Made by a program: the position numbers and the translations under genes
Part shown: positions 1 through 64,000 of the stretch, piece after piece
How positions within the stretch are numbered: the first letter of the stretch is position 1
Layout: the number at the start of each line of letters is the position of its first letter
The notes under the pieces: generated by a model
Seen by the model: the letters and a program-made list of their open reading frames with translations, nothing else
The model's database searches: none
Told to the model about the DNA's origin: nothing
Assembly (NCBI RefSeq): GCF_947501425.1
Contig: NZ_CANMVN010000001.1
Span: 62,001 to 126,000, forward strand
Length of the DNA stretch: 64,000 nucleotides
Source of the DNA: an uncultured Psychroserpens sp.
GTDB lineage: Bacteria; Bacteroidota; Bacteroidia; Flavobacteriales; Flavobacteriaceae
Direction of reading: 5' to 3'

Positions 1-1005
1 GTATAAAGATGGAGCTTCTCTTATATCATCAGTTTCTGGTTTAAATGCCAAGCCCCAGATTCCAAATGTTTTTCCTTTCAAGTCGTTGTTAAAATGAGAC
101 TCAATCTTAGGTATCAATATTCTCTTTTGAGTGTCATTGACCTTAATTACAGATTTCAATATGTCAAATTCGTAATTGTTGTCCTGACCTGATTTATATA
201 GAGCTTTAACGTCTTTTGGAAAACAAGAGCCACCATATCCAATACCTGGAAATAAAAATCGTTTTCCTATTCTAGAGTCGGTTCCCATACCCACTCTCAC
301 TTTATCTACATCTGCACCAACTTTCTCGCAGAAGTTAGCGATTTCATTCATAAATGTAATCTTGGTTGCCAGGAATGAATTGGCAGCATATTTAGTGAGT
401 TCAGCAGAACGTTCATCCATAACTAGTATTGGATTACCAGAGCGCACAAAAGGCTTGTATAATTTTTCCATGAGATTTGTTGCCCTCTCAGAACTCGAAC
501 CTACAACGATACGTTCTGGTTTCATAAAATCGTCAACTGCAAATCCTTCTCTTAAAAACTCAGGATTTGAAACAACATCAAAATCCACATTGGTTTCGTT
601 AGCAATTACAGCTTTTACTTTATCTGAAGTACCAACAGGCACCGTGCTTTTGTCTACAATTACCTTATAATCTTTTATTTCTTTACCTATCTCCTTAGCT
701 ACTCCAAGCACATATGATAAATCTGCAGAACCATCTTCATCTTCTGGTGTTGGCAATGCGAGAAAAATAATCTCTCCATGATCTAAACCATCTACCAATG
801 ATGTAGAGAAATTAAGCCTGTTAGCTTTAATATTTCTTTCAAATAAAACATCTAGATGTGGTTCATAGATTGGAACAATACCTTGACGCATTTGGTCAAT
901 TTTGCTTTGATTGATGTCAATACAAAGAACATCGTTTCCTGTTTCTGCTAAACAAGTCCCTGTAACCAATCCAACATAACCTGTTCCTATTACTGATATT
1001 TTCAT
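1..1005 (-). CDS. ugd: UDP-glucose 6-dehydrogenase, 3' end beyond window
   Basis: Oxidises UDP-glucose to UDP-glucuronate in the cytoplasm, using two NAD+ per turn, and so supplies uronic acid for surface polysaccharide. The 335 visible codons run from an ATG at 1005 and the frame is still open at base 1, so the C-terminal UDP-binding part is missing. Visible signatures are an N-terminal Rossmann motif (GTGYVG, residues 7-12), a STVPVGT stretch, and the catalytic segment GYGGSCFPKD with the nucleophile at Cys261. It is the last visible gene of the polysaccharide locus, 49 bp after the glycosyltransferase, with a possible promoter of its own in that gap. Family assignment is secure; the exact sugar product is inferred. 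Confidence 0.95.
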   Translation of the reverse strand, partial: MKISVIGTGYVGLVTGTCLAETGNDVLCIDINQSKIDQMRQGIVPIYEPHLDVLFERNIKANRLNFSTSLVDGLDHGEIIFLALPTPEDEDGSADLSYVLGVAKEIGKEIKDYKVIVDKSTVPVGTSDKVKAVIANETNVDFDVVSNPEFLREGFAVDDFMKPERIVVGSSSERATNLMEKLYKPFVRSGNPILVMDERSAELTKYAANSFLATKITFMNEIANFCEKVGADVDKVRVGMGTDSRIGKRFLFPGIGYGGSCFPKDVKALYKSGQDNNYEFDILKSVIKVNDTQKRILIPKIESHFNNDLKGKTFGIWGLAFKPETDDIREAPSLY

Positions 1006-1030
1006 ATATTATTGTTATTATTTTAGTTGA

Positions 1031-1038
1031 CAAATGTA
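1031..1038 (-). promoter_or_regulatory. candidate -7 promoter element for ugd
   Basis: Read on the minus strand this is TACATTTG, matching the Bacteroidota -7 consensus TAnnTTTG, 26 bp before the ugd ATG. I do not see a TTTG-type -33 partner at 17-23 bp, so the call rests on one element. Confidence 0.35.
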
Positions 1039-1054
1039 ACAAACTATCGATTAA

Positions 1055-2164
1055 TTAATCTAGTTGATTTTTTTTAGTCATTACTTTTTTAAAAAACTCT
1101 AAATATTGGTTATTAATTATATCCCAACTGTAAGTGTTTTCAATCTTTTTATTTAAGTTTTTCGACAAGCTTGAGTATTCTAATTTATGTAACGTATCAA
1201 TATACTCACTTACCTGCTCTGAGTTTTCAAAATAGAAGGCATCTGTTTCTAAAATTGCCTTATTAAAAATGTTGTCATTAGCTACAATTAAAGAATTGGA
1301 GGCCATAGCTTCTAATAAAGATGGGTTTGTTCCTCCTACAGAATGACCATGGAAATATAAATTTGAAAAATATCTCAGGTTATTTAAGTGTTCTATATCA
1401 TAAATACCTCCAAGAAACTTAATGTGGTCATCAGCCTTATATTTATCTTTTAAATATTCACCAAAACTATTGACATCGTGTTTACCAATTACAAGAAACT
1501 TGACTTTATTCTTTGCCTTTGAAGCACCATCTAGAATGGTTTCTAAATTATTCTCAGGCTCAAATCGGGCGATTAATATGTTATATTGTTCTCTTTCAAC
1601 CTTATATAAATCAAGAATTTTTTCATTAGGACTTAGAAAGCAATCAGCTCCATAAGCGATATACTCTGATTCTTTATTGTAGGTTTTGAATAGGTACTCT
1701 TGTATTCCGATTGAGTCTGAAATCAAATAATCACTACTGTGTACTGCTAGTTTTTCTGCATACTTTAAAAACCGCCGTACATATTTATTGTATTTAGATC
1801 GTTTCCATTCCAGCCCGTCCATGTTGGTAATGATGATTGGTTTTTTAGGCATAAATTTATGCCATACAGAACTACTGGTATACCCTAATTGAAGAATGAT
1901 ATCAAAATCATGTTTTCTGGCGTTTATAATACAGTTATAATCGTAAAAAAACTGGCCTGCTGTGCCAATTTTATCTTCGTAATCTTTACAATAAATTAAA
2001 TTAACACCGTTGTAATTAGATTCTTTATATGGATGTAATGTTGAGTTGTAGACATAAACTTGATGTCCTTGATTAACTAAAAATACTGAAAAAAATTCAG
2101 CAAATTGTTCAAATCCTCCATGATGATTTGGGATACCTCTAGTGCCTAGTATTGCTATTTTCAA
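1055..2164 (-). CDS. glycosyltransferase with DUF1972-type N-terminus (rhamnosyltransferase-like)
   Basis: A 369-residue cytoplasmic GT-B glycosyltransferase. The N-terminus (ILGTRGIPNHHGGFEQFAE, from residue 5) is the signature of the DUF1972/GT4 group, several of whose characterised members transfer rhamnose onto a lipid-linked sugar. The C-terminal half has the nucleotide-sugar-binding pattern ARFEPENN followed by GGTNPSLLEAMAS. The start is a TTG at 2164: the typical family N-terminus begins exactly there and no ATG lies near. It overlaps the upstream polymerase-like gene by 26 bp, so the two are translationally linked. Given rmlBACD in the same locus, a rhamnosyl donor is reasonable but inferred. 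Confidence 0.85.
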   Translation of the reverse strand: MKIAILGTRGIPNHHGGFEQFAEFFSVFLVNQGHQVYVYNSTLHPYKESNYNGVNLIYCKDYEDKIGTAGQFFYDYNCIINARKHDFDIILQLGYTSSSVWHKFMPKKPIIITNMDGLEWKRSKYNKYVRRFLKYAEKLAVHSSDYLISDSIGIQEYLFKTYNKESEYIAYGADCFLSPNEKILDLYKVEREQYNILIARFEPENNLETILDGASKAKNKVKFLVIGKHDVNSFGEYLKDKYKADDHIKFLGGIYDIEHLNNLRYFSNLYFHGHSVGGTNPSLLEAMASNSLIVANDNIFNKAILETDAFYFENSEQVSEYIDTLHKLEYSSLSKNLNKKIENTYSWDIINNQYLEFFKKVMTKKNQLD

Positions 2165-3428
2165 GATTGAATGTGTTGAATAAAAAGAGTGAATTAAAGA
2201 AATAAAAGAAAATAATGCCTTTGTTTCTTACTAAAACCACTTCGAATATAAAAACAAAACATATCAATAGCAAAAAATAAAAATGAAGTTGATCTTTTTT
2301 TAAAATTGCAGTTTTAAAAGAGTAAAATAAATAGGCAACGAAAAATAGAAGCACAAAGACACCATACATAACAAATGTATGAATGTATTGGTTGTGCACA
2401 TTAAAGTTTTCGTACCAATTAGGCCCTAGATTATAAGAAAAATAATAATAGTTAAAATAGCCTTTTGTATCTCCTTGTCCATAACCAAAAAGTACTTTTT
2501 TGTCTTTAACGGTATGGTATAAATTTATTTTTCCTAAAATATACCTTAACTCTAAATCACTAATGTCTGTTTTTTCTTCATAGGTGAAAAGTTTCTTTTT
2601 GGTAAAATCATTTGTAGGCTGAAAAGACGCAATATTGTCATTGAATCTTAAACCGTTTTCAAATCTTTCTTTGATAAATGAAATATTATAAATTAATACC
2701 GCCAGCACCGAAAATGTCAATATGAAACCTATTTTTCTCTTTTTGCTTTTCACTTTAAAAAAGAAAAAAACAATAAACGAAATAAAATTAAAGGCTAAGA
2801 CCGCCTTTGAGGCACAAAGCACCAATCCTGAAATTAGGATGAGAATGGATCCGATATAAAGTGGTTTGTTTTTCAATACCTGTCGGATTTCTTTTGACGA
2901 TATAAAAAACACATAAAACAGAGCAACAGATAAATACATTGAAAAGTATACAGGGTGCTGATCGTACAGTCTTGTAAACTCATGGAATGTGAGACCTTCT
3001 ATAGAGTTATTACTAATGGCCTTAATAATGGCATAGGTTAATAATATTAGAGTGCTTAAAACTGAACTTAAATAAAAGACTCTAGCAACTTTTGATATGA
3101 CTTGTTTAGTAATGTTTGTATTTATCATTACTACTGCAATTAACAGAATTAGCAGAGTTAAATCTAAGTGCTTAAACCCTAAGGCGCTGTTTTTACTGAA
3201 GAAAGCACTAACTACTGTAATGATAAAAAAAACGATTAAGTACCAGGCTTTGAAATTTTTTATTTTATGAATATTTTCCTTTTGAAAAAAAAGAACATTA
3301 AAAGATACTGCCAGAATAATTGCTAAGTTTCCCAAATTAACAGCAAAAGGAAGTGTTGCAGATATCAGGCATAGTAGAAATAACTTAATCTTATCCCTTC
3401 TCTTTAATGTAAGATTAACGAGTTTCAT
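2139..3428 (-). CDS. O-antigen ligase/polymerase family membrane protein (Wzy_C-like)
   Basis: A 429-residue polytopic inner-membrane protein with about eleven hydrophobic segments and one long soluble periplasmic loop (roughly residues 240-330). The loop ends in NVHNQYIHTFVMYGVF, the conserved histidine-bearing signature of the O-antigen ligase/polymerase superfamily, which joins lipid-linked glycans in the periplasm. It overlaps the next gene and is separated from the upstream glycosyltransferase by 1 bp. A second, more divergent polymerase-like protein is encoded at 4593-5789. Which one polymerises repeat units and which ligates them to an acceptor cannot be told from sequence. Confidence 0.8.
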   Translation of the reverse strand: MKLVNLTLKRRDKIKLFLLCLISATLPFAVNLGNLAIILAVSFNVLFFQKENIHKIKNFKAWYLIVFFIITVVSAFFSKNSALGFKHLDLTLLILLIAVVMINTNITKQVISKVARVFYLSSVLSTLILLTYAIIKAISNNSIEGLTFHEFTRLYDQHPVYFSMYLSVALFYVFFISSKEIRQVLKNKPLYIGSILILISGLVLCASKAVLAFNFISFIVFFFFKVKSKKRKIGFILTFSVLAVLIYNISFIKERFENGLRFNDNIASFQPTNDFTKKKLFTYEEKTDISDLELRYILGKINLYHTVKDKKVLFGYGQGDTKGYFNYYYFSYNLGPNWYENFNVHNQYIHTFVMYGVFVLLFFVAYLFYSFKTAILKKDQLHFYFLLLICFVFIFEVVLVRNKGIIFFYFFNSLFLFNTFNLENSNTRH

Positions 3429-3429
3429 C

Positions 3430-4596
3430 TTAAGATAAAATTAGTTCAATTATTTGTTGAGTTTTAGTTTCCCAAGAATGTGTTTTTAGATCTATTTTGT
3501 TTTTGTGATTTTCACAGCTTTTAAGCGCATCTGAGAACTCAGAAGCATTATTAATGATATAAACATGATCTAAAAGGTTTTCCAAGCCATTTGATAGTGT
3601 TCCAACCACCTTTTTTTGCGTAGCCAAATACTCATACACTTTAATTGTGTTTGCTCCAGATTTCTTTTTTTCATCAATAACATAAGGCACAGTACAAATG
3701 TCGAAGTTCTTCACATAGTCTGGATAAACATCATAATGCTTATCACCTAGGTAGTGTACATTCTCTCGCTTTATGATCTCGTTGAAGATTGTTTTATCTA
3801 AAATCTGACCAACAAAAACAAATGAAACGTCTGGCGAGGCTTCTGTGGTCTTATTAATTAACTCAACATCTAATAAGTGAGAGATTTTACCTCCAAATCC
3901 TACAATTGGTTTTTTAATTTGAGACAAATCATCAGGTATGCTTTTACTTGCACCAACAAAACGAGATACATCTACACCATTTGCAATCAAATGAATATTT
4001 TCAACACCATATTGTGTTTTAAACTCGGATATATTATCCACAGAGTTGGTAATCCAAAAATCACATGTTTTAGAAAACTGCATATAATTCTCGATAATTT
4101 CCTCTTTGAGTTTACTGTAAACACTAAACTTCGCAAAATTGTCCCAGGCATCAAAAATAGATACTTTTGGTTTTAGTTTTGATGACAATCTAGATGCAAA
4201 AATATTTTGATTTAAAAGAGAGTAATTCTCTTTTATTCCTAAATGAGCTAATGACTGATTTATGAAATTTACATATTTATCACTACCGTATTCAGAAATA
4301 AACCAATTGTAATTTTTAAGCGCCTGACCAACAACATCAACAGATACGTAGTCGATTAAGTATGTGTTTTTTGAATATTCATATAATTTACAACCACCAT
4401 TTGACAAGATAAGTTTTCCTTTTATAAGGCCTCTTTTTCTTTTCAATTGTATTTCTAATAATGTAGTAGGTCTATTAATTATTACACAAATATCTTCACG
4501 GGATTTGAAGGCCTCTATAAAATGGGCATCTCGAGTTCTGGAGCCTTCAAGTAAAATTTTTCTCCAATCATGAAATGGTACTATTACTATATTCAT
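3430..4596 (-). CDS. glycosyltransferase, GT-B fold
   Basis: A 388-residue soluble protein with the general layout of a GT-B glycosyltransferase. The C-terminal half has alternating strands (KPIVGFGGKISHL, VSFVFVGQIL) and a donor-site-like segment, KSGANTIKVYEYLATQKKVVGT, where the usual E-x7-E pattern is reduced to a single clear Glu in KVYEYLA. It shares the ATGA overlap at 4593-4596 with the upstream polymerase-like gene, so it is part of the same operon. Donor and acceptor are unknown; I place it by fold-level motifs and context only. Confidence 0.75.
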   Translation of the reverse strand: MNIVIVPFHDWRKILLEGSRTRDAHFIEAFKSREDICVIINRPTTLLEIQLKRKRGLIKGKLILSNGGCKLYEYSKNTYLIDYVSVDVVGQALKNYNWFISEYGSDKYVNFINQSLAHLGIKENYSLLNQNIFASRLSSKLKPKVSIFDAWDNFAKFSVYSKLKEEIIENYMQFSKTCDFWITNSVDNISEFKTQYGVENIHLIANGVDVSRFVGASKSIPDDLSQIKKPIVGFGGKISHLLDVELINKTTEASPDVSFVFVGQILDKTIFNEIIKRENVHYLGDKHYDVYPDYVKNFDICTVPYVIDEKKKSGANTIKVYEYLATQKKVVGTLSNGLENLLDHVYIINNASEFSDALKSCENHKNKIDLKTHSWETKTQQIIELILS

Positions 4597-5789
4597 GTAT
4601 TCTTAGTTCTTTTTTGTAGTAAGCTGATAAAAGTAATCATTAATGCTAAATCTGAAAAAATTGTGGTCATAAAAGCATAAATTAAAATCACTACAAATAT
4701 CAAATTTGTTGTTCCCTTTGATAAGTTTAAGCTGGCTGCAAGTGCATACAAAAGCATCACAACCAAGATCAAACCAATTATCCCAAGGTCGGCATAGGCC
4801 CAAATAAGTTGAGAAAAATGTTTTGTGCTTGTAAATTTTCCTTTAAGTACATCAAAATATGAATATGGCCCTTCACCAATTATTCGTAAAGGCTGACTTG
4901 TAACATATGTGATTACTACCTGAGGTCTTTTTGCTATTCCTCTTTCGTAATTTCTTAATGACTTAGCTGGATTGTATTCCCTTTCAATAAAATAGACTTC
5001 TCTTTCAAAAGCTTTAATATTTCTTAATTGAAAAAAGCCTATTGGTAAAATTATGAGAGCCGCAAAAAAACCAACTATTTTAATACGCTTAGGAAAAGAG
5101 TTGTAAATCAAATAAATAATAAAAAAGGCTAACAGTAACTTTGTAACATTTGATTCTGCAACAAAAACCGTTATAATTAGATAGACAAGAACTAATCTTG
5201 GATATTTAGTGATTGCAAAGTTTTCGTTGTTTTTATAAACATTAATAATGTTAAACAATAAAAAGAATCCTAAAGAGTGATCTGCTTTCAAAAAGAATGT
5301 ACCAAACATAAAATCAAAAGAAGCAATTTCCTGACTACTCCTATTAAAACCTATAAAAAAATCAAAGCCTACGTTTTGTATAAGTAATACAGGTAGCTGA
5401 ATAATAGCAATTAATAAAAACAGCTTACTAATGGCTAGTTTAGCGACATAATACTCTTTGTTGTTTATTTTAAAAAACAAATAACAGCCAAGTGGTACTA
5501 AAACGAATATGAGGTAAATAAGGGTCTTAACAAGATTGGTTTTGTTAACGATTCCGCTTATAAGAATAACAGAGATTAGTAATACATGTAAAATGATAAC
5601 TTTATTCAAAAACAGCTTTCGCTTAACCGCTATGTAGATGAAATAAGTAAGGAAGAATAATGATAATACACCATACGTAAATACAATGTTAGGAATTCCA
5701 ATAAAAAACTGAAACACTCCGCCTATTAAAAAACAAAAAACAGTAATTAAAAAAAATGAATAGATGTATAATTTGTTGAACTTAATCAT
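4593..5789 (-). CDS. polysaccharide polymerase-like membrane protein
   Basis: A 398-residue protein made almost entirely of hydrophobic segments (about ten), with a soluble loop near residues 255-320. The end of that loop (STKHFSQLIWAYADLGIIGL) resembles the position and shape of the O-antigen polymerase signature, although the usual HN pair is replaced by KHFSQ. It overlaps both neighbours by 4 bp (ATGA), so expression is tightly coupled to two glycosyltransferases. I read it as the Wzy-type repeat-unit polymerase or a second ligase. Sequence conservation in these families is very low, so the exact role is uncertain. Confidence 0.65.
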   Translation of the reverse strand: MIKFNKLYIYSFFLITVFCFLIGGVFQFFIGIPNIVFTYGVLSLFFLTYFIYIAVKRKLFLNKVIILHVLLISVILISGIVNKTNLVKTLIYLIFVLVPLGCYLFFKINNKEYYVAKLAISKLFLLIAIIQLPVLLIQNVGFDFFIGFNRSSQEIASFDFMFGTFFLKADHSLGFFLLFNIINVYKNNENFAITKYPRLVLVYLIITVFVAESNVTKLLLAFFIIYLIYNSFPKRIKIVGFFAALIILPIGFFQLRNIKAFEREVYFIEREYNPAKSLRNYERGIAKRPQVVITYVTSQPLRIIGEGPYSYFDVLKGKFTSTKHFSQLIWAYADLGIIGLILVVMLLYALAASLNLSKGTTNLIFVVILIYAFMTTIFSDLALMITFISLLQKRTKNT

Positions 5790-6763
5790 GTTTTCATTTT
5801 ATTGGATGCGGATACAGCTTTGAATATCAATGGTAGCTTCCAAATATTTTTAGGTTTCAATAGTGTTAAAGTAGACAAAAGTATTAAATATAGATATTTA
5901 TTTAGTGTATAAATCAGCTTATTAGTGACGAAATTTTTTTCAAAATAGATATTGTTCCTCACAGAATAAAATATAGCATTTTTTGATTCGGTAGCAAAAA
6001 AGCGTGTTTTAAAAAATGACTTCTCTTTTTTTAAATGAAATGATAGTTCTAAATCCTCAAGAATGCTATCTAAAACTAAAATAATTTTACCTCCATTTTT
6101 TGTTATTCGATAGGAAAACTCATGATCATCTGCATAAAGAAACATATCCTCATTTGGCAATCCAATAGTTTCAATTAGCTCTTTTTTAAAAAACATACCT
6201 CCATAAGGAGCCACAGCAACTACTCCTGATGAATGATTATTTGTAGTTATTATTTCTTTTGAAAAAAGAGTTCTAACTTTTTTAACAACATGAAATCCTA
6301 AAAAAGAGTTCTTAGGACCTAGCATTAAATACGGATTATTTCTTCGAATTGCATCTTTATAAATCCCTCTATCAGGACGATAAGATAACAAAGACACTAA
6401 AGGATTATCTCCCTTGACATTGGATTTCCAATAGTTTAATAAGTGATTTAATGCATCCTTTTGTGGTAAATTGTCATCATCAATTAACCATAGGTATTCA
6501 ATATCTTCTAGAAGTATTCTTTTTATTCCTTCACTAAAACCCTTTGCAGAACCAGAGTTATAGCCCAAATCGTGAAGAATCAATTTTGGGTAATTTTGTT
6601 TTAAATCATTAAGTTTTATTAACGTATTTTTATCAACTCCATTAATGACAACTACCATCTTTTTAACAGAAGAAGATTTGAGCGTTTCATCTATTGTTTT
6701 AGAAATTAAATCAAACCTGTTTCCATACGTTAATGTTACAACTCCTACGTTTCCTTCAACCAT
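5786..6763 (-). CDS. family 2 glycosyltransferase
   Basis: A 325-residue GT-A glycosyltransferase. Residues 6-20 carry the nucleotide-binding start (GVVTLTYGNRFDLI), 69-79 carry NSGSAKGFSEG, and WLIDDDNLP holds the metal-binding acidic triad at Asp95-97. A second conserved block, PNEDMFLYADDHEFSYRI, is typical of rhamnosyl- and galactofuranosyl-transferase-like GT2 enzymes. The C-terminal 70 residues include a hydrophobic stretch that could sit on the membrane. The gene overlaps the sulfotransferase upstream by 19 bp and the polymerase gene downstream by 4 bp. The sugar transferred is not deducible. Confidence 0.85.
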   Translation of the reverse strand: MVEGNVGVVTLTYGNRFDLISKTIDETLKSSSVKKMVVVINGVDKNTLIKLNDLKQNYPKLILHDLGYNSGSAKGFSEGIKRILLEDIEYLWLIDDDNLPQKDALNHLLNYWKSNVKGDNPLVSLLSYRPDRGIYKDAIRRNNPYLMLGPKNSFLGFHVVKKVRTLFSKEIITTNNHSSGVVAVAPYGGMFFKKELIETIGLPNEDMFLYADDHEFSYRITKNGGKIILVLDSILEDLELSFHLKKEKSFFKTRFFATESKNAIFYSVRNNIYFEKNFVTNKLIYTLNKYLYLILLSTLTLLKPKNIWKLPLIFKAVSASNKMKT

Positions 6764-7632
6764 CTACTAAGATTTAAATTAGTAATAGATTGAAGTTCTT
6801 TTATATCATCGGCAAAATAATTGTCAATGAATTCCCGCTTCATATCATTATCAACTTTATAGCGTATTTCCTTTCTGTTAATCATATCTATTTTGCTGAT
6901 AATGGTCTTTCTCAATTGGCTTGACGGAATTAAATGCTTCCCAAATTTTCTGATTAAACCCGGTTTATCTACAAAATCCCTTATCATTTTACTTTTAGGA
7001 ACCGATGCTTTATTACTATTTACAGCTATTTCGTATTCAAAATCATGTAATCCTAAAAAGGAATTGATTCTATGAATTGTGTTTGATTTATCATCTAGGA
7101 AATCGTCTTCAAAACGAAGGAATAAAAAATTAGACATGTCATAGAGCTCTAAATACCTCTTAATTTGTGTACTGTATAAACTCCGACTGCCATAGCTTAA
7201 GTAAAGTTGCCCAAATGTATCTTTTGCTCTTTCTTCTTCTTTAAGTATTGCTTCTTTAAATTCTAAAGTTTCAAACCCCCTCCTTTTTGACATCAGGTAC
7301 TGAGAATATGCTCTATCAAAAGGATTTCTGAAAATCACTATGAATTTAACATCTGGCCCAATATCATTAAAAATTCGTTTTGGCGCATTTTGAGAACACA
7401 AGTATTCTGGGTCTATTTCTCCAACCACTTTTCTGTCTTCCAGATCTTTAGGAAACAGTTTAAAGTAATCTTTTAAGTTTCTCGTATATAATTCATCGTG
7501 AGAAAAATAATGGGTTTCTTTATTTAAAGGAAGTCCTATTTGCGGATTTTGGCTCAGAATATCATGTAGTGATGTTGTTCCTGATTTTTGCGCTCCAATA
7601 CAAAAGAAGTCTACCTTATTATTATTTATCAT
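6745..7632 (-). CDS. PAPS-dependent sulfotransferase
   Basis: A 295-residue sulfotransferase of the carbohydrate type, transferring sulfate from 3'-phosphoadenylyl sulfate (PAPS) to a hydroxyl or amine. The 5'-phosphosulfate loop is FFCIGAQKSGTTSL (QKSGTT at 15-20). The 3'-phosphate-binding element is VIFRNPFDRAYSQYLMS, with Arg102 and Ser110. It overlaps the downstream glycosyltransferase by 19 bp and the upstream acyltransferase by 11 bp. The same locus encodes CysN, CysD, CysC and CysQ, which make PAPS and clear PAP, so the likely substrate is the polysaccharide built here. No signal peptide is seen, so sulfation would occur on the cytoplasmic lipid-linked unit. Confidence 0.9.
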   Translation of the reverse strand: MINNNKVDFFCIGAQKSGTTSLHDILSQNPQIGLPLNKETHYFSHDELYTRNLKDYFKLFPKDLEDRKVVGEIDPEYLCSQNAPKRIFNDIGPDVKFIVIFRNPFDRAYSQYLMSKRRGFETLEFKEAILKEEERAKDTFGQLYLSYGSRSLYSTQIKRYLELYDMSNFLFLRFEDDFLDDKSNTIHRINSFLGLHDFEYEIAVNSNKASVPKSKMIRDFVDKPGLIRKFGKHLIPSSQLRKTIISKIDMINRKEIRYKVDNDMKREFIDNYFADDIKELQSITNLNLSRWLKET

Positions 7633-8185
7633 CTCTTAATTTTAAAATTCTAGCAGGTACACCACCTACGATTGTATTTTTTTCTACGTCATTAGTAACT
7701 ACTGCATTTGCAGCTACAATTGCTCCAGATTGTATGGTTACTCCCTTAGTGATTACAACACCATGCCCAATCCATACATTATCATGAATAGTGATAGGTT
7801 GGGTCGATTTTCCCTGCTCAATAATATTTTTATTTAAATCTGAAAAGTTGTGATCAGTATCTCTTATGGAAACACTATCTGCAATCATAACGTTTTTTCC
7901 TATAGTGACTCGGTCATTTACTCCAATAACACTAAAAGAACTTATATAAGAATTTTCACCTAAAGTCAATGTGCCAGAGCCTTGAATAATGACATTAGAT
8001 TTTATCCTTGAGTTGGCTTCAAAAACTACTTTCAATTTCGTTTTCTCCCACCAAAACGGGATAAGTTTAACATGATAACCAATGGTAATTTTACCTTTCT
8101 TTTTGATTAGAATGAAATATTTCAACAAAAAAAAAGCAGTGCTTATTCTGTTGTTTATTTTGGAAGCAATTTTGTAAATAATCAT
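7622..8185 (-). CDS. hexapeptide-repeat acyltransferase
   Basis: A 187-residue left-handed beta-helix acyltransferase. Hexapeptide repeats run from about residue 70 to 178 (for example VTIGKNVMIADS, ITIHDNVWIGHGVVIT). DTDHNF supplies the catalytic-type histidine found in maltose/galactoside O-acetyltransferases, and the C-terminus has the usual GGVPARILK. Probably O-acetylates a sugar of the repeat unit with acetyl-CoA. The N-terminal 35 residues are basic and hydrophobic and may contact the membrane. It starts 1 bp after the flippase gene and overlaps the sulfotransferase by 11 bp. The acceptor is unknown. Confidence 0.85.
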   Translation of the reverse strand: MIIYKIASKINNRISTAFFLLKYFILIKKKGKITIGYHVKLIPFWWEKTKLKVVFEANSRIKSNVIIQGSGTLTLGENSYISSFSVIGVNDRVTIGKNVMIADSVSIRDTDHNFSDLNKNIIEQGKSTQPITIHDNVWIGHGVVITKGVTIQSGAIVAANAVVTNDVEKNTIVGGVPARILKLRDDK

Positions 8186-8186
8186 A

Positions 8187-9494
8187 TTAATTCTTATTTG
8201 AACTAAATGGCAAATAGTAAGTAGTTATACCTAACCTATTCTTTACAAAAATAACAGAAATTAAATTAAGCAAAATACTACTTGATGCTGTAGCAATAGC
8301 GGCTCCTAAAATACCATAAATAGGAATTAAAATTAAATTTAGTACAATGTTTAAAATTGCACTAATCAACGTAAAATTTCTTAAATTTTTATGGTGTCCA
8401 GTCATGTTCATTATTTGTCCAACACTACCTGACATAGCATTAAAAAACTGTGAAATCATAATGATGACCAAGGCTGTACCTCCAGCAATAAATTCGTCTC
8501 CAAAAATCGATAAAACAAACTTATTGGCTATGACTATGATCAACACAATTGGAGCTGTTAATAAAAAAATCAACTTGGTTGATTTGGCAATCATTTGCTT
8601 CATTTTATCAAATTGTGAACTGCTGTACAGTTCTGAAACTTTTGGTGCCAATACCAAATTAATGGATGTGATAGCAATAATAGCTATTCTAGCTATTCTA
8701 ATAACCACATTGTATATCCCAACGTCTGCTTTATCGTTATAATACCCTAACATTAACGTATCGGTCCATCCCATAATAAAAATAAAAGAGCTTGTAGCAA
8801 GCATAGGCAAAGAATAGTGCATAAGTTGCTTTACAGGGTACTTTTTTAAATTTGATGTAGGTGAACTGTTTCTGGTCCAGAATAAGCTTAAAACTAAAGC
8901 AATTGCAACTCCTATGGCATAGGCTTTAATTATAATGGCGTCATCAACTGTGTGAAACCCATAAAAGGCGATCAAAACCACTAGAGACCCAATTAAAAAC
9001 GGCGTTACGTGTGATAAAATACCAAACTTAACGATGTCTTTTTTTCCTCTTAAAGTTTCATAGTTCAAACGAAGTAAAACTAAAGGAGCTAAAGTAATAG
9101 CTGCGACTATAAAGAACCTGTTAAGGCTGTCATCTTTATAAAATTCAGAGAGAAATTCCGAAGAAAAATAAAGAATCAGAGCTCCAATAACTGAAGACAG
9201 TACTATTAAGCTTAAGGATGTTTTTCTAAAGTGATATTTACTTTTGATAGATTGATCTGAAACAATCTTAATGGTAGCATCTGGAATGCCTAAAGCAAAC
9301 ACTAAAGCGAATACATTTAGAACAGTAAAAGCTATTGAAAACCTACCGTAGGATTCGGCTCCAAAACATCTTGATACAATAAGAATAAAAGCATAGCTCA
9401 ATGCTAGACCCAGTATCTTTAAAGCAAAAGAAAATATCGTTTTTTTGGCAAATTCTCCTTTAGATATATTTTTGATTTGTTGAAAGTAATTCAC
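8187..9494 (-). CDS. Wzx-type oligosaccharide flippase
   Basis: A 435-residue integral membrane protein with about 12-14 hydrophobic helices, in the polysaccharide-export (MATE-like) superfamily that flips lipid-linked repeat units to the periplasm. Features typical of the family are the N-terminal LGLALSYAFILIVSR followed by FGAESYGRFSIAFT, and a C-terminal GILGAAIATASSSILLN. The reading frame opens with GTG at 9494; no in-frame ATG lies near enough to give a complete first helix. A Wzx flippase plus polymerase-like proteins and a Wzz-like protein fits a Wzx/Wzy-dependent assembly route. Confidence 0.88.
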   Translation of the reverse strand: MNYFQQIKNISKGEFAKKTIFSFALKILGLALSYAFILIVSRCFGAESYGRFSIAFTVLNVFALVFALGIPDATIKIVSDQSIKSKYHFRKTSLSLIVLSSVIGALILYFSSEFLSEFYKDDSLNRFFIVAAITLAPLVLLRLNYETLRGKKDIVKFGILSHVTPFLIGSLVVLIAFYGFHTVDDAIIIKAYAIGVAIALVLSLFWTRNSSPTSNLKKYPVKQLMHYSLPMLATSSFIFIMGWTDTLMLGYYNDKADVGIYNVVIRIARIAIIAITSINLVLAPKVSELYSSSQFDKMKQMIAKSTKLIFLLTAPIVLIIVIANKFVLSIFGDEFIAGGTALVIIMISQFFNAMSGSVGQIMNMTGHHKNLRNFTLISAILNIVLNLILIPIYGILGAAIATASSSILLNLISVIFVKNRLGITTYYLPFSSNKN

Positions 9495-9535
9495 CTTATT
9501 TTCAAAATAGCATTGAGCTTGTCAATGGCACGCGT

Positions 9536-10102
9536 TTATCTTACTTCTAACTCAAGCTTCTTTCTTAATACTGCTCTGGCATTAAAGTATGGGTCATATT
9601 TTCCGTCTACTATTTTACGTTCAATAACACCTGTTTCTTTAATGTAGTTAATGTATTGATTAGGCATGAAGAAGGCATGGAATTCTTCAGCTGTAAGCAC
9701 CATATTGAAATCTTCATAAGACATATCAACAGAGTTTAAAACAACATCTTCTTCGCTTTTATTAAGTCCGAAATCAATTCTCAAGCTATACGGAAAGATA
9801 TCTTTAGGCAATAATACTTCTATATCCTGTGCTTTGGAACTCCCTGTAACTTTTTTAGTTACTTTAGTTTTATAGCTGTAAGTTGTGTCGTCATAATCTA
9901 AATAGAATACTTCTATGGTGTCATCGTTAGGTATGACCATATTCAAATTGATTTTAAAAACCGACTCTGATTTTGGTTCTTCTTTAATTTGATTATTTGA
10001 TTCTACAGTAGTATTGGTTTCTTTTTTTTTCTCATCTCCACAACTGGTTAAGCAAATTGTAGAGCACAAGGCTAATAATGTAAATACAATTACTTTTTTC
10101 AT
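9536..10102 (-). CDS. predicted lipoprotein, unknown function
   Basis: A 188-residue protein with a lipoprotein signal peptide: a basic start, a hydrophobic core and the lipobox LTSC ending at Cys21. A Lys/Glu/Asn-rich linker (about residues 23-48) follows, then a probable beta-rich domain (IPNDDTIEVFYLDYDD and later VLLPKDIFPYSLRIDFG). I do not recognise a family. It sits between cysN (19 bp upstream) and the flippase (41 bp downstream), so it is co-transcribed with both sulfate activation and export. Whether it belongs to the polysaccharide pathway is only suggested by position. Confidence 0.75.
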   Translation of the reverse strand: MKKVIVFTLLALCSTICLTSCGDEKKKETNTTVESNNQIKEEPKSESVFKINLNMVIPNDDTIEVFYLDYDDTTYSYKTKVTKKVTGSSKAQDIEVLLPKDIFPYSLRIDFGLNKSEEDVVLNSVDMSYEDFNMVLTAEEFHAFFMPNQYINYIKETGVIERKIVDGKYDPYFNARAVLRKKLELEVR

Positions 10103-10121
10103 AATATAAATTTTTGTTAGG

Positions 10122-11375
10122 TTAAACTATCATTCCGGCAGCCACTGTTTCGTTGGTAGCATCATCTATTAATATAATGCTTCCTGTAGTTCTGTTTTCT
10201 CTGTAAGAGTCAACCATTAACGGTTTTGTGGTCCTGATCTTTACTTTAGAGATATCATTCATGGTCAACTCTTTATCTTCAGTAACCCGATCAAGAGTTT
10301 CAATGTTTATTTTGTACACCACTTCTTTAATCATTGCTTTTTGCTCATTAGTAGTGTGACGAATACTGTATTTAGCTCTTGGTTTGGCTGGATTATTATG
10401 AAGCCAACATAACATCACCTCAATATCTTGAAGCGGTTCTGGTTTGTTATTAGATCTCACGATCATATCGCCTCTACTAATGTCTATATCATCTTCTAAT
10501 GTAACCGATACAGACATAGGAGCATACGCTTCCTCTAAACTCTCCTCTAAGGTGTCTATGGTTTTTATTTTTGATGTAAAACCTGAGGGCATTACTGTAA
10601 TATCATCACCAACTCTTAATATTCCACTAGCAACTCTACCTGCGTAGCCTCTATAATCTCTATGGGTTTCATTTTGAGGTCTTAAAACGGTTTGAACAGG
10701 AAATCTTGCATCTACTTTATTGATGTCACTACTAATGTGCATCGTTTCGAGTGTGTGCAATAATGGCGCTCCTTGATACCAATCCATATGTTGAGAACGA
10801 TTTACCACATTGTCTCCATTAAGTGCACTAATTGGTATAAAGCGAATGTCATGAACTAATAATTTAGACGAAAACTCTTCAAATTGATTAATCACTTTAT
10901 TGTAAGCCTCTTCAGAATAATCAACTAAATCCATTTTATTGATACACACTATAATGTGTGGAATCTGTAATAAAGATGCAATAAATGAATGTCTCTTGGT
11001 TTGCTCAATTACACCATGTCTGGCATCAACAAGAATGATTGCAGCATTAGCTGTAGAAGCTCCTGTAACCATATTTCTGGTGTATTGTATATGCCCTGGT
11101 GTATCTGCAATTATAAATTTACGTTTCGGTGTTGTAAAATACCTGTAAGCAACATCTATAGTGATACCTTGTTCTCGTTCATCTTTCAACCCATCAGTAA
11201 AAAGAGCTAAATCAACGCCATCATGACCTTTCTTTTTACTTGTATTTTCTATTGATTTTAATTGATCTTCAAAAATAGATTTAGAGTCGTATAACAAACG
11301 TCCTATTAACGTACTTTTTCCATCGTCAACACTTCCTGCAGTTGTAAAACGTAATAATTGATTATTGTCTAACAT
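10122..11375 (-). CDS. cysN: sulfate adenylyltransferase GTPase subunit CysN
   Basis: Large subunit of ATP sulfurylase; its GTP hydrolysis drives CysD to form adenosine 5'-phosphosulfate (APS). The translation-factor GTPase motifs are all visible: P-loop GSVDDGKST (14-22), DTPGH (91-95) and NKMD (146-149), followed by EF-Tu-like beta-barrel domains. At 417 residues it lacks the fused APS-kinase domain of NodQ/CysNC proteins; the kinase is the separate cysC gene here. The gene is 17 bp downstream of cysD in a cysQ-DUF2061-cysC-cysD-cysN run. Confidence 0.96.
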   Translation of the reverse strand: MLDNNQLLRFTTAGSVDDGKSTLIGRLLYDSKSIFEDQLKSIENTSKKKGHDGVDLALFTDGLKDEREQGITIDVAYRYFTTPKRKFIIADTPGHIQYTRNMVTGASTANAAIILVDARHGVIEQTKRHSFIASLLQIPHIIVCINKMDLVDYSEEAYNKVINQFEEFSSKLLVHDIRFIPISALNGDNVVNRSQHMDWYQGAPLLHTLETMHISSDINKVDARFPVQTVLRPQNETHRDYRGYAGRVASGILRVGDDITVMPSGFTSKIKTIDTLEESLEEAYAPMSVSVTLEDDIDISRGDMIVRSNNKPEPLQDIEVMLCWLHNNPAKPRAKYSIRHTTNEQKAMIKEVVYKINIETLDRVTEDKELTMNDISKVKIRTTKPLMVDSYRENRTTGSIILIDDATNETVAAGMIV

Positions 11376-11392
11376 TGGTAAATTTTTGTTGT

Positions 11393-12298
11393 TTAAAAAT
11401 AGCCTTGACGTTTTCTATCTTCCATTGCTGATTCAGAGCGCTTGTCATCACTTCTATTACCTCTTTCTGTTTGTCTCATTCCTGAGACCTCATCAGCAAT
11501 TTTTTCTAAAGTATCGGCATCAGACTCAATACCTCCAGTAATGGTTATATCTCCTAAAGTTCTAAAGCGAACCTTCTTAACAACAATTTCTTCATGATCT
11601 TCAAGCACTAAAAATTCAGAATTTGGAATCCAACTATCTTGTCTCCAAACTACCTCTCTTTCATGGGCAAAATATAAAGACGGAATGGCAATATTCTCTC
11701 TTTTAATGTAGTTCCAAACATCCATTTCTGTCCAGTTACTTATTGGAAAAGCTCTAAAATGTTCGCCTTCAAAATGTTTACCGTTGAAAATATTCCAAAG
11801 TTCTGGTCTTTGATTTTTTGGATCCCATTGACCAAAATCATCTCTATGCGAAAAGAAACGTTCCTTAGCTCTGGCTTTTTCTTCATCTCGTCTCCCTCCA
11901 CCAATAGCACAATCAATTCTATTGAATTCTATGGCGTCTAATAGGGTTGTAATTTGAAGTGCATTTCTGGTTGCATTCTTTCCTCTTTCCTCTGCAACCC
12001 GACCCTCATCAATAGATTCTTGAACTGATCCTACAATAAGTTTTACGCCCAGATCTTTAATAATATCATCTCTAAATTTAATAGTTTCAGGAAAATTATG
12101 ACCTGTATCCACATGCATTAATGGAAAAGGTATTTTTGCTGGATAGAATGCTTTCTTTGCTAAATGTGTAACAAGAATAGAATCTTTACCTCCTGAAAAT
12201 AAAATTACTGGATTATCAAATTGAGCCCAAACTTCGCGCAGAATAAATATGGCTTCACTTTCTAACTCGTCTAAATAATTTAAATAATATTTACTCAT
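11393..12298 (-). CDS. cysD: sulfate adenylyltransferase catalytic subunit CysD
   Basis: Catalytic subunit that adenylylates sulfate to APS in complex with CysN. It belongs to the PP-loop ATP pyrophosphatases: VILFSGGKDS places SGGKDS at residues 35-40. The GGGRRDEEKARAKERFFS block and the C-terminal SAMEDRKRQGYF are diagnostic of CysD. Length (301 residues) matches the family. Its start overlaps the end of cysC by 8 bp. No PAPS reductase or sulfite reductase gene is nearby, so here the product is likely destined for sulfation rather than cysteine synthesis. Confidence 0.96.
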   Translation of the reverse strand: MSKYYLNYLDELESEAIFILREVWAQFDNPVILFSGGKDSILVTHLAKKAFYPAKIPFPLMHVDTGHNFPETIKFRDDIIKDLGVKLIVGSVQESIDEGRVAEERGKNATRNALQITTLLDAIEFNRIDCAIGGGRRDEEKARAKERFFSHRDDFGQWDPKNQRPELWNIFNGKHFEGEHFRAFPISNWTEMDVWNYIKRENIAIPSLYFAHEREVVWRQDSWIPNSEFLVLEDHEEIVVKKVRFRTLGDITITGGIESDADTLEKIADEVSGMRQTERGNRSDDKRSESAMEDRKRQGYF

Positions 12299-12893
12299 TG
12301 TTGAGTTGTAATTTTGGTGTTACAAAATCTATAATTCTTTTTACAGAATCTTCTATAGATTCATTTTCAGTTTTAATCTCAATATCAGGTCGTTCAGGAG
12401 CTTCATAAGGAGCAGAAATGCCTGTCATGTTTTTAATCTCTCCTGCTCTTGCCTTTTTATACAGTCCTTTAACATCCCTACGTTCACATTCTTCGATACT
12501 TGTATTGATGTAAACTTCGACAAAGTTAACATCTTTAACGATAGTTCTAATGTTCTCTCTATCTTTTTTATATGGAGAAACAAATGCTGCCAAAACAACC
12601 AACCCTGCGTCTATCATTAAATTAGAGACCTCAGCTATACGTCTTATGTTTTCAGTACGATCCTCAGGAGCAAAAGAGAGATCGCTATTAATTCCTTTTC
12701 TAATGTTATCTCCATCGAGAGAATAGGTTTTAATACCGCTTTCAAACAAGGCTTTTTCTACTAAATTAGCTATGGTAGACTTCCCTGATCCAGAAAGGCC
12801 TGTAAACCAAATTAAAAATGAATTGTGATGGTTTGAAGCTCTTCTATCTTTTCTAGAAACCTGATAGTCATGAGCAATAATGTGTTTTGACAT
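12291..12893 (-). CDS. cysC: adenylylsulfate kinase CysC
   Basis: Phosphorylates APS to PAPS, the universal sulfate donor. From the ATG at 12893 the product is 200 residues; the P-loop GLSGSGKST is at 32-40 and FVSPYKKDRENIR is the usual APS-binding region. An in-frame TTG at 12911 would add six residues and overlap the DUF2061 gene, but the ATG 2 bp beyond that gene's stop codon is a better start. It is followed by cysD with an 8-bp overlap. A free-standing CysC beside CysD/CysN completes a PAPS-making set. Confidence 0.95.
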   Translation of the reverse strand: MSKHIIAHDYQVSRKDRRASNHHNSFLIWFTGLSGSGKSTIANLVEKALFESGIKTYSLDGDNIRKGINSDLSFAPEDRTENIRRIAEVSNLMIDAGLVVLAAFVSPYKKDRENIRTIVKDVNFVEVYINTSIEECERRDVKGLYKKARAGEIKNMTGISAPYEAPERPDIEIKTENESIEDSVKRIIDFVTPKLQLNNE

Positions 12894-12894
12894 A

Positions 12895-13350
12895 TTATTT
12901 TTTTTTGCCAAAAAAGAAATGTCTAATTCTACCTAAAGGAAGTTTTAACCATAATCTTTCATGAACGTAATACAATGCGAATTTCGTAAATAATTCTGTA
13001 AGTGCAATATATAGTGCAATTTCATCAAAGGCATTAAGAACAGAACCTGAAATTATAAATGTCATTGTTGTTGCAATGATTCGCCATGAAATGGTTTTAT
13101 GAAGTGTTTGCTTTTGAGTTACTTCTTTGTTTAATAACACTCTTTGCCAGACTCTTTCGTGTAAATAATAAACCACAAATTTTATTAAAAATTCAATAGA
13201 GCCTATTTTAATGGCGTCTTCTAAACTACAGTCACCATGTAAACAGGTAATAAGTAGAACAACAAGAATTGTGTCTGTTGTAGCTACAATTCGCCAAGAA
13301 ATCCCTTTCAAAAGACTTCTGATATGCGACTCTTTTTTGTAGGTGACCAT
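12895..13350 (-). CDS. tandem DUF2061 membrane protein
   Basis: A 151-residue protein consisting of two homologous halves of about 65 residues. The first half contains LLKGISWRIVATTDTILVVLLI and VYYLHERVWQRV; the second repeats this as KTISWRIIATTMTFIISG and LYYVHERLWLKL. Each half has two hydrophobic helices with an [IL]SWRI motif and a terminal YxHER[VL]W motif, which defines DUF2061. It lies between cysQ (5 bp) and cysC (1 bp). Members are known to me mostly from sulfate-assimilation neighbourhoods, but no biochemical role is established; a membrane function linked to sulfate activation is an inference. Confidence 0.88.
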   Translation of the reverse strand: MVTYKKESHIRSLLKGISWRIVATTDTILVVLLITCLHGDCSLEDAIKIGSIEFLIKFVVYYLHERVWQRVLLNKEVTQKQTLHKTISWRIIATTMTFIISGSVLNAFDEIALYIALTELFTKFALYYVHERLWLKLPLGRIRHFFFGKKK

Positions 13351-13355
13351 AAAGA

Positions 13356-14156
13356 TTAATTCTTAGAAACTATAAACCATGGGTTTAATAGGTTTTCTTT
13401 ATTATAAAGTAAAGATTGATTCGTTTCTTTAGAGATAACATCAACTCCAACAGCATTACATATGGCTTGGCCAGCAGCTGTATCCCACTCCATTGTTGGA
13501 GCAAATCTAGGATATACATCTGCACTTCCCTCAGCAACTAAACAAAATTTTAAAGAGCTTCCTTTAGAAACTATGTTGACGTCTTTGCCACTTTTCTTAA
13601 CAGATTCTACGTAGTCCAATGTTTCCTGACTCATATGGGACCGACTTCCAACAACTCCAACGACATTTGTTTCATTTTTTTTAGGCTGAAGTAATGTCGA
13701 TTTATCCAAAATATCTGACATTGAAGCATCGTGTGAAGATAGGTTTATTTTGTGTGCTACATTTAAGTTGTTGTTAGCATAATACAATGTTTTTGAGGCA
13801 GGTACATATATTACACCTAGTTGAGGTACGCCGTTTTTAACCAAGGCTATATTGACAGTAAACTCTCCATTTCTTTTTATAAACTCTTTTGTACCGTCAA
13901 CTGGATCTACAATCCAACACATATCCCAGTTTTTCCTTGTGGAAAAATCAATTTGTTTATTCTCCTCACTTATTATAGGAATAGCTGTGGGTTTTAAAAA
14001 GGAATTGATAATATCATTGGCCCTCTTATCTGCTTCAGTGAGAGGTGATTTGTCATCTTTTATCTCAACATCGAAAGCTGTATCATAAACCTGCATGATT
14101 ACTTCTCCTGCTTTTAATGATGCTCTAATAGCAATTTCTAGATTTTTGTCTATCAT
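13356..14156 (-). CDS. cysQ: 3'(2'),5'-bisphosphate nucleotidase CysQ
   Basis: Removes the 3'-phosphate of PAP, the by-product of every PAPS-dependent sulfation, preventing product inhibition. It is an inositol-monophosphatase-fold, Mg2+-dependent, Li+-sensitive type enzyme. Metal ligands are visible in EEN (Glu64-65) and DPVDGTKEF (84-92), with a C-terminal MEWDTAAGQAI supplying the last aspartate. Length (266 residues) is normal. It overlaps rmlD by 4 bp (ATGA), physically joining the rhamnose and sulfate modules into one operon. Confidence 0.94.
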   Translation of the reverse strand: MIDKNLEIAIRASLKAGEVIMQVYDTAFDVEIKDDKSPLTEADKRANDIINSFLKPTAIPIISEENKQIDFSTRKNWDMCWIVDPVDGTKEFIKRNGEFTVNIALVKNGVPQLGVIYVPASKTLYYANNNLNVAHKINLSSHDASMSDILDKSTLLQPKKNETNVVGVVGSRSHMSQETLDYVESVKKSGKDVNIVSKGSSLKFCLVAEGSADVYPRFAPTMEWDTAAGQAICNAVGVDVISKETNQSLLYNKENLLNPWFIVSKN

Positions 14157-15004
14157 AAATTTGATATTGCAATTTTTAAGCTATCCTTCCAATACGGAAT
14201 CTCTAGATTAAATGTTTTTTTAATTTTTGTTTTATCTAAAACACTAAAGTGTGGTCTTTGAGCAGGAGTTGGAAATGAAGACGAATCAATTGGATTTACT
14301 TTCATGTGATTTGCATTTATTTCAAAAATAGCTTTAGCAAAATCATACCAACTCGCAACACCTTCATTACTGTAATGATATATACCATATGCACTGCTAT
14401 CTTGGCTTATAATCTGTAACAATGCATCTGCAAGATCTTTGGCATATGTTGGTGTTCCTATTTGATCACAAACAACATTTAACTCATCTCTGTCTTGAGA
14501 CAACCTTAGCATGGTTCTCATGAAATTAGAATTAAATTCAGAATATAACCAAGACGTTCTAATGATAAAGTGCTTAGGATTAATAGTTGCTAGTTCTTTT
14601 TCTCCATCTAGTTTAGTTTGGCCATATACACCAAGAGGATTAGTTTCTGCATCTTCTTTGTAGGCTTTATTATGTTTCCCGTCAAACACAAAGTCGGTTG
14701 AAACATGAATCATCCTAACATTGTTTTCTAGTGTCGCTTCAGCTAAATTTCTAACAGCATTTATATTTACTTGCTTTGCATTTTCAATATCACTCTCAGC
14801 CCTATCTACTGCAGTATAAGCAGCGCAATTGACACACCAGTCTACCGTGTTTGATTTAAAAAAAAGATCGACTTCGTTTTTATTGGAAATATCCAATCTT
14901 TCACGACTTGCGTAGATAAAAGTTAAGTTTTGATAGTTGTCTTTTATAGCATCTATACATTGGCCCAACTGTCCACTTGCGCCTGTAACTAGGACCCTTT
15001 TCAT
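14153..15004 (-). CDS. rmlD: dTDP-4-dehydrorhamnose reductase RmlD
   Basis: Last step of dTDP-L-rhamnose synthesis: NAD(P)H reduction of dTDP-4-keto-L-rhamnose. It has a Rossmann motif GASGQLGQ (8-15) and the short-chain dehydrogenase pair Tyr127/Lys131 in VYGQTKLDGE; STDFVFDGK precedes it as usual. At 283 residues it is full length. It overlaps rmlC by 4 bp upstream and cysQ by 4 bp downstream, and completes the set rmlB-rmlA-rmlC-rmlD. Confidence 0.95.
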   Translation of the reverse strand: MKRVLVTGASGQLGQCIDAIKDNYQNLTFIYASRERLDISNKNEVDLFFKSNTVDWCVNCAAYTAVDRAESDIENAKQVNINAVRNLAEATLENNVRMIHVSTDFVFDGKHNKAYKEDAETNPLGVYGQTKLDGEKELATINPKHFIIRTSWLYSEFNSNFMRTMLRLSQDRDELNVVCDQIGTPTYAKDLADALLQIISQDSSAYGIYHYSNEGVASWYDFAKAIFEINANHMKVNPIDSSSFPTPAQRPHFSVLDKTKIKKTFNLEIPYWKDSLKIAISNL

Positions 15005-15546
15005 AATCTTGCATCAATGAGTTTAGGGAGTGTTTTATCTTTTTCTGAAACAATAAATTCGGTTTCTTCTAATTGCCAGTCTATAGCTAATGTTGGGTCG
15101 TTATAAATAATTCCTCCTTCGGATTCTTTATTGTAATAATTATCGCATTTATATGAAAAAATAGCCACATCACTCAAAACTATAAATCCGTGGGCAAAAC
15201 CTCTTGGAACAAATAATTGTCTTTTATTCTCCTCAGATAATTCTACACATACGTGTTGACCAAATGTTGCTGAACCGTCTCTTATATCTACTGCAACATC
15301 TAAAACTTTACCTTTGATTACTCTAACGAGTTTTGCTTGAGAAAACTCTCCTGTCTGATAATGTAATCCCCTTAAGACGCCTTTAGTAGAATAGGATTCA
15401 TTGTCTTGAACAAATATTGTTTCTTTTCCAATAATTTGATCAAATGCTTTTTGATTGAAACTTTCAAAAAAATACCCTCTGCTATCATTAAAAATTCGGG
15501 GTTCAATTATAAAACAACCCTTAAGTTTTGTTTCCTCTGTATGCAT
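15001..15546 (-). CDS. rmlC: dTDP-4-dehydrorhamnose 3,5-epimerase RmlC
   Basis: Epimerises dTDP-4-keto-6-deoxyglucose at C3 and C5. A cupin-fold enzyme of 181 residues; the catalytic histidine is His62 in LRGLHYQ, and the PRGFAHGF segment is the second family signature. Its ATG overlaps the TAA of rmlA by 1 bp (TAATG), and its own stop overlaps the rmlD start. Confidence 0.95.
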   Translation of the reverse strand: MHTEETKLKGCFIIEPRIFNDSRGYFFESFNQKAFDQIIGKETIFVQDNESYSTKGVLRGLHYQTGEFSQAKLVRVIKGKVLDVAVDIRDGSATFGQHVCVELSEENKRQLFVPRGFAHGFIVLSDVAIFSYKCDNYYNKESEGGIIYNDPTLAIDWQLEETEFIVSEKDKTLPKLIDARL

Positions 15547-16412
15547 TATTTGTTTTTAAGTAGTCCTAACAAGTTTTTCCCATAACCACTTTTCATTAGT
15601 GGTTTAGCCAAATCTTTAAATTGAGATTCATTGATGTAGCCCATTTCAAAAGCAGCAGCCTCAATAGATCCTATTTTTAACCCTTGACGCTCTTCTATAA
15701 CCTCAACAAATTGTGAAGCTTGCATCAGCGACTGAAACGTTCCTGTATCTAGCCATGCTGTTCCTCTGTCTAGAATACTAACATTAAGCTTATTTCGTTT
15801 TAAATATTCTTTATTTACATCAGTAATCTCAAGTTCACCTCTGTCACTAGGACTTATATTTTTAGCTATATCAACAACTGAATTATCATAAAAATAAATA
15901 CCTGGTACTGCAAAATTGGATTTGGGGTTTTCAGGCTTTTCTTCAATTGAAATCGCTTGTCCGTTATCATCAAATTCAACAACACCATAGCGTTCTGGGT
16001 CATGAACTCTATAAGCATAAATAATTCCTCCGTCAGGATCATTATTAGCCTGAAGAAGTTTAGATAGTCCTGATCCATAAAAGATATTATCTCCTAAAAT
16101 AAGTGCTGCCTTTTCTTCACCAATAAAGTCGGCACCAATAATAAAGGCTTCAGCTAAACCTTTTGGAGCCTCCTGAACAGCATACTCAAACTGACATCCA
16201 TATTTTTTTCCATCACCAAGCAACTCTTTGAACAGCGGTAGGTCTTTAGGTGTAGAAATAATTAATATTTCATTTATTCCTGCATACATTAATGTGGAAA
16301 GTGGATAATAAATCATTGGTTTGTCATAAACAGGCATTAGTTGCTTGCTCACAGACAATGTTAACGGATGCAACCTAGTGCCTGATCCTCCTGCTAAAAT
16401 AATTCCTTTCAT
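15546..16412 (-). CDS. rmlA: glucose-1-phosphate thymidylyltransferase RmlA
   Basis: First step of the dTDP-rhamnose pathway: dTTP + glucose-1-phosphate to dTDP-glucose. The nucleotidyltransferase signature [11 protein letters not shown] is at residues 8-18, followed by [26 protein letters not shown] carries the metal-binding aspartate. Its 288 residues match the short RmlA class. Encoded 3 bp after rmlB. Family members are commonly feedback-inhibited by dTDP-rhamnose, which would set flux for the polysaccharide. Confidence 0.96.
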
Positions 16413-16415
16413 TCT

Positions 16416-17468
16416 TTAACTATATTGCTTTTCGTAGTATAATTTGTATTCGCCACTAGTGACATGATTTAGCCAAGTTTCATTTTCTAAATACCAATTA
16501 ATGGTTTTTTCTAAACCTTGTTCAAACGTAACTGATGGTTGCCAGCCTAACTCATTTTTAATTTTTGAGGCGTCAATTGCATATCTTAAGTCATGACCTG
16601 GACGATCTTTAACATAAGTTATCAACTCTTCAGAAGAGCCTTTTTCGCGTCCAAGTTTTAAATCCATTTGTTGGCATAATAACCTCACTAAATCAATATT
16701 CTTCCATTCATTAAATCCTCCAATATTATAGGTTTCACCTAGTTTGCCTTCATGAAACACTAAGTCAATAGCTATTGCATGATCTTTAACATAAAGCCAA
16801 TCTCTTGTGTAATTTCCGTCTCCGTAAACAGGTAGTGCTTTCTTGTTAATAATGTTATTTATAAATAAAGGAATAAGCTTCTCTGGAAACTGATTTTGAC
16901 CATAGTTGTTTGAGCAGTTAGTTATGACGTAAGGCATATTGTAGGTTTCGCCATAAGCTCTTACGAAATGATCTGAACTTGCTTTTGATGCTGAATATGG
17001 CGAATTTGGATCATAGGGAGTGCTCTCAGTAAAAAGCCCAGTTTGTCCTAAAGATCCGTATACCTCATCTGTACTTATATGATAAAATAATTTATCCTCA
17101 AAATTATCTTTCCAACAGTTTTTAAACGCGTTCAATAAAGCTACTGTTCCAATAATATTAGTTCTAACAAATGCTAAGGGATCTTTAATTGATCGGTCTA
17201 CATGAGATTCTGCAGCCAAATGAATTACACTATCAAATTTATGTTCTGAAAACAGATTATTGATAAAGTCTTCATCTGTAATATCTCCTTTTATAAATGT
17301 ATAATTGGTTGCATGCTCAACGTCTGAGAGATTTTCTAAATTTCCGGCGTAAGTCAATGCATCTAAATTATAGATGTGGTAATTAGTGTATTTCTCAAGA
17401 AACCGTCTAACGACATGTGAACCAATAAATCCAGCGCCTCCTGTAATTAGTATTTTTTTATTCGTCAT
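16416..17468 (-). CDS. rmlB: dTDP-glucose 4,6-dehydratase RmlB
   Basis: Converts dTDP-glucose to dTDP-4-keto-6-deoxyglucose with tightly bound NAD+. From the ATG at 17468 the protein is 350 residues, starting MTNKKILITGGAGFIGSH (Rossmann motif at 10-16). STDEVYGSLG and the catalytic PYSASKASSDH (Tyr and Lys of the SDR pair) are clear. An in-frame TTG at 17480 adds four residues without family precedent, so I choose the ATG. Its start overlaps the end of the Wzz-like gene by 11 bp, tying it to that gene's translation. Confidence 0.95.
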   Translation of the reverse strand: MTNKKILITGGAGFIGSHVVRRFLEKYTNYHIYNLDALTYAGNLENLSDVEHATNYTFIKGDITDEDFINNLFSEHKFDSVIHLAAESHVDRSIKDPLAFVRTNIIGTVALLNAFKNCWKDNFEDKLFYHISTDEVYGSLGQTGLFTESTPYDPNSPYSASKASSDHFVRAYGETYNMPYVITNCSNNYGQNQFPEKLIPLFINNIINKKALPVYGDGNYTRDWLYVKDHAIAIDLVFHEGKLGETYNIGGFNEWKNIDLVRLLCQQMDLKLGREKGSSEELITYVKDRPGHDLRYAIDASKIKNELGWQPSVTFEQGLEKTINWYLENETWLNHVTSGEYKLYYEKQYS

Positions 17469-18513
17469 AATTTTTAACAAAGGTTACGGTTTTTCTAACC
17501 ACAAAAATGAAACATAAAAAAATCAAAGACAAGGCTGGTAGAATAATTACATATTTATTTAGAATACTTCTAGATATACTTCCTATTTCTTGAAAACCTG
17601 AAACTGTATCGAAAAAGACATCTTCTTCAACTTTTCGCTCTTCTAAAACCCTTAATTCGCTTCTTAGTTGTAATTCCTTATTTAATAATTCAAATTCTCT
17701 TGTTTTTGCTTTTTCGGGTTCTATAGAGAATCCTTCTCCTAAGCTTATAGAGTTACTGCTTGATTTAGAATTTTCTTCCAAAACTCTAATATACACGTCT
17801 TGTAGAGAATCTACTGCTCTAATAGAAGCTAGAATACTTTGCTTTTGTAAGTAGATTAACGAATCTCTTTTCTTCATTTTCTTCTCAGAGTACGTGTTCT
17901 CAAATGATGAGTTTAATCCTTCCTCTAAGCTTTTAAAAATATCCTTTTTTTCAGCCTGAACAGTTATTTCATAGAAATCTGAAGAATAGATGTCTCTGTT
18001 TTCAATAAAATCATCATAGCTGATATCTTGAGCTCTGATACTATCTAATGATTTTAAATAAGAATCATACTGTTTTATCTTATCATTCTCACTTTCTGGT
18101 CCAATATGAATTTCAAATTCTCTAATTTTTTTAGCATCCTCTACCGGAATTTTAAAAACGTCAGATAGGGTTTTATGGTTTCGATTTGAAATTAAGGCAT
18201 TAAAGTAATTAATGTTATTTACCAATTGATATTTGGAATCAAAATAAGGCTTTACATACATCGATGACCTATAGACTTCTGCAGTAGTCTTTTCTAATCC
18301 GTAACCTGCAATTGCAGAGATAATTAAAACTATAGAAATTAGCTTAATATTATCAATAAGTGCTTTTAACAAGAAAACGAAAAAAGATAATATGGATTTT
18401 AAAATCGAAGAGAAAAAATTATAAATTCTGGAGAATAGTTTCCCTATTAGACTAAAAAAAATAACTAGGTCTATCTCGTCTGAGGTCTGTTTATCTTTAG
18501 TATTTTCACTCAT
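17458..18513 (-). CDS. Wzz-like polysaccharide chain-length/co-polymerase protein
   Basis: A 351-residue inner-membrane protein with the layout of polysaccharide co-polymerases: a short cytoplasmic N-terminus, a hydrophobic region around residues 25-75, a large periplasmic part rich in charged alpha-helix (about 80-315, with coiled-coil-like LLNKELQLRSELRVLEER), and a C-terminal helix near 320-345 (YVIILPALSLIFLCFIFVV). There is no tyrosine-kinase domain. The fold-level resemblance and its place directly upstream of rmlB support a role in chain-length control. Sequence motifs are weak, so this is assigned mainly on topology and context. Confidence 0.65.
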   Translation of the reverse strand: MSENTKDKQTSDEIDLVIFFSLIGKLFSRIYNFFSSILKSILSFFVFLLKALIDNIKLISIVLIISAIAGYGLEKTTAEVYRSSMYVKPYFDSKYQLVNNINYFNALISNRNHKTLSDVFKIPVEDAKKIREFEIHIGPESENDKIKQYDSYLKSLDSIRAQDISYDDFIENRDIYSSDFYEITVQAEKKDIFKSLEEGLNSSFENTYSEKKMKKRDSLIYLQKQSILASIRAVDSLQDVYIRVLEENSKSSSNSISLGEGFSIEPEKAKTREFELLNKELQLRSELRVLEERKVEEDVFFDTVSGFQEIGSISRSILNKYVIILPALSLIFLCFIFVVRKTVTFVKNYDE

Positions 18514-18522
18514 ACTTCTAAA

Positions 18523-20214
18523 TTATGTATTAAATATTTGTTGCAATATTTTTCTTGTGATCAAATATGTTGGCTTAACTCCAGAAGTGCCTAAACCTCC
18601 AGAAGCTAACGTGCTTCCGGTCTCTAAAGGATTATCACTTGCGTAGTAAGCATATCTTACTTTTACATTAGGGTTGATGCTTCCTCTTACCTTAGAGGCA
18701 GCTTGAATTGCCTTTTGATAATGTGCTCCTTCCATTTCAAGACCAATTACATTCCATGTCGAATTGTAAAAGAATTTCAAAATTTCTTTATTTTGAAGTG
18801 ATGTTCCTAAAACAGTAATCATTGAACCCTCATATACATCTACACCTTGTCCTTCCAGGTCTGATTTAGATAATTCATTTTCAAAAGGGTAGTTGTCTGC
18901 TGTCCCCTCAAAAATATGAGCCGAAGGAATCATAATATCTCCTTTTCCTCCTTCAAGAATTCCAGCCTTCCCCATGATAGAAACAGATTCAACATTTAAA
19001 TGTACTTTCTCACCATTTACCTTTATTGGCTTTAAAAGCTCATCTATAGTCTCATATGCCTGTTCGCCAAATGCGTAATCCATTACGAATATGACAGGTT
19101 TTTCGGCCTTTTTAAATGCATCACTAACCTTAATATCTGTTTTTGAAAAATCTATTTTTTCAGTGTCAAAAATTTGAACATCTATGTTGGTTCCAGAAGA
19201 GTCTTTAATATAGGTCATTCCAAACTGCAACGCTTCTTTGGTTATTTTATTGCGTAAAGCCTCATTTTCTTTTTTGCTTACAGATTCATAAACCTCAAAA
19301 ACATCTTTTTTTGAAGTCAATGTTTTAAGTGCCATTGGTACAAAAATAGAGTTCATTACACTATGCATATTGGCACTAATGACATGTATAGGACGATCAA
19401 GAAGATTGTTTTTATGTAATATCTCTTTAATGTTATCTGCCCAAATCTCTCCATGAATGTGGTGTCCTAAGCGCTCTCGAAGCACAGGACTAAAGGTCAC
19501 AGTTCGTTTTTTATTGTTAATTACTTCCTCTATAGCAAGCTTTCCTAACCAATAAATGATGTGAAGTAAGCGCTCTGGCTTTACTTTTGTAGAAAACTGG
19601 GCATGAGCTCCTGTGAGCTCTTCAAAAGTTCTTCCAAGAATATTAGCTGTATGAGTAATTGCTATTTCTCGTTCTTTTTGTGTTAATTTCTTCTTAGAAA
19701 GCACTGCCTTTTCCAACTTGATCCAATCGCGAATTGTAGCACCTTGATCATCTATTAAAACACGCTTACTTATTTTGTGAGACTCTACAAATAAAAACGT
19801 AAGGTGCGTTAGTATATCATAAATCTCTGAGCGACCTCTTGTGATTTCAATATTCATTTGCTCGTCATCGATGCGGTAACAATTACGTCGTCTTTTTGGA
19901 GGAATAATAGGTTTAAAATGAGAGTTGCCATACCCTTCATCACTAGTAAGGTTAATAAATGTACATTCTTCTATACCTTCCGGAAGACGTTCAATTACAT
20001 ATAATAACCCTTCTAACTCTGCTTTTTCTTCAGCAATAGACCCATATATTTCAGGTCTTAATAACAGTAAAGATTCCCTGAGTGTCTCTCCTGAAACTCC
20101 CATAGGTTTATAAAAACCACGATTAAAAAGGTGCCTCATCGTGATATACATTCTTTCAATAGCATTTGAGCTCTCTTGAGCTCTCGTTCTTTCATGATGT
20201 TTCTTTTTACTCAT
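18523..20214 (-). CDS. DUF6909-type protein with nucleoside-phosphorylase-like C-terminal part
   Basis: A 563-residue soluble protein that I recognise only as the conserved Bacteroidota family DUF6909. The basic N-terminus (MSKKKHHERTRAQESS) leads into a helical region. The C-terminal third contains SVSIMGKAGILEGGKGDIMI and VIGLEMEGAHY (Glu493, Met494, Glu495), which resemble the glycine loop and EMEGA signature of the purine/uridine phosphorylase superfamily. That would suggest binding a nucleoside or sugar phosphate, but the match is by eye. It ends 9 bp before the Wzz-like gene, so the polysaccharide operon may begin here. Function is unknown. Confidence 0.75.
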   Translation of the reverse strand: MSKKKHHERTRAQESSNAIERMYITMRHLFNRGFYKPMGVSGETLRESLLLLRPEIYGSIAEEKAELEGLLYVIERLPEGIEECTFINLTSDEGYGNSHFKPIIPPKRRRNCYRIDDEQMNIEITRGRSEIYDILTHLTFLFVESHKISKRVLIDDQGATIRDWIKLEKAVLSKKKLTQKEREIAITHTANILGRTFEELTGAHAQFSTKVKPERLLHIIYWLGKLAIEEVINNKKRTVTFSPVLRERLGHHIHGEIWADNIKEILHKNNLLDRPIHVISANMHSVMNSIFVPMALKTLTSKKDVFEVYESVSKKENEALRNKITKEALQFGMTYIKDSSGTNIDVQIFDTEKIDFSKTDIKVSDAFKKAEKPVIFVMDYAFGEQAYETIDELLKPIKVNGEKVHLNVESVSIMGKAGILEGGKGDIMIPSAHIFEGTADNYPFENELSKSDLEGQGVDVYEGSMITVLGTSLQNKEILKFFYNSTWNVIGLEMEGAHYQKAIQAASKVRGSINPNVKVRYAYYASDNPLETGSTLASGGLGTSGVKPTYLITRKILQQIFNT

Positions 20215-20231
20215 ACGCTTTGGTTTGCGGA

Positions 20232-20239
20232 CAAATATA
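20232..20239 (-). promoter_or_regulatory. candidate -7 promoter element upstream of the polysaccharide operon
   Basis: Minus-strand TATATTTG fits TAnnTTTG and lies 17 bp before the ATG of the DUF6909 gene, just past the end of the GH3 gene. It is the best promoter candidate I see for the long minus-strand run 20214-1. No well-placed -33 element is apparent. Confidence 0.4.
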
Positions 20240-20242
20240 GTA

Positions 20243-21745
20243 TTATTTAGTCAATTTTTGAGCGTGTAGAGCGTCAGCAATTGTTCTGTCATTAGAAAGC
20301 CTTGGAATCTTGTTTTGACCACCTAATTTTCCAATAGATTTCATATAGTCTTGAAACCCGTTTTTCTTGATTGGAGTGATTTTCAATGGCTGTAGTACTT
20401 TTCCAACTATAAGATCATAATAATAACTGTTTTGTTGCTGAAGCGATCTGTCTATTGCTTTAGCTAAAACTGAAAGATTATCAGGTTCATTCTCAAACTC
20501 AATAAACCACTCGTGGTATGGAAGCCCTGAGTCTGGATTTATCTGTGGTGCAACTGTAAATTCTGAAATACTTGTAGAATTGTCCTGTACAGACTCCTGA
20601 AGGGCTTGTTCTACCTCTTTGCCTATGACATGTTCGCCAAAAGCAGAAATAAAATGTTTAATTCTTCCTGAAACAATAACTCTATATGGTTTTACAGAAG
20701 TAAACTCAACAGTATCTCCAATGTTATAAGCCCATAAACCAGCGTTAGTAGAAATGATCATTACATAATTTACTCCAACCTCAACGTCTGCAATAGTGAT
20801 TCGTTTTGGGTTGTCATCAAAGAATTTATCAGCCTCTATAAACTCATAAAATATTCCTGAGTTAAGCTGTAGTAGCATCCCTTTTTCATTTTGTCGATCT
20901 TGATATGCAAAAAAACCCTCACTCGCTGGATACAATTCAATACTATCCACTTTTCGACCAATGAGGTTTTCAAACTTCGATCTGTAAGGTTCATAATTAA
21001 CACCTCCGAAAATGAATAGGTTAAAGTTTTTAAATACCTCACCAACCTTTTTTCCTGTTGTCTCATGAATTTTTTCAAAATACATCTGAACCCATGAAGG
21101 AATTCCCGAGATTACAGTCATGTTTTGTGGTAAAGTTTCCTCTACAATCGCTTCTACTTTAGTTTCCCAATCGTCAATACAATTGGTTTCCCAAGAAGGC
21201 ATTCTATTTTTTTGAAGATACTTAGGAACATAATGTGCTACTATACCAGATAGCCTTCCTAATTGAACTCCATTTTTTTCTTCTAAAACAGGACTTCCCT
21301 GTAGAAAGATCATTTTTCCATCTACAAACTTACTGTTACCTGTTTCTGCTATATACATCAAAATAGCATTTCGTGCGGCTTCTACATGTGTTGGCATACT
21401 TTCCTTAGTGAGAGGTATGTATTTAGCTCCAGATGTAGTTCCTGATGTTTTTGCAAAATATAAGGGTTTACCTTTCCAGAGAATGTTTTCTTCTCCAGCA
21501 ACTACCCTGTCTACGTAAGGTTTGAGTGATTCATAATCTCTTACAGGAACACGCTCAATAAAGTCGGCATGAGTTTTAATAGAGTTAAAATCATGATCTT
21601 GGCCAAATACCGTTTGGCTTGCATCTTTTATTAGTTTTTGAAAGACTTTCTCTTGAGTTTCAACAGGTTTTCTGGACCATTTTAAAATGGATCTTTTTAC
21701 GTTTTTTGCAAACAGCTTTGCTAGCGAAGATTTTATGGATAGCAT
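20243..21745 (-). CDS. GH3-family acyl-adenylate/amide-forming enzyme
   Basis: A 500-residue homologue of plant GH3 auxin-amido synthetases, members of the ANL adenylating superfamily. The ATP-binding loop is AKTSGTTSGAKYIPLT (98-113); the second family motif is IELYPASEGFFAYQ, and WAYNIGDTVEF follows. Bacterial members are widespread in Bacteroidota, but their carboxylate substrate and acceptor are not known to me. The start codon overlaps the TAA of the M23 peptidase by 1 bp (TAATG), suggesting coupled translation and possibly an envelope-related job. Confidence 0.88.
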   Translation of the reverse strand: MLSIKSSLAKLFAKNVKRSILKWSRKPVETQEKVFQKLIKDASQTVFGQDHDFNSIKTHADFIERVPVRDYESLKPYVDRVVAGEENILWKGKPLYFAKTSGTTSGAKYIPLTKESMPTHVEAARNAILMYIAETGNSKFVDGKMIFLQGSPVLEEKNGVQLGRLSGIVAHYVPKYLQKNRMPSWETNCIDDWETKVEAIVEETLPQNMTVISGIPSWVQMYFEKIHETTGKKVGEVFKNFNLFIFGGVNYEPYRSKFENLIGRKVDSIELYPASEGFFAYQDRQNEKGMLLQLNSGIFYEFIEADKFFDDNPKRITIADVEVGVNYVMIISTNAGLWAYNIGDTVEFTSVKPYRVIVSGRIKHFISAFGEHVIGKEVEQALQESVQDNSTSISEFTVAPQINPDSGLPYHEWFIEFENEPDNLSVLAKAIDRSLQQQNSYYYDLIVGKVLQPLKITPIKKNGFQDYMKSIGKLGGQNKIPRLSNDRTIADALHAQKLTK

Positions 21746-22611
21746 TAATTGAAGTCTATAAATTTGGTAGGATCTACAGCATATCCTCTACTCCAGAGTT
21801 CAAAATGCAAGTGTGGTCCTGTGGTTAATTCTCCTGTGTTTCCTGCCAAAGCAATTACTTCTCCAGATTTAACCAAATCTCCTTGTTGTTTAGTTAATGA
21901 AGCGTTGTGTTTGTAAACTGATATCATGTCGTAACTGTGTTCTATAATTACAACATAGCCCGTTTCGGCAGTCCATTCAGCAAAGATTACTGTTCCGTCT
22001 GCTGTTGCTTTTACCGGAGTGTCTTTTGCAACGACTATATCTACTGCAAAATGTTTTTCTTTGATATCATACCCTTCAGATATTGTTCCATTTACAGGTG
22101 GAAACAACACAAAATTGGAAGATGATATAGTAGATTCAAAGACATTATACTTGTCTTCTTTATCTACCAGTTCTCTAAGTAACGAATCTTCTTTAGTGGG
22201 TTTAAGGTCGATGTCTCCAGCATCAATACTTGCAGCATCAATTATCGAATCCCGATTAAAATCAACAGAACTTACATCTCCTGTCAACACTTTTTTTATT
22301 GAGGCGTAATATTGTTCATTTAAATTGATCACATTTTGCAAAGAGTCTGTCTTATAGTTTAAGACTGTGGCTTGTTTTTTTAATGCTGTGGAAGAGTAAC
22401 CAGGAATGTACTCTTTAAGTGATGTGAATGCAATCAAAAAGATAGTTCCTGCAATTAATAAAATAGTCCCTAAAGACACAATCACAAAAACATTAAGTCG
22501 TGTTAATTTTATAGCAAAGCGTTCCTCAAAAGTATCTTCATTTAAGACAACTAATCGATACTTGTGAAGTAGCTTTTTTTTGAATTTTTTTTCTTTCGTT
22601 TTTTTTGCCAT
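21745..22611 (-). CDS. M23 (LytM) family peptidase, membrane-anchored
   Basis: A 288-residue type II membrane protein with a basic cytoplasmic start (MAKKTKEKKFKKKLLHKYR), one transmembrane helix at about 40-63, a periplasmic linker, and a C-terminal LytM domain. Zinc ligands are intact: His187 and Asp191 in KHFAVDIV, and His267/His269 in GPHLHFELW, so it is probably an active endopeptidase cleaving peptidoglycan cross-links rather than a degenerate activator. It is divergent from tatA and co-transcribed with the GH3 gene. Confidence 0.92.
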   Translation of the reverse strand: MAKKTKEKKFKKKLLHKYRLVVLNEDTFEERFAIKLTRLNVFVIVSLGTILLIAGTIFLIAFTSLKEYIPGYSSTALKKQATVLNYKTDSLQNVINLNEQYYASIKKVLTGDVSSVDFNRDSIIDAASIDAGDIDLKPTKEDSLLRELVDKEDKYNVFESTISSSNFVLFPPVNGTISEGYDIKEKHFAVDIVVAKDTPVKATADGTVIFAEWTAETGYVVIIEHSYDMISVYKHNASLTKQQGDLVKSGEVIALAGNTGELTTGPHLHFELWSRGYAVDPTKFIDFN

Positions 22612-22699
22612 TATCCCACAAAATTAAATAAAATAAGTCCAAGTTACTGAGATGACTCTTAAAGTTTGGGTTTAAACGTTTATTTTGAAGTTTAATTAT

Positions 22700-22707
22700 T
22701 AAATTTG
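22700..22707 (+). promoter_or_regulatory. candidate -7 promoter element for tatA
   Basis: TAAATTTG matches TAnnTTTG and ends 19 bp before the tatA ATG, giving a short leader. A TTTG at 22684 is too close to serve as the -33 element, so the promoter is only half supported. Confidence 0.45.
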
Positions 22708-22726
22708 TAGCTCAAAATAATACATT

Positions 22727-22915
22727 ATGATAGCGTCAAGCATTTTTTTAGCTTTAGGAGGATGGCAAATAGCCTTAATAGTAGTCGTTGTTTTACTATT
22801 GTTTGGAGGTAAGAAAATACCAGAACTCATGAGGGGTCTTGGTAGTGGTATTAAGGAATTTAAAGATGCCAGTAAAGAAGAAGATACGTCTTCACCTACA
22901 GATAAAAAAGAATAG
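22727..22915 (+). CDS. tatA: twin-arginine translocase subunit TatA/E
   Basis: A 62-residue TatA/E pore-forming subunit for export of folded proteins across the inner membrane. It has a short N-terminus, one hydrophobic helix (about 11-30), the hinge [10 protein letters not shown] with the family FGxxKxPEL pattern, and an amphipathic helix ([12 protein letters not shown]) before an acidic, Ser/Lys-rich tail. It is monocistronic: a promoter-like element precedes it and a strong terminator follows. tatC is not in the window. Confidence 0.95.
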
Positions 22916-22930
22916 TTACAACCATATCCT

Positions 22931-22963
22931 AAAAAAAGCCAACGATTACGTTGGCTTTTTTTT
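22931..22963. terminator. bidirectional intrinsic terminator
   Basis: Perfect 7-bp stem GCCAACG (22938-22944) and CGTTGGC (22949-22955) with loop ATTA, flanked by a run of A on the left and T on the right. It therefore terminates tatA on the plus strand and the DUF4837 gene, whose stop lies in the T-run, on the minus strand. Confidence 0.92.
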
Positions 22964-23936
22964 ATTTTATTTTTAGCGATTTAATTATTGATTCGAGCTC
23001 AAATATATAGTTTCGCTTAGCAACTGATGGAGCAAAAACATAGCCCTCAGCGATAATGTATCTATCATTTATTTTGTCTTCAATGGCATAATTGATAAAT
23101 GGTCCTGACATAAAAGCATTTTTTACATCCCATAGGCCTTTTGTTTCAATCGTAGGTTTATTATCAATTATAGCATCAAAAATAAATGGAGAAAATTTAT
23201 CTTCTGACCCCATATATGACCCTTCAAGCGGGCCTTCGATATGAATCTTTCCTACAGAATCTCTCAATCTTAATATATCTAATACGGTACTATCTCCTTT
23301 TCTTATAGCAGATAAAGGCACTTCATAAAGTACAATATCCACAGTTCCTGTCTCTATATCACGTCTTAACCAAAAGAAATCATCCTCATGCTTCGCTATT
23401 CTATAAGCTGTGGGAAACTTCATTGAAAGACCTAACTGTTTTTTTAAAGGTTCGTCATTAAATAACGATTTTGATATACGTCGCTGTTTTTCTTTGATCT
23501 CTTCTTTGTTAAAAGCATCAATGATTTTAGCCGCATTTTTTTTGATCTCTTGTACAATTTCTTCATTAGTTTGCCCTGAAATTACAACCATGGTTTGAGG
23601 TCTTGCATAAGCGTCTTTTGCAATACTTGTTCCTGCATCTGTTCCCTTCTCAATTTTTAAAACTGTCCTGTTTTTCTTTGCAAAGCCAGAAAACACTGAA
23701 GGCGGCATCTGATTCATTGAAAAATAAGGCTCTTCTTTAGATAAGCCTTCAACTGGAGCCGCAAGAACATCTCTAATGGCTTCTCCAACACTGTCTTCCC
23801 ATAATTGATTATCGGCAACGACAACAAGATTGTTTATGTTTCCTGAAGATTTTGATACATATCGTTGTTGTTCTTTATCATTACATGAATTAAATAAAAT
23901 TACAACTAATAATATGCTTAATACGTTCTTTATCAT
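22962..23936 (-). CDS. DUF4837 family lipoprotein
   Basis: A 324-residue predicted lipoprotein: hydrophobic start and lipobox-like FNSC with Cys18. The mature part carries the DUF4837 pattern, beginning SGNINNLVVVADNQLWEDSVGEAI, followed by PYFSMNQMPPSVFSGF; the C-terminal ESIIKSLKI is typical too. This family is confined to Bacteroidota and has no known function. It lies 20 bp downstream of the LysM transglycosylase gene, so an envelope role is plausible but unproven. Confidence 0.88.
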   Translation of the reverse strand: MIKNVLSILLVVILFNSCNDKEQQRYVSKSSGNINNLVVVADNQLWEDSVGEAIRDVLAAPVEGLSKEEPYFSMNQMPPSVFSGFAKKNRTVLKIEKGTDAGTSIAKDAYARPQTMVVISGQTNEEIVQEIKKNAAKIIDAFNKEEIKEKQRRISKSLFNDEPLKKQLGLSMKFPTAYRIAKHEDDFFWLRRDIETGTVDIVLYEVPLSAIRKGDSTVLDILRLRDSVGKIHIEGPLEGSYMGSEDKFSPFIFDAIIDNKPTIETKGLWDVKNAFMSGPFINYAIEDKINDRYIIAEGYVFAPSVAKRNYIFELESIIKSLKIK

Positions 23937-23956
23937 ATGTATGATTTTTAATTTGC

Positions 23957-25558
23957 CTACTTTGATACTATAAGCGTCATTCCTATTTTTAGTTTATTGC
24001 TACTAATATCGTTCCAATCTTTAATATTTTGAATAGAAACTCCAGGAAATTTTTGAGAAATACTCCAAAGGGAATCTCCTTTCTTTACTCTGTAAGTGGA
24101 TTTGCCCTCGGTGTTAATGGTTTTCTTAGGCTTACTAATACTAACTTTTTTACCAGATGTTGTTGAAGGTTTTCTAGGATAAATCGTTAGCCTTTGTCCT
24201 ATTCTTAAATTATTACTTCTAAGTCCGTTCCATTTTTTGATTTGGCTTACTCTAACTCCGTATTTTCTGGCAATCTTTCCAAGGTAATCTCCAGATCTAA
24301 CTCGATATCTAATCTTGCTATCTGCTTCAAAAAACTGTGGTAGTGGCTTTTCACGTTTCTTTAATTCTTCTTCAACAAAAGCATAGATTTGGCTTTCATT
24401 TGTTACAAATTTACCAACTGCTTCTCTAGGTAACCTCAAGGTATAATCTTCACCTTTTATAAAAGGAATAATATCTAATTTGTAAGATGGATTTAAAAAC
24501 TGTAGTTCTTCTATTGGAACGCCAACCAGTTCCGAAACCTGATCTAAAGAAATCATTTTTTTAACATGGATAGTATCTGTCTCAACATAATGGTATTTAG
24601 GTCTGTCTTTTTTAAAACCGTGTTCTTCTGCGAATTCAAAAATATACATTGTTGCTAAAAATGCTGGAAGATATCCTGCTGTTTCACGTGGAAGATGTGG
24701 TCTTATATTCCAATAGTTTTCATAACCTCCAGAACGACGTATAGCTTTTGTTACATTTCCAGGACCAGAGTTGTAAGCGGCTAAGGCTAAATCCCAATCA
24801 CCAAAAATTTTATATAACTTGGCTAAATATTTGCTCGCCGCTTCTGTAGATTTTATTGGGTCACTACGCTCATCAACATAACTACTTACATTAAGACCGT
24901 ACTCCTTTCCTGTTCCAAACATGAACTGCCACAGACCAGTAGCGCCTACTCTTGACTTAGCTCTAGGCTTTAAAGCCGATTCTACAATCGCCAGATATTT
25001 TATCTCTAAAGGGATATTGTAATTATCTAATGACTCTTCAAACAACGGAAAGTAATAATCGCTTAATGCCATTAAACGAGACATAGATGTTCGGCGGTTT
25101 TTTAGATATCCTTTTATAACACTCTCTAAAGATGGGTTATATTCAATATTAAATGGCGTTCTCGCATTGAGTCGTTTTAATCGGGCTTTTAAAGTATCAG
25201 TGGTTAATTCCGGATAATCGACAGGCTCATATTTCAATTCTGAAACCGACTTGTAAATAGTGTCGTAAAGGTTATTGCTATATAGTTCTTCTAACCATTT
25301 TTTATCAATCTCAGCAGCTAGTTTGTGATCTTCAAGTGTTTTAACATTAGAAGAATCATTTACTGGTTTTATATTAAGATGTTGTTTAAAATAGGTTTTA
25401 CCGTCTATAATGGTATCTACAACGTAGGTTTCGCCTTCAACAAAATCAGATTCTGTTAGCCTTTTATTTTGAGTTGCCTTCGGAATAGAATCCTGACCAA
25501 AACTAAATAAACTACACAACAGAAAGCTAAATGTTAGGGTTATCAGCTTATGGTTCAT
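23957..25558 (-). CDS. MltD-like lytic transglycosylase with two LysM domains
   Basis: Secreted murein-cleaving enzyme of 533 residues. A signal peptide (about 1-21) is followed by an SLT domain around 160-310; the catalytic Glu is Glu193 in IVESALKPRAKS, followed by GATGLWQFM and the AAYNSGPGNV signature. Two LysM peptidoglycan-binding modules lie at about 418-465 (YRVRSGDYLGKIARKYG) and 486-532 (YRVKKGDSLWSISQKF), joined by a Lys/Ser-rich linker. Domain order matches MltD. It is followed closely by DUF4837. A near-parS sequence lies inside the coding region at 24680-24695. Confidence 0.93.
   Translation of the reverse strand: MNHKLITLTFSFLLCSLFSFGQDSIPKATQNKRLTESDFVEGETYVVDTIIDGKTYFKQHLNIKPVNDSSNVKTLEDHKLAAEIDKKWLEELYSNNLYDTIYKSVSELKYEPVDYPELTTDTLKARLKRLNARTPFNIEYNPSLESVIKGYLKNRRTSMSRLMALSDYYFPLFEESLDNYNIPLEIKYLAIVESALKPRAKSRVGATGLWQFMFGTGKEYGLNVSSYVDERSDPIKSTEAASKYLAKLYKIFGDWDLALAAYNSGPGNVTKAIRRSGGYENYWNIRPHLPRETAGYLPAFLATMYIFEFAEEHGFKKDRPKYHYVETDTIHVKKMISLDQVSELVGVPIEELQFLNPSYKLDIIPFIKGEDYTLRLPREAVGKFVTNESQIYAFVEEELKKREKPLPQFFEADSKIRYRVRSGDYLGKIARKYGVRVSQIKKWNGLRSNNLRIGQRLTIYPRKPSTTSGKKVSISKPKKTINTEGKSTYRVKKGDSLWSISQKFPGVSIQNIKDWNDISSNKLKIGMTLIVSK
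24680..24695. other. near-match to parS inside the transglycosylase gene
   Basis: TGTTTCACGTGGAAGA differs at one defined position from the consensus TGTTNCACGTGNAACA. It lies in coding sequence and may be chance, or a weak ParB site supporting the two perfect sites at 30.4 and 32.3 kb. Confidence 0.3.
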
Positions 25559-25573
25559 TGGTTTAGTATTTAT

Positions 25574-25588
25574 CTATCGTAACGATAG
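25574..25588. repeat. short inverted repeat upstream of the transglycosylase gene
   Basis: CTATCG (25574-25579) and CGATAG (25583-25588) around TAA, 15 bp before the gene start at 25558. It could be an operator or the top of a small RNA hairpin; no T-run follows, so it is not a terminator. Confidence 0.3.
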
Positions 25589-25693
25589 GTCAGCTAAAAT
25601 CGTATTTTATTTGTTAAAATGAAAGTTTAATAAGACAATTTAACATGAATTGTAAGATTCTTCCGAAGTAAGATCGCTATTTAGTATGTGCAA

Positions 25694-26881
25694 CTATTCT
25701 AAAATAGCAGCAATTCCTGGTAGGGTTTTACCTTCCAGACTCTCCAACATAGCGCCTCCTCCTGTACTTACATAACTCACCTTATTTTCAAAACCAAATT
25801 GTTTTACTGCAGCAACAGAATCTCCTCCTCCTACAAGAGAGAAAGCTCCATTTTTTGTAGCTTCTGCAATTGAGTTCCCTAGAGCTATTGTCCCATTTGC
25901 AAAAGTTTCCATTTCAAAAACTCCTAATGGTCCATTCCACAATATGGTTTTGCATTGTAAAACTACATCGTGAAAATGTGCTTTAGACCTTGGACCTGCA
26001 TCTAGACCTTGCCAACCTTGGGGAATTTTATCAACATCCATAATTTGGGTGTCAGCATCATTACTAAATGCGTTTGCTGCAAGAACATCAACAGGTAAAT
26101 GTATCTGTACATTTTTTTCTTTAGCTTGTTTTAAAATATCTATTGCAAGCTCCATTTTGTCGTCCTCGCAAATGGAGTCACCAACATTTCCGCCTTGAGC
26201 TTTAATAAACGTAAAAGTCATTCCGCCTCCAATAATCAAATGATCAACCTTGTCCAAGATGTTTTCAATAATAGTGATTTTTGAAGATACTTTAGCGCCT
26301 CCAAGCACAGCTAAGACTGGTTTTTCACCTGTTTTCATGACTTTATTAATACTGTCTATTTCTTGTGCGAGCAAATTTCCGAAGCATTTTCTTTGATCAA
26401 AAAATTGTGCAATAATTGTAGTTGAAGCGTGTGCTCTATGAGCTGTTCCAAAAGCATCGTTGACAAAAATATCACCTAATTTTGAAAGTGCTTCAGCAAA
26501 ATTCTTATCACCTTGCTTTTCTTCATCGTGGAAACGCAAATTTTCCAATAATAAAATCTCTCCTGGATTTAAATTTTGAGCAGCTTCTTCTGCCGTAGGC
26601 CCTACACAGTCTTCGATGAATTTTACCTCAACACCTAAAATATCCTCAACTTTATTGACAATATGTTTTAGAGAAAACTCTTCTTGAACTCCTTTAGGTC
26701 GTCCTAAATGAGACATTAAAATGCAGCTTCCGCCATCTTCCAGAATTTTGATAATTGTTGGTTTGGCCGACACAATACGTGTTGCATCAGTTACTTCAAA
26801 TTTATCGTTTAAGGGTACATTAAAATCAACACGAATCAATGCTTTTTTGTTGTTGAAATTGAAGTCGTTCAAAGTTTTCAT
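25694..26881 (-). CDS. pgk: phosphoglycerate kinase
   Basis: Glycolytic enzyme: 1,3-bisphosphoglycerate + ADP to 3-phosphoglycerate + ATP. Its 395 residues carry the family signature [10 protein letters not shown] (17-26), substrate-binding [20 protein letters not shown] and the C-terminal nucleotide loop [12 protein letters not shown]. It has its own promoter-like element and is separated by 135 bp from the downstream transglycosylase gene. Confidence 0.97.
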
Positions 26882-26908
26882 TTGCTAGGATTTAATAAAA
26901 TAGAAACA

Positions 26909-26916
26909 CAAATGTA
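26909..26916 (-). promoter_or_regulatory. candidate -7 promoter element for pgk
   Basis: Minus-strand TACATTTG (TAnnTTTG) 27 bp before the pgk ATG in a divergent intergenic region. The -33 partner is not clear at normal spacing. Confidence 0.45.
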
Positions 26917-27011
26917 ACCAATAAAACCAACCGATAAAAGTTGTTTATTAACGAAAACGATTGCATAGATTATATCTCTAAACATTTAAAAAAAATATGT
27001 AGGTTTGCTTT

Positions 27012-28163
27012 ATGTTATTCTCAGAAATTTTTGGTCAAGACCACATCAAAAATCACCTTACAAAAAGTGCTGATTTTGGACGTGTTCCACATGCGCAGTT
27101 ATTTGTGGGACCTGAGGGTTCTGGCACCTTACCAATGGCAATTGCTTATGCTCAATATGTATTGTGTAACAATACAAATGGAGAAAATACTGAAGGGAAT
27201 GAAGCTTGCAATTTAAAGTTCAAAAACTTGTCGCATCCTGATCTTCATTTTGCATTTCCTGTAGCAACCAACGACAAGGTTAAAAGTCACCCTGTCTCTA
27301 ATCACTTCATGGAGGAATGGCGACAACTTATTAATAATCAGCCTTATGGAAACTTGTTTGATTGGTATCGCATTCTAGGAATTGATAACAAACAAGGTCA
27401 GATTGGTGTTGACGAAGCACAAGATATAGTAAAAGCATTATCATTAAAGTCTTATGAAGGTGGCTATAAGGTCATGATTATCTGGATGGCAGAAAAGATG
27501 AACACATCGGCTGCTAATAAACTTTTAAAGCTTATCGAAGAGCCACCAAATAAAACGATTTTTATCCTCATTGCTGAAGATGATGAACAGATTATTAACA
27601 CGATTAGATCGCGTTGCCAGATCTTACATTTTCCGCCTTTAGCTGAAGACGTAATTAAAGGCGCATTGATGAAAAATTATCAAATTCCAGAGACAGATGC
27701 TATTAAAATTGCACACCAAGCTAATGGAAATTATAATAAAGCCTGTGATTTAGTGTACAGCGATAGTGAAGACACTCAGTTTGAAGAATGGTTTGTGTTT
27801 TGGATTCGATCTGCCTTTAAAGCAAAAGGTAATAAAAGTGCCATTCATGATTTAATATCCTGGAGCGAAACTATAGCGAAAACAGGTCGAGAAACTCAAA
27901 AGCAGTTCTTAAGCTTTTGTCTCGATTTTTTTAGACAAGCTCTAATGCTTAATTATAAAGCAAATGACTTGGTTTTTATGGAGCCAAAAACATCATTTAA
28001 GATCGAAAAATTCGCGCCTTTTGTCCATGGTAATAATATAATGGAGATCTCCAACGAACTTCAAGAAGCCATATACCATATTGAACGAAATGGAAACTCT
28101 AAAATTATTCTTACCGATCTGTCAATTAAACTGACAAGATTATTGCACAAAAAAGCCGATTGA
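27012..28163 (+). CDS. holB: DNA polymerase III delta' (clamp-loader) subunit-like protein
   Basis: A 383-residue AAA+-type protein of the clamp-loader delta'/gamma family. The N-terminus FSEIFGQDHIKNHLTKS followed by GRVPHAQLFVGPEGSG is typical; sensor-type motifs KMNTSAANKLLKLIEEPP and IRSRCQILHF are well conserved. The P-loop position reads GPEGSGTL, lacking the Lys of GKT/S, as expected for a delta' that does not itself hydrolyse ATP. It acts in loading the beta clamp during replication. The gene is divergent from pgk and convergent with the OmpH-like gene. A TAGGTTTG string at 27000-27007 would give a nearly leaderless mRNA and may be chance. Confidence 0.9.
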   Translation: MLFSEIFGQDHIKNHLTKSADFGRVPHAQLFVGPEGSGTLPMAIAYAQYVLCNNTNGENTEGNEACNLKFKNLSHPDLHFAFPVATNDKVKSHPVSNHFMEEWRQLINNQPYGNLFDWYRILGIDNKQGQIGVDEAQDIVKALSLKSYEGGYKVMIIWMAEKMNTSAANKLLKLIEEPPNKTIFILIAEDDEQIINTIRSRCQILHFPPLAEDVIKGALMKNYQIPETDAIKIAHQANGNYNKACDLVYSDSEDTQFEEWFVFWIRSAFKAKGNKSAIHDLISWSETIAKTGRETQKQFLSFCLDFFRQALMLNYKANDLVFMEPKTSFKIEKFAPFVHGNNIMEISNELQEAIYHIERNGNSKIILTDLSIKLTRLLHKKAD

Positions 28164-28175
28164 TAACAACCGGCT
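28149..28175 (-). terminator. intrinsic terminator of the OmpH-like gene
   Basis: Arms AGCCG (28154-28158) and CGGCT (28171-28175) with an inner TTG/CAA pairing. On the minus strand the hairpin is followed by a run of six T, so it ends the gene at 28203. It overlaps the end of the convergent clamp-loader gene. Confidence 0.75.
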
Positions 28176-28202
28176 GATATTGATGTTTTAATAGAATTCT
28201 GT

Positions 28203-28721
28203 TTAGTCTTCTTTTTTGTACTTAGAATTTAGTGCCTCTATAACAGATTGAGTGATATCATTAGCTTCTGAACCGTAAAGCACACTACCAGCATCATTAG
28301 CTCCTAAAATATAAGTGTAAGCGTTTTTCTTTCCGTAGTCTTTCACAAAAGCTCTAACTTCCTTAACCAAAGTATCTATTTGTTTTTGTCCCTCTGCTTT
28401 CAAGTTTTGCTCCTCTACGCTAATTTGGTAATCTTGCATTTGCTTCTTCTGAATTAATAACTGATATTCAGCTTCAGCTTTCTTTTTTGACATTGTAGCC
28501 GATTTTGTTTGAAACAATTGAGCTTCCATCTGAATTGCCTTATCTAAGCTATCTGCTTTTTTACTGAAGTTATCAATTTTTACCTGAAATCTTTTTTCGA
28601 AGTCTTTTTTCTTTTGAAATTCAGTAACAACTTTATTGTTATCTACAAACGCAATTTTTTGCTGTTCTTGGCAAGAAGTTAAAACGAGCACAACAGATAA
28701 TACACTTAATATTTTTTTCAT
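28203..28721 (-). CDS. OmpH/Skp-like periplasmic chaperone, predicted lipoprotein
   Basis: A 172-residue protein with a signal sequence and a lipobox (LTSC, Cys17), then an extended helical, Lys/Gln/Glu-rich coiled-coil region (about 35-125) followed by the C-terminal strand region YILGANDAGSVLYGSEANDIT found in OmpH proteins. Skp/OmpH proteins hold unfolded outer-membrane proteins during periplasmic transit. Lipidation differs from soluble E. coli Skp and would tether it to a membrane. A good TAnnTTTG promoter precedes it and a terminator follows, so it is monocistronic. Confidence 0.88.
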   Translation of the reverse strand: MKKILSVLSVVLVLTSCQEQQKIAFVDNNKVVTEFQKKKDFEKRFQVKIDNFSKKADSLDKAIQMEAQLFQTKSATMSKKKAEAEYQLLIQKKQMQDYQISVEEQNLKAEGQKQIDTLVKEVRAFVKDYGKKNAYTYILGANDAGSVLYGSEANDITQSVIEALNSKYKKED

Positions 28722-28744
28722 TTTAGGCTTTGTTTAATTTTTTG

Positions 28745-28778
28745 CAAATGTATGAAAGTGAATGAGTATTTTATCAAA
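28745..28778 (-). promoter_or_regulatory. promoter of the OmpH-like gene
   Basis: Minus-strand TACATTTG (28745-28752) as -7 and TTTG (28775-28778) as -33, with a 22-bp spacer, within the 17-23 bp range accepted for Flavobacterium-type promoters. The expected start site leaves a leader of about 15-20 nt. Confidence 0.6.
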
Positions 28779-28927
28779 AAACTCAACTATAAAATATATT
28801 TATGGATTTTGAAATCCATATTTTCAAAAACTATTGAAAACCAACAACAGAAATGCGGTTTTAAAACACAAAAAGAGCTAATCAATCTCATTATGTTACT
28901 TATCAGCTCAAACTCGCTTAAATCGCC

Positions 28928-29797
28928 TTAAAATTGTTTTTTGTGCTTTTTGATCACATAAATTAGAGAGGAGTACTCTCCAGATTGTCTTGCCTTGATA
29001 TTTGACCTCCATCCAGTCCAAATAGCCTTAATTGGATTCATTTTTCCTGTTTTATACTTTTCAGAAAGTAATGACACATAATAGGAATCAAAAACCATAG
29101 GAACTGTTTTCTCAACTTCCATGTCTTTTTTAGCAATGAGTTTAGAAATTGCTGTTTGAGAAAAATGCCACAAATGTCTGGGCACATCGTAAGCTGCCCA
29201 GAACTGATTATAATGTATAGCATCGTAACTTTTATAATTTGGTACTGCTATAACCAATCTTCCATTTGGTTTCAAAAGAGATTCAAAAATTGAAATGTGC
29301 TCGTCTAATTTTGGCAGATGTTCTAGAACATGCCAAAGCGTAATAACGTCAAAAGATTCTAATTCGAACTTCAATAAGTGCTCAATATTAAAAACCGAAT
29401 CTCTGGTTTTAGTATTTGCAATTGTTCTTGCATTTTGATTGGGTTCAATTCCATGAACATTCCAGTTATCATCTAATGCAACTTTTAAAAAGTCACCAGT
29501 ACCACACCCAACATCCAGAAGATTTTTTTCTAAAGTATTAAAAGAGTTTATAAGTTTTAGTTTCCGTTTCAAAGCAATTGACTTAACAAAATGATATACT
29601 TTTTCAAGAACATTTCGTTTTGCGTCTGTGTGAGAAATATAATCTTCGCTCTCGTAATAATCTCCTAGTTTATGTTCTGGAGGCTGCGGATAGGTTTCTA
29701 ACATATCCATAGATTGATTATGAATTAACTGAAACTCTTCTCCAGAAACAGAATAATCTTTTACGGTCAAATACGTTTTGTTTTTAGGTGTACTCAA
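28928..29797 (-). CDS. class I SAM-dependent methyltransferase
   Basis: A 289-residue methyltransferase with motif I LLDVGCGTGDFLK (93-105), an acidic residue at the end of the second strand in VHGIEPNQNAR, and LWHVLEHLP after the fourth strand. The conserved start region TVKDYSVSGEEFQL and the YYESEDYISH block put it in a Bacteroidota group of unassigned substrate. The only start that keeps this conserved N-terminus is TTG at 29797; the first ATG would remove about 29 residues. No operon partner: gaps of 51 and 206 bp surround it. Confidence 0.85.
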   Translation of the reverse strand: MSTPKNKTYLTVKDYSVSGEEFQLIHNQSMDMLETYPQPPEHKLGDYYESEDYISHTDAKRNVLEKVYHFVKSIALKRKLKLINSFNTLEKNLLDVGCGTGDFLKVALDDNWNVHGIEPNQNARTIANTKTRDSVFNIEHLLKFELESFDVITLWHVLEHLPKLDEHISIFESLLKPNGRLVIAVPNYKSYDAIHYNQFWAAYDVPRHLWHFSQTAISKLIAKKDMEVEKTVPMVFDSYYVSLLSEKYKTGKMNPIKAIWTGWRSNIKARQSGEYSSLIYVIKKHKKQF

Positions 29798-29848
29798 GGT
29801 ATGGTTGTTTTGGAAGATGCTATCTTAATCTTAAACACCTCAAATATA

Positions 29849-30334
29849 TTAATAAGCTTTAAATCCCATTCTCAGATCGTCCAAATATTTAATAACAATA
29901 TTTCTATAAAACGATTTGGTTTCTAAGGCATCAACACCATTAATATCTGTTATTGTAATACTGATAAAACGCTTAAGCTCTCCGTTTTTAACTAGCTTAG
30001 GATCTTTCTTTTTAAAAATGAAATCTGTGAGATCTAAATATGAACTAGAATCTTCTTCGCTTAAGACAGAGACATAAAATGTTTCGTCTTTAATAATTGC
30101 CGTAAAGTTTTCGGGAGTAAAGCCTTTAAGATGATTGTACCTGTCTCTAAGATAATTTAAAAAATAGCTTCTGTCTTTATGAATCTGAAATGTAAATACG
30201 TGCGAAGGTTTGTGTGTATTGTTCTTTTGTTTTACCTCCACTATGTGATATCTATTAATGTCATCAACAGATTTTATAGACACACATGACAAACATACTG
30301 AAAAGAAAACAACACATATGATATGGTTTTTCAT
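29849..30334 (-). CDS. predicted lipoprotein, unknown function
   Basis: A 161-residue protein from the ATG at 30334; nine upstream in-frame codons are possible but would spoil the signal peptide. The hydrophobic start ends in CLSC with Cys17 as the likely lipid-modified residue. The mature domain is mixed alpha/beta with no motif I can name (HVFTFQIHKDRSYFLNYLRD). It follows mnmG, and one perfect parS palindrome lies between the two genes. Confidence 0.7.
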   Translation of the reverse strand: MKNHIICVVFFSVCLSCVSIKSVDDINRYHIVEVKQKNNTHKPSHVFTFQIHKDRSYFLNYLRDRYNHLKGFTPENFTAIIKDETFYVSVLSEEDSSSYLDLTDFIFKKKDPKLVKNGELKRFISITITDINGVDALETKSFYRNIVIKYLDDLRMGFKAY

Positions 30335-30382
30335 AAGAGTTTTTAGATGTTTAATAATCAAAAATCATTCCGCAGGAACAAC

Positions 30383-30398
30383 TGTTCCACGTGGAACA
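30383..30398. other. parS centromere-like site 1
   Basis: Perfect 16-bp palindrome TGTTCCACGTGGAACA, matching the ParB-binding consensus TGTTNCACGTGNAACA. It lies in the 73-bp gap between mnmG and the lipoprotein gene. Known parS sites of this form load ParB near the replication origin; parA/parB themselves are not in the window. Confidence 0.88.
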
Positions 30399-30407
30399 CT
30401 TAGTTAT

Positions 30408-32279
30408 TTATCGACCTAAATAAACAAGTAACACCGAGACATCTGCTGGAGAAACACCTGAGATTCTAGAAGCTTGAGATATGGTCACAGGTTGTATCTT
30501 GGTTAGTTTTTGAATCGCTTCAGTACTCATTGACTTGAGTTTAGTATAGTCAAAATTTGCAGGGATTTTGACATCCTCCAGCCTATTTAATTTATCAGCG
30601 TTGTTCTTTTCCTTTTCTATATATCCAGAATACTTAATCTGAATTTCGGTTTGCTCAATAACTTCACGATCTAAATCATGTTCCTGAATATAGTTTTCTA
30701 CAGCAGCAAAACGTCGCATATCTTCAGTAGTTATATTAGGCCTAGAAAACAACTTAAACATTTTATCAGATTGCTTTACAGGCGACGAATTTTTAGCCTC
30801 TAAGACAGGGTTGGCCTCTTCGGGTTTTACACTGGTTTGTCTAAAAAAGTTAACAAAATTATCAGATTGCTTCTGCTTCTCTTCCATTCGTCTTAACCTT
30901 TGTTCTCCAGCTAATCCTAAATCATATCCTTTTGGAGTTAACCTAAAGTCTGCATTATCTTGACGTAATAGGGTACGGTATTCTGCTCTTGATGTAAACA
31001 TTCGATATGGCTCCTCAGTACCTTTTGTAATAAGATCATCAACTAATACACCTATATAAGCTTCATTTCGTTTTAATATAAATTCATCCTTCTCCTGGAC
31101 TTTTAAAGCCGCATTTATACCTGCCATTAATCCTTGAGAAGCCGCTTCTTCATATCCTGTAGTTCCATTAATTTGCCCTGCAAAAAATAAACCTTCAACC
31201 AACTTTGTCTCTAAAGTATGTTTTAACTGTGTTGGAGGAAAATAATCATATTCGATAGCATAACCTGGTCGGAAAAATTTCACGTTCTCAAAACCAACTA
31301 CAGATTTCAACGCTTTGTATTGGACATCTTCTGGTAAGGACGTAGAGAATCCGTTAACATAAACCTCAACAGTATTCCACCCTTCTGGCTCAACAAAAAG
31401 TTGGTGCCTGTCTTTATCAGCAAAGCGATTTATTTTATCTTCTATTGACGGACAATATCTTGGACCTGTACTTTGAATTCGTCCATTAAACATTGGGGAG
31501 CGATCAAATCCTTCTCGAAGCAGATCATGAACTTCAGGACTTGTGTATGTCATGTAACAAGAACGCTGTTCAGTTAGTGGTTTTATATCTTCTAAATACG
31601 AAAATTTCTCGGGTTGCTCATCTCCAGGTTGTTCGATCATTTTAGAATAATCTAATGAACGTCCGTCAACTCTTGGTGGTGTTCCAGTTTTCATTCTACC
31701 AGAATCAAAACCAAGATCAATAAGCTGTTCTGTTATTCCTGTTGCTGCTCTTTCACCTGCTCGCCCTCCTCCAAAATTTTTATCACCTATATGAATTAAT
31801 CCATTCAAAAAAGTGCCATTAGTCAACACAACAGTTTTTGCTTTTACTTCGATACCGAGTGATGTTTTTACACCTACCACTTTATGGTTCTCAACAAGTA
31901 AACCTGAAACCATTTCCTGATAGAAGTCTAAATTTTTTGTTTGTTCTAGCAGAAGTCTCCAGTCTTCAGCAAATCGCATTCTGTCACTTTGAACTCTCGG
32001 ACTCCACATGGCAGGACCTTTTGATTTATTCAACATTTTAAATTGAATTGCAGAGGTATCACTTACAATTCCGCTGTAACCACCAAGTGCATCAATCTCT
32101 CTTACAATTTGACCTTTGGCAATTCCTCCCATAGCAGGATTACAAGACATTTGAGCAATGTTTTGCAAATTCATTGTAATGAGCAGTGTTTTACTTCCCA
32201 TATTAGCAGCAGCAGCAGCAGCTTCACTTCCTGCGTGACCAGCACCTACAACAATGACATCATATAATTCGTTGAACAT
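30408..32279 (-). CDS. mnmG: tRNA uridine-5-carboxymethylaminomethyl modification enzyme MnmG (GidA)
   Basis: With MnmE it installs carboxymethylaminomethyl groups at U34 of tRNAs reading split codon boxes; it is a FAD enzyme. From the ATG at 32279 it is 623 residues, beginning MFNELYDVIVVGAGHAGSEA with the dinucleotide-binding glycines, and it contains CNPAMGGIAKGQIVREIDALGG, GGRAGERAATG and the C-terminal GVSPADVSVLL. A TTG 57 bp upstream is in frame but the extension reads across a parS palindrome and is not conserved. Both flanks carry perfect parS sites. Confidence 0.96.
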   Translation of the reverse strand: MFNELYDVIVVGAGHAGSEAAAAAANMGSKTLLITMNLQNIAQMSCNPAMGGIAKGQIVREIDALGGYSGIVSDTSAIQFKMLNKSKGPAMWSPRVQSDRMRFAEDWRLLLEQTKNLDFYQEMVSGLLVENHKVVGVKTSLGIEVKAKTVVLTNGTFLNGLIHIGDKNFGGGRAGERAATGITEQLIDLGFDSGRMKTGTPPRVDGRSLDYSKMIEQPGDEQPEKFSYLEDIKPLTEQRSCYMTYTSPEVHDLLREGFDRSPMFNGRIQSTGPRYCPSIEDKINRFADKDRHQLFVEPEGWNTVEVYVNGFSTSLPEDVQYKALKSVVGFENVKFFRPGYAIEYDYFPPTQLKHTLETKLVEGLFFAGQINGTTGYEEAASQGLMAGINAALKVQEKDEFILKRNEAYIGVLVDDLITKGTEEPYRMFTSRAEYRTLLRQDNADFRLTPKGYDLGLAGEQRLRRMEEKQKQSDNFVNFFRQTSVKPEEANPVLEAKNSSPVKQSDKMFKLFSRPNITTEDMRRFAAVENYIQEHDLDREVIEQTEIQIKYSGYIEKEKNNADKLNRLEDVKIPANFDYTKLKSMSTEAIQKLTKIQPVTISQASRISGVSPADVSVLLVYLGR

Positions 32280-32291
32280 AACAGATCTTAT

Positions 32292-32307
32292 TGTTCCACG
32301 TGGAACA
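32292..32307. other. parS centromere-like site 2
   Basis: Second perfect copy of TGTTCCACGTGGAACA, 12 bp upstream of the mnmG ATG and downstream of its candidate -7 element, so it falls within the mnmG leader. ParB bound here could also affect mnmG expression (inference). Confidence 0.88.
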
Positions 32308-32333
32308 TTAATGAATAAATTTTTTTCAGTTTG

Positions 32334-32341
32334 CAAATATA
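32334..32341 (-). promoter_or_regulatory. candidate -7 promoter element for mnmG
   Basis: Minus-strand TATATTTG (TAnnTTTG) about 55 bp before the mnmG ATG. The predicted leader would contain parS site 2. The -33 element is not evident. Confidence 0.45.
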
Positions 32342-32359
32342 CGTCGAAATACTAATATA

Positions 32360-32770
32360 TTAATTTCGTTCGGCTAAGTAGTGATTTTCTTTTTCTCTCA
32401 TGAGTTTAGCTTCTGCTTTGGTTTTATCTTTGTAACCGCAGTAATGAAGTATCCCATGAATTATAACTCGGCTCAACTCATCGTAAAACTCGACATTGAA
32501 ATCTATAGCATTCTCTTCAACTCTTTGAACGGAAATATAGATATCTCCATGTAGCTCTTTTCCTACGGAATAATCGAAACTTATAATATCAGTTAGCGTG
32601 TCGTGATCAAGGTATTCAACATTAAGTTTGTGTAAATAATCGTCATCACAAAATATATAATTAATCTCTCCTACTTTGCAGTTTTCGCTATCTATTGTGT
32701 TTGAAATCCAACTGATAAACTTAATTTCGTCTTCCAGTTTAAAATTGGTTTCGTAGTTAAAACTAATCAT
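32360..32770 (-). CDS. ybeY: endoribonuclease YbeY (rRNA maturation)
   Basis: A 136-residue metalloprotein that acts in 16S rRNA 3'-end maturation and ribosome quality control. The zinc site is in the C-terminal HGILHYCGYKDK: His105 and His109 are present, and the third ligand position has Asp115 instead of the usual His, a variant I recognise from Bacteroidota homologues. Its start overlaps the DUF4175 gene by 8 bp, so it is co-translated with it, and it sits 80 bp upstream of mnmG. Confidence 0.93.
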   Translation of the reverse strand: MISFNYETNFKLEDEIKFISWISNTIDSENCKVGEINYIFCDDDYLHKLNVEYLDHDTLTDIISFDYSVGKELHGDIYISVQRVEENAIDFNVEFYDELSRVIIHGILHYCGYKDKTKAEAKLMREKENHYLAERN

Positions 32771-35700
32771 TGGCCTTCTTAAAATACTCTTGCACTTTCT
32801 TTTTATAAATCTGCTGCAAAGGTAGGGCTTGTCGATTTAAAATTTCAGTAGTATTGAAGTATTCTTTAGCCTTAGGAATTTTATTAGGAACGACATTGTC
32901 GTAAGTTTTATTATTGGTTTCAGATTTACGCTTATTATCCTGGCCTTGCATAAAGGTTGCATTTTCTAGCTTTAACAATTGGTGTTGAAGATCCATCATT
33001 TTTTGAAGTGTTTGATTGGTAAATCCTTTATTGATTAGATCTAGTTCAATCTCTTCCATTTTTTTGATAAGCTGTCCTCCAAGTCCTTTTTTACCTTCCT
33101 TTCCTAATTTATTTTCGAGGGCTTGTCTTAATTGTTGTTGACGCTGATAGATTTCATAAAGTTCGCCGTTTTGCATTTCACTATCACCTTCTCCTTCTCC
33201 TTGTTGCTTTCCTTCTTTACCTTCCTTGCCATCCTTTCCTTCTTTACCTTCTTTAGACTCACCTTCTTCACCTTCCTTTTGCTGCTGACCTTCACCACTT
33301 TCTCCGTTCTCACCATCTTTTGGCTTCTTACCTTTCTCTCCTTTCTTCATACCTTCCTCCATCTTTTTGTTGAGTTCTTCTTGACTCATAATAATGTCTG
33401 GCAACTGTTCTCCTTGACCTTGACCTTGTCCCATGGATGGATTCATCTGCATGTTCATATTATCTAACACATCGCTCAAAAAACTAGCCAACTCATTTGT
33501 TGATGTTATTGTATATTGTTGGGCGGATATCCCTTGATAAATCATGTTTTCAGACAACTGACCAAGCGACTTATCAATATTATAAAACACATCGGTGATT
33601 TGAGCGTTGACGCGCTCAGAAATTGCTGGTTGTCTTAACGATAATGCGAACAGACTATCATCAATATGCTCAAAATGTTCTCTTAGGTTGCTTTGCTTTC
33701 GTAAAAATTTCCCATACTCATTATGGTTTACCTCAATACTTTTGAACTGATTCATTAAATTCTCCTGATCGAAAGAAAAGAGCACCAAATTATCAAGAAT
33801 CTGTCTCAACACATCAATATCCTCTTGCATTTGCTCGCCTCCTCCCATTTGCATTCCTTGAGCCATTTGTTGACTCATCTCCTTCATTTTTTTGGCTGCT
33901 TGTTTTTGTTTTTTCTTAGCTTTTTGTTGGGCATCCTGAGGTGCCATAGGAGGTTGCTCACCTTCTTGTTTGTCTTTTGGTTTATCTTGCTCTTTTTGAG
34001 GTTCACCACCTTCATCGCCTTCTTTTTGGTCTTTCTTTTCTTGTTCTTCTAGAGCCTCAGTAGCTTCTTTTTGATCTTGCTTTATGGATTCCTCAGTTGG
34101 TTTATCTTGAGGTAAATCCATTGGTTTTTTTAGCTCCTTATTCTCTTTGTTGAGGTCTTCCATTTGTTTTTGAAAGTCTTCAAACTTATCGTTTAACTTT
34201 TCTTGTGCTTCTTTAGTGTTTTTTTCTTTTGACTCTTCAGAAAGTTTCTCTTGCTCATCAGCTAACTGCTCCAGCTCCTTCATAAGCTTTTCTGCTTTCT
34301 TAGCCACATAAAAGCGCTTGGTTAACTCTAAGAGTTGCTTTAAGCTTTTCTCTTTGTTCTTGTTCTGCTTTGCTAGTTGTTCAAGTTTTTGAGTGAATTC
34401 TTCTTTATTAATCTTGTCTTTCATTTTCTCCAGCTCCTCTAAAAGCTTTTCATCTTTCTTAAGCTGTTGTTCGTTTTCTTCAAGACGTTTCTGTAGATCT
34501 TCTTTAAATTGATCTTGTTCTTTGTCTTCATTCTGAAATTCCTCAATATTCTCCTTTAATTTTTTATTGAAGTTCTTCATCAATTGCTCCTGTTCCTTTT
34601 GTCTTTTAATGAAGTTCTCAAACTTTTTCTTGTCGTTGAAATTAAGCTCTTTTTTCTCTTTTTGAGTTTTAGAAAGCTCCTTAAGCTCTTTATCTTGTTC
34701 CTTAAGTTTGTCGAATGTTTTACTAATGTCTTTTATAGTTTCATTCTGCTCCTGGAGCTGTTTTTGTTCTTCTTCATCTTTGGTAAGTTTTCTATAACTG
34801 AAAACCGAACTCTTTGAGCTTTTGTAGCTATGTAAAGCATCATTATCAAAGACCTGAAAATATAACTCATAGTCTACACCTTCTTCTAAGTTTAGTTGAT
34901 TGGGAAAAGCGCTTATAAACTCATCAAAATTTGATTTAGACACACGCATTGCTTCATAGGATTTGTCTTCTGGATGATTAGTTGGGTAGTATACCAACTG
35001 AAGCTTGCTCAATCCGTAATCATCGCTAACTTGTCCGTAAAAATATAAGGTTTGATTATCCAGAGAGTCTTTTTCCATTTTAACAGTCATCTCTGGATAA
35101 TTATCTTTTATCACATTGATTGAAAATGCTAAGTTCTCATAATCTTTAAGTTGTTTATTACTGGTACTTATACTGTAATCTGTGTTGTTGTAAATACGCT
35201 TAGCGGCTTCAAATTTTCCTTCGGAAACCGGCTCAAATGCAAGGGTGTCTTTAGAGTAGAAAACAACCTCATTTGTTGATTTAGTATTGACTTTCCATGT
35301 CACTTTAGTTCCTTCTGGAATAGTAGAATTACCAGTGCTTTTAAGAACTTCATCCTGCTTTCGCGTATAGGCTGGGTAATCTAAAGCCATCTCAAAACTT
35401 ACAAGAGTAGGCACCTTAATAATATCTATGGTATAGTTTTTAGATAACACATCGTTAGCCGACAAACTAAAGGTTAGGCTCTCTTTTGGTTGTGCGAACA
35501 CAAACTCAAACTGACCAGGAGCTGTTTGTTGCATAAAGAATGATTGCTCATTAAAATGTATTTGAGCGTTTTCGGGTAAAATATCTCCCGCAGTATTTAC
35601 TAATACTTTAAAGTCTTTATTCTCGATAGCTTTGAGTTCATCATTAACAACAAAAAACTGAAAAGGTGCTGGTGGCTCATATGCTGTATTATAATTTACT

Positions 35701-36248
35701 ACACGTTCATAACTATCGCTAAACCAATTGATCTTGCCTGTTAAAAACGACAACAATAATATGGCAACTGGAATAGCAGCATACTTCAAATATTTTGCGT
35801 TTTTAGAGAAGTTAATAGCTAATTTAAAAGGTATTGGGCTTAACTCTGCAGATTTTTGTTCGATACTTGCTTCTAATAGTTCAGATTGCTGATTGTTTTG
35901 ATTGAGTTGAAGCACATTGAGCAACTTATCGTTTACCTCAGGGAAGTGATTTCCTATAATTTTTGAAGCTTCCTCATAATTAATACCTTTTTGAAGCTTG
36001 AATAATTTTGCCAGAGGAAATGCAATAAACTTGGCAAACAGTGACACCTCAACAGCAATAAACACCCAAAACAAAACTGTTCTTGCTATTGGACTGAGCC
36101 ACAAAAAATATTCAATAAGCAAGGTTGCAATGAGATACAAAAGGCCGATTGAAAAAAACAAAATAGTACCTTTAAGCAATTCATTGGTGTAAAATCGCCT
36201 TATAAATTGCTCTAGCTTACCTTGTATGTGTTTAAAATTACTTGCCAT
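32763..36248 (-). CDS. DUF4175 family membrane protein with long charged coiled coil
   Basis: A 1161-residue protein of the Bacteroidota-specific DUF4175 type. The first 170 residues hold about three membrane helices (LLKGTILFFSIGLLYLIATL; IARTVLFWVFIAVEVSLF; YAAIPVAILLLSFLTG). Residues 180-480 look like beta-rich periplasmic domains. From about 480 to 780 it is nearly all Lys/Glu/Gln coiled coil, followed by helices and a Gly/Glu/Lys low-complexity stretch near 960-1045 (repeats of GKEG and GEGE type). The C-terminal end is helical (NTTEILNRQALPLQQIYKKKV). Function is unknown; gene order DUF4175-ybeY-mnmG suggests an old housekeeping cluster. Confidence 0.88.
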   Translation of the reverse strand: MASNFKHIQGKLEQFIRRFYTNELLKGTILFFSIGLLYLIATLLIEYFLWLSPIARTVLFWVFIAVEVSLFAKFIAFPLAKLFKLQKGINYEEASKIIGNHFPEVNDKLLNVLQLNQNNQQSELLEASIEQKSAELSPIPFKLAINFSKNAKYLKYAAIPVAILLLSFLTGKINWFSDSYERVVNYNTAYEPPAPFQFFVVNDELKAIENKDFKVLVNTAGDILPENAQIHFNEQSFFMQQTAPGQFEFVFAQPKESLTFSLSANDVLSKNYTIDIIKVPTLVSFEMALDYPAYTRKQDEVLKSTGNSTIPEGTKVTWKVNTKSTNEVVFYSKDTLAFEPVSEGKFEAAKRIYNNTDYSISTSNKQLKDYENLAFSINVIKDNYPEMTVKMEKDSLDNQTLYFYGQVSDDYGLSKLQLVYYPTNHPEDKSYEAMRVSKSNFDEFISAFPNQLNLEEGVDYELYFQVFDNDALHSYKSSKSSVFSYRKLTKDEEEQKQLQEQNETIKDISKTFDKLKEQDKELKELSKTQKEKKELNFNDKKKFENFIKRQKEQEQLMKNFNKKLKENIEEFQNEDKEQDQFKEDLQKRLEENEQQLKKDEKLLEELEKMKDKINKEEFTQKLEQLAKQNKNKEKSLKQLLELTKRFYVAKKAEKLMKELEQLADEQEKLSEESKEKNTKEAQEKLNDKFEDFQKQMEDLNKENKELKKPMDLPQDKPTEESIKQDQKEATEALEEQEKKDQKEGDEGGEPQKEQDKPKDKQEGEQPPMAPQDAQQKAKKKQKQAAKKMKEMSQQMAQGMQMGGGEQMQEDIDVLRQILDNLVLFSFDQENLMNQFKSIEVNHNEYGKFLRKQSNLREHFEHIDDSLFALSLRQPAISERVNAQITDVFYNIDKSLGQLSENMIYQGISAQQYTITSTNELASFLSDVLDNMNMQMNPSMGQGQGQGEQLPDIIMSQEELNKKMEEGMKKGEKGKKPKDGENGESGEGQQQKEGEEGESKEGKEGKDGKEGKEGKQQGEGEGDSEMQNGELYEIYQRQQQLRQALENKLGKEGKKGLGGQLIKKMEEIELDLINKGFTNQTLQKMMDLQHQLLKLENATFMQGQDNKRKSETNNKTYDNVVPNKIPKAKEYFNTTEILNRQALPLQQIYKKKVQEYFKKAND

Positions 36249-36298
36249 AGATATAATTAACTCACTAATCTACAATTTTATTTTAAACAGCAAATACC

Positions 36299-36306
36299 TA
36301 AATTTG
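36299..36306 (+). promoter_or_regulatory. candidate -7 promoter element for alkB
   Basis: TAAATTTG (TAnnTTTG) 63 bp before the alkB ATG in the divergent alkB/DUF4175 gap. The -33 position lacks a TTG. Confidence 0.35.
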
Positions 36307-36369
36307 GTAAGATTCTGTTAATTTCGAGGAGTTGTGTTAAAATAAAGACTAAGTTAAAACCTTATTTAC

Positions 36370-37413
36370 ATGAAAGACCTTAAATACCTAGCTGCCTTTT
36401 CAATTCCTGTTGTTGCTTTTATTGGCTTGTACACTAAGGGTTACTTTTCATTTCTCACTCCTTTCTACGCCTTTGTAATGATTCCTGTATTAGAACTCAT
36501 ATTTCCTGTGGATACTAAAAATTTAACTTCTGAAGAAGCAGATCATAAACTAAAGCGACAGATCTTCGATTGGTTATTATACTTGAACCTTCCTATAGTT
36601 TATGGCTTGGTATTCTTCGGAATATATGAGGCTACAACCACAGCAATGGAAACTTACGAATTGGTTGGTGTGATCATTTCCGTAGGTATCGTGTTAGGTG
36701 TTAATGGTATTAATGTAGCTCATGAATTAGGACACCGACAACAAACAAATGAGCGTTTTATAGGTAAGGCCTTACTCCTACCCGCTCAATACATGCATTT
36801 TTACATCGAGCATAATTTTGGGCATCACTTGCATGCAGCCACACCTGAAGATCCCGCAACAGCAAGGTATAATCAAACCGTATATTCCTTTTGGCTGACC
36901 TCAATTTTCAGACAATACATAAGTGCCTGGAACATTCAGAAAAAACTCTTAGACAACAATGATCAACACTTTTTTTCGGTTAAGAACGATATGTTATGGT
37001 ATGTTGTTTTTCAAGCCGCTTATTTGATTCTGGTTTTTATGTTTTTTGGTGCATTAGGGTTACTATTTGCGTTGACTTCGGCAATTATAGGGTTTGTTTT
37101 GTTAGAAACCGTAAACTACATCGAACATTATGGATTACTCAGAATAAAAACAAAATCTGGCCGCTATGAGCGCGTCAAAGAAATGCATTCCTGGAATTCT
37201 AACCATGTTATTGGCAGGATTGTACTTTATGAACTCACCAGACATAGTGATCATCACTTTAAATCTTCAAAAAAATACCAAATATTAGACTGCCATGATG
37301 AGAGTCCGCAAATGCCATATGGTTATCCTACGTCTATGGTATTAGCCATGGTTCCTCCGCTTTGGTTCAAGATTATGAATAAGCGTGTACCTAAGGAAAT
37401 GATCCTAACCTAA
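36370..37413 (+). CDS. alkB: alkane 1-monooxygenase (AlkB)
   Basis: Membrane-bound non-haem di-iron monooxygenase that hydroxylates the terminal carbon of n-alkanes. All His clusters are present: HELGH (118-122), HNFGHHLH (148-155), NYIEHYG (249-255) and HSDHH (292-296), set among about six transmembrane helices. Length 347 is at the short end of the family (typically 370-410), with no fused rubredoxin and no rubredoxin, reductase or alcohol dehydrogenase gene next to it, so electrons must come from elsewhere. Distinguishing a true alkane hydroxylase from a related xylene-monooxygenase-like enzyme needs phylogeny. Confidence 0.9.
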   Translation: MKDLKYLAAFSIPVVAFIGLYTKGYFSFLTPFYAFVMIPVLELIFPVDTKNLTSEEADHKLKRQIFDWLLYLNLPIVYGLVFFGIYEATTTAMETYELVGVIISVGIVLGVNGINVAHELGHRQQTNERFIGKALLLPAQYMHFYIEHNFGHHLHAATPEDPATARYNQTVYSFWLTSIFRQYISAWNIQKKLLDNNDQHFFSVKNDMLWYVVFQAAYLILVFMFFGALGLLFALTSAIIGFVLLETVNYIEHYGLLRIKTKSGRYERVKEMHSWNSNHVIGRIVLYELTRHSDHHFKSSKKYQILDCHDESPQMPYGYPTSMVLAMVPPLWFKIMNKRVPKEMILT

Positions 37414-37422
37414 TTTAATATT

Positions 37423-38859
37423 TTACTCCACCAGTAATTTCATTGTTGTATTCATTAGCTTTGAATTAATATGAACCAAATATAAACCAGCTGGTAAATC
37501 ATTAACGTTCATTTTAAAGCTTTGGTGTTGATTCGCATCTAATTGTTTAACTCGTTTTCCTAACACATCAAATATTTGAATATTGTAGGTTTCAGAACCT
37601 ACAGGGAAATCTATTGTAACAAAATCATGACTCGGATTCGGATACAATTTAAACCTTTCAAAATTCTGACTTTCTAACAATAAAGTAGATTCATTATACA
37701 GTCTTACATGTCCAGATTTATTGCCATTGCCATCATTCCACATTGCACCAATCGCGATGATGTTTCCTGTTTCATTTATGCTCACGGCATTACCTGAGAG
37801 ATCTTGAAAAGCCTCGCCATCAATATCTTCCCCAAGTTGTGACCACGAACCATTTATCTCTCTGTATACCGATGAGCTACCAAAATTAGCGCCACTATTT
37901 CCATTACCTGCATCATTATTACTTGCTCCAACAACAACTAACGACCCATCTCCATTCATATCTAATGCTAAACCAAAAAAACCTACTAATTGTTCTCCAT
38001 TAATTCTTAAGCCTACTTGATTCCAATCTCCATTCATAAACTCGTAAATCTCTACATATTCTGCTGAAGACCCTGTAATAAATCTTGATCCGTCACTATT
38101 AAAGCAAACTTGAGACCCTAAACCGTCAAATTCGGCGCCACCATTTATATCAGAACCCATTTGTATCCATGAACCTTCAATAAATTCATAAACTCTTACC
38201 TGGCCAGAATTATTTGCTATATCATCATTTTGATTTGCACCAACAATAATCCGATCTCCACTATTATTAATATCGACCGAAATCATGTTCTCGTCTGGTG
38301 ATTCTGGCAAAATATCTGTTCCTATTTGCGTCCATGTTCCTCCCATGTTTTCGTAAACCCTAACTTGATCAATTGCTGAAGCAACAAAACGCGTTCCAGA
38401 TGCATTCATTCTAACGCTAGTCCCGAATAAATCAAATGAGCCGATCCCCTCAATATTTGAACCTATTTGTGTCCAAGTACCATTTAATTCTTCGTAAACT
38501 GCCACCATTCCTACAAAATTATTTGCAAAATAGGAGCTTGTTGCAAAAATAGTTCCGGCATCATTAAAACTCACCTGCCAGCCAATATTAACAGAAATGG
38601 CTGTAGCATCAATTGTGTTACCTACTTGAGTCCAGGCACTTCCATCGTTTTCATAAACCTTAACGTGTCCTGCAGAACCTAAACCTACTACACTAGCATA
38701 TTGAGCGCCTACCACCACTCTGTCTCCAACAGCATTTAAGCTTACAGAAGTTCCAAATTCATCATCAGGTCCTTCACCGTCAATATCATCTCCAGATTGT
38801 AGCCATTGTGCTTGTAACATAACAGGAACAAACAGTAATACAAGTAATAATCGTTTCAT
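37423..38859 (-). CDS. secreted FG-GAP-like repeat protein with T9SS type A sorting domain
   Basis: A 478-residue exported protein: signal peptide (MKRLLLVLLFVPVMLQAQW), seven or so beta-propeller-like units each containing a pattern like VSLNAVGDRVVVGAQ and GHVKVYENDGSAWTQVG, and a C-terminal sorting domain (LYPNPSHDFVTIDFP, then NDLPAGLYLVHINSK). The repeat period is about 60-66 residues. Such proteins are exported by the type IX system and either released or attached at the surface. It has two paralogues at 52270 and 53757. Its stop is 9 bp from the convergent alkB stop. Ligand unknown. Confidence 0.88.
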   Translation of the reverse strand: MKRLLLVLLFVPVMLQAQWLQSGDDIDGEGPDDEFGTSVSLNAVGDRVVVGAQYASVVGLGSAGHVKVYENDGSAWTQVGNTIDATAISVNIGWQVSFNDAGTIFATSSYFANNFVGMVAVYEELNGTWTQIGSNIEGIGSFDLFGTSVRMNASGTRFVASAIDQVRVYENMGGTWTQIGTDILPESPDENMISVDINNSGDRIIVGANQNDDIANNSGQVRVYEFIEGSWIQMGSDINGGAEFDGLGSQVCFNSDGSRFITGSSAEYVEIYEFMNGDWNQVGLRINGEQLVGFFGLALDMNGDGSLVVVGASNNDAGNGNSGANFGSSSVYREINGSWSQLGEDIDGEAFQDLSGNAVSINETGNIIAIGAMWNDGNGNKSGHVRLYNESTLLLESQNFERFKLYPNPSHDFVTIDFPVGSETYNIQIFDVLGKRVKQLDANQHQSFKMNVNDLPAGLYLVHINSKLMNTTMKLLVE

Positions 38860-38941
38860 AATCTTTTCTTTATTGATTTATAAACATCAAAATTAGAGTT
38901 TCATCGAATACGAAAACATACGGCAACTTACGTATTTTTAA

Positions 38942-38949
38942 TACCTTTG
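38942..38949 (+). promoter_or_regulatory. candidate -7 promoter element for gltX
   Basis: TACCTTTG (TAnnTTTG) 19 bp before the gltX ATG, giving a short leader. No clear -33 element. Confidence 0.45.
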
Positions 38950-38968
38950 CAGTTCTTAAATTGTAACC

Positions 38969-40480
38969 ATGACAAAACCCGTTCGTGTGCGATTTGCACC
39001 CAGCCCAACAGGACCATTACATATTGGAGGTGTTAGAACAGCACTTTTCAACTATTTATTTGCAAAAAAACACAATGGTACATTTGTGCTTCGTATAGAA
39101 GATACAGATCAAAACCGTTATGTTGAAGGCGCTGAGGATTATATTGTCGAATCATTAAATTGGTGCGGAATCCCATTTGATGAAGGCGTTGGAAAGAATG
39201 AAAAATTTGGACCATACAGACAAAGTGAACGTAAGCATTTGTACAAGCAATACGCAGACGAATTAATAGCTAAAGGTCATGCTTATTATGCATTTGACAC
39301 TGCTGAAACTCTAGATTTTCATAGAAAGGACCATGAAGCTAAGGGAAAAACATTTATTTACAATTGGCACAATCGTCTAAAGTTGAGCAATTCTTTATCG
39401 CTTTCCGAAGAAGAGGTAAAAGCCAAACTCAATGCAGGTGACGATTATGTGATTAGGTTTAAATCGCCACAAGACGAAACATTATATTTAAAAGATATCA
39501 TTCGTGGTGATATTAAAATTGACACCAATGTTTTAGACGACAAAGTATTATTTAAAAGTGATGGAATGCCAACCTATCACTTAGCCAATATTGTAGATGA
39601 TCACCTGATGGAGATTTCACATGTGATACGTGGTGAAGAGTGGTTGCCCTCTTTGGCCTTGCACTTTCAGTTATATGCTGCTTTTGGATGGGATGCACCT
39701 GAGTTTGCCCATTTACCATTAATATTGAAACCAACAGGAAAAGGGAAATTAAGTAAACGTGATGGTGATAAATTAGGATTTCCAGTGTTTCCGTTAGAAT
39801 GGAACGATCCAAAATCTGGTGATGTGTCTAGAGGTTATAAAGAAGATGGATATTTCGCAGAGGCGATGGTTAATTTCTTAGCTTTTTTAGGGTGGAATCC
39901 AGGAACTGAACAGGAAATATTCAGTTTAGAAGAATTGATAAATGCTTTTGAATTGGAACGTGTAAACAAGGCAGGAGCTCGATTTGATCCAGATAAGATC
40001 AAATGGTTTAATCATCATTACATGCAAGAACAAGACAATTATTCACTAGCAGTTGCTTTTCAGAATTCGAGAGAAGAATTATCAGAAATTGATACACAGT
40101 ATATAGAAATGGTCATTGCCTTAATCAAAGAACGTGCAACCTTTGTAAATGAGTTTTGGAGCCTGAGCCATTTCTTCTTTACAGCACCTGATTCTTATGA
40201 TGAAAAAGCCTTTAAAAAGGCTATTAAAGATGATACTACAGATATTTTAACCAAACTAATAGCCATCATTGAAAGTGTAGATGATTTCACGGTTGAACAT
40301 CTTCAAAATACGGTTAAGGGATGGATTACATCCAGTGAAATTGGCTTTGGAAAAGTGATGATGCCATTGCGTTTAGCGCTTGTTGGTGCTTTGCAAGGTC
40401 CCGACGTGTTTGATATCATCTATTTGATAGGAAAAGCTGAAACCGTAAAACGTATTCAAGCTTTGATCTCTAAGAGTTAA
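38969..40480 (+). CDS. gltX: glutamyl-tRNA synthetase
   Basis: Class I aminoacyl-tRNA synthetase charging tRNA-Glu. Residues 8-20 read RFAPSPTGPLHIGG, the HIGH-type motif, and the ATP-binding KMSKS-type motif appears as KLSKRDG near residue 263. The 503-residue length is standard for a discriminating or non-discriminating GluRS; a separate GlnRS gene at 44021 suggests tRNA-Gln is charged directly. The stop overlaps that of the convergent PorT-like gene. Confidence 0.96.
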   Translation: MTKPVRVRFAPSPTGPLHIGGVRTALFNYLFAKKHNGTFVLRIEDTDQNRYVEGAEDYIVESLNWCGIPFDEGVGKNEKFGPYRQSERKHLYKQYADELIAKGHAYYAFDTAETLDFHRKDHEAKGKTFIYNWHNRLKLSNSLSLSEEEVKAKLNAGDDYVIRFKSPQDETLYLKDIIRGDIKIDTNVLDDKVLFKSDGMPTYHLANIVDDHLMEISHVIRGEEWLPSLALHFQLYAAFGWDAPEFAHLPLILKPTGKGKLSKRDGDKLGFPVFPLEWNDPKSGDVSRGYKEDGYFAEAMVNFLAFLGWNPGTEQEIFSLEELINAFELERVNKAGARFDPDKIKWFNHHYMQEQDNYSLAVAFQNSREELSEIDTQYIEMVIALIKERATFVNEFWSLSHFFFTAPDSYDEKAFKKAIKDDTTDILTKLIAIIESVDDFTVEHLQNTVKGWITSSEIGFGKVMMPLRLALVGALQGPDVFDIIYLIGKAETVKRIQALISKS

Positions 40481-41160
40481 AACGTGATCATCAGAGCAAA
40501 GGACAACATGTTCTGATTACCTTCGAAACGATCGGTATTTCCTCCAACGTTAAGGTTTTGATCATTCAGCCTATTGAGAATATTAGTAAACCCATAACTG
40601 TACATAGCTCTAAGTTTGAAGCTTCCTATTCCTGCCGAAGCGCCAATAACGCCATTGACATTGAATGGAGAAATTGTAGTAATATCCTCAGCGAGTAAAG
40701 CATCATAACCACTAATGATATAGTTGCTTTGGGAGTCATCTTCAAGCTTTAAGTCGCCATTGTATTGTAATTGCGGACCAATATCAATTGTTAGATTATC
40801 ACTCAACAGTTTGGCATGAAACATAAAAGCTAATTGTACAGCCAGAAGATTGTATTCAATTTGTTCCACTGTTGAAGACATGAGTGATGGCGTTCCGGAT
40901 ACTTCAAGTGTGTTTTGAGAGAACTGTAGCCCATAACTTACTGTATACCATTTATGTGGAATATCAACTGTAGCTACCATTCCTCCTGTGAAACCATTTC
41001 CGCTTTTAGTAATAAAGTTATCTGTTTTGATATCGTATTGGGTTAATCCGCCAATGATTCCAATTCCATTTTTGATAGCATATCGCTTATGTTGTGCCAT
41101 TGACATTGTAACAAATCCAATACAAACAACTACTAATAAAATAAACTGCTTTTTTTGCAT
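40477..41160 (-). CDS. PorT-like outer-membrane beta-barrel protein
   Basis: A 227-residue protein from the ATG at 41160 (an in-frame TTG 24 bp upstream is unlikely). A signal peptide ends near VTMSMAQ, and the rest alternates amphipathic strands of small beta-barrels: GNGFTGGMVATVDIP, WYTVSYGLQFSQNTLEV, LTIDIGPQLQYNGDL, FKLRAMYSYGFTNIL, ending MLSFALMITF with a terminal aromatic residue as in outer-membrane barrels. The closest family type is the PorT/OmpW-like barrels of Bacteroidota. Role unknown. Confidence 0.8.
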   Translation of the reverse strand: MQKKQFILLVVVCIGFVTMSMAQHKRYAIKNGIGIIGGLTQYDIKTDNFITKSGNGFTGGMVATVDIPHKWYTVSYGLQFSQNTLEVSGTPSLMSSTVEQIEYNLLAVQLAFMFHAKLLSDNLTIDIGPQLQYNGDLKLEDDSQSNYIISGYDALLAEDITTISPFNVNGVIGASAGIGSFKLRAMYSYGFTNILNRLNDQNLNVGGNTDRFEGNQNMLSFALMITF

Positions 41161-41181
41161 GTGATTACTGTGTGATTTGAG

Positions 41182-41189
41182 CAAATATA
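41182..41189 (-). promoter_or_regulatory. candidate -7 promoter element for the PorT-like gene
   Basis: Minus-strand TATATTTG (TAnnTTTG) 21 bp before the ATG at 41160; supports choosing that start. No clear -33 element. Confidence 0.4.
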
Positions 41190-41236
41190 ACTTAATTTAG
41201 TAACTGATTATTTTATCTAACCATTAAAAACGTGAT

Positions 41237-42163
41237 ATGGAACAATTTATTTACATACCAATTATCTTTTTCATCTTAATCATATTGATTTCGGCTTTCT
41301 TTATAGTTAAACAACAAACTGCTGCTATTATAGAGCGTTTTGGACGCTATCAAAGTATAAGACATTCAGGACTCCAAATGAAAATTCCCTTAGTAGATCG
41401 TATAGCGGGAAAATTAAGTTTGAAAATTCAACAATTAGACGTGATTATCGAAACCAAAACCTTAGATGATGTTTTTGTTCGATTAAAAGTATCTGTGCAG
41501 TATAAGGTTATAAGAGACAAGGTTTATGATGCCTTTTACAAACTGGATTACCCACATGATCAAATTACATCATATGTCTTTGATGTAGTGCGTGCTGAAG
41601 TCCCTAAAATGAAACTTGATGACGTATTTGTGCGCAAGGATGATATTGCTATTGCTGTAAAAGCTGAGCTAAATGACGCTATGATGGATTATGGTTATGA
41701 TATCATTAAAACTCTTGTTACTGATATCGACCCTGATGCTCAGGTAAAAGAAGCTATGAATAGAATTAATGCTTCTGAACGTGAAAAAATCGCCGCTCAG
41801 TTTGAAGGCGATGCTGCGCGTATCTTAATTGTTGAAAAAGCAAAGGCTGAAGCCGAAAGCAAACGCTTACAAGGTCAGGGTATCGCAGACCAGCGTCGTG
41901 AAATTGCAAGAGGTTTAGAAGAGTCTGTTGAGGTGCTTAACAAGGTTGGTATTAACTCTCAAGAAGCATCAGCACTTATCGTTGTTACACAGCATTATGA
42001 TACATTACAGGCTATAGGTGGAGAAACAAACAGTAATTTAATACTATTGCCTAACTCACCTCAGGCTGGAAGCAACATGCTAAACGATATGGTTGCAAGC
42101 TTTACGGCAAGTAACCAGATTGGAGAAGCCATGAAAAATGCACAAAAGAAAACAGATGACTAA
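41237..42163 (+). CDS. SPFH/Band 7 (stomatin-like) membrane protein
   Basis: A 308-residue protein with one N-terminal transmembrane segment (about 5-27) and an SPFH domain starting at VKQQTAAIIERFGRYQ. Characteristic blocks are GLQMKIPLVDRI, TKTLDDVFVRLKVSVQYKV, and ASEREKIAAQFEGDAARIL followed by an Ala/Glu/Lys coiled coil. Stomatin-type proteins oligomerise in membrane microdomains and often regulate proteases or transporters. The usual NfeD partner gene is not adjacent; it is followed directly by a terminator, so it is monocistronic. Confidence 0.92.
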   Translation: MEQFIYIPIIFFILIILISAFFIVKQQTAAIIERFGRYQSIRHSGLQMKIPLVDRIAGKLSLKIQQLDVIIETKTLDDVFVRLKVSVQYKVIRDKVYDAFYKLDYPHDQITSYVFDVVRAEVPKMKLDDVFVRKDDIAIAVKAELNDAMMDYGYDIIKTLVTDIDPDAQVKEAMNRINASEREKIAAQFEGDAARILIVEKAKAEAESKRLQGQGIADQRREIARGLEESVEVLNKVGINSQEASALIVVTQHYDTLQAIGGETNSNLILLPNSPQAGSNMLNDMVASFTASNQIGEAMKNAQKKTDD

Positions 42164-42192
42164 AGTTTAACTTCGTTAGATCTAAAGATAAT

Positions 42193-42226
42193 GCCTTGAA
42201 ACCTTAGTTTCAGGGCTTTTTTATTT
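42193..42226 (+). terminator. intrinsic terminator of the SPFH gene
   Basis: Ten-bp stem GCCTTGAAAC (42193-42202) with GTTTCAGGGC (42207-42216, one G-U pair), loop CTTA, followed by a T-run to 42226 that overlaps the stop codon of the convergent gene. Confidence 0.92.
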
Positions 42227-43378
42227 AAATGGATGCCGTTCTTCCCAGTCTCTTACTGGATTAGCATACTTAACTACCATTTTCAAAATAGTGTTGGCTA
42301 TGACATTATTAGTGTGTTTTAAGTAAATATACATGCTGTGTGGTTGTGCACCAATAGAGCTTTTTATTTCCATAGCTGTTCTAGCAAAAACAACCTGACT
42401 GTATTGCTGTTCAATCCCAAATATTGCCATATCAAATAACATGTTTAAATACATTTGGTGCTGATGTTGTAAGTCTTGATTATATCCTAAAAAATAGGTT
42501 TCCAGTGTATCATAGTTCTTAATAAACGTATAGAAACCAATAAGTTTTTCATTTAAAAAATAACCATAGATCTTGAAACCATCTTTCAATTGAAGCTTCA
42601 AATTGTAGAAGTGATCTTTGTGTAACTTAAAAGAATTCACTCCGGCATTATCTGACACGTTCTCATACAGTTGATATAGTCTATCTGACAGCTTTTCAAC
42701 CTCATCTAAATTTAACTCAGAGCATTCTATACTACTGCTTTTTTTTCTTGCTGTTCTATAACGTCTTCGGTATTTTTTGTTGAATGCTGAAATATAGTCA
42801 TCGGCAGAATTCCAATTATTTTCAACTTCAAAAATCATATTTGGCTGTGCCTGAGCTTTATAAAGTGCTTCTCTTCGGAAAAAGGAAGCGCTATTATTAA
42901 TTGGATCGTACTCAAAGTAATCTTTATAGCCTACTATTCTTATGTTCTTACCAAATTGATCTTTAATGGTTTTTGATAGGGTTTTCAAACCTTTAGACAC
43001 TGTGTTTAAAAAGTCGTCTTGAGATATTTTTTCAGCATTGAAATACAATCCGTGCTGTCCAGTATGCATTAAGTTTCCAACGATTAGAGCATTTCCTTTA
43101 ACAATCATGGATATTAACCACTTCCCTATTCGTTTGAAGAATGTATTAGATGTCTTTCTGAATACATCATCAAGGTACATTTCAACACGTTGAATAATGG
43201 CTATACCCACTAAAGTTTCCGAAGAAAAAACAGCTAAGAAATAAGACGAGATATTATCAGGGGACGACTCTTCCAAAGCTTTTAAAAAAGGGGTTTTTAA
43301 AAATATATCATCAATTGGCAGGCCATCCCATGAATCGGGTAAATCTGCAACTGAATTGTGTAGTGTATAGTGTATCAA
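42221..43378 (-). CDS. FemAB/GNAT-type acyltransferase-like protein
   Basis: A 385-residue protein with a C-terminal acetyltransferase-like domain of the FemAB/BioF2 (Acetyltransf_6) kind: FNKKYRRRYRTARKK in the middle, GFKIYGYFLNEKLIGFYTFI as the central strands, and YFLGYNQDLQHQHQMYLNML near the binding groove. FemAB enzymes add aminoacyl groups in cell-wall synthesis, but many relatives have unknown acceptors. The start is TTG at 43378, since no ATG precedes the conserved region. A terminator lies in the gap to the upstream DUF1761 gene, so it is probably transcribed alone. Confidence 0.7.
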   Translation of the reverse strand: MIHYTLHNSVADLPDSWDGLPIDDIFLKTPFLKALEESSPDNISSYFLAVFSSETLVGIAIIQRVEMYLDDVFRKTSNTFFKRIGKWLISMIVKGNALIVGNLMHTGQHGLYFNAEKISQDDFLNTVSKGLKTLSKTIKDQFGKNIRIVGYKDYFEYDPINNSASFFRREALYKAQAQPNMIFEVENNWNSADDYISAFNKKYRRRYRTARKKSSSIECSELNLDEVEKLSDRLYQLYENVSDNAGVNSFKLHKDHFYNLKLQLKDGFKIYGYFLNEKLIGFYTFIKNYDTLETYFLGYNQDLQHQHQMYLNMLFDMAIFGIEQQYSQVVFARTAMEIKSSIGAQPHSMYIYLKHTNNVIANTILKMVVKYANPVRDWEERHPFK

Positions 43379-43381
43379 GAG

Positions 43382-43415
43382 AAAAACAAAGGCCGAAAAT
43401 TACAATTTCCAGCCT
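43382..43415 (-). terminator. intrinsic terminator of the DUF1761 gene
   Basis: Arms 43390-43399 and 43406-43415 pair over ten positions with two G-U pairs; on the minus strand they are followed by TTTGTTTTT. It separates the DUF1761 and FemAB-like genes. Confidence 0.7.
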
Positions 43416-43440
43416 CTAATTGTGTTAAATATTTATAAAA

Positions 43441-43929
43441 TTAAGCGGTCCATCCACAAACGATAGCTCCCATTATGGTTAAAGCGACAGTCCAGTATAA
43501 ACCGTTTATCATAATATATTTCCAGCTTTTACGCTCAAACATACCATTAATTGCTATAACAGGAATAAACATAAATATACCTGCAATAGCACCATGTAAA
43601 GCACCGTGCTTAAACGTTCTAAATGCTGTACCGTAATCAGCCATGAAGGCCTCATAAGATGGTTTTGCTAGTTCTGGATCGCCTCCCATTAAGCTAAAGG
43701 CTCCCATTTGATGATTGGTAAGTGCCTGAATAAAAAAGGCTAATAAAAACGACAATACTAATGACACTAAGAAAATAACTGGCATATTACCTTTTTTCAT
43801 TTTCTCTTCTGTCATTTCAGCTTCACGCATCCAGGCGATTCCGAATACTTTTGGATTGTACCAAATAAAACCTAAAATAATAGGCACTATGGCAGCAACA
43901 AGAATTGCTAAAAAATTAAACTCCATCAT
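43441..43929 (-). CDS. DUF1761 family membrane protein
   Basis: A 162-residue protein with four hydrophobic helices (starting MEFNFLAILVAAIVPIILGF). GFIWYNPKVFGIAWMRE, early in the protein, is the diagnostic DUF1761 pattern. The rest has FLVSLVLSFLLAFFIQ, HGALHGAIAGIFMFIP and a final TM. No function is established for the family. Two adjacent ATGs are possible starts (43929 or 43926). It is flanked by terminators on both sides, so it stands alone. Confidence 0.88.
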   Translation of the reverse strand: MMEFNFLAILVAAIVPIILGFIWYNPKVFGIAWMREAEMTEEKMKKGNMPVIFLVSLVLSFLLAFFIQALTNHQMGAFSLMGGDPELAKPSYEAFMADYGTAFRTFKHGALHGAIAGIFMFIPVIAINGMFERKSWKYIMINGLYWTVALTIMGAIVCGWTA

Positions 43930-43963
43930 GATGTAAATTGATTATAGTTAGTATCATAAATGT

Positions 43964-43997
43964 ACAAAAAAACCTCAAAGTGGTGTACTTTGAGGTT
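43964..43997 (-). terminator. intrinsic terminator of glnS
   Basis: Eleven-bp perfect stem AACCTCAAAGT (43971-43981) and ACTTTGAGGTT (43987-43997) with loop GGTGT, followed on the minus strand by a T-run; 24 bp beyond the glnS stop. Confidence 0.93.
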
Positions 43998-44020
43998 CAT
44001 ATACTTATTATATTGAGCTA

Positions 44021-46027
44021 TTATAAAGCCTTAGCTTCTGCTACTAATAGCTCGTTTTTATCTTCTAGCGCCTTATCAATAAATGCATTAATATCTGCAT
44101 TTCGTTCTTGTCCGTTTTTAAGCAAGACACTAAGTGTTAGCATGGTTGCTATCCGTGTTCCTACCTTTTTTGCAGCTGTATTAAACAAAGGTTGCAAATC
44201 TTCATAACTCACTTCTTCAGCAAGTTTTAAAATTTCAGCTTTTGATTTTTCCTGTTTGGCTTCAGGTACATTAGTGTATTTTTTACCTAGCTGTTTGATG
44301 ACTTCAATTGCCGGGCGTTTTTGTTGCTGTGGTTTCGGCTTATTGTTTTGATTCTGTTGAGGTTTCGGTTTTTGTTTCGCCCATGAATCTCTTAATCCAA
44401 CGGTTTTATTAAAAACTAAATGCTCTGCAGTTGAGTCATCATCCACATTAAAATAGCCAATACGTTGAAATTGAAAACGATCACCAATCTTAACCTCAGC
44501 AAGACTTGGTTCTACAAAAGCTTCGATTACTTTTAAAGAGTTTGGATTAATAAACTCCATAAAATCTTTGTCTTGATGACTATCGGGAGCTTCATCCATA
44601 AATAATCGGTCGTACTCTCTAACTTCAGCTTTTATAGCGTGTTGGATAGATACCCAATGTAGGGTTCCTTTGACTTTCTTTTCGGTATCTGTAGTGTAAG
44701 TACAATGAATTTCAGTAATGTTTCCTTTGTCATCCTTAACCACACGCTCACCTTTGATGATATAGGCATTTTTTAATCGTACCTCGCTACCTAATTTCAG
44801 TCTAAAAAATTTATTACTAGCTTCTTCTTTAAAATCGGCACGCTCAATATATAATTCTCTGGAAAACGGTACTTTTCTTGAACCAGCGTTGTCATCTTCA
44901 GGATTATTTTCAGCATCTAACCACTCTACCTTATCTTCAGGGTAATTAGTAATAACTAGTTTTACAGGATCTAATACAGCCATCACTCTTGGAGCTTTCT
45001 GATTAAGATCTTCTCTTACACAGAATTCTAAAAGAGAGACATCAATAATATTTTCTCGCTTAGCTACACCAACTTTTTCTATGAATTGACGGATAGATTC
45101 TGGTGTGTAACCTCGTCGTCGTAATCCAGAAATGGTTGGCATTCTAGGGTCATCCCATCCAGAAACAATACCTTGCTCTACAAGTTTGAGTAATTTACGT
45201 TTACTCATAATGGTATAGCTTAGGTTTAAACGTGCAAATTCACGCTGTTTTGGAAGCATTGGAAGCTCATTGGATGCATAACCATATACATGCTCTTTAA
45301 ACCAATCGTAAAGCTCTCTATGAGGCTTAAATTCTAGAGAACATAACGAGTGTGAAATCTGTTCGATATAGTCGCTTTCACCGTGTGTCCAATCGTACAT
45401 TGGATAAATGCACCATTCATCACCTGTTCTGTGGTGATGTTTTTTCAAAATTCGGTACATGATAGGGTCACGCATCAACATATTGGGATGTTGCATGTCT
45501 ATTTTAGCCCGTAAGATGTGTTCTCCTTCATCAAACTCTCCATTTTTCATACGTTCAAACAAATCGAGGTTTTCCTCTACGCTTCTATTACGATAAGGAC
45601 CATCAACACCAGGTTGCGTAGGTGTTCCTTTTTGTTCGGCCATAGCTTCACTAGATTGAGAATCTACATAAGCTTTTCCATCTTTAATAAGTTGAACAGC
45701 CCAGTCGTAAAGTGTATGGAAATAGTCTGAAGAATACAGCTCATTAGCCCAATCGTATCCTAACCAAGCAATATCACGTTTGATGGCATCGACATATTCC
45801 TGTTCTTCTTTAGCTGGATTGGTATCGTCAAAACGAAGGTTAACAGGTGCGTTATATTTTTGGCCCAGACCAAAACTAATACCGATGGCTTTAGTGTGTC
45901 CGATATGAAGATATCCGTTGGGTTCAGGTGGAAAACGGAAACGAAGTTTGTTTTTTGAAAGTCCGTTTGTAAGGTCTTCCTCAATGATATGCTCTATAAA
46001 ATTGAGCGATTTTGTTTCTTCTGACAT
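44021..46027 (-). CDS. glnS: glutaminyl-tRNA synthetase with C-terminal extension
   Basis: Class I synthetase charging tRNA-Gln. FRFPPEPNGYLHIGHTKAI holds the HIGH motif and TIMSKRKLLKLV the KMSKS-type motif; YPMYDWTHGESDYIE and GWDDPRMPTISGLRRRGY are GlnRS signatures. The core ends near residue 550, where most bacterial GlnRS (about 550-560 aa) stop. Here a Gln/Lys/Pro/Asn-rich linker (about 552-575) and a helical domain of about 90 residues follow, giving 668 in total. Appended domains in other GlnRS proteins help tRNA binding; that role here is an inference. A strong terminator follows. Confidence 0.95.
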   Translation of the reverse strand: MSEETKSLNFIEHIIEEDLTNGLSKNKLRFRFPPEPNGYLHIGHTKAIGISFGLGQKYNAPVNLRFDDTNPAKEEQEYVDAIKRDIAWLGYDWANELYSSDYFHTLYDWAVQLIKDGKAYVDSQSSEAMAEQKGTPTQPGVDGPYRNRSVEENLDLFERMKNGEFDEGEHILRAKIDMQHPNMLMRDPIMYRILKKHHHRTGDEWCIYPMYDWTHGESDYIEQISHSLCSLEFKPHRELYDWFKEHVYGYASNELPMLPKQREFARLNLSYTIMSKRKLLKLVEQGIVSGWDDPRMPTISGLRRRGYTPESIRQFIEKVGVAKRENIIDVSLLEFCVREDLNQKAPRVMAVLDPVKLVITNYPEDKVEWLDAENNPEDDNAGSRKVPFSRELYIERADFKEEASNKFFRLKLGSEVRLKNAYIIKGERVVKDDKGNITEIHCTYTTDTEKKVKGTLHWVSIQHAIKAEVREYDRLFMDEAPDSHQDKDFMEFINPNSLKVIEAFVEPSLAEVKIGDRFQFQRIGYFNVDDDSTAEHLVFNKTVGLRDSWAKQKPKPQQNQNNKPKPQQQKRPAIEVIKQLGKKYTNVPEAKQEKSKAEILKLAEEVSYEDLQPLFNTAAKKVGTRIATMLTLSVLLKNGQERNADINAFIDKALEDKNELLVAEAKAL

Positions 46028-46223
46028 AAATTTATCTAATTTATTTTGTCAATTATATTGATATCAAAGCCTTTTAGCCTTGTATTAATATTTTCTGATA
46101 TATAATATATTTTGTGATTCTAAATTGTGATAATCAACGTAAATTCAGGCTGTAAAATTAACTATTTTTTAGCTGAAATAGATTCAAGTATCATTTAAAA
46201 ACGATGTCCATTACATTTTTAGG

Positions 46224-46231
46224 TATTTTTG
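46224..46231 (+). promoter_or_regulatory. candidate -7 promoter element for folB
   Basis: TATTTTTG fits TAnnTTTG, 17 bp before the folB ATG. In such AT-rich sequence this could be chance. Confidence 0.35.
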
Positions 46232-46248
46232 AAAAATAAATACTGAAT

Positions 46249-46611
46249 ATGGGAATAATAAAGGTTAAAAACATACGTGTTTTTGCATATCATGGATGCC
46301 TAAAAGAAGAAACTAAAATTGGAAGTGATTATCGCGTAGATCTTGAGGTGAAGGCAAATTTAAAAACCTCAGCTAAAACAGATGAACTTACTGATACAGT
46401 AGATTATGTGCTTCTTAACAAGATTGTAAAAGAGGAAATGCAACACGCTTCCAAATTATTAGAAACTGTTGCTCAGCGTATATTAGATCGGATTTTTAAA
46501 GAAGATCACTTGGTAAATAAAGCCACGGTGAGTGTAAGTAAACTTAACCCTCCAATAGGTGGTGATGTGGAAAGCGTAACGATAAAAATGACCGAAAGAC
46601 GAAAAAACTAG
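46249..46611 (+). CDS. folB: dihydroneopterin aldolase FolB
   Basis: Folate-pathway enzyme converting 7,8-dihydroneopterin to 6-hydroxymethyl-7,8-dihydropterin and glycolaldehyde. The 120-residue protein has VFAYHGCLKEETKIGSDY (substrate-binding Tyr, Glu and the HG turn), TDTVDYVLLNKIV, LLETVAQRI with the pterin-anchoring Glu, and KLNPPIGGDVESV near the end with the conserved Lys. It forms an octamer in known cases. It stands 90 bp upstream of tRNA-Cys. Confidence 0.94.
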   Translation: MGIIKVKNIRVFAYHGCLKEETKIGSDYRVDLEVKANLKTSAKTDELTDTVDYVLLNKIVKEEMQHASKLLETVAQRILDRIFKEDHLVNKATVSVSKLNPPIGGDVESVTIKMTERRKN

Positions 46612-46701
46612 GGGTTTATGGTGTAAAATGGTAATTTTTTATACATTTGCCTTCCTTGTTTATCACAACTAAACGAGATTCCTGTTTTTACAGGACGTTA
46701 T

Positions 46702-46772
46702 GGCATCTTGGCCGAGTGGCTAGGCAGAGGTCTGCAAAACCTTGTACAGCGGTTCGAATCCGCTAGATGCCT
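46702..46772 (+). tRNA. tRNA-Cys (GCA)
   Basis: A 71-nt cloverleaf: acceptor arms GGCATCT (46702-46708) and AGATGCC (46765-46771) pair perfectly, the discriminator base is T, as is typical of tRNA-Cys, the anticodon loop is CTGCAAA with anticodon GCA, and the T-arm is AGCGG-TTCGAAT-CCGCT. CCA is not encoded. A terminator follows directly. The 3' half from the anticodon on is repeated three more times downstream. Confidence 0.97.
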
Positions 46773-47110
46773 CTAAAACCTTCAACTGTTGTTGAGGGTT
46801 TTTTTTGTATCCTAATTTTTATGAAAAATTATATTTAAAATACTAGCAAAACCTTGTACAGCGGTTCGAATCCGCTAGATGCCTCTAAAACCTTCAACTG
46901 TTGTTGAGGGTTTTTTTTATGTACTAATTTTTATGAAAAATTATATTTAAAATACTAGCAAAACCTTGTGCAGCGTTTCAAATTCGCTAGATGCCTCTAA
47001 AACCTTCAACTTTTGTTGAGGGTTTTTTTGTATCCTAATTTTTATAAAAAATTATATTTAAAATACTAGTAAAACCTTGTACAGCGGTTCGAATCCGCTA
47101 GATGCCTCTT
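46734..47110 (+). repeat. tandem array of tRNA-Cys 3' halves plus terminators
   Basis: Four direct units starting at 46734 (inside the real tRNA), 46846, 46958 and 47069; spacing 112, 112 and 111 bp. Each begins at the anticodon loop (GCAAAACCTTG), runs to the tRNA 3' end and, in the first three, includes the hairpin terminator and an AT-rich spacer ending in TACTA. Unit 3 has several changes in the T-arm; unit 4 keeps the tRNA part intact, stops at 47110 and has no terminator. Units 2-4 lack the tRNA 5' half, so they cannot form a cloverleaf. Confidence 0.95.
46775..46806 (+). terminator. intrinsic terminator of tRNA-Cys
   Basis: AACCTTCAAC (46777-46786) pairs with GTTGAGGGTT (46791-46800, one G-U pair), loop TGTT, followed by a T-run. 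Near-identical copies recur downstream in array units 2 (about 46887-46918) and 3 (about 46999-47029). Confidence 0.9.
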
Positions 47111-47139
47111 AATGCTTCAATAAAAGTTGAAGAGTGTAA

Positions 47140-47670
47140 TCATGATTTTTTAATCACAAAATAGTCTACAATGAGCATGATACTTAGTAATAAAAATCCA
47201 ATAGTAAGAATCAATGCTCCAAAAGGCCAATGTTGAATTTTAAAGAGAGCACCAATTATGATTAATGCTACAGCCATTATTGAGAATCCGTAATAAAAGA
47301 ATTTTATAAAGCCATTGTCTTTTAATTTTCGTCTGGTAAAATAAGTAAGTCCTTCTTCTATGAACCACCAAACAAATAATATCAGCAATAGAAGTTCTAG
47401 AATATAAGGTATTTGTAATACATGAAAAGTTTTTACAGAATAACTAAATGTCCATAGCACTACCAAACCTAGTTTAACGTAATCGAGTGTTGCTTTTTCT
47501 TTTTTGTAAATAAATCGAATCAGATACAAAATCGTAATTGCTATGCTTCCAATGAGAACTAATTGTTGTGCATAGGGCCAGTGCATGATTTTAAAAAGCA
47601 AACCATACAATAGGATAATAACAGCGAGTCGTATTGGAAGTGTCAGGATTTTTTTTGGTGTTGTCTGCAA
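47140..47670 (-). CDS. GldL-like membrane protein with duplicated HWP hairpin
   Basis: A 176-residue membrane protein with five or six hydrophobic segments. Two copies of one motif stand out: GLLFKIMHWPYAQQLVLIGS (about 23-42) and GALFKIQHWPFGALILTIG (about 140-158). The [LF]FKI-x-HWP pattern is the hallmark of the N-terminal membrane hairpin of GldL, the proton-channel subunit of the type IX secretion/gliding motor, but this protein lacks the rest of GldL. The start is TTG at 47670. It ends 20 bp past the LysE gene in the minus direction and may be co-transcribed with it. Function unknown. Confidence 0.7.
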   Translation of the reverse strand: MQTTPKKILTLPIRLAVIILLYGLLFKIMHWPYAQQLVLIGSIAITILYLIRFIYKKEKATLDYVKLGLVVLWTFSYSVKTFHVLQIPYILELLLLILFVWWFIEEGLTYFTRRKLKDNGFIKFFYYGFSIMAVALIIIGALFKIQHWPFGALILTIGFLLLSIMLIVDYFVIKKS

Positions 47671-47689
47671 ACGTTAAAGCGTATTAAGT

Positions 47690-48376
47690 TTAATTACTTA
47701 TAGGGTTTACCTTTTCGATTTGCTCCTTACTTTTTTCATAAAGTTCAGGAAATAAGCCTTGTGTTAATAGTAAGATTCCAAAACCAAGTATCACCAATGC
47801 AATAATTTTTTTAGTCTTAAAGATTAATCGAGGTGTTAATTTATTCCTTAATCGTTTAGCTAAAGCTATTTTTAGTAGATCTGTTAAGAAGTAAACAGCT
47901 AGCATAGTGATGATGAAAATTAAAACACCATTTTTAGATTCTGTAATAGAACTTCCAATTACAATAAAACCAAGCCATCCAAGCAGGACACCAATATTAA
48001 TAAAGTTGAGTAAGAAACCTTTAACGAATAGTCTTCCGTAGTCGTTCTTGGGAATTTCAACACGATGGTATTCTTTAACAATAGATCGAAATGATCTTGA
48101 GGTTTTAATGAAAGAAATAAATCCATAAGCAGCTAATAGCACACCACCAAAAATCAAGAAATTTGGATCATCTTTTATTTTATCAATCAGATTATTAGTA
48201 CTGTAAAAAGCAACAAAAATAAAGACAATATCAGCAAAAATAACACCTAAATCGAAGATCAAAGCACTTCTAAATCCTTTGGTTGCACTCGTTTCAAGCA
48301 GTACAAAAAATACTGGCCCAATTGTGAATGCAAGGATAATTCCAAAGGGAATAGCTGCTAAAATATCATCTAACAT
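47690..48376 (-). CDS. LysE/RhtB-family exporter
   Basis: A 228-residue inner-membrane protein of six predicted helices. The N-terminus IPFGIILAFTIGPVFFVLLETSATKGFRSAL is the family pattern (GPVFF in place of GPxxxxxxxxAl). LysE/RhtB proteins export amino acids or related small molecules; the substrate here cannot be told. A complete TTG-N19-TAGTTTTG promoter precedes it; the GldL-like gene follows after 19 bp. Confidence 0.85.
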   Translation of the reverse strand: MLDDILAAIPFGIILAFTIGPVFFVLLETSATKGFRSALIFDLGVIFADIVFIFVAFYSTNNLIDKIKDDPNFLIFGGVLLAAYGFISFIKTSRSFRSIVKEYHRVEIPKNDYGRLFVKGFLLNFINIGVLLGWLGFIVIGSSITESKNGVLIFIITMLAVYFLTDLLKIALAKRLRNKLTPRLIFKTKKIIALVILGFGILLLTQGLFPELYEKSKEQIEKVNPISN

Positions 48377-48396
48377 AATAGGAAATAGCTTTCCTA

Positions 48397-48426
48397 CAAA
48401 ACTAATAAAAAAGAGGCGTTACTCAA
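48397..48426 (-). promoter_or_regulatory. promoter of the LysE-family gene
   Basis: Minus-strand TAGTTTTG (48397-48404) as -7 and TTG (48424-48426) as -33 with a 19-bp spacer, ideal for a Flavobacterium-type promoter; ATG 20 bp downstream. Confidence 0.6.
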
Positions 48427-48443
48427 GTAGTTTAGGTAACTGA

Positions 48444-49118
48444 TTAGTTCATTCGCTTGATTCGACCACCAAGAGTTGTTCTCTCTTTAACATTATCTGG
48501 GTTTCCGTAGATAAAAATATCTCCTCCTGCAGTAACTCTGGCATCCACTGTTTTTGAAGCATTAACATCGGCCTCACCAGCTGCTTTTATAGTAACAGAT
48601 GTGTTTTTTGTTTCAAAAGATTTGCCTTCGTAAATACCTCCAGTATTTAGTGTTATATCTTGAGAAATCGCTTTACCTCTGGTTTCAACAATACCTCCTG
48701 AGACTGCTTTAATGTCTACTTGGTCCACATCTAAACCTATTTTTAAGTGTGCACCTTCTTGGGCTCTGAGTTCAATTTGACTTTGCTCAATAAGTTCGTT
48801 AGATGTGATATAAGCACCTTCGTTACCATCTATGATATCTAAATCTGTGTAATACACAGAAACAAAAGTACGGTCACCATTAAAGATTTTATCTGTATTC
48901 ATTCTTATTTTTAACTTTCCATCTTTATTAACTACCACTACGTCTTCTACATCGTCTCCTGTGATTTCCACTCTAGGCTCGTCAGATTTGATAAGGTTAA
49001 CAACTATAAGGTCATAAACTTTCACTTCATTGAAATCGCCAACACCTTTTTCTTTAGGATTTTGAGCTGTTAATACTGAAGTTACGACTAGTAATGCGAG
49101 GGTTAAAAAAGTTTTCAT
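48444..49118 (-). CDS. head-GIN domain (DUF2807) secreted protein
   Basis: A 224-residue exported protein with signal peptide MKTFLTLALLVVTSVLTAQ. The rest is a right-handed beta-solenoid-like putative adhesin domain (GDFNEVKVYDLIVVNL, then EVDVKAVSGGIVETRG-like strands, QDITLNTGGIYEGKSFETKN, EADVNASKTVDARVTAGGDIFIYG). The terminal GGDIFIYGNPDNVKERT is typical of DUF2807. It is a common periplasmic or surface family in Bacteroidota with no fixed function. It is 83 bp downstream of the acyl-carrier-like gene, with a hairpin between. Confidence 0.88.
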   Translation of the reverse strand: MKTFLTLALLVVTSVLTAQNPKEKGVGDFNEVKVYDLIVVNLIKSDEPRVEITGDDVEDVVVVNKDGKLKIRMNTDKIFNGDRTFVSVYYTDLDIIDGNEGAYITSNELIEQSQIELRAQEGAHLKIGLDVDQVDIKAVSGGIVETRGKAISQDITLNTGGIYEGKSFETKNTSVTIKAAGEADVNASKTVDARVTAGGDIFIYGNPDNVKERTTLGGRIKRMN

Positions 49119-49169
49119 CTTGATGTCTGTTTTTAATATTTACGTATGGTTTCAGTATTAAAGATGGTG

Positions 49170-49189
49170 CTGTAACTCATTTGTTACAG
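49170..49189. repeat. hairpin between the acyl-carrier-like and head-GIN genes
   Basis: Perfect 7-bp arms CTGTAAC (49170-49176) and GTTACAG (49183-49189). The T-run lies on the plus-strand side, where no gene ends, so for the minus-strand genes this may be an RNA-processing or attenuation structure, not a classic terminator. Confidence 0.5.
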
Positions 49190-49201
49190 TTTTTATTCAT
49201 T

Positions 49202-49468
49202 TTAATCCATACCAAGGTCATTGGTAAACGCGTGGTGCATCTTTATTTTATGTTTTGGTATTCCAGTAACCTTCTCAATAATTTCACGTATAACGACTTC
49301 AATTTCAAATATTTCTATTGGGTTTTTATTGGAATCGTGTTTAATTGTATCAAATACAAAATCAACTAAATGTTGAACTGTGGCTAAGTTTGCGGCTTCA
49401 TTATCTGGAATTTCAATATCGTAATGATTTTCAACCATCATTATTAATTCAACAGTATCTAAACCCAT
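49202..49468 (-). CDS. acyl-carrier-protein-like protein with permuted halves
   Basis: An 88-residue protein in which ACP elements appear in swapped order. Residues 1-43 (MGLDTVELIMMVENHYDIEI, then PDNEAANLATVQHLVDFV) match ACP helices II-IV, which normally follow the DSL motif. Residues 52-88 (IEVVIREIIEKVTGIPKHKI, then HHAFTNDLGMD) match helix I and loop 1, which normally come first. The chain therefore breaks exactly at the phosphopantetheine motif. The modifiable Ser position is Gly2 on one side and the stop codon on the other, so normal pantetheinylation seems impossible. It is 10 bp after the YbjQ-like gene. Role unknown. Confidence 0.75.
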   Translation of the reverse strand: MGLDTVELIMMVENHYDIEIPDNEAANLATVQHLVDFVFDTIKHDSNKNPIEIFEIEVVIREIIEKVTGIPKHKIKMHHAFTNDLGMD

Positions 49469-49478
49469 TTTTAAAACA

Positions 49479-49775
49479 TTAGGATACGCTTACAGCAGTG
49501 CCAGTTACAGATACCATAGCGTAATTACTTGTCATTAATTCTATTTCAACTTTAATACCTACAATTGCGTTAGCACCAAGTTCTTTAGCATTTTCTTTAA
49601 GTGTTTGAAAAGCGACCTCTTTAGTTTGATCAACACTTTTCTTAAAGTTTTTATAGTATTTAGAGACGCTAAAACCCATAGCTAATTTTTTTTCATTAAT
49701 AGCTACACCTGTTACAATACCTTTATAATCTGTGATTTTAAATCCTTCTATTGAATTTGTTGTTGTTAGAATCAT
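49479..49775 (-). CDS. YbjQ/DUF74 family protein
   Basis: A 98-residue protein with the YbjQ pattern: MILTTTNSIEGFKITDYKGI at the start, GIVTGVAINE, ALENAKELGANAIVGIK-like central helix and strand (here LKENAKELGANAIVGIK), and VSVTGTAV at the end. It forms a pentameric, possibly metal-binding fold in solved members, with no clear function. The family often shows Arg/Tyr-rich central loops; this one is short there. It is followed by the acyl-carrier-like gene after 10 bp. Confidence 0.9.
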   Translation of the reverse strand: MILTTTNSIEGFKITDYKGIVTGVAINEKKLAMGFSVSKYYKNFKKSVDQTKEVAFQTLKENAKELGANAIVGIKVEIELMTSNYAMVSVTGTAVSVS

Positions 49776-49840
49776 AGTCGTGTTTTATTGGTTCTAATGT
49801 ATTCTAAAATGTGATTACTACAAAATTATGAGTTGAAGAA

Positions 49841-52072
49841 TTAATGATCTTCATGTTTACCAATTAGTGTAAAATCTAAGTGTTTTTTAACAAGATCTGT
49901 GTTTTTAACTTTAACAACAACTTCATCACCAAGTTGATACATAGTTTTAGAATTTTTCCCAATCATAGCATAATGGTCTTCATCAAATGCATAATGATCA
50001 TCTTTCATATCTCTAACACTAACCATACCTTCACATTTATTAGAGATGATCTCTACATAAATTCCCCAATCAGTCACGCCAGAAATCACACCAACAAATG
50101 CTTCATCTTTATGATCTTCCATAAAACGAATTTGCATGTATTTAATAGAATCACGTTCGGCTTTAGTAGCTAAATTCTCCATGTTACTGGAATGATTACA
50201 TTTATCTTCATAAACGTCTTCACTAACCGATTTTCCACCATCTAAATAATGCTGTAATAAACGATGTGCCATGACATCTGGATAACGTCTGATAGGTGAC
50301 GTAAAATGACTGTAATAATCAAAAGCTAATCCGTAATGTCCAATGTTATGTGTGGAATATTCGGCTTTACTCATGGTTCGAATTGTTAAGGTATCTACCA
50401 AGTTTTGTTCTTTTTTTCCAACCACCTCTTTAAGTAGATTATTTAATGAACTCGACACACTTTTTCTATCCTTAAAATTAAGTTTATACCCAAAACGACC
50501 TACTACATTTTGTAGAGCTGCTAATTTACTATCGTCTGGTTCGTCATGTATACGATACACGAATGTTTTCTTTTGTTTACCAATGAATTCGCCAACTTTC
50601 CTGTTCGCTAACAACATAAACTCTTCAATGAGTTTATTTGCATCTTTACTGGTTTTAAAGTAAACTCCAACTGGATTTGCTTCCTTATCTAAATCGAATT
50701 TCACTTCAACTTTATCGAATGAAATAGCTCCATGACTCATACGTTTGCGACGCATGATCTTAGCAAGTCTATCTAATACCATGATAGATTCGGCAATATC
50801 TTTTTTAGTCTCGTAGGACTTTCCGGTTAAAGACACTTCTTTAGGGATCTCTGTATTAATAACATCTCTCGACTGCGCTCGAGATGACAACTGATACTTT
50901 GGATTAGTATCAATAATAGCTTGAGCTTCTTCATAAGCAAAACGCGCATCAGAATAGGTTACTGTTCTTCCAAACCATTGATCTTTAATTTCGGCTTTAT
51001 CATTCATATGAAACACTGCAGAAAAGGTATATTTCTCTTCGTGTGGTCGTAAAGAACAAGCGCCATTAGACAATACTTCTGGAAGCATTGGTACCACACG
51101 ATCTACTAAATATACTGAGGTTGCGCGTTCAAAAGCTTCATCATCCAAAACCGTTCCTTCTTTCAGGTAATGAGATACATCTGCAATATGGATTCCTATT
51201 TCGAATAATCCATTATCAAGTACTTTGAACGACAGGGCATCATCAAAATCTTTAGCATCTTTTGGGTCAATGGTAAACGTGAGATCTTGACGCATATCAC
51301 GACGTTTAGCAATTTCTTCTTTTGTAATTGAAGTATCTAATGAGTTCGCATAGTCTTCCACCTCATGCGGAAATTCATTAGGTAATCCATATTCTGCAAG
51401 AATAGAATGGATCTCTGTATTGTGTTCACCAGGTTTTCCAAGGACTTTTAAAACTCGACCGTAAGGTGAATCGGCTTTCTCTGGCCAGTCTTCAAGAGAT
51501 ACCAATACTTTATCACCTTCTTCGGCTTTATTGATCTTATTGATTGGAACAAAAATATCGGTGTGCATTTTGTTGCCATCCGGAACTACAAAAGCGTAAT
51601 TTTTATGGATTTGAATCACACCAACATATTCGCTCTTAGCACGTTTAATGATGTTAGTTACTTCACCTTCTAGTTTACCTCGTTTTCTACGTTTATACGC
51701 ATAAAATTCAACCTCATCACCATGAAGTGCTTTATTCATATTATTTGAAGCAATATAAACATCGTCTTCAAAATCGTCACTGATAATATATCCAGATCCT
51801 CTTGAGGCCATATCCACAATACCAATATGATATTCGGTATTGATAATAGCTTTAAATTTCCCACGATCTACTTGTTCAATTTCCTGCTTAGCTGCAAGTT
51901 TAGCTAAGGTTTTTATAATTTGATTTCTACTACTAGCATCATTAACGCCAAGCTTAGCAGCAATTTGTTTATAGTTAAAGGATTGGTTTCTATCTTTTTT
52001 TAAAATACTTAGAATTGTATTTGTAAGATTTGAAATCCCTTTTTTGGATTTCCTTTTTTTCTTTTTTGTCAT
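49841..52072 (-). CDS. rnr: ribonuclease R with in-frame insertion
   Basis: A 743-residue 3'-5' exoribonuclease degrading structured RNA. Domain order: N-terminal winged helix (about 10-70), cold-shock/OB domains (about 70-240), the RNB catalytic domain with TIDPKDAKDFDDALSF carrying the Asp cluster (about 265), MLPEVLSNGACSLRPHEEK, and a C-terminal S1 domain (GVISGVTDWGIYVEI). Between AYEEAQAIID and ESIMVLDRLAKIMRRKRM there is an extra segment of about 35 residues containing SSRAQSRD, encoded partly by a palindromic repeat. The frame is intact, so the enzyme may tolerate it. Confidence 0.95.
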   Translation of the reverse strand: MTKKKKRKSKKGISNLTNTILSILKKDRNQSFNYKQIAAKLGVNDASSRNQIIKTLAKLAAKQEIEQVDRGKFKAIINTEYHIGIVDMASRGSGYIISDDFEDDVYIASNNMNKALHGDEVEFYAYKRRKRGKLEGEVTNIIKRAKSEYVGVIQIHKNYAFVVPDGNKMHTDIFVPINKINKAEEGDKVLVSLEDWPEKADSPYGRVLKVLGKPGEHNTEIHSILAEYGLPNEFPHEVEDYANSLDTSITKEEIAKRRDMRQDLTFTIDPKDAKDFDDALSFKVLDNGLFEIGIHIADVSHYLKEGTVLDDEAFERATSVYLVDRVVPMLPEVLSNGACSLRPHEEKYTFSAVFHMNDKAEIKDQWFGRTVTYSDARFAYEEAQAIIDTNPKYQLSSRAQSRDVINTEIPKEVSLTGKSYETKKDIAESIMVLDRLAKIMRRKRMSHGAISFDKVEVKFDLDKEANPVGVYFKTSKDANKLIEEFMLLANRKVGEFIGKQKKTFVYRIHDEPDDSKLAALQNVVGRFGYKLNFKDRKSVSSSLNNLLKEVVGKKEQNLVDTLTIRTMSKAEYSTHNIGHYGLAFDYYSHFTSPIRRYPDVMAHRLLQHYLDGGKSVSEDVYEDKCNHSSNMENLATKAERDSIKYMQIRFMEDHKDEAFVGVISGVTDWGIYVEIISNKCEGMVSVRDMKDDHYAFDEDHYAMIGKNSKTMYQLGDEVVVKVKNTDLVKKHLDFTLIGKHEDH
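50863..50889. repeat. short palindromic repeat inserted in rnr
   Basis: Arms TCTCGA (50867-50872) and TCGAGA (50879-50884) around CTGCGC, with flanking CATC and TGACA. I recognise this CTCGACTGCGCTCGAGATGAC type of sequence as a dispersed palindromic element of Bacteroidota genomes; only one copy occurs in this window. In rnr it is read as SSRAQSRD without breaking the frame. Confidence 0.65.
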
Positions 52073-52164
52073 TATAATTTGTAATCATTTTCGTTTCCTA
52101 AAAGTGTTAGGAATTCTTTCTAAAACAACTTAATTCAAAGCGAAGAGAAACAATTAAGTTTCTG

Positions 52165-52172
52165 CAAATCTA
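52165..52172 (-). promoter_or_regulatory. candidate -7 promoter element for rnr
   Basis: Minus-strand TAGATTTG (TAnnTTTG), about 93 bp before the rnr ATG, implying a leader of roughly 80-90 nt. No clear -33 partner. Confidence 0.4.
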
Positions 52173-52216
52173 CGGTTTAATTATTTAATGATGTATTCTT
52201 TGTGTTAAATTAATGA

Positions 52217-52245
52217 AAAAGACCTGTAAACTTTACAGGTCTTTT
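52217..52245 (-). terminator. intrinsic terminator of the T9SS gene pair
   Basis: Thirteen-bp stem (52217-52229 with 52233-52245; core GACCTGTAA/TTACAGGTC) and a 3-nt loop, followed by T on the minus strand, 25 bp beyond the stop at 52270. The A/T flanks make it usable in both directions. Confidence 0.88.
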
Positions 52246-52269
52246 GGATATATTTTATTTGATATTTGA

Positions 52270-53745
52270 TTAGTCTATAATTAATTGTTTCGTTGATTTT
52301 CCTTGGTTAGTTATCACCTCAACCACATAAGAACCACTGGATAATTTTGACGTATTTACGGTGTATTCTTTAGAAGTTAATACCTCTTGTCCTAACAGAT
52401 TATACACAGTGACTTTTTCTAATTGTACTGAAGTATCTAACTGAATGGTGAATTGTATTTTTGCAGGGTTTGGGTAGAGTTGTAAAGTTTGTAACACCAG
52501 ATCATTTGTAGATAGAACTGTTGTTAAATCATAAACTCGTACGTGACCTGTAAAACTAAAGCTTCCTAAACTGCCATTATTAAAAGGTGCTCCTGTAGCA
52601 ACTATAGTTCCATTGAAATTTAAACTTACAGATTGTCCTGTTTGATCACCTGCAACTTCCCCATCTATGTCAATACCTATTTGCGTCCAGGTTCCTCCCT
52701 GATTCTCATAAATACGTACATGTCCGGAATTGTTGCCATTTCCATCATTTCCTGATGCTCCTATTGCTACAATAGTTCCATTAGAACTTAACGCTACTGA
52801 TGCTCCTGAGTTATCATTAGAAGCTTCCCCATCTATGTCAACACCTATTTGCGTCCAGGTTCCTCCCTGATTTTCATAAATACGTACATGCCCGGAATTG
52901 CTACCATTACCATCATTCCCTGATGCTCCTATTGCTACAATAGTTCCATTGGAATTTAAACTTACAGATTGTCCTGTTCGATCACCTGCAACTTCTCCAT
53001 CTATATCTGACCCTATTTGTATCCAAGCTCCTCCCTGATTCTCATAAATACGTACATGCCCGGAATTGCTGCCATTACCATCATTCCCTGTTGCTCCAAT
53101 TGCCACAATAGTTCCATTGGAGTTTATACTCACAGAACCTCCAGATAAATCACTTGGATTTTCACCATTAATATCTTGACCTATCTGAATCCATATTCCT
53201 CCTTGATTTTCATAAATACGTACATGTCCTGAATTATTGCCATTTCCATCATTTCCTGATGCTCCTATTGCTACAATAGTTCCATTAGAAGACATTGATA
53301 TACTACTCCCAAAATTATCATCATTAGCGTCTCCATCTATATCTGACCCTATTTGTGTCCAAGCTCCTCCTTGATTTTCATAAATACGTACATGTCCTGA
53401 ATTATTACCGTTTCCATCATTTCCTGTTGCTCCCACTGCAATTATACTGCCATCTGAATTTAATGCCACTGAATTAATTCCATCTCCTGAAGATTCTCCA
53501 TTAATGTCACTTCCTATTTGAGTCCATGAGCCTCCCTGATTTTCAAAAATTCGCACATGTCCAGAATCTAATCCATTCCCGTCATTTCCAAATCCACAGA
53601 TAGCAACAATATCACCATTATCATTTAATGCTATAGAGCTACCTGATACGTCATCAAAAGCTTCTCCGTCTATATCTTGACCTATTTGAATCTGGCTCAA
53701 TCCAAAAAAAGGAAGTATTAAAAAAAGTAGTGTAATGTGTTTCAT
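52270..53745 (-). CDS. secreted FG-GAP-like repeat protein with T9SS type A sorting domain (tandem copy 2)
   Basis: A 491-residue exported protein: signal peptide MKHITLLFLILPFFGLSQ, about six near-identical units of some 65 residues built on IVAIGASGNDGNGNNSGHVR and IYENQGGTWTQIG plus DIDGE, and a C-terminal sorting domain (LQLYPNPAKIQFTIQLD ... SSGSYVVEVITNQGKSTKQL). The GNDGNGxxSGHVR segment is Asp/Asn/Gly-rich and could bind Ca2+ as FG-GAP repeats do. Its signal and sorting regions are almost the same as those of the upstream gene, 11 bp away, showing a recent tandem duplication. Ligand unknown. Confidence 0.9.
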   Translation of the reverse strand: MKHITLLFLILPFFGLSQIQIGQDIDGEAFDDVSGSSIALNDNGDIVAICGFGNDGNGLDSGHVRIFENQGGSWTQIGSDINGESSGDGINSVALNSDGSIIAVGATGNDGNGNNSGHVRIYENQGGAWTQIGSDIDGDANDDNFGSSISMSSNGTIVAIGASGNDGNGNNSGHVRIYENQGGIWIQIGQDINGENPSDLSGGSVSINSNGTIVAIGATGNDGNGSNSGHVRIYENQGGAWIQIGSDIDGEVAGDRTGQSVSLNSNGTIVAIGASGNDGNGSNSGHVRIYENQGGTWTQIGVDIDGEASNDNSGASVALSSNGTIVAIGASGNDGNGNNSGHVRIYENQGGTWTQIGIDIDGEVAGDQTGQSVSLNFNGTIVATGAPFNNGSLGSFSFTGHVRVYDLTTVLSTNDLVLQTLQLYPNPAKIQFTIQLDTSVQLEKVTVYNLLGQEVLTSKEYTVNTSKLSSGSYVVEVITNQGKSTKQLIID

Positions 53746-53756
53746 AGCATGAATAT

Positions 53757-55454
53757 TTAATTTTTTATTAATTGTTTCGTTGATTTCCCTTGATTTGTTG
53801 TCACTTCAACCACATAAGAGCCGCTTGATAATTTAGAAGTATCTACTGTATATGCTTTAGAAGTCAATACTTCTTGTCCTAAGCTATTATAAATAGAAAT
53901 TTTATCTAATTGTACTGAAGGATCTAACTGAATGGTGAACTGAGTTTTAGCTGGATTTGGGTAGAGTTTGAAATTAAATAAGCTATTTTCTTCTAATCCT
54001 AATGAAGCATTCACTAAATCTATAATAAACTGAATCTCTAAAGCTGTAGGACTATTTTCATCTGCATAAGTCCCGTTGTCTAAAGCTGTGGTATAGTTGA
54101 CGCCATCTATTGCTCCAGAAACACCACTAATACTATTTAACTGAGACGCTGTGATGCTGATGTTGTTTATATTTCCAGCAATATCTTCTATAACTTCTTC
54201 AAAAGCAGGTATTGAAAGCAATAAATCATCAATATTAAAAACTCTAGCACGACCATTTGGTATATTAGAATTTCCTCCACTAGCAGGTGAACCAATAGCT
54301 AGAATTGACATATTCTCTGATATATCTATACTATTTCCACTGAGTTCAAAGGTATAATCTCCTAAAATACTTCCTAGTTCTACCCAACTATCATTAATAT
54401 TTTTATAAACATATGTTTTACCAATTGAACTGTTAAAACCTGGAGCACTAGCAATAAGAATTGAGCCATCTAGTGATAAACTTAAACTTTTTCCGAATTT
54501 ATTAAAATTATCTTCTCCTGCTAATGTTTGTCCTACTTGTACCCAAGTATTACCTGTGTATTGATAAACTTTTACATATCCTAATGAAAATGTAGTTTCT
54601 GTATTACCTGTTGAAGCAGCAGCAAAAAATGTATTGCTAGCAGATAAAGCAACTCTTCCTCCAAAACGATAAAAATCACCATCTCCATCAATATCTTGTC
54701 CTTTTTGAGTCCAAACTCCTGAAATATTCTCATAAACTCTTACATGTCCTGCATCATCTCCATTTCCATTATTAGTTTCAGAACCTATGATAATTGTTGA
54801 TCCGTCAGGTGATAAACTTATAGATCCACCATCAAAACTAGATCCAGAATTATCGCCAATTCCTTCTCCTATAATAGAACTGCCTATCTGAGACCATGTA
54901 CCATTAATGTTTTCATAAATATTAACATATCCCTTACTTCCATTAATAATAGCTCCACCTCCTACAGCTAAAATAGAACCATCTGAAGATATGTCAATAC
55001 TTCTACCAAACATATCATTTGAACCTACACCATCAATATCTTGTCCTATTTGTGTCCAAACTCCTGAAATATTTTCATAAACTCTTACATGTCCTGAATT
55101 GAAACCATTTCCGTCATTTTCTGATGCTCCAATAGCAATAATGTTACCGTCAGCAGATAAACTAAGGTTTTCTCCAGACCTATCTACAGCTGCTTCCCCA
55201 TTAATATCCTGACCTATTTGGGTCCAAACTCCAGATATATTTTCAAATACGCGTACTTGTCCAGCTAAATTTCCACCAATATTATCACCTAAACTTCCTG
55301 GGGAACCTACAGCAATAATTGAACCGTCTAAAGATATGCTTATTGCTCTACCGGCTAAATCTGAATAATCTTGACCATCAATATCTTGTCCAATCTGAAC
55401 CTGACCTAATCCAAAAAAAGGAAGTATTAGAAAAAGTAAAGTAATTTTTTTCAT
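53757..55454 (-). CDS. secreted FG-GAP-like repeat protein with T9SS type A sorting domain (tandem copy 1)
   Basis: A 565-residue paralogue of the downstream gene: signal peptide MKKITLLFLILPFFGLGQ, six or seven less uniform propeller-like units (ASENDGNGFNSGHVRVYENI, WTQIGQDIDG), then an extra region of about 60-70 residues (around 415-485, ASQLNSISGVSGAIDGVNYT) absent from the paralogues, and a C-terminal sorting domain (LYPNPAKTQFTIQLDPSVQL). It is the first gene of the pair, and the 620-bp gap upstream must hold its promoter. Probably cell-surface or released; function unknown. Confidence 0.9.
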   Translation of the reverse strand: MKKITLLFLILPFFGLGQVQIGQDIDGQDYSDLAGRAISISLDGSIIAVGSPGSLGDNIGGNLAGQVRVFENISGVWTQIGQDINGEAAVDRSGENLSLSADGNIIAIGASENDGNGFNSGHVRVYENISGVWTQIGQDIDGVGSNDMFGRSIDISSDGSILAVGGGAIINGSKGYVNIYENINGTWSQIGSSIIGEGIGDNSGSSFDGGSISLSPDGSTIIIGSETNNGNGDDAGHVRVYENISGVWTQKGQDIDGDGDFYRFGGRVALSASNTFFAAASTGNTETTFSLGYVKVYQYTGNTWVQVGQTLAGEDNFNKFGKSLSLSLDGSILIASAPGFNSSIGKTYVYKNINDSWVELGSILGDYTFELSGNSIDISENMSILAIGSPASGGNSNIPNGRARVFNIDDLLLSIPAFEEVIEDIAGNINNISITASQLNSISGVSGAIDGVNYTTALDNGTYADENSPTALEIQFIIDLVNASLGLEENSLFNFKLYPNPAKTQFTIQLDPSVQLDKISIYNSLGQEVLTSKAYTVDTSKLSSGSYVVEVTTNQGKSTKQLIKN

Positions 55455-56074
55455 AAGAGTCTAAATTTTCCTACAATATATAAATAGTAACTTATTTAAA
55501 CTTTATTTTTTTACTTATTAACACATATAACTATATTATCTTTTTTCTTTTAAAATTTAAAAAATAAAATGATGGTTATTATAGTCTGTTAATAGTGGAG
55601 ATAACTTTTTTAAACTTTGTTTTGATATGTAACTTATATATTTCAGTTAATACGTAGTTAACATTAAATTTACATTCAACTTACTCATTTTAAAAGGAAA
55701 TCAGTATTCTATTAACAGCTGTTCATAACTACTGTTGACAACTAAAATTTAATAAGTATTTAAAAAATTACTGTTGGTATCTCAAGATATCATTGCTGAT
55801 AACTCGACTAAAAAAAACAACTAACTTTTTTGGTCATCACAATTCAGTTTTGGTTTGAAAAAATTATCAGATAATCCTAATAAAAGTTATAACTACTTAA
55901 GAGAAGATATCAACAAGTAATGCATACAAATTACTGTAGAAGTTAACAGCTCTTATTTCTGAATACAAATAACACATCATCAAACTTAATTAGTATGAAT
56001 AACTAAGTGATATATCCTTGGTATTATTTATAAGCAATTGTTAACTTTAAGGTTTTAAACAACACCCTAAAAAC
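55455..56074. other. long AT-rich intergenic region, candidate replication origin
   Basis: Largest non-coding gap here, with no ORF or RNA gene visible. On the plus strand it holds repeated decamers close to the DnaA-box form TGTGGATAAC: TGGAGATAAC (55596), TGTTCATAAC (55720), TGTTGACAAC (55733), TGCTGATAAC (55794) and TATGAATAAC (55994), each matching 8 of 10, plus a weaker AAGTTATAAC (55884). All point the same way. The gap separates mainly minus-strand genes on the left from plus-strand genes on the right, and two parS sites lie 23-25 kb away. The boxes are imperfect, so the origin call is a hypothesis; promoters for both flanking genes must also be here. Confidence 0.45.
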
Positions 56075-56509
56075 ATGACCATTTCAATAGGTAACGATCA
56101 CGCAGGAACAGAGTATAAACAAGCTATTGTAGCACATTTAGAAGCTAAAGGTTATACGGTTAATAACTACGGAACAAATTCAAACGACAGCGTAGATTAT
56201 CCAGATTTCGTACACCCTGTAGCTAATGATGTTGCAGATAAAAAAGTGGATTTTGGAATTTTAATTTGTGGTAGTGCCAATGGTGTGGCTATGACAGCTA
56301 ATAAACATCAAAAAGTACGTGCTGGAATTTGCTGGACCAAAGAGATCACTGAATTAACTAGACAGCATAATAATGCGAATATTTGCTGCATTCCTGCTCG
56401 TTTTACTGCGTTGCAGCAAGCTGTTCAAATTGTAGATACTTTTTTAACCACTGACTTTGAAGGCGGACGACACCAAAACCGCGTGGATAAAATTCCTATT
56501 CAATGTTAA
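56075..56509 (+). CDS. rpiB: ribose-5-phosphate isomerase B
   Basis: Interconverts ribose-5-phosphate and ribulose-5-phosphate in the pentose-phosphate pathway. The 144-residue protein has the RpiB/LacAB motifs: IGNDHAGTEYK near the start (phosphate-binding Asp-His), YPDFVHPVA, ILICGSANGVAMTANK with the catalytic-type Cys, and RHNNANICCIPARF-like end (here QHNNANICCIPARF). First gene of a plus-strand trio with the CDF transporter (3 bp) and the acetyltransferase. Confidence 0.95.
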   Translation: MTISIGNDHAGTEYKQAIVAHLEAKGYTVNNYGTNSNDSVDYPDFVHPVANDVADKKVDFGILICGSANGVAMTANKHQKVRAGICWTKEITELTRQHNNANICCIPARFTALQQAVQIVDTFLTTDFEGGRHQNRVDKIPIQC

Positions 56510-56512
56510 TAT

Positions 56513-57418
56513 ATGGGGCATTCGCACTCACATACGCACTCCAAAGTAAAAGATAGAAATTTATTCATTTCTATTCTTTTAAATATTTTAATTACTGCTG
56601 CGCAAATCATAGGAGGTGTTGTTTCGGGTAGTTTAGCTCTATTAAGTGACGCACTTCATAATTTTAGCGATGTTATTTCTCTTGTTGTTAGTTATATAGC
56701 TTCAAAATTATCCAGACAGAAAGCATCTATCCATCGAACATTTGGTTATAAACGTGCCGAAATTTTAGCAGCATTTATAAATGCATCTACACTAGTTATT
56801 GTTGCTGTTTTATTAATTATTGAAGCCATTAAACGTTTTAAAAATCCTGAGGAAATTGAATCTAATTTAGTAATATGGTTGTCTTTAATAGCAATCATAG
56901 CCAATGGATTAAGCGTACTTTTATTAAAAAAGGATGCAGATTCTAATCTTAATATGCGGTCAGCATATTTACATTTATTAACCGATATGATGGCGAGCAT
57001 AGCTGTTTTAATTGGTGGTTTATTAATGAAATATTATCAACTATTCTGGGTAGATAGTGTACTAACTTTTTTAATTGCTCTGTATTTAATTTGGGTTGGT
57101 TATGATCTTCTTAAAAAGTCTACTAAAATTCTTATGCTTTTTACACCAGATCAAATCAATATTAAGGAAGTTGTGAGAGTTGTTAATAAATTACCAAAAG
57201 TTAATAAATTACATCATGTTCACGTATGGTGTCTTAACGATGATGAATTGCACTTAGAGGCACATTTAGACTTAAAAGAAAATATTACAATACATGAATT
57301 TAATAGTGTGCTTCGAGACATAGAAATACTATTACACGATAAATTCGAAATCAACCATATCAATATCCAGCCAGAATTCAATAAATCTGATTCTAAAGAT
57401 GTTATTGTTCAGGATTAG
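56513..57418 (+). CDS. cation diffusion facilitator (Zn/Co/Cd-type) transporter
   Basis: A 301-residue inner-membrane metal/proton antiporter of the CDF family. A His-rich start (MGHSHSHTHSK), six transmembrane helices, and the two metal-binding pairs His49/Asp53 (DALHNFSD) and His154/Asp158 (HLLTDMM) of the Zn2+-type site are visible; the C-terminal cytoplasmic domain has HHVHVWCLNDDELHLEAHLD. Most likely zinc efflux. It starts 3 bp after rpiB and ends 12 bp before the acetyltransferase. Confidence 0.94.
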   Translation: MGHSHSHTHSKVKDRNLFISILLNILITAAQIIGGVVSGSLALLSDALHNFSDVISLVVSYIASKLSRQKASIHRTFGYKRAEILAAFINASTLVIVAVLLIIEAIKRFKNPEEIESNLVIWLSLIAIIANGLSVLLLKKDADSNLNMRSAYLHLLTDMMASIAVLIGGLLMKYYQLFWVDSVLTFLIALYLIWVGYDLLKKSTKILMLFTPDQINIKEVVRVVNKLPKVNKLHHVHVWCLNDDELHLEAHLDLKENITIHEFNSVLRDIEILLHDKFEINHINIQPEFNKSDSKDVIVQD

Positions 57419-57430
57419 AATAACAAACCA

Positions 57431-57874
57431 ATGCTAGAGATAAAAGTTAAAACCTTTCAAGAGCTAACTACACAAGAGTTATATGATTTGCTTCAGTTAA
57501 GAAGTGAAGTCTTTGTAGTAGAGCAAGACTGTGTCTATCAGGATATAGATGGAAAAGATCAAAAGGCGCTTCATGTAATAGGTTTTAAAAATCAAAAAGT
57601 AATAGCTTATACCAGAATTTTTAAACCAGGAGATTATTTTACACATGCGAGTATTGGTAGAGTAGTGGTTGCCGAAAATGAACGAGAACATAAATATGGT
57701 TATGATATTATGAATGCTTCTATTGATGCTGTCAAATCTCATTACAACGAAACCACCATAAAAATTTCTGCACAAACATACTTAAAGCATTTTTACAATA
57801 ACCTGAATTTTTTTGAAGTAGGAGAGGAGTACCTTGAAGATGGTATTCCACATATAGGAATGCTTAGATCTTAA
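57431..57874 (+). CDS. ElaA-like GNAT acetyltransferase
   Basis: A 147-residue GNAT protein of the ElaA type: the N-terminal LYDLLQLRSEVFVVEQDCVYQDID is diagnostic, IGRVVVAENEREHKYGYDIM supplies the acetyl-CoA pyrophosphate-binding loop, and ISAQTYLKHFYNNLNFFEVG is the C-terminal family block. Substrate unknown. It overlaps the convergent OmpA-like gene by 4 bp, so the two mRNAs share complementary ends. Confidence 0.92.
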   Translation: MLEIKVKTFQELTTQELYDLLQLRSEVFVVEQDCVYQDIDGKDQKALHVIGFKNQKVIAYTRIFKPGDYFTHASIGRVVVAENEREHKYGYDIMNASIDAVKSHYNETTIKISAQTYLKHFYNNLNFFEVGEEYLEDGIPHIGMLRS

Positions 57875-58731
57875 TTGTTTCTATTTCGGGTTTCACCAAC
57901 ATATGTGATTAAGATTTCTACGCGTCTGTCTAATTTTGGATCACCACCAAGTGGAAATTTTCTACGCATTCCAACGTACTTCATACGTCTGGTGCTTACT
58001 CCTTTTTTTGCTAGATAATCATAGATGTACTTTGCTCTGGCAACAGAAAGATTACGTTTTTTTGTCTTGCGATCAATTGCATCTCTACTGTTTTTTGTAC
58101 AACACACATGACCTTGAATAGTAAAGTAAATATCTTTTCGTTCTACAAGTATATCGGCAATTTCTTTGAGCGTTTCCTTTGATTCAGGTAATAATTTACT
58201 GTAGCCAGTTTTAAACAGAATATTATTGAGTTTAAATTTGTCACCAGCTTTTAATTCTCCTTGTAAGATTTCTTTTGCTTCACGTTTTTTTGCATCTACA
58301 ACCTCAGGAGTTTCTTTTGGTTTTGGAGGAAATACAGAAGATACTATAATCTCAACCTTACGATTAAGACCTCTAATTTTACTAATATCATCCTCTTTAA
58401 CTAACCTAAGTAATATTTCACCTTTACCATCTACATTTGTAATTACAGATTCATCAAACTCATTATTTGAAAAAATAGTTTTTATAGAATTCGCCCTGTC
58501 TTGAGATAACTTAAGATTATATGTATCACTTCCTCTATCGTCTGTAAACCCATAGATAGATATTTTAGCAATATCCATACCTTCTATTTCAGATAAGAAC
58601 ATCAACAATCTATTGTGTTCTGTTGGAGGAACTTCAAACTTATCGGTTTCAAAATATACCTCATGTTTCATCTCCTTTTGAGCCAACAAAAGTTGTGAAA
58701 TTAATAGTAATATGAGTGTTATATTTTTCAT
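57871..58731 (-). CDS. protein with two OmpA-like domains
   Basis: A 286-residue exported protein: signal peptide (MKNITLILLLISQLLLAQK), a first OmpA-like peptidoglycan-binding domain at about 24-135 (VYFETDKFEVPPTEHNRL; SIYGFTDDRGSDTYNLKLSQ DRA; GLNRKVEIIV), a charged linker, and a second at about 165-282 (FKTGYSKLLPESKETLKEIA; IQGHVCCTKNSRDAID; LDRRVEILI). The second domain has a Cys-Cys pair where most have a G-x-TD segment. It probably binds peptidoglycan on the periplasmic side. Two such domains in one short chain is uncommon. Confidence 0.88.
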   Translation of the reverse strand: MKNITLILLLISQLLLAQKEMKHEVYFETDKFEVPPTEHNRLLMFLSEIEGMDIAKISIYGFTDDRGSDTYNLKLSQDRANSIKTIFSNNEFDESVITNVDGKGEILLRLVKEDDISKIRGLNRKVEIIVSSVFPPKPKETPEVVDAKKREAKEILQGELKAGDKFKLNNILFKTGYSKLLPESKETLKEIADILVERKDIYFTIQGHVCCTKNSRDAIDRKTKKRNLSVARAKYIYDYLAKKGVSTRRMKYVGMRRKFPLGGDPKLDRRVEILITYVGETRNRNN

Positions 58732-58796
58732 TTATGATGTTTGAAGCAAGAATTAAATATATATTATTTTAATGTTTTCATCAAATTTTGTCGATA

Positions 58797-60431
58797 TCAA
58801 TCCAGATAACTCAGGTAATTTGAAGGGTTTTTTAAGATTTCAACACCTTTCTGGATTTCAAAATTATTAGCCACATAATACTCGTAAAGACCTTCACGAT
58901 AGAAATAGCGCTTTACTATTTCGTCAGATAACAAAGACAATAACTGTGCTTTATTTTCATCTATCGCTTTATTTTTATAATTATTAAGAGATGAAATCAA
59001 ATTGGAGTAATCGGTATTAATTTCGTTGTTTAATTGTTCTTCTTTAGCAACTGCAAGCGCACTGGCAAAAGCCTTTTCGGTTTGTGTTTCAAAGCTGAAA
59101 TTATTTCGAGATAAGAAATTTTTAAAATCATTAAAATCAGAATCACTCAACGTAAAATTTTTAAAATCTGTAAGGTCATTTTTATAATAGTATTCTGTTC
59201 CGTATTTAAAGATCAGATTTTCATTGATGATCGCTTTTGTGATGGAGCTTAATTTTGTTTCGTCTAATTCAAGGTCAGGTTGTACGCCACCACCATCATA
59301 AACGGTTCTCCCTTTTTTGGTTTTAAAAGCGTTATAATTTTCCTGTTTTACACGTGTAGCTTTACCATTTTCATCGCGATTCCAATAATCTAAAGCCTGA
59401 ATACAACGACCTGAAGGTGTGTAATATCTTGAAATGGTGATTTTCATTTGAGTCCCATAGGTTAATTTTTTAGGACGCTGTACTAATCCTTTACCAAAAC
59501 TTCGCGCTCCTATAACAACAGCACGATCCAGATCTTGTAAAGCTCCAGAGACAATTTCACTTGCTGAAGCACTGCTTCCATCAATTAAAACAACTACTGG
59601 GATTTCAGTATCTATAGGCTCTTTAGACGTATAGTAGGTTTTATTATATTTCTTAACCTTTGATTTTGTGGTCACTACTAGTTGATTTTTTGGCACAAAA
59701 ATATTAGTCACATTTACAGCCTCTCTAAGTAGTCCTCCAGGATTTCCGCGAAGGTCCAAAATCAGTTTTTCAGCACCTTGATTTTTTAAGGCGCGAATTG
59801 CGCTAATCGTTTCCGAAGATGCTTTCTCGTTAAATTTCCGAAGCACTACATATCCAATATTATCATTTACCATAGAGTAATGAGGGACAGCGTGAATATC
59901 AACCGCTTCTCTTTGGATGGTCGCCGTTTTTGTTTGTCCTTGCCTGATGTATGTAACCTCAACCGAAGTACCAGCAGCACCTTGCAACAAATTACCTGCG
60001 TCATCTTTGAAATCGGAAACCACTACATTATCAACTTTAATGATTTCATCACCTGCTTTAAGGCCTGCTTTATCAGCTGCATAATCTTTATAAGGCTCAA
60101 CAATAACCAATTTGTCTTTTAGTGTTAACACATTAGCACCAATACCAGTATAGTCGCCTGCATTATTAATTCTGGACGCTTCAACATCTTGTTCGTTATA
60201 GTAATTAGTGTAAGGATCTAAATCTTCAAGCATACTTTTTATAGCAGTATCCATAAGATCACCAGGATTGGTTTCATCTACGTAATTCATGTTGAGCTCT
60301 TTAAAAAGCGTTGTGAAGATTTCTATTTGTTTAGCAATTTCAAAAAAATCACTTTTAAAGGCTGTTCCGCTAAAGAAAATGGTTAAAGCAAAAAGCGGAA
60401 TTAAAATGCGTTTTTGTAGTAGTTTTCGCAT
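58797..60431 (-). CDS. C-terminal processing peptidase, S41 family
   Basis: A 544-residue periplasmic serine protease of the CtpA/Prc group. It has an N-terminal signal anchor (about 8-26), a PDZ domain (about 88-165, GIGANVLTLKDKLVIVEP), and the S41 catalytic core with LILDLRGNPGGLL and DGSSASASEIVSGALQD. By spacing, Ser289 and Lys314 (SFGKGLVQ) form the Ser/Lys dyad. It trims or degrades exported proteins. It lies 12 bp downstream of rnpA, in an operon with the LexA-like repressor. Confidence 0.94.
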   Translation of the reverse strand: MRKLLQKRILIPLFALTIFFSGTAFKSDFFEIAKQIEIFTTLFKELNMNYVDETNPGDLMDTAIKSMLEDLDPYTNYYNEQDVEASRINNAGDYTGIGANVLTLKDKLVIVEPYKDYAADKAGLKAGDEIIKVDNVVVSDFKDDAGNLLQGAAGTSVEVTYIRQGQTKTATIQREAVDIHAVPHYSMVNDNIGYVVLRKFNEKASSETISAIRALKNQGAEKLILDLRGNPGGLLREAVNVTNIFVPKNQLVVTTKSKVKKYNKTYYTSKEPIDTEIPVVVLIDGSSASASEIVSGALQDLDRAVVIGARSFGKGLVQRPKKLTYGTQMKITISRYYTPSGRCIQALDYWNRDENGKATRVKQENYNAFKTKKGRTVYDGGGVQPDLELDETKLSSITKAIINENLIFKYGTEYYYKNDLTDFKNFTLSDSDFNDFKNFLSRNNFSFETQTEKAFASALAVAKEEQLNNEINTDYSNLISSLNNYKNKAIDENKAQLLSLLSDEIVKRYFYREGLYEYYVANNFEIQKGVEILKNPSNYLSYLD

Positions 60432-60443
60432 GGTATTAGTTGT

Positions 60444-60824
60444 TTATAGTGACGATACTTTTTTTGAAAAAGCACCTAAAAGATCTTTCATTTTTTTATC
60501 TACAGAATCAAAATCTGTTCCATCTTTACCAATGTACAAAATCATTAACGCATAAGATGACAAAATGTTGTTAAAATACTCTGATTTGTTGAGGCGATAA
60601 GCTTCGCGAAGTAAGCGTTTGATATGATTTCTATCTACAGCATTTTTAAAATTTCGCTTACTTACAGACACACCTGTTTTGAATCTTATGTTGTCATCTT
60701 CAAAATTTGTTTGCAAATACACCATACGTAAAGGATATGCAGAGATTGATTTTCCTTCGGAAAATAGCTGCTCAATAAGTTTTTGGCTTTTTAGTTTTTC
60801 TGTTTTAGGATAAGTAAACGACAT
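60444..60824 (-). CDS. rnpA: ribonuclease P protein component
   Basis: Protein subunit of RNase P, assisting the RNA subunit in removing 5' leaders from tRNA precursors. The 126-residue protein has the basic RNP patch KNAVDRNHIKRLLREAYR and preceding RFKTGVSVSKRNF. In most bacteria rnpA follows rpmH near dnaA; here it lies between a LexA-like repressor (adjacent, no gap) and ctpA (12 bp), so it may come under the repressor's control. Confidence 0.94.
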   Translation of the reverse strand: MSFTYPKTEKLKSQKLIEQLFSEGKSISAYPLRMVYLQTNFEDDNIRFKTGVSVSKRNFKNAVDRNHIKRLLREAYRLNKSEYFNNILSSYALMILYIGKDGTDFDSVDKKMKDLLGAFSKKVSSL

Positions 60825-61634
60825 CTAATTTTGAGATTTCTGAGAGACTAATTGTTGGAGGTCTACAATTTTACTCTCAAGTTCATGTAGTCGATCATAT
60901 ACATCTACAGGTTCTGGCATTTGCTTTGAAGCAAACATGGTGACATACCAAACCTCCATAATATCTTCTGCGTTTATGGTGTAGGTTGGGTAGTTACCAT
61001 CTTTGTTATCACTTTTAAGAATTAATTTACCGCGTTCTTCTATACGATTAATCACACGCTTTAAAACCACACCATCATTTTTACTAATGATCACGTAAAC
61101 TCTACCGTCTTTGATATCGCTAAAATCTTCAACATAACGACCAAATACCATATCGCCATCAAAAAAGGTGCGCACCATAGAGTTGCCTTGAACCTCAAAA
61201 CATCTAAAGGTGCCATTATTTAATTGAGGCATATGAAATGCAGGTAAAGTCTCAATGTATTCGGCATCGCCATAACCGTCTAAGTAACCAGCTCTGGCTT
61301 TTGCAGGAACGTAGACGACGTTTTCTTCGCCTTCAGGTGTAGTTGAAATGACCTGTGGCATTCCAGAATATGTTGGAGTATTAGAGACTTCAGATTTTAA
61401 CATCACAGGACTTTTTCCGAAGAGGTAATCTGGATTGATATCAAACTCATCGATAATGGCCGACAATACATCATAACCAGGTTTTGTTTTTTTTCGAGAA
61501 CCGTCAGATTGAGGCCTTCCATTGACGATACTATCTATAGTGGTTCCGGTAACACCAATACGTTTTGAAAAGGCGTAATTATTGAGATTAAAGTGGTTGA
61601 TGATAGCGGTAATTTTTTCGTCTATGTGTTCCAT
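60825..61634 (-). CDS. LexA-like transcriptional repressor (HTH + S24 peptidase)
   Basis: A 269-residue regulator. Residues 1-65 form a helix-turn-helix of the Xre type (YAFSKRIGVTGTTIDSIVNG), followed by a linker and an S24 self-cleavage domain. The dyad is Ser152 (VQGNSMV) and Lys192 (VVLKRVINR), 40 residues apart as in LexA-fold proteins; the likely cleavage bond is Ala115-Gly116 in AKARAGYLDG. A C-terminal coiled coil (ELESKIVDLQQLV) may aid dimerisation. It is divergent from the giant gene at 62147 and followed without gap by rnpA. Inverted repeats at its promoter suggest autoregulation. Confidence 0.9.
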   Translation of the reverse strand: MEHIDEKITAIINHFNLNNYAFSKRIGVTGTTIDSIVNGRPQSDGSRKKTKPGYDVLSAIIDEFDINPDYLFGKSPVMLKSEVSNTPTYSGMPQVISTTPEGEENVVYVPAKARAGYLDGYGDAEYIETLPAFHMPQLNNGTFRCFEVQGNSMVRTFFDGDMVFGRYVEDFSDIKDGRVYVIISKNDGVVLKRVINRIEERGKLILKSDNKDGNYPTYTINAEDIMEVWYVTMFASKQMPEPVDVYDRLHELESKIVDLQQLVSQKSQN

Positions 61635-61660
61635 GGTCTTTAATACTAAGAGGTCTCACT

Positions 61661-61717
61661 TTTTACAAAATTATTTTGCAATTTGTTTGTATTAGTTTGT
61701 AAAATGTGTTATATTTG
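61661..61717. promoter_or_regulatory. divergent promoter/operator between repressor and giant gene
   Basis: Plus strand: TTTG (61686-61689), 20-bp spacer, TATATTTG (61710-61717), a near-ideal promoter. Minus strand: TAATTTTG (61666-61673) as -7 for the repressor. Inverted repeats overlap both: CAAAAT-T-ATTTTG (61666-61678) and the arms TTTTACAAA (61661-61669) and TTTGTAAAA (61696-61704). A dimeric repressor could bind here and control both directions. Confidence 0.6.
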
Positions 61718-61723
61718 TACTCT

Positions 61724-62146
61724 ATTTAAATGCTAAGATACGAAATTTACTTAAAAATCAAACATTTGTTAAATTTTATTAGCATTTTCTTCAGATTTTA
61801 AAATTAAAGACGTCTTATTAAAATCTACGATGGTTACGTATTCAACAACATGTTGGAATACGATGAAAGTTTATGCCTTAAGTATTAAGGTTTCAAAGCG
61901 AGGTAAACTGTTAGAAAAGCGAAATGATAACAGTTCATATACCTGTTCTGTGTTGAAACCACTGTTAAAATCAAATGATATTTTTTTCTCTTTATACAAA
62001 GTAGAAAAATTGAGCATAGCCTAAGCTACGGTCTCTTTTTTTACTGAAGTAAAAAGGTGAAAAATGCGTTTTATTAAAGTTGTTTTGACTTAGAAAAGGT
62101 ATGCGTTGAACTTAATAAAACAAGTATAAACTTTAAACATTTTACA
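61724..62146 (+). other. long palindrome-rich leader of the giant gene
   Basis: About 420 bp between the plus promoter and the ATG at 62147. It contains several inverted repeats: AGATTTTAA/TTAAAATCT (61793-61801 and 61818-61826) with AAGACGTCTT inside, CCTTAA/TTAAGG (61876-61890), AACTGTTA/TAACAGTT (61906-61913 and 61928-61935), and a hairpin at about 62035-62057. A 64-codon frame (61830-62024) spans them, but its product resembles nothing I know. A structured 5' leader or small RNA is equally possible. Confidence 0.4.
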
Positions 62147-64000
62147 ATGAGTACAGAAAACAATAACAAACAAACTTTATTTAGGTTTGTTAGTTTTAGA
62201 AACCCAAATTTAGCTGAGACAAAGACAACTAATTTGGCGTTTATTCAAAGACCAGACAAAATAAATGGGGTTTTTGATCAAGTCTCAGCATCTGAGACAC
62301 AAACAAAATTACGAGCCATGTTAATAGAGGCTTCCGTTTTTGAGACTTCTGCTATTAAAACAGTAGAAGAATTAGAACAAGGAGAGCTAAAAGAATTAGT
62401 AAGAATTGGAAAGTCTCTTAGCGCTAATAATGAGCTTTCACCTGCTGATAAAGATTTATGTAAAGAACAGTATGGGAATTTGATAGATTCAGAAACCATT
62501 ATAATGATTTGGGATAACCTTATCTATCAATACTTAACACAAACAGATTTTTATATAAAAGAAGCTTTGACCTATATCCTAAAGGCATTGCATATAGGCT
62601 ATGTTCAAACACTAACTCCTAACGAAGAGCTTAAAAAAATAAATGGAGCTGACCTTATTCAAGCTGCATTAAATGCAACCATAATTATACCGTCTTCTGT
62701 TTTAGGAAAAGTAAAACCTTCATCAGCGAAACGATTATCTGCTAAAGAATTATCTAGCAAAGAGGAAAGCTTATTGACTTTAGGATTAGAGGGTTTTGAA
62801 AAAGAACAAGATGCTTTAATAGAAAGAGACAGTCTTAAGCAATTAAAATCTGAAGTTGAAAGTATAAAAAATAAATATTGGTCTAATTATGAAAACGCTT
62901 TAAAAGCTGCTAGGGAAGCATATAAAAAAGACTATGGCGAAATCATTCAAGCTTATGAAGAACAAGAAGATTTTATTGATGACCTAGAAGAGGCTAAAGC
63001 GCCTGAGGAAGATATTATAAAAGCCTATGAGGTTTTAGATGGCTATAGTTATCCTGAATTTGATTTTTCTTATAAAGACGAATTAGATTGGAACGATATT
63101 CAAAGTCAATTAAGTGAAGAGTCGTTAGCCTATTTCTTAGAGAATTTTGCAAATGCTGAGCAAAGCATTGATAAAGAAGTTGATTTAGAAAAGGCTGTAA
63201 TAGTAACAGACAAGGGTTCTGAAATAACAGTAGACACAAACACCTTTTCATTTAGACATAATGGTTTTGATGAAATCATTTCAGATATTGATAATCAAGT
63301 AGATACATACGATACTATTTCATTAAACGAAGCTAATCTTCCCCAAGATGAATATGTAAATGTTGGTGGAGCGGTTGTTCCTGTGTCTACGTCTACTACT
63401 ACGCAAACTCCAAATCTATCTTATGTATTAAGAGCTAGAAAACAAGGTTTTTTCGGATTAAATAGAGGATATGCTACATTTCAAATACATGTAGAAAATT
63501 CTTCATGGGCCCTTAGCAATGCTGTTATTTCTGCAACAACTAGTTCAGGAGCTTATACTAAAAACATAAGTGCAGTGTCTGTTGTTAATAACAAGATTAA
63601 TTTCCCTCGTTTTTTAAGAAACAACATAAGAAGCATCAGTAATTTGAGTGTTCAAGTGTTCTTCGCTAATGGTAGAGAAGCTAAACTAGATTTGAGTACA
63701 GTGGTTGTTGATAGACCTTATACAGGAGTACTTACTTTAAAACCAGTTATAACCGATAATCCAGATAACACCAACCCAAGTGAACCTACTCCTACAAGAG
63801 GCGAACATTTTGGATTAAAACGATTAGGTGTTGCTGAATATATGAAAGTTACTCAAAGTGTTCATGCTTATGTGCCTGGAGAAGTATCGAATATAGAAAA
63901 TGTAATGGCTAGCGAGTTACGGCATAAGTCTATAAATGAGCTAACACGAACTGAAGATACTATTACAACAAGTACATCTCAAGAGATTGAAGAAGTATCA
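62147..64000 (+). CDS. very large unrecognised protein, 5' part only
   Basis: An open frame of 618 codons from ATG 62147, still open at the window end, so only the N-terminal part is seen. There is no signal peptide (MSTENNNKQTLFRFVSFRNP). Residues 45-200 are helical; 200-300 are strongly charged with coiled-coil character (LKQLKSEVESIKNKYWSNYE); about 420-540 looks beta-rich (GYATFQIHVENSSWALSNAV). Near 565 comes RGEHFGLKRLGVAEYMKVTQ and AYVPGEVSNIENVMASELRH, then a Thr/Ser/Glu-rich segment. I recall YVPGEVS-x-IEN strings only from huge uncharacterised Bacteroidota proteins. It is divergent from the LexA-like repressor. Function unknown. Confidence 0.8.
   Translation, partial: MSTENNNKQTLFRFVSFRNPNLAETKTTNLAFIQRPDKINGVFDQVSASETQTKLRAMLIEASVFETSAIKTVEELEQGELKELVRIGKSLSANNELSPADKDLCKEQYGNLIDSETIIMIWDNLIYQYLTQTDFYIKEALTYILKALHIGYVQTLTPNEELKKINGADLIQAALNATIIIPSSVLGKVKPSSAKRLSAKELSSKEESLLTLGLEGFEKEQDALIERDSLKQLKSEVESIKNKYWSNYENALKAAREAYKKDYGEIIQAYEEQEDFIDDLEEAKAPEEDIIKAYEVLDGYSYPEFDFSYKDELDWNDIQSQLSEESLAYFLENFANAEQSIDKEVDLEKAVIVTDKGSEITVDTNTFSFRHNGFDEIISDIDNQVDTYDTISLNEANLPQDEYVNVGGAVVPVSTSTTTQTPNLSYVLRARKQGFFGLNRGYATFQIHVENSSWALSNAVISATTSSGAYTKNISAVSVVNNKINFPRFLRNNIRSISNLSVQVFFANGREAKLDLSTVVVDRPYTGVLTLKPVITDNPDNTNPSEPTPTRGEHFGLKRLGVAEYMKVTQSVHAYVPGEVSNIENVMASELRHKSINELTRTEDTITTSTSQEIEEVS

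Follow-up and report, generated by a model that had tools for sequence, protein, structure and literature searches.

Acyl carrier proteins (ACPs) are among the most common helper proteins of bacteria, and those of the AcpP type (TIGR00517/PF00550) are the closest described relatives of the protein reported here, which appears to share with AcpP the fold, the face of helix II, the D-L-G-x-D loop and, once its domain is rotated, the size. It differs from AcpP in that its helices run in the order II-III-IV-I, its chain ends at the active site and a Gly stands in place of the modified Ser. Helix II is the surface used in ACP-SpoT docking, and PMC3340395 places the docking site for SpoT, FabZ, FabA and PlsX on ACP helix II residues 42-44. 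This helix is conserved in the permuted protein; however, the SpoT partner in that account is an ordinary, modifiable ACP, whereas the permuted protein has no carrier residue. A survey of the ACP literature by title and start of abstract, with most subscription journals outside its scope, returned no permuted ACP, and an earlier description is possible. For the gene arrays in which some relatives lie, the nearest described system is the integron. PMC9024848 reports integrases without cassettes in Bacteroidetes and one complete integron, in Salinibacter.

The permuted protein is encoded in a 64,000-nucleotide stretch of DNA from an uncultured Psychroserpens sp., which we call the window.

Sequence and predicted structure of the window protein

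The gene was found where the earlier note had placed it, with an ATG start and a product of 88 aa (Table 1). Its frame is open for seven codons 5' of the ATG (a 95-aa open frame), and no start codon was read in these seven codons. The protein starts Met-Gly, runs through helices II, III and IV, a linker and helix I, and has the DSL-motif Asp as its last residue. The earlier note had claimed that the chain is a permuted ACP that lacks the pantetheine Ser and stops just before DSL. The cut at the active site held up, with the amendment that the last residue is itself the D of DSL (D88, equivalent to E. coli D35). The carrier Ser of this motif, which sits at the N-terminus of helix II in ACP, is absent as claimed, and its position is occupied by Gly2.

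Table 1. Positions of the permuted gene, its parts and its flanking genes in the window
Feature	Position	Strand	Basis
Permuted, serine-less ACP-like protein, 88 aa	49202..49468	-	ORF with ATG start, stop within coordinates
Residues 2-44, ACP helices II, III and IV	49337..49465	-	Sequence matches and AlphaFold2 helices
Gly2, in place of AcpP Ser36	49463-49465	-	Sequence alignment
Residues 45-52, linker from helix IV to helix I	49313..49336	-	AlphaFold2 and comparison with relatives
Residues 53-88, ACP helix I and loop 1, end FTNDLGMD	49205..49312	-	Alignment and AlphaFold2
Asp88, equivalent to AcpP Asp35	49205-49207	-	Alignment
YbjQ family gene (PF01906), upstream, 10 bp from the window gene	49479..49775	-	
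224-aa gene, downstream of the window gene	48444..49118	-	Directly after YbjQ in most congeners

The claimed permutation is borne out by sequence matches that fall in the reverse of the ACP order. With phmmer, window residues 3-38 align to residues 41-76 of the ACP 2l0q and residues 53-88 to its residues 4-39; the one ACP residue between these two segments is the Ser, residue 40. A second comparison used an HMM of 28 near-identical ordinary ACPs, with the Ser at model position 37, and matched window residues 3-39 to positions 38-74 (39.0 bits) and residues 59-88 to positions 7-36 (9.0 bits). When the C-terminal half was placed first, the rotated protein scored 64.1 bits in a single piece; 40 rotated constructs in which that half had been shuffled averaged 40.8 bits and reached at most 46.3. 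The same test on 25 short proteins (the window protein and 24 relatives, with 40 shuffles each) gave mean scores of 33.5 bits for the best piece in natural order, 58.7 bits after rotation and 35.4 bits for the rotated shuffles, and the rotated score exceeded all 40 of its own shuffles in 25/25 cases. Library models divide the window protein in the same manner: PF00550 matches in two stretches (34 bits against a gathering score of 20.8), TIGR00517 in natural order also in two stretches (61 bits, under its cut-off of 70.45), and the second-best Pfam match, PP-binding_2 (PF14573), covers just one half (residues 2-40, 26.2 bits, under its cut-off of 32). With such half-matches to ACP models, automatic annotation could mislabel these genes as carriers.

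AlphaFold2, given 25 aligned sequences, predicted helices at residues 3-16, 22-25, 31-44 and 53-68 with a mean pLDDT of 88.7 and a pTM of 0.76. In Foldseek comparisons helices II-IV of this model fitted several ACPs at 0.6-0.8 A, including 3ejb (36 columns at 0.6 A) and 3gzl (39 columns at 0.7 A). No Foldseek match of the window model reached E <= 0.001 (best E 0.56) and the alignments span one half, since a sequential aligner can fit only half of a permuted chain. Helix I is identified by the predicted helix 53-68 together with its profile match, and its packing in the ACP position is putative. The phmmer, HMM and AlphaFold2 results agree that the ordinary order I-II-III-IV is missing. Taken together, they leave us close to certain that the window protein folds as a circularly permuted ACP with both ends at the former active site and Gly for Ser. 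A cut at the active site makes this an unusually clean natural circular permutation.

The window genome also encodes an ordinary ACP with the motif ADSLDTVEL (L002, G000:C1:238051-238164), its sole other ACP match at E <= 1.

Relatives, distribution and chain ends

Used alone as the query against genome contigs, the window protein gave 117 candidates, of which none was confirmed. When alignment A2, reduced to the pattern MGLD[STI]VEL[ILV], was used instead, 178 of 200 stretches were confirmed, and the best 80 of these 178 were analyzed. They comprise 24 short forms (81-92 aa), 52 long forms (177-239 aa) and four shorter or broken copies (L095, L107, L112 and L121) that were left out of later counts, giving 76 full-length relatives. 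By record titles these belong to the Bacteroidota, Pseudomonadota, Verrucomicrobiota, Planctomycetota, Gemmatimonadota and Candidatus Melainabacteria, one (L123) being titled only 'bacterium'. The layout common to all 76 rules out a frameshift or sequencing artifact. The earlier note had named a fold unlike ACP, or homologs that are ordinary ACPs split by a frameshift, as outcomes that would speak against it. Neither was found: the structure prediction gave four helices in the expected order, and the relatives share that order as intact genes.

Because the A2 pattern fixes the N-terminus and leaves the C-terminus free, the two ends carry different weight. The chain ends at the AcpP Asp35 position in 73/76 relatives and one residue beyond it in the remaining three. 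Gly occupies the Ser position in 76/76, as the search pattern required, but also in 7/7 full-length, undamaged relatives found without the pattern (L003, L004, L032, L034, L037, L179 and L180, the last two with a profile built from pattern-found rows). Both ends agree in all seven, which start MGLD-x-VE followed by Leu8 in six and Phe8 in L180; L004, L034 and L037 equal L070, L106 and L045 among the 80. Start codons were also considered. In 58/76 relatives the stretch from the preceding in-frame stop to the ATG has no alternative ATG, GTG or TTG, and we rejected a wrongly called start on these grounds and on the reading of the window gene; a longer N-terminus is possible in the other 18/76, where further in-frame starts exist.

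Five further permuted-looking places fit poorly. They are L033 of Persicobacter (a broken copy with the start MGLD), L044, a Novosphingobium protein and two fragments, one of which holds MGMES after an in-frame MHHSIP. L044:1492-1791, on plasmid 1 of Gemmatirosa kalamazoonensis, encodes a divergent 99-aa permuted ACP-like protein, the second in Gemmatirosa. It starts MDSLERVEF, so that a Ser is retained at the cut, and it might be either an intermediate or a permuted ACP with its carrier function intact. The Novosphingobium protein (L191:600-1124, plasmid p2 of Novosphingobium sp. ES2-1) is a 174-aa hypothetical protein with a hydrophobic tail and an apparently degenerate order of helices II-IV then helix I, and is perhaps a far relative. 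In L153, from the genome of L104 (Verrucomicrobium sp. by title), a second permuted-ACP fragment, damaged in appearance, lies just upstream of the intact gene (~2172-2354, minus strand).

The gene is sporadic. Within the genus it was present over its full span in 2/23 genomes. The wider counts are lower bounds, many genomes having had just part of their first-look candidates scored: at least three genomes among 149 of the family (G000, G059 and G085), at least two among 395 of the phylum when a long form was the query (G000 and G234) and, with profile A3 at E 1e-15 and each center genome counted, at least 3 of 240 around a Verrucomicrobiota center, at least 1 of 398 Pseudomonadota and at least 1 of 246 Planctomycetota. 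A third match in the phylum, G441, was rejected as an ordinary, unpermuted ACP. Two scans of viral contigs gave no pattern match. Among the matches listed from phage records (15 of 28) none was a one-piece, full-length match to a permuted protein, and the two best of those listed were two-piece matches annotated acpP.

Conserved residues, selection and phylogeny

Outside the residues fixed by the pattern, Glu13 and Phe16 occur in 76/76 relatives, the window protein having Tyr16. At the other end, the equivalents of AcpP Asp31 and Leu32 are each kept in 75/76, and that of Asp35 is Asp in 69 (otherwise Asn in four and Gln, Glu or His in one each). None of the invariant columns of A3, the alignment of 25 short forms, holds Ser, Thr, Cys or Lys. 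Among the relatives, 74/76 have Ser or Thr at residue 5 and 73/76 have Thr at residue 30, corresponding to ordinary ACP positions 39 and 64, and a hydroxyl at either might conceivably serve as a new attachment site. An ordinary ACP was matched in 14/15 genomes holding the permuted protein, so the carrier job is already filled there.

Most close pairs of relatives are under purifying selection. In 66 pairs of equal length, 75-99% identity and dS below 2.5, dN/dS was at most 0.196 in 62; the other four gave 0.203, 0.31, 0.455 and 0.634, the last at a dS of 0.03. The window gene and its nearest relative, L045 of an uncultured Psychroserpens, differ by dN 0.356 and dS 0.957, a ratio of 0.37 that lies above most pairs. 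L037, whose protein is identical to that of L045, sits in a genome of the window's genus.

A tree was computed from 80 rows (the 76 relatives, the window protein, L032, L179 and L180) and 75 columns; the columns are few and the bootstrap is unsettled. The window protein groups with L045 and two Dokdonia proteins (100/96), and this clade is nested in a starred set (97/96) that has 39 rows and includes 32 long forms. Labeling the tree by short and long form takes 10 changes, at least six by starred branches. The simplest reading would be that the middle region was lost in the window lineage, the direction of change being tentative.

The long form and its middle region

An extra region separates the two halves in 52/76 members. 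It has about 110 aa and lies at the site of linker 45-52 of the window protein. AlphaFold2 modeled the long-form protein L051 from 28 aligned sequences with a pLDDT of 90.6 and a pTM of 0.87. In this model helices II-IV (3-41) and helix I (162-177) of the outer domain flank a middle region with helices at 51-64, 88-99, 108-111 and 138-148 and two strands. Foldseek aligned 97-107 columns of the model to the ACPs 1x3o, 2qnw and 9bxv (TMt 0.61-0.62, E 5.7-9.6). Compared by hhalign with 22 ACPs, the long-form outer domain, once rotated, reached a probability of 99.88 (E 4.2e-32). The middle region against the same 22 ACPs scored 24.1 with an E of 5e-4, yet a probability of 31.6; the best of 20 column shuffles scored 13.2 and the reversed alignment 9.9. 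In this alignment an Asp of L051 stands opposite the ACP Ser. There is thus moderate support, from profile and model, for the middle region as a putative second, degenerate ACP-like domain. A 19-residue Kyte-Doolittle average above 1.6 was found in 8/8 forms of at least 215 aa and in 0/44 shorter long forms, and this hydrophobic stretch could hold the module at the membrane.

Gene neighborhood and repeat-bounded arrays

We clustered 933 called ORFs from the 80 loci, and the top cluster other than the family's own occurred in 5/80 loci. An operon partner was rejected, no neighbor cluster being present in more than 5 of the 80. The ORF caller had omitted the family ORF in 12/80 loci, which makes the neighbors there less sure. 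The genes upstream of 10/24 short forms carry differing Pfam labels in eight cases and none in two. The YbjQ gene neighbors the window gene in this genus; across the family it is no conserved partner. We examined 24 YbjQ loci in 23 genomes of the genus. The permuted gene lies between YbjQ and the 224-aa gene, a putative DUF2807/GIN gene, in two of them; 21 have YbjQ and the 224-aa gene without a MGLDTVEL ORF, and one was unparsed. In 17 of these 21 the two genes are no more than 165 nt apart, which leaves no room for the permuted gene; the other four have a gap of 284-377 nt, part of which is probably a miscalled start.

Seven Flavobacteriaceae loci (L058, L064, L067, L070, L072, L087 and L097) hold arrays of single codirectional genes with a repeat after each. 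Long-form genes are among those arrayed (for example, L058:2531-3124, L067:6001-6594 and L072:6001-6594), and the repeat stands directly on either side of the long-form gene in L058, L067, L072, L087 and L097. It is about 150 nt long, with AAAAAACGTTTTACAACAATGTATAA at its 5' end and GACCGTTG toward its 3' end. A model built from nine intergenic Flavobacteriaceae repeats found 63 copies in 15/80 loci, the nine sources included, every copy on the strand of the gene; block-shuffled loci gave no copies, and the window holds none. In seven loci the longest ORF was codirectional in 35/36 scored intervals, a count that leaves out six intervals without a 50-aa ORF and intervals over 2.5 kb. Stop codons of array genes fall a median of 4 nt into the repeat (quartiles 9.5 and 1 nt in); start codons follow the end of the repeat by a median of 11 nt (quartiles 4.5 and 99.5 nt).

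For some Flavobacteriaceae long-form genes only, this arrangement resembles integron cassettes: one gene and one terminal repeat per unit, in one direction. The likeness extends to a strong fold in one of the two repeats tested, whose stability far exceeds that of shuffled sequences (z -4.1 on one strand and -4.7 on the other); the second was weakly more stable than its shuffles (z -2.5 and -2.1). Unlike in integrons, no integron integrase above the TIGR02249 cut-off was found (0/10 genomes), and the repeats are at most putative attC sites. Weaker recombinase matches occur in 10/10 of these genomes and also in 13/14 control genomes. The arrays are possibly a little-described gene-capture system of Flavobacteriia.

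Possible functions

Phosphopantetheinylation at the normal position would be impossible, as follows from the sequence, and the protein would thus not be a carrier in the usual sense. We propose that it is a non-carrying ACP mimic, an explanation that joins the permuted fold to docking or decoy action and to which, as a whole, we give an even chance. It would present the helix II face (LDTVEL, Glu13 and Tyr16, the last Phe in relatives) and the D-L-G-x-D loop, both read by ACP clients. It may then dock on one such client, whether a phosphopantetheinyl transferase, a fatty-acid enzyme or an ACP-sensing regulator, and act there as an adaptor or competitive decoy. In longer relatives a second ACP-like domain has apparently been added, and in the longest the hydrophobic stretch would possibly anchor the module at the membrane. 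We hold this docking or decoy mechanism slightly short of even odds. The mimic is most likely the right reading; it fits the conserved helix II face, the binding being putative, and the ordinary ACP of the host genomes and the low dN/dS of most close pairs speak for it. Points against it are the lack of a conserved gene neighbor, the Ser kept in the divergent L044 and the comparatively high dN/dS of the window gene. The helix II residues could also be kept for folding alone.

The docking face would equally suit a structural subunit of a complex that has no decoy action. Mitochondrial ACPs serve as structural subunits with LYR-type proteins, and the hydrophobic segment in 8/8 of the longest forms would be in keeping with such a part. 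We nonetheless consider it unlikely, as the family has no conserved partner gene, and its spread as single genes, partly in arrays, better suits a self-contained function. The missing partner gene also bears on the idea that a second chain is required, with halves swapped between protomers or completing another protein and an oligomer as the working unit. Each chain has a single helix I and a single helix II-IV unit, joined in the model by a linker of about eight residues, so domain swapping is allowed; but AlphaFold2 predicts the single chain confidently and linker length differs only modestly among the 25 short forms, and we regard this reading as improbable. A decaying, functionless remnant of an ACP gene or a tandem ACP would account for the sporadic presence in the genus, the broken or shortened copies (L033, L095, L107, L112 and L121), the ratio of 0.37 for the window gene and L045 and the three other pairs above 0.3. 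Against this stand ends and motifs that are the same across phylum-level groups and the low dN/dS of 62/66 close pairs, which make decay very improbable.

Instead, the functional groups might be the chain ends themselves: either the Gly2 amine (once Met is removed) or the carboxylate of the C-terminal Asp would replace the Ser hydroxyl as an attachment point, or the two would be joined head to tail. In line with this, all seven undamaged pattern-free finds start MGLD and end one residue before the Ser position (a count that sets aside L044 and the degenerate Novosphingobium protein), 73/76 pattern-found members end precisely there, and without Met1 exactly one residue, Gly2, fills the Ser place in the rotated alignment. 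However, the last motif residue varies, three members are one residue longer, no activating or ligating enzyme is among the conserved neighbors and the active-site loop may simply be a place where a break is tolerated. We therefore think working chain ends quite improbable, and would grant even less to the fuller version, in which the chemistry has been swapped such that the ends meet at the Ser site as a cofactor-free attachment or joining point that spread as a single-gene module.

If the family is a non-carrying mimic, its members may be natural competitors of ACP-dependent enzymes. With the ACP fold and docking face conserved but the chain cut at the modified residue, the family would be a natural case of docking parted from carrying, and it offers a way to test which contacts of ACP are regulatory.

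Other genes in the window

Positions 52270-55454 hold two adjoining minus-strand genes of 491 and 565 aa. Both have similar repeat units ending WTQIG and similar C-terminal tails, and they are evidently tandem paralogs.
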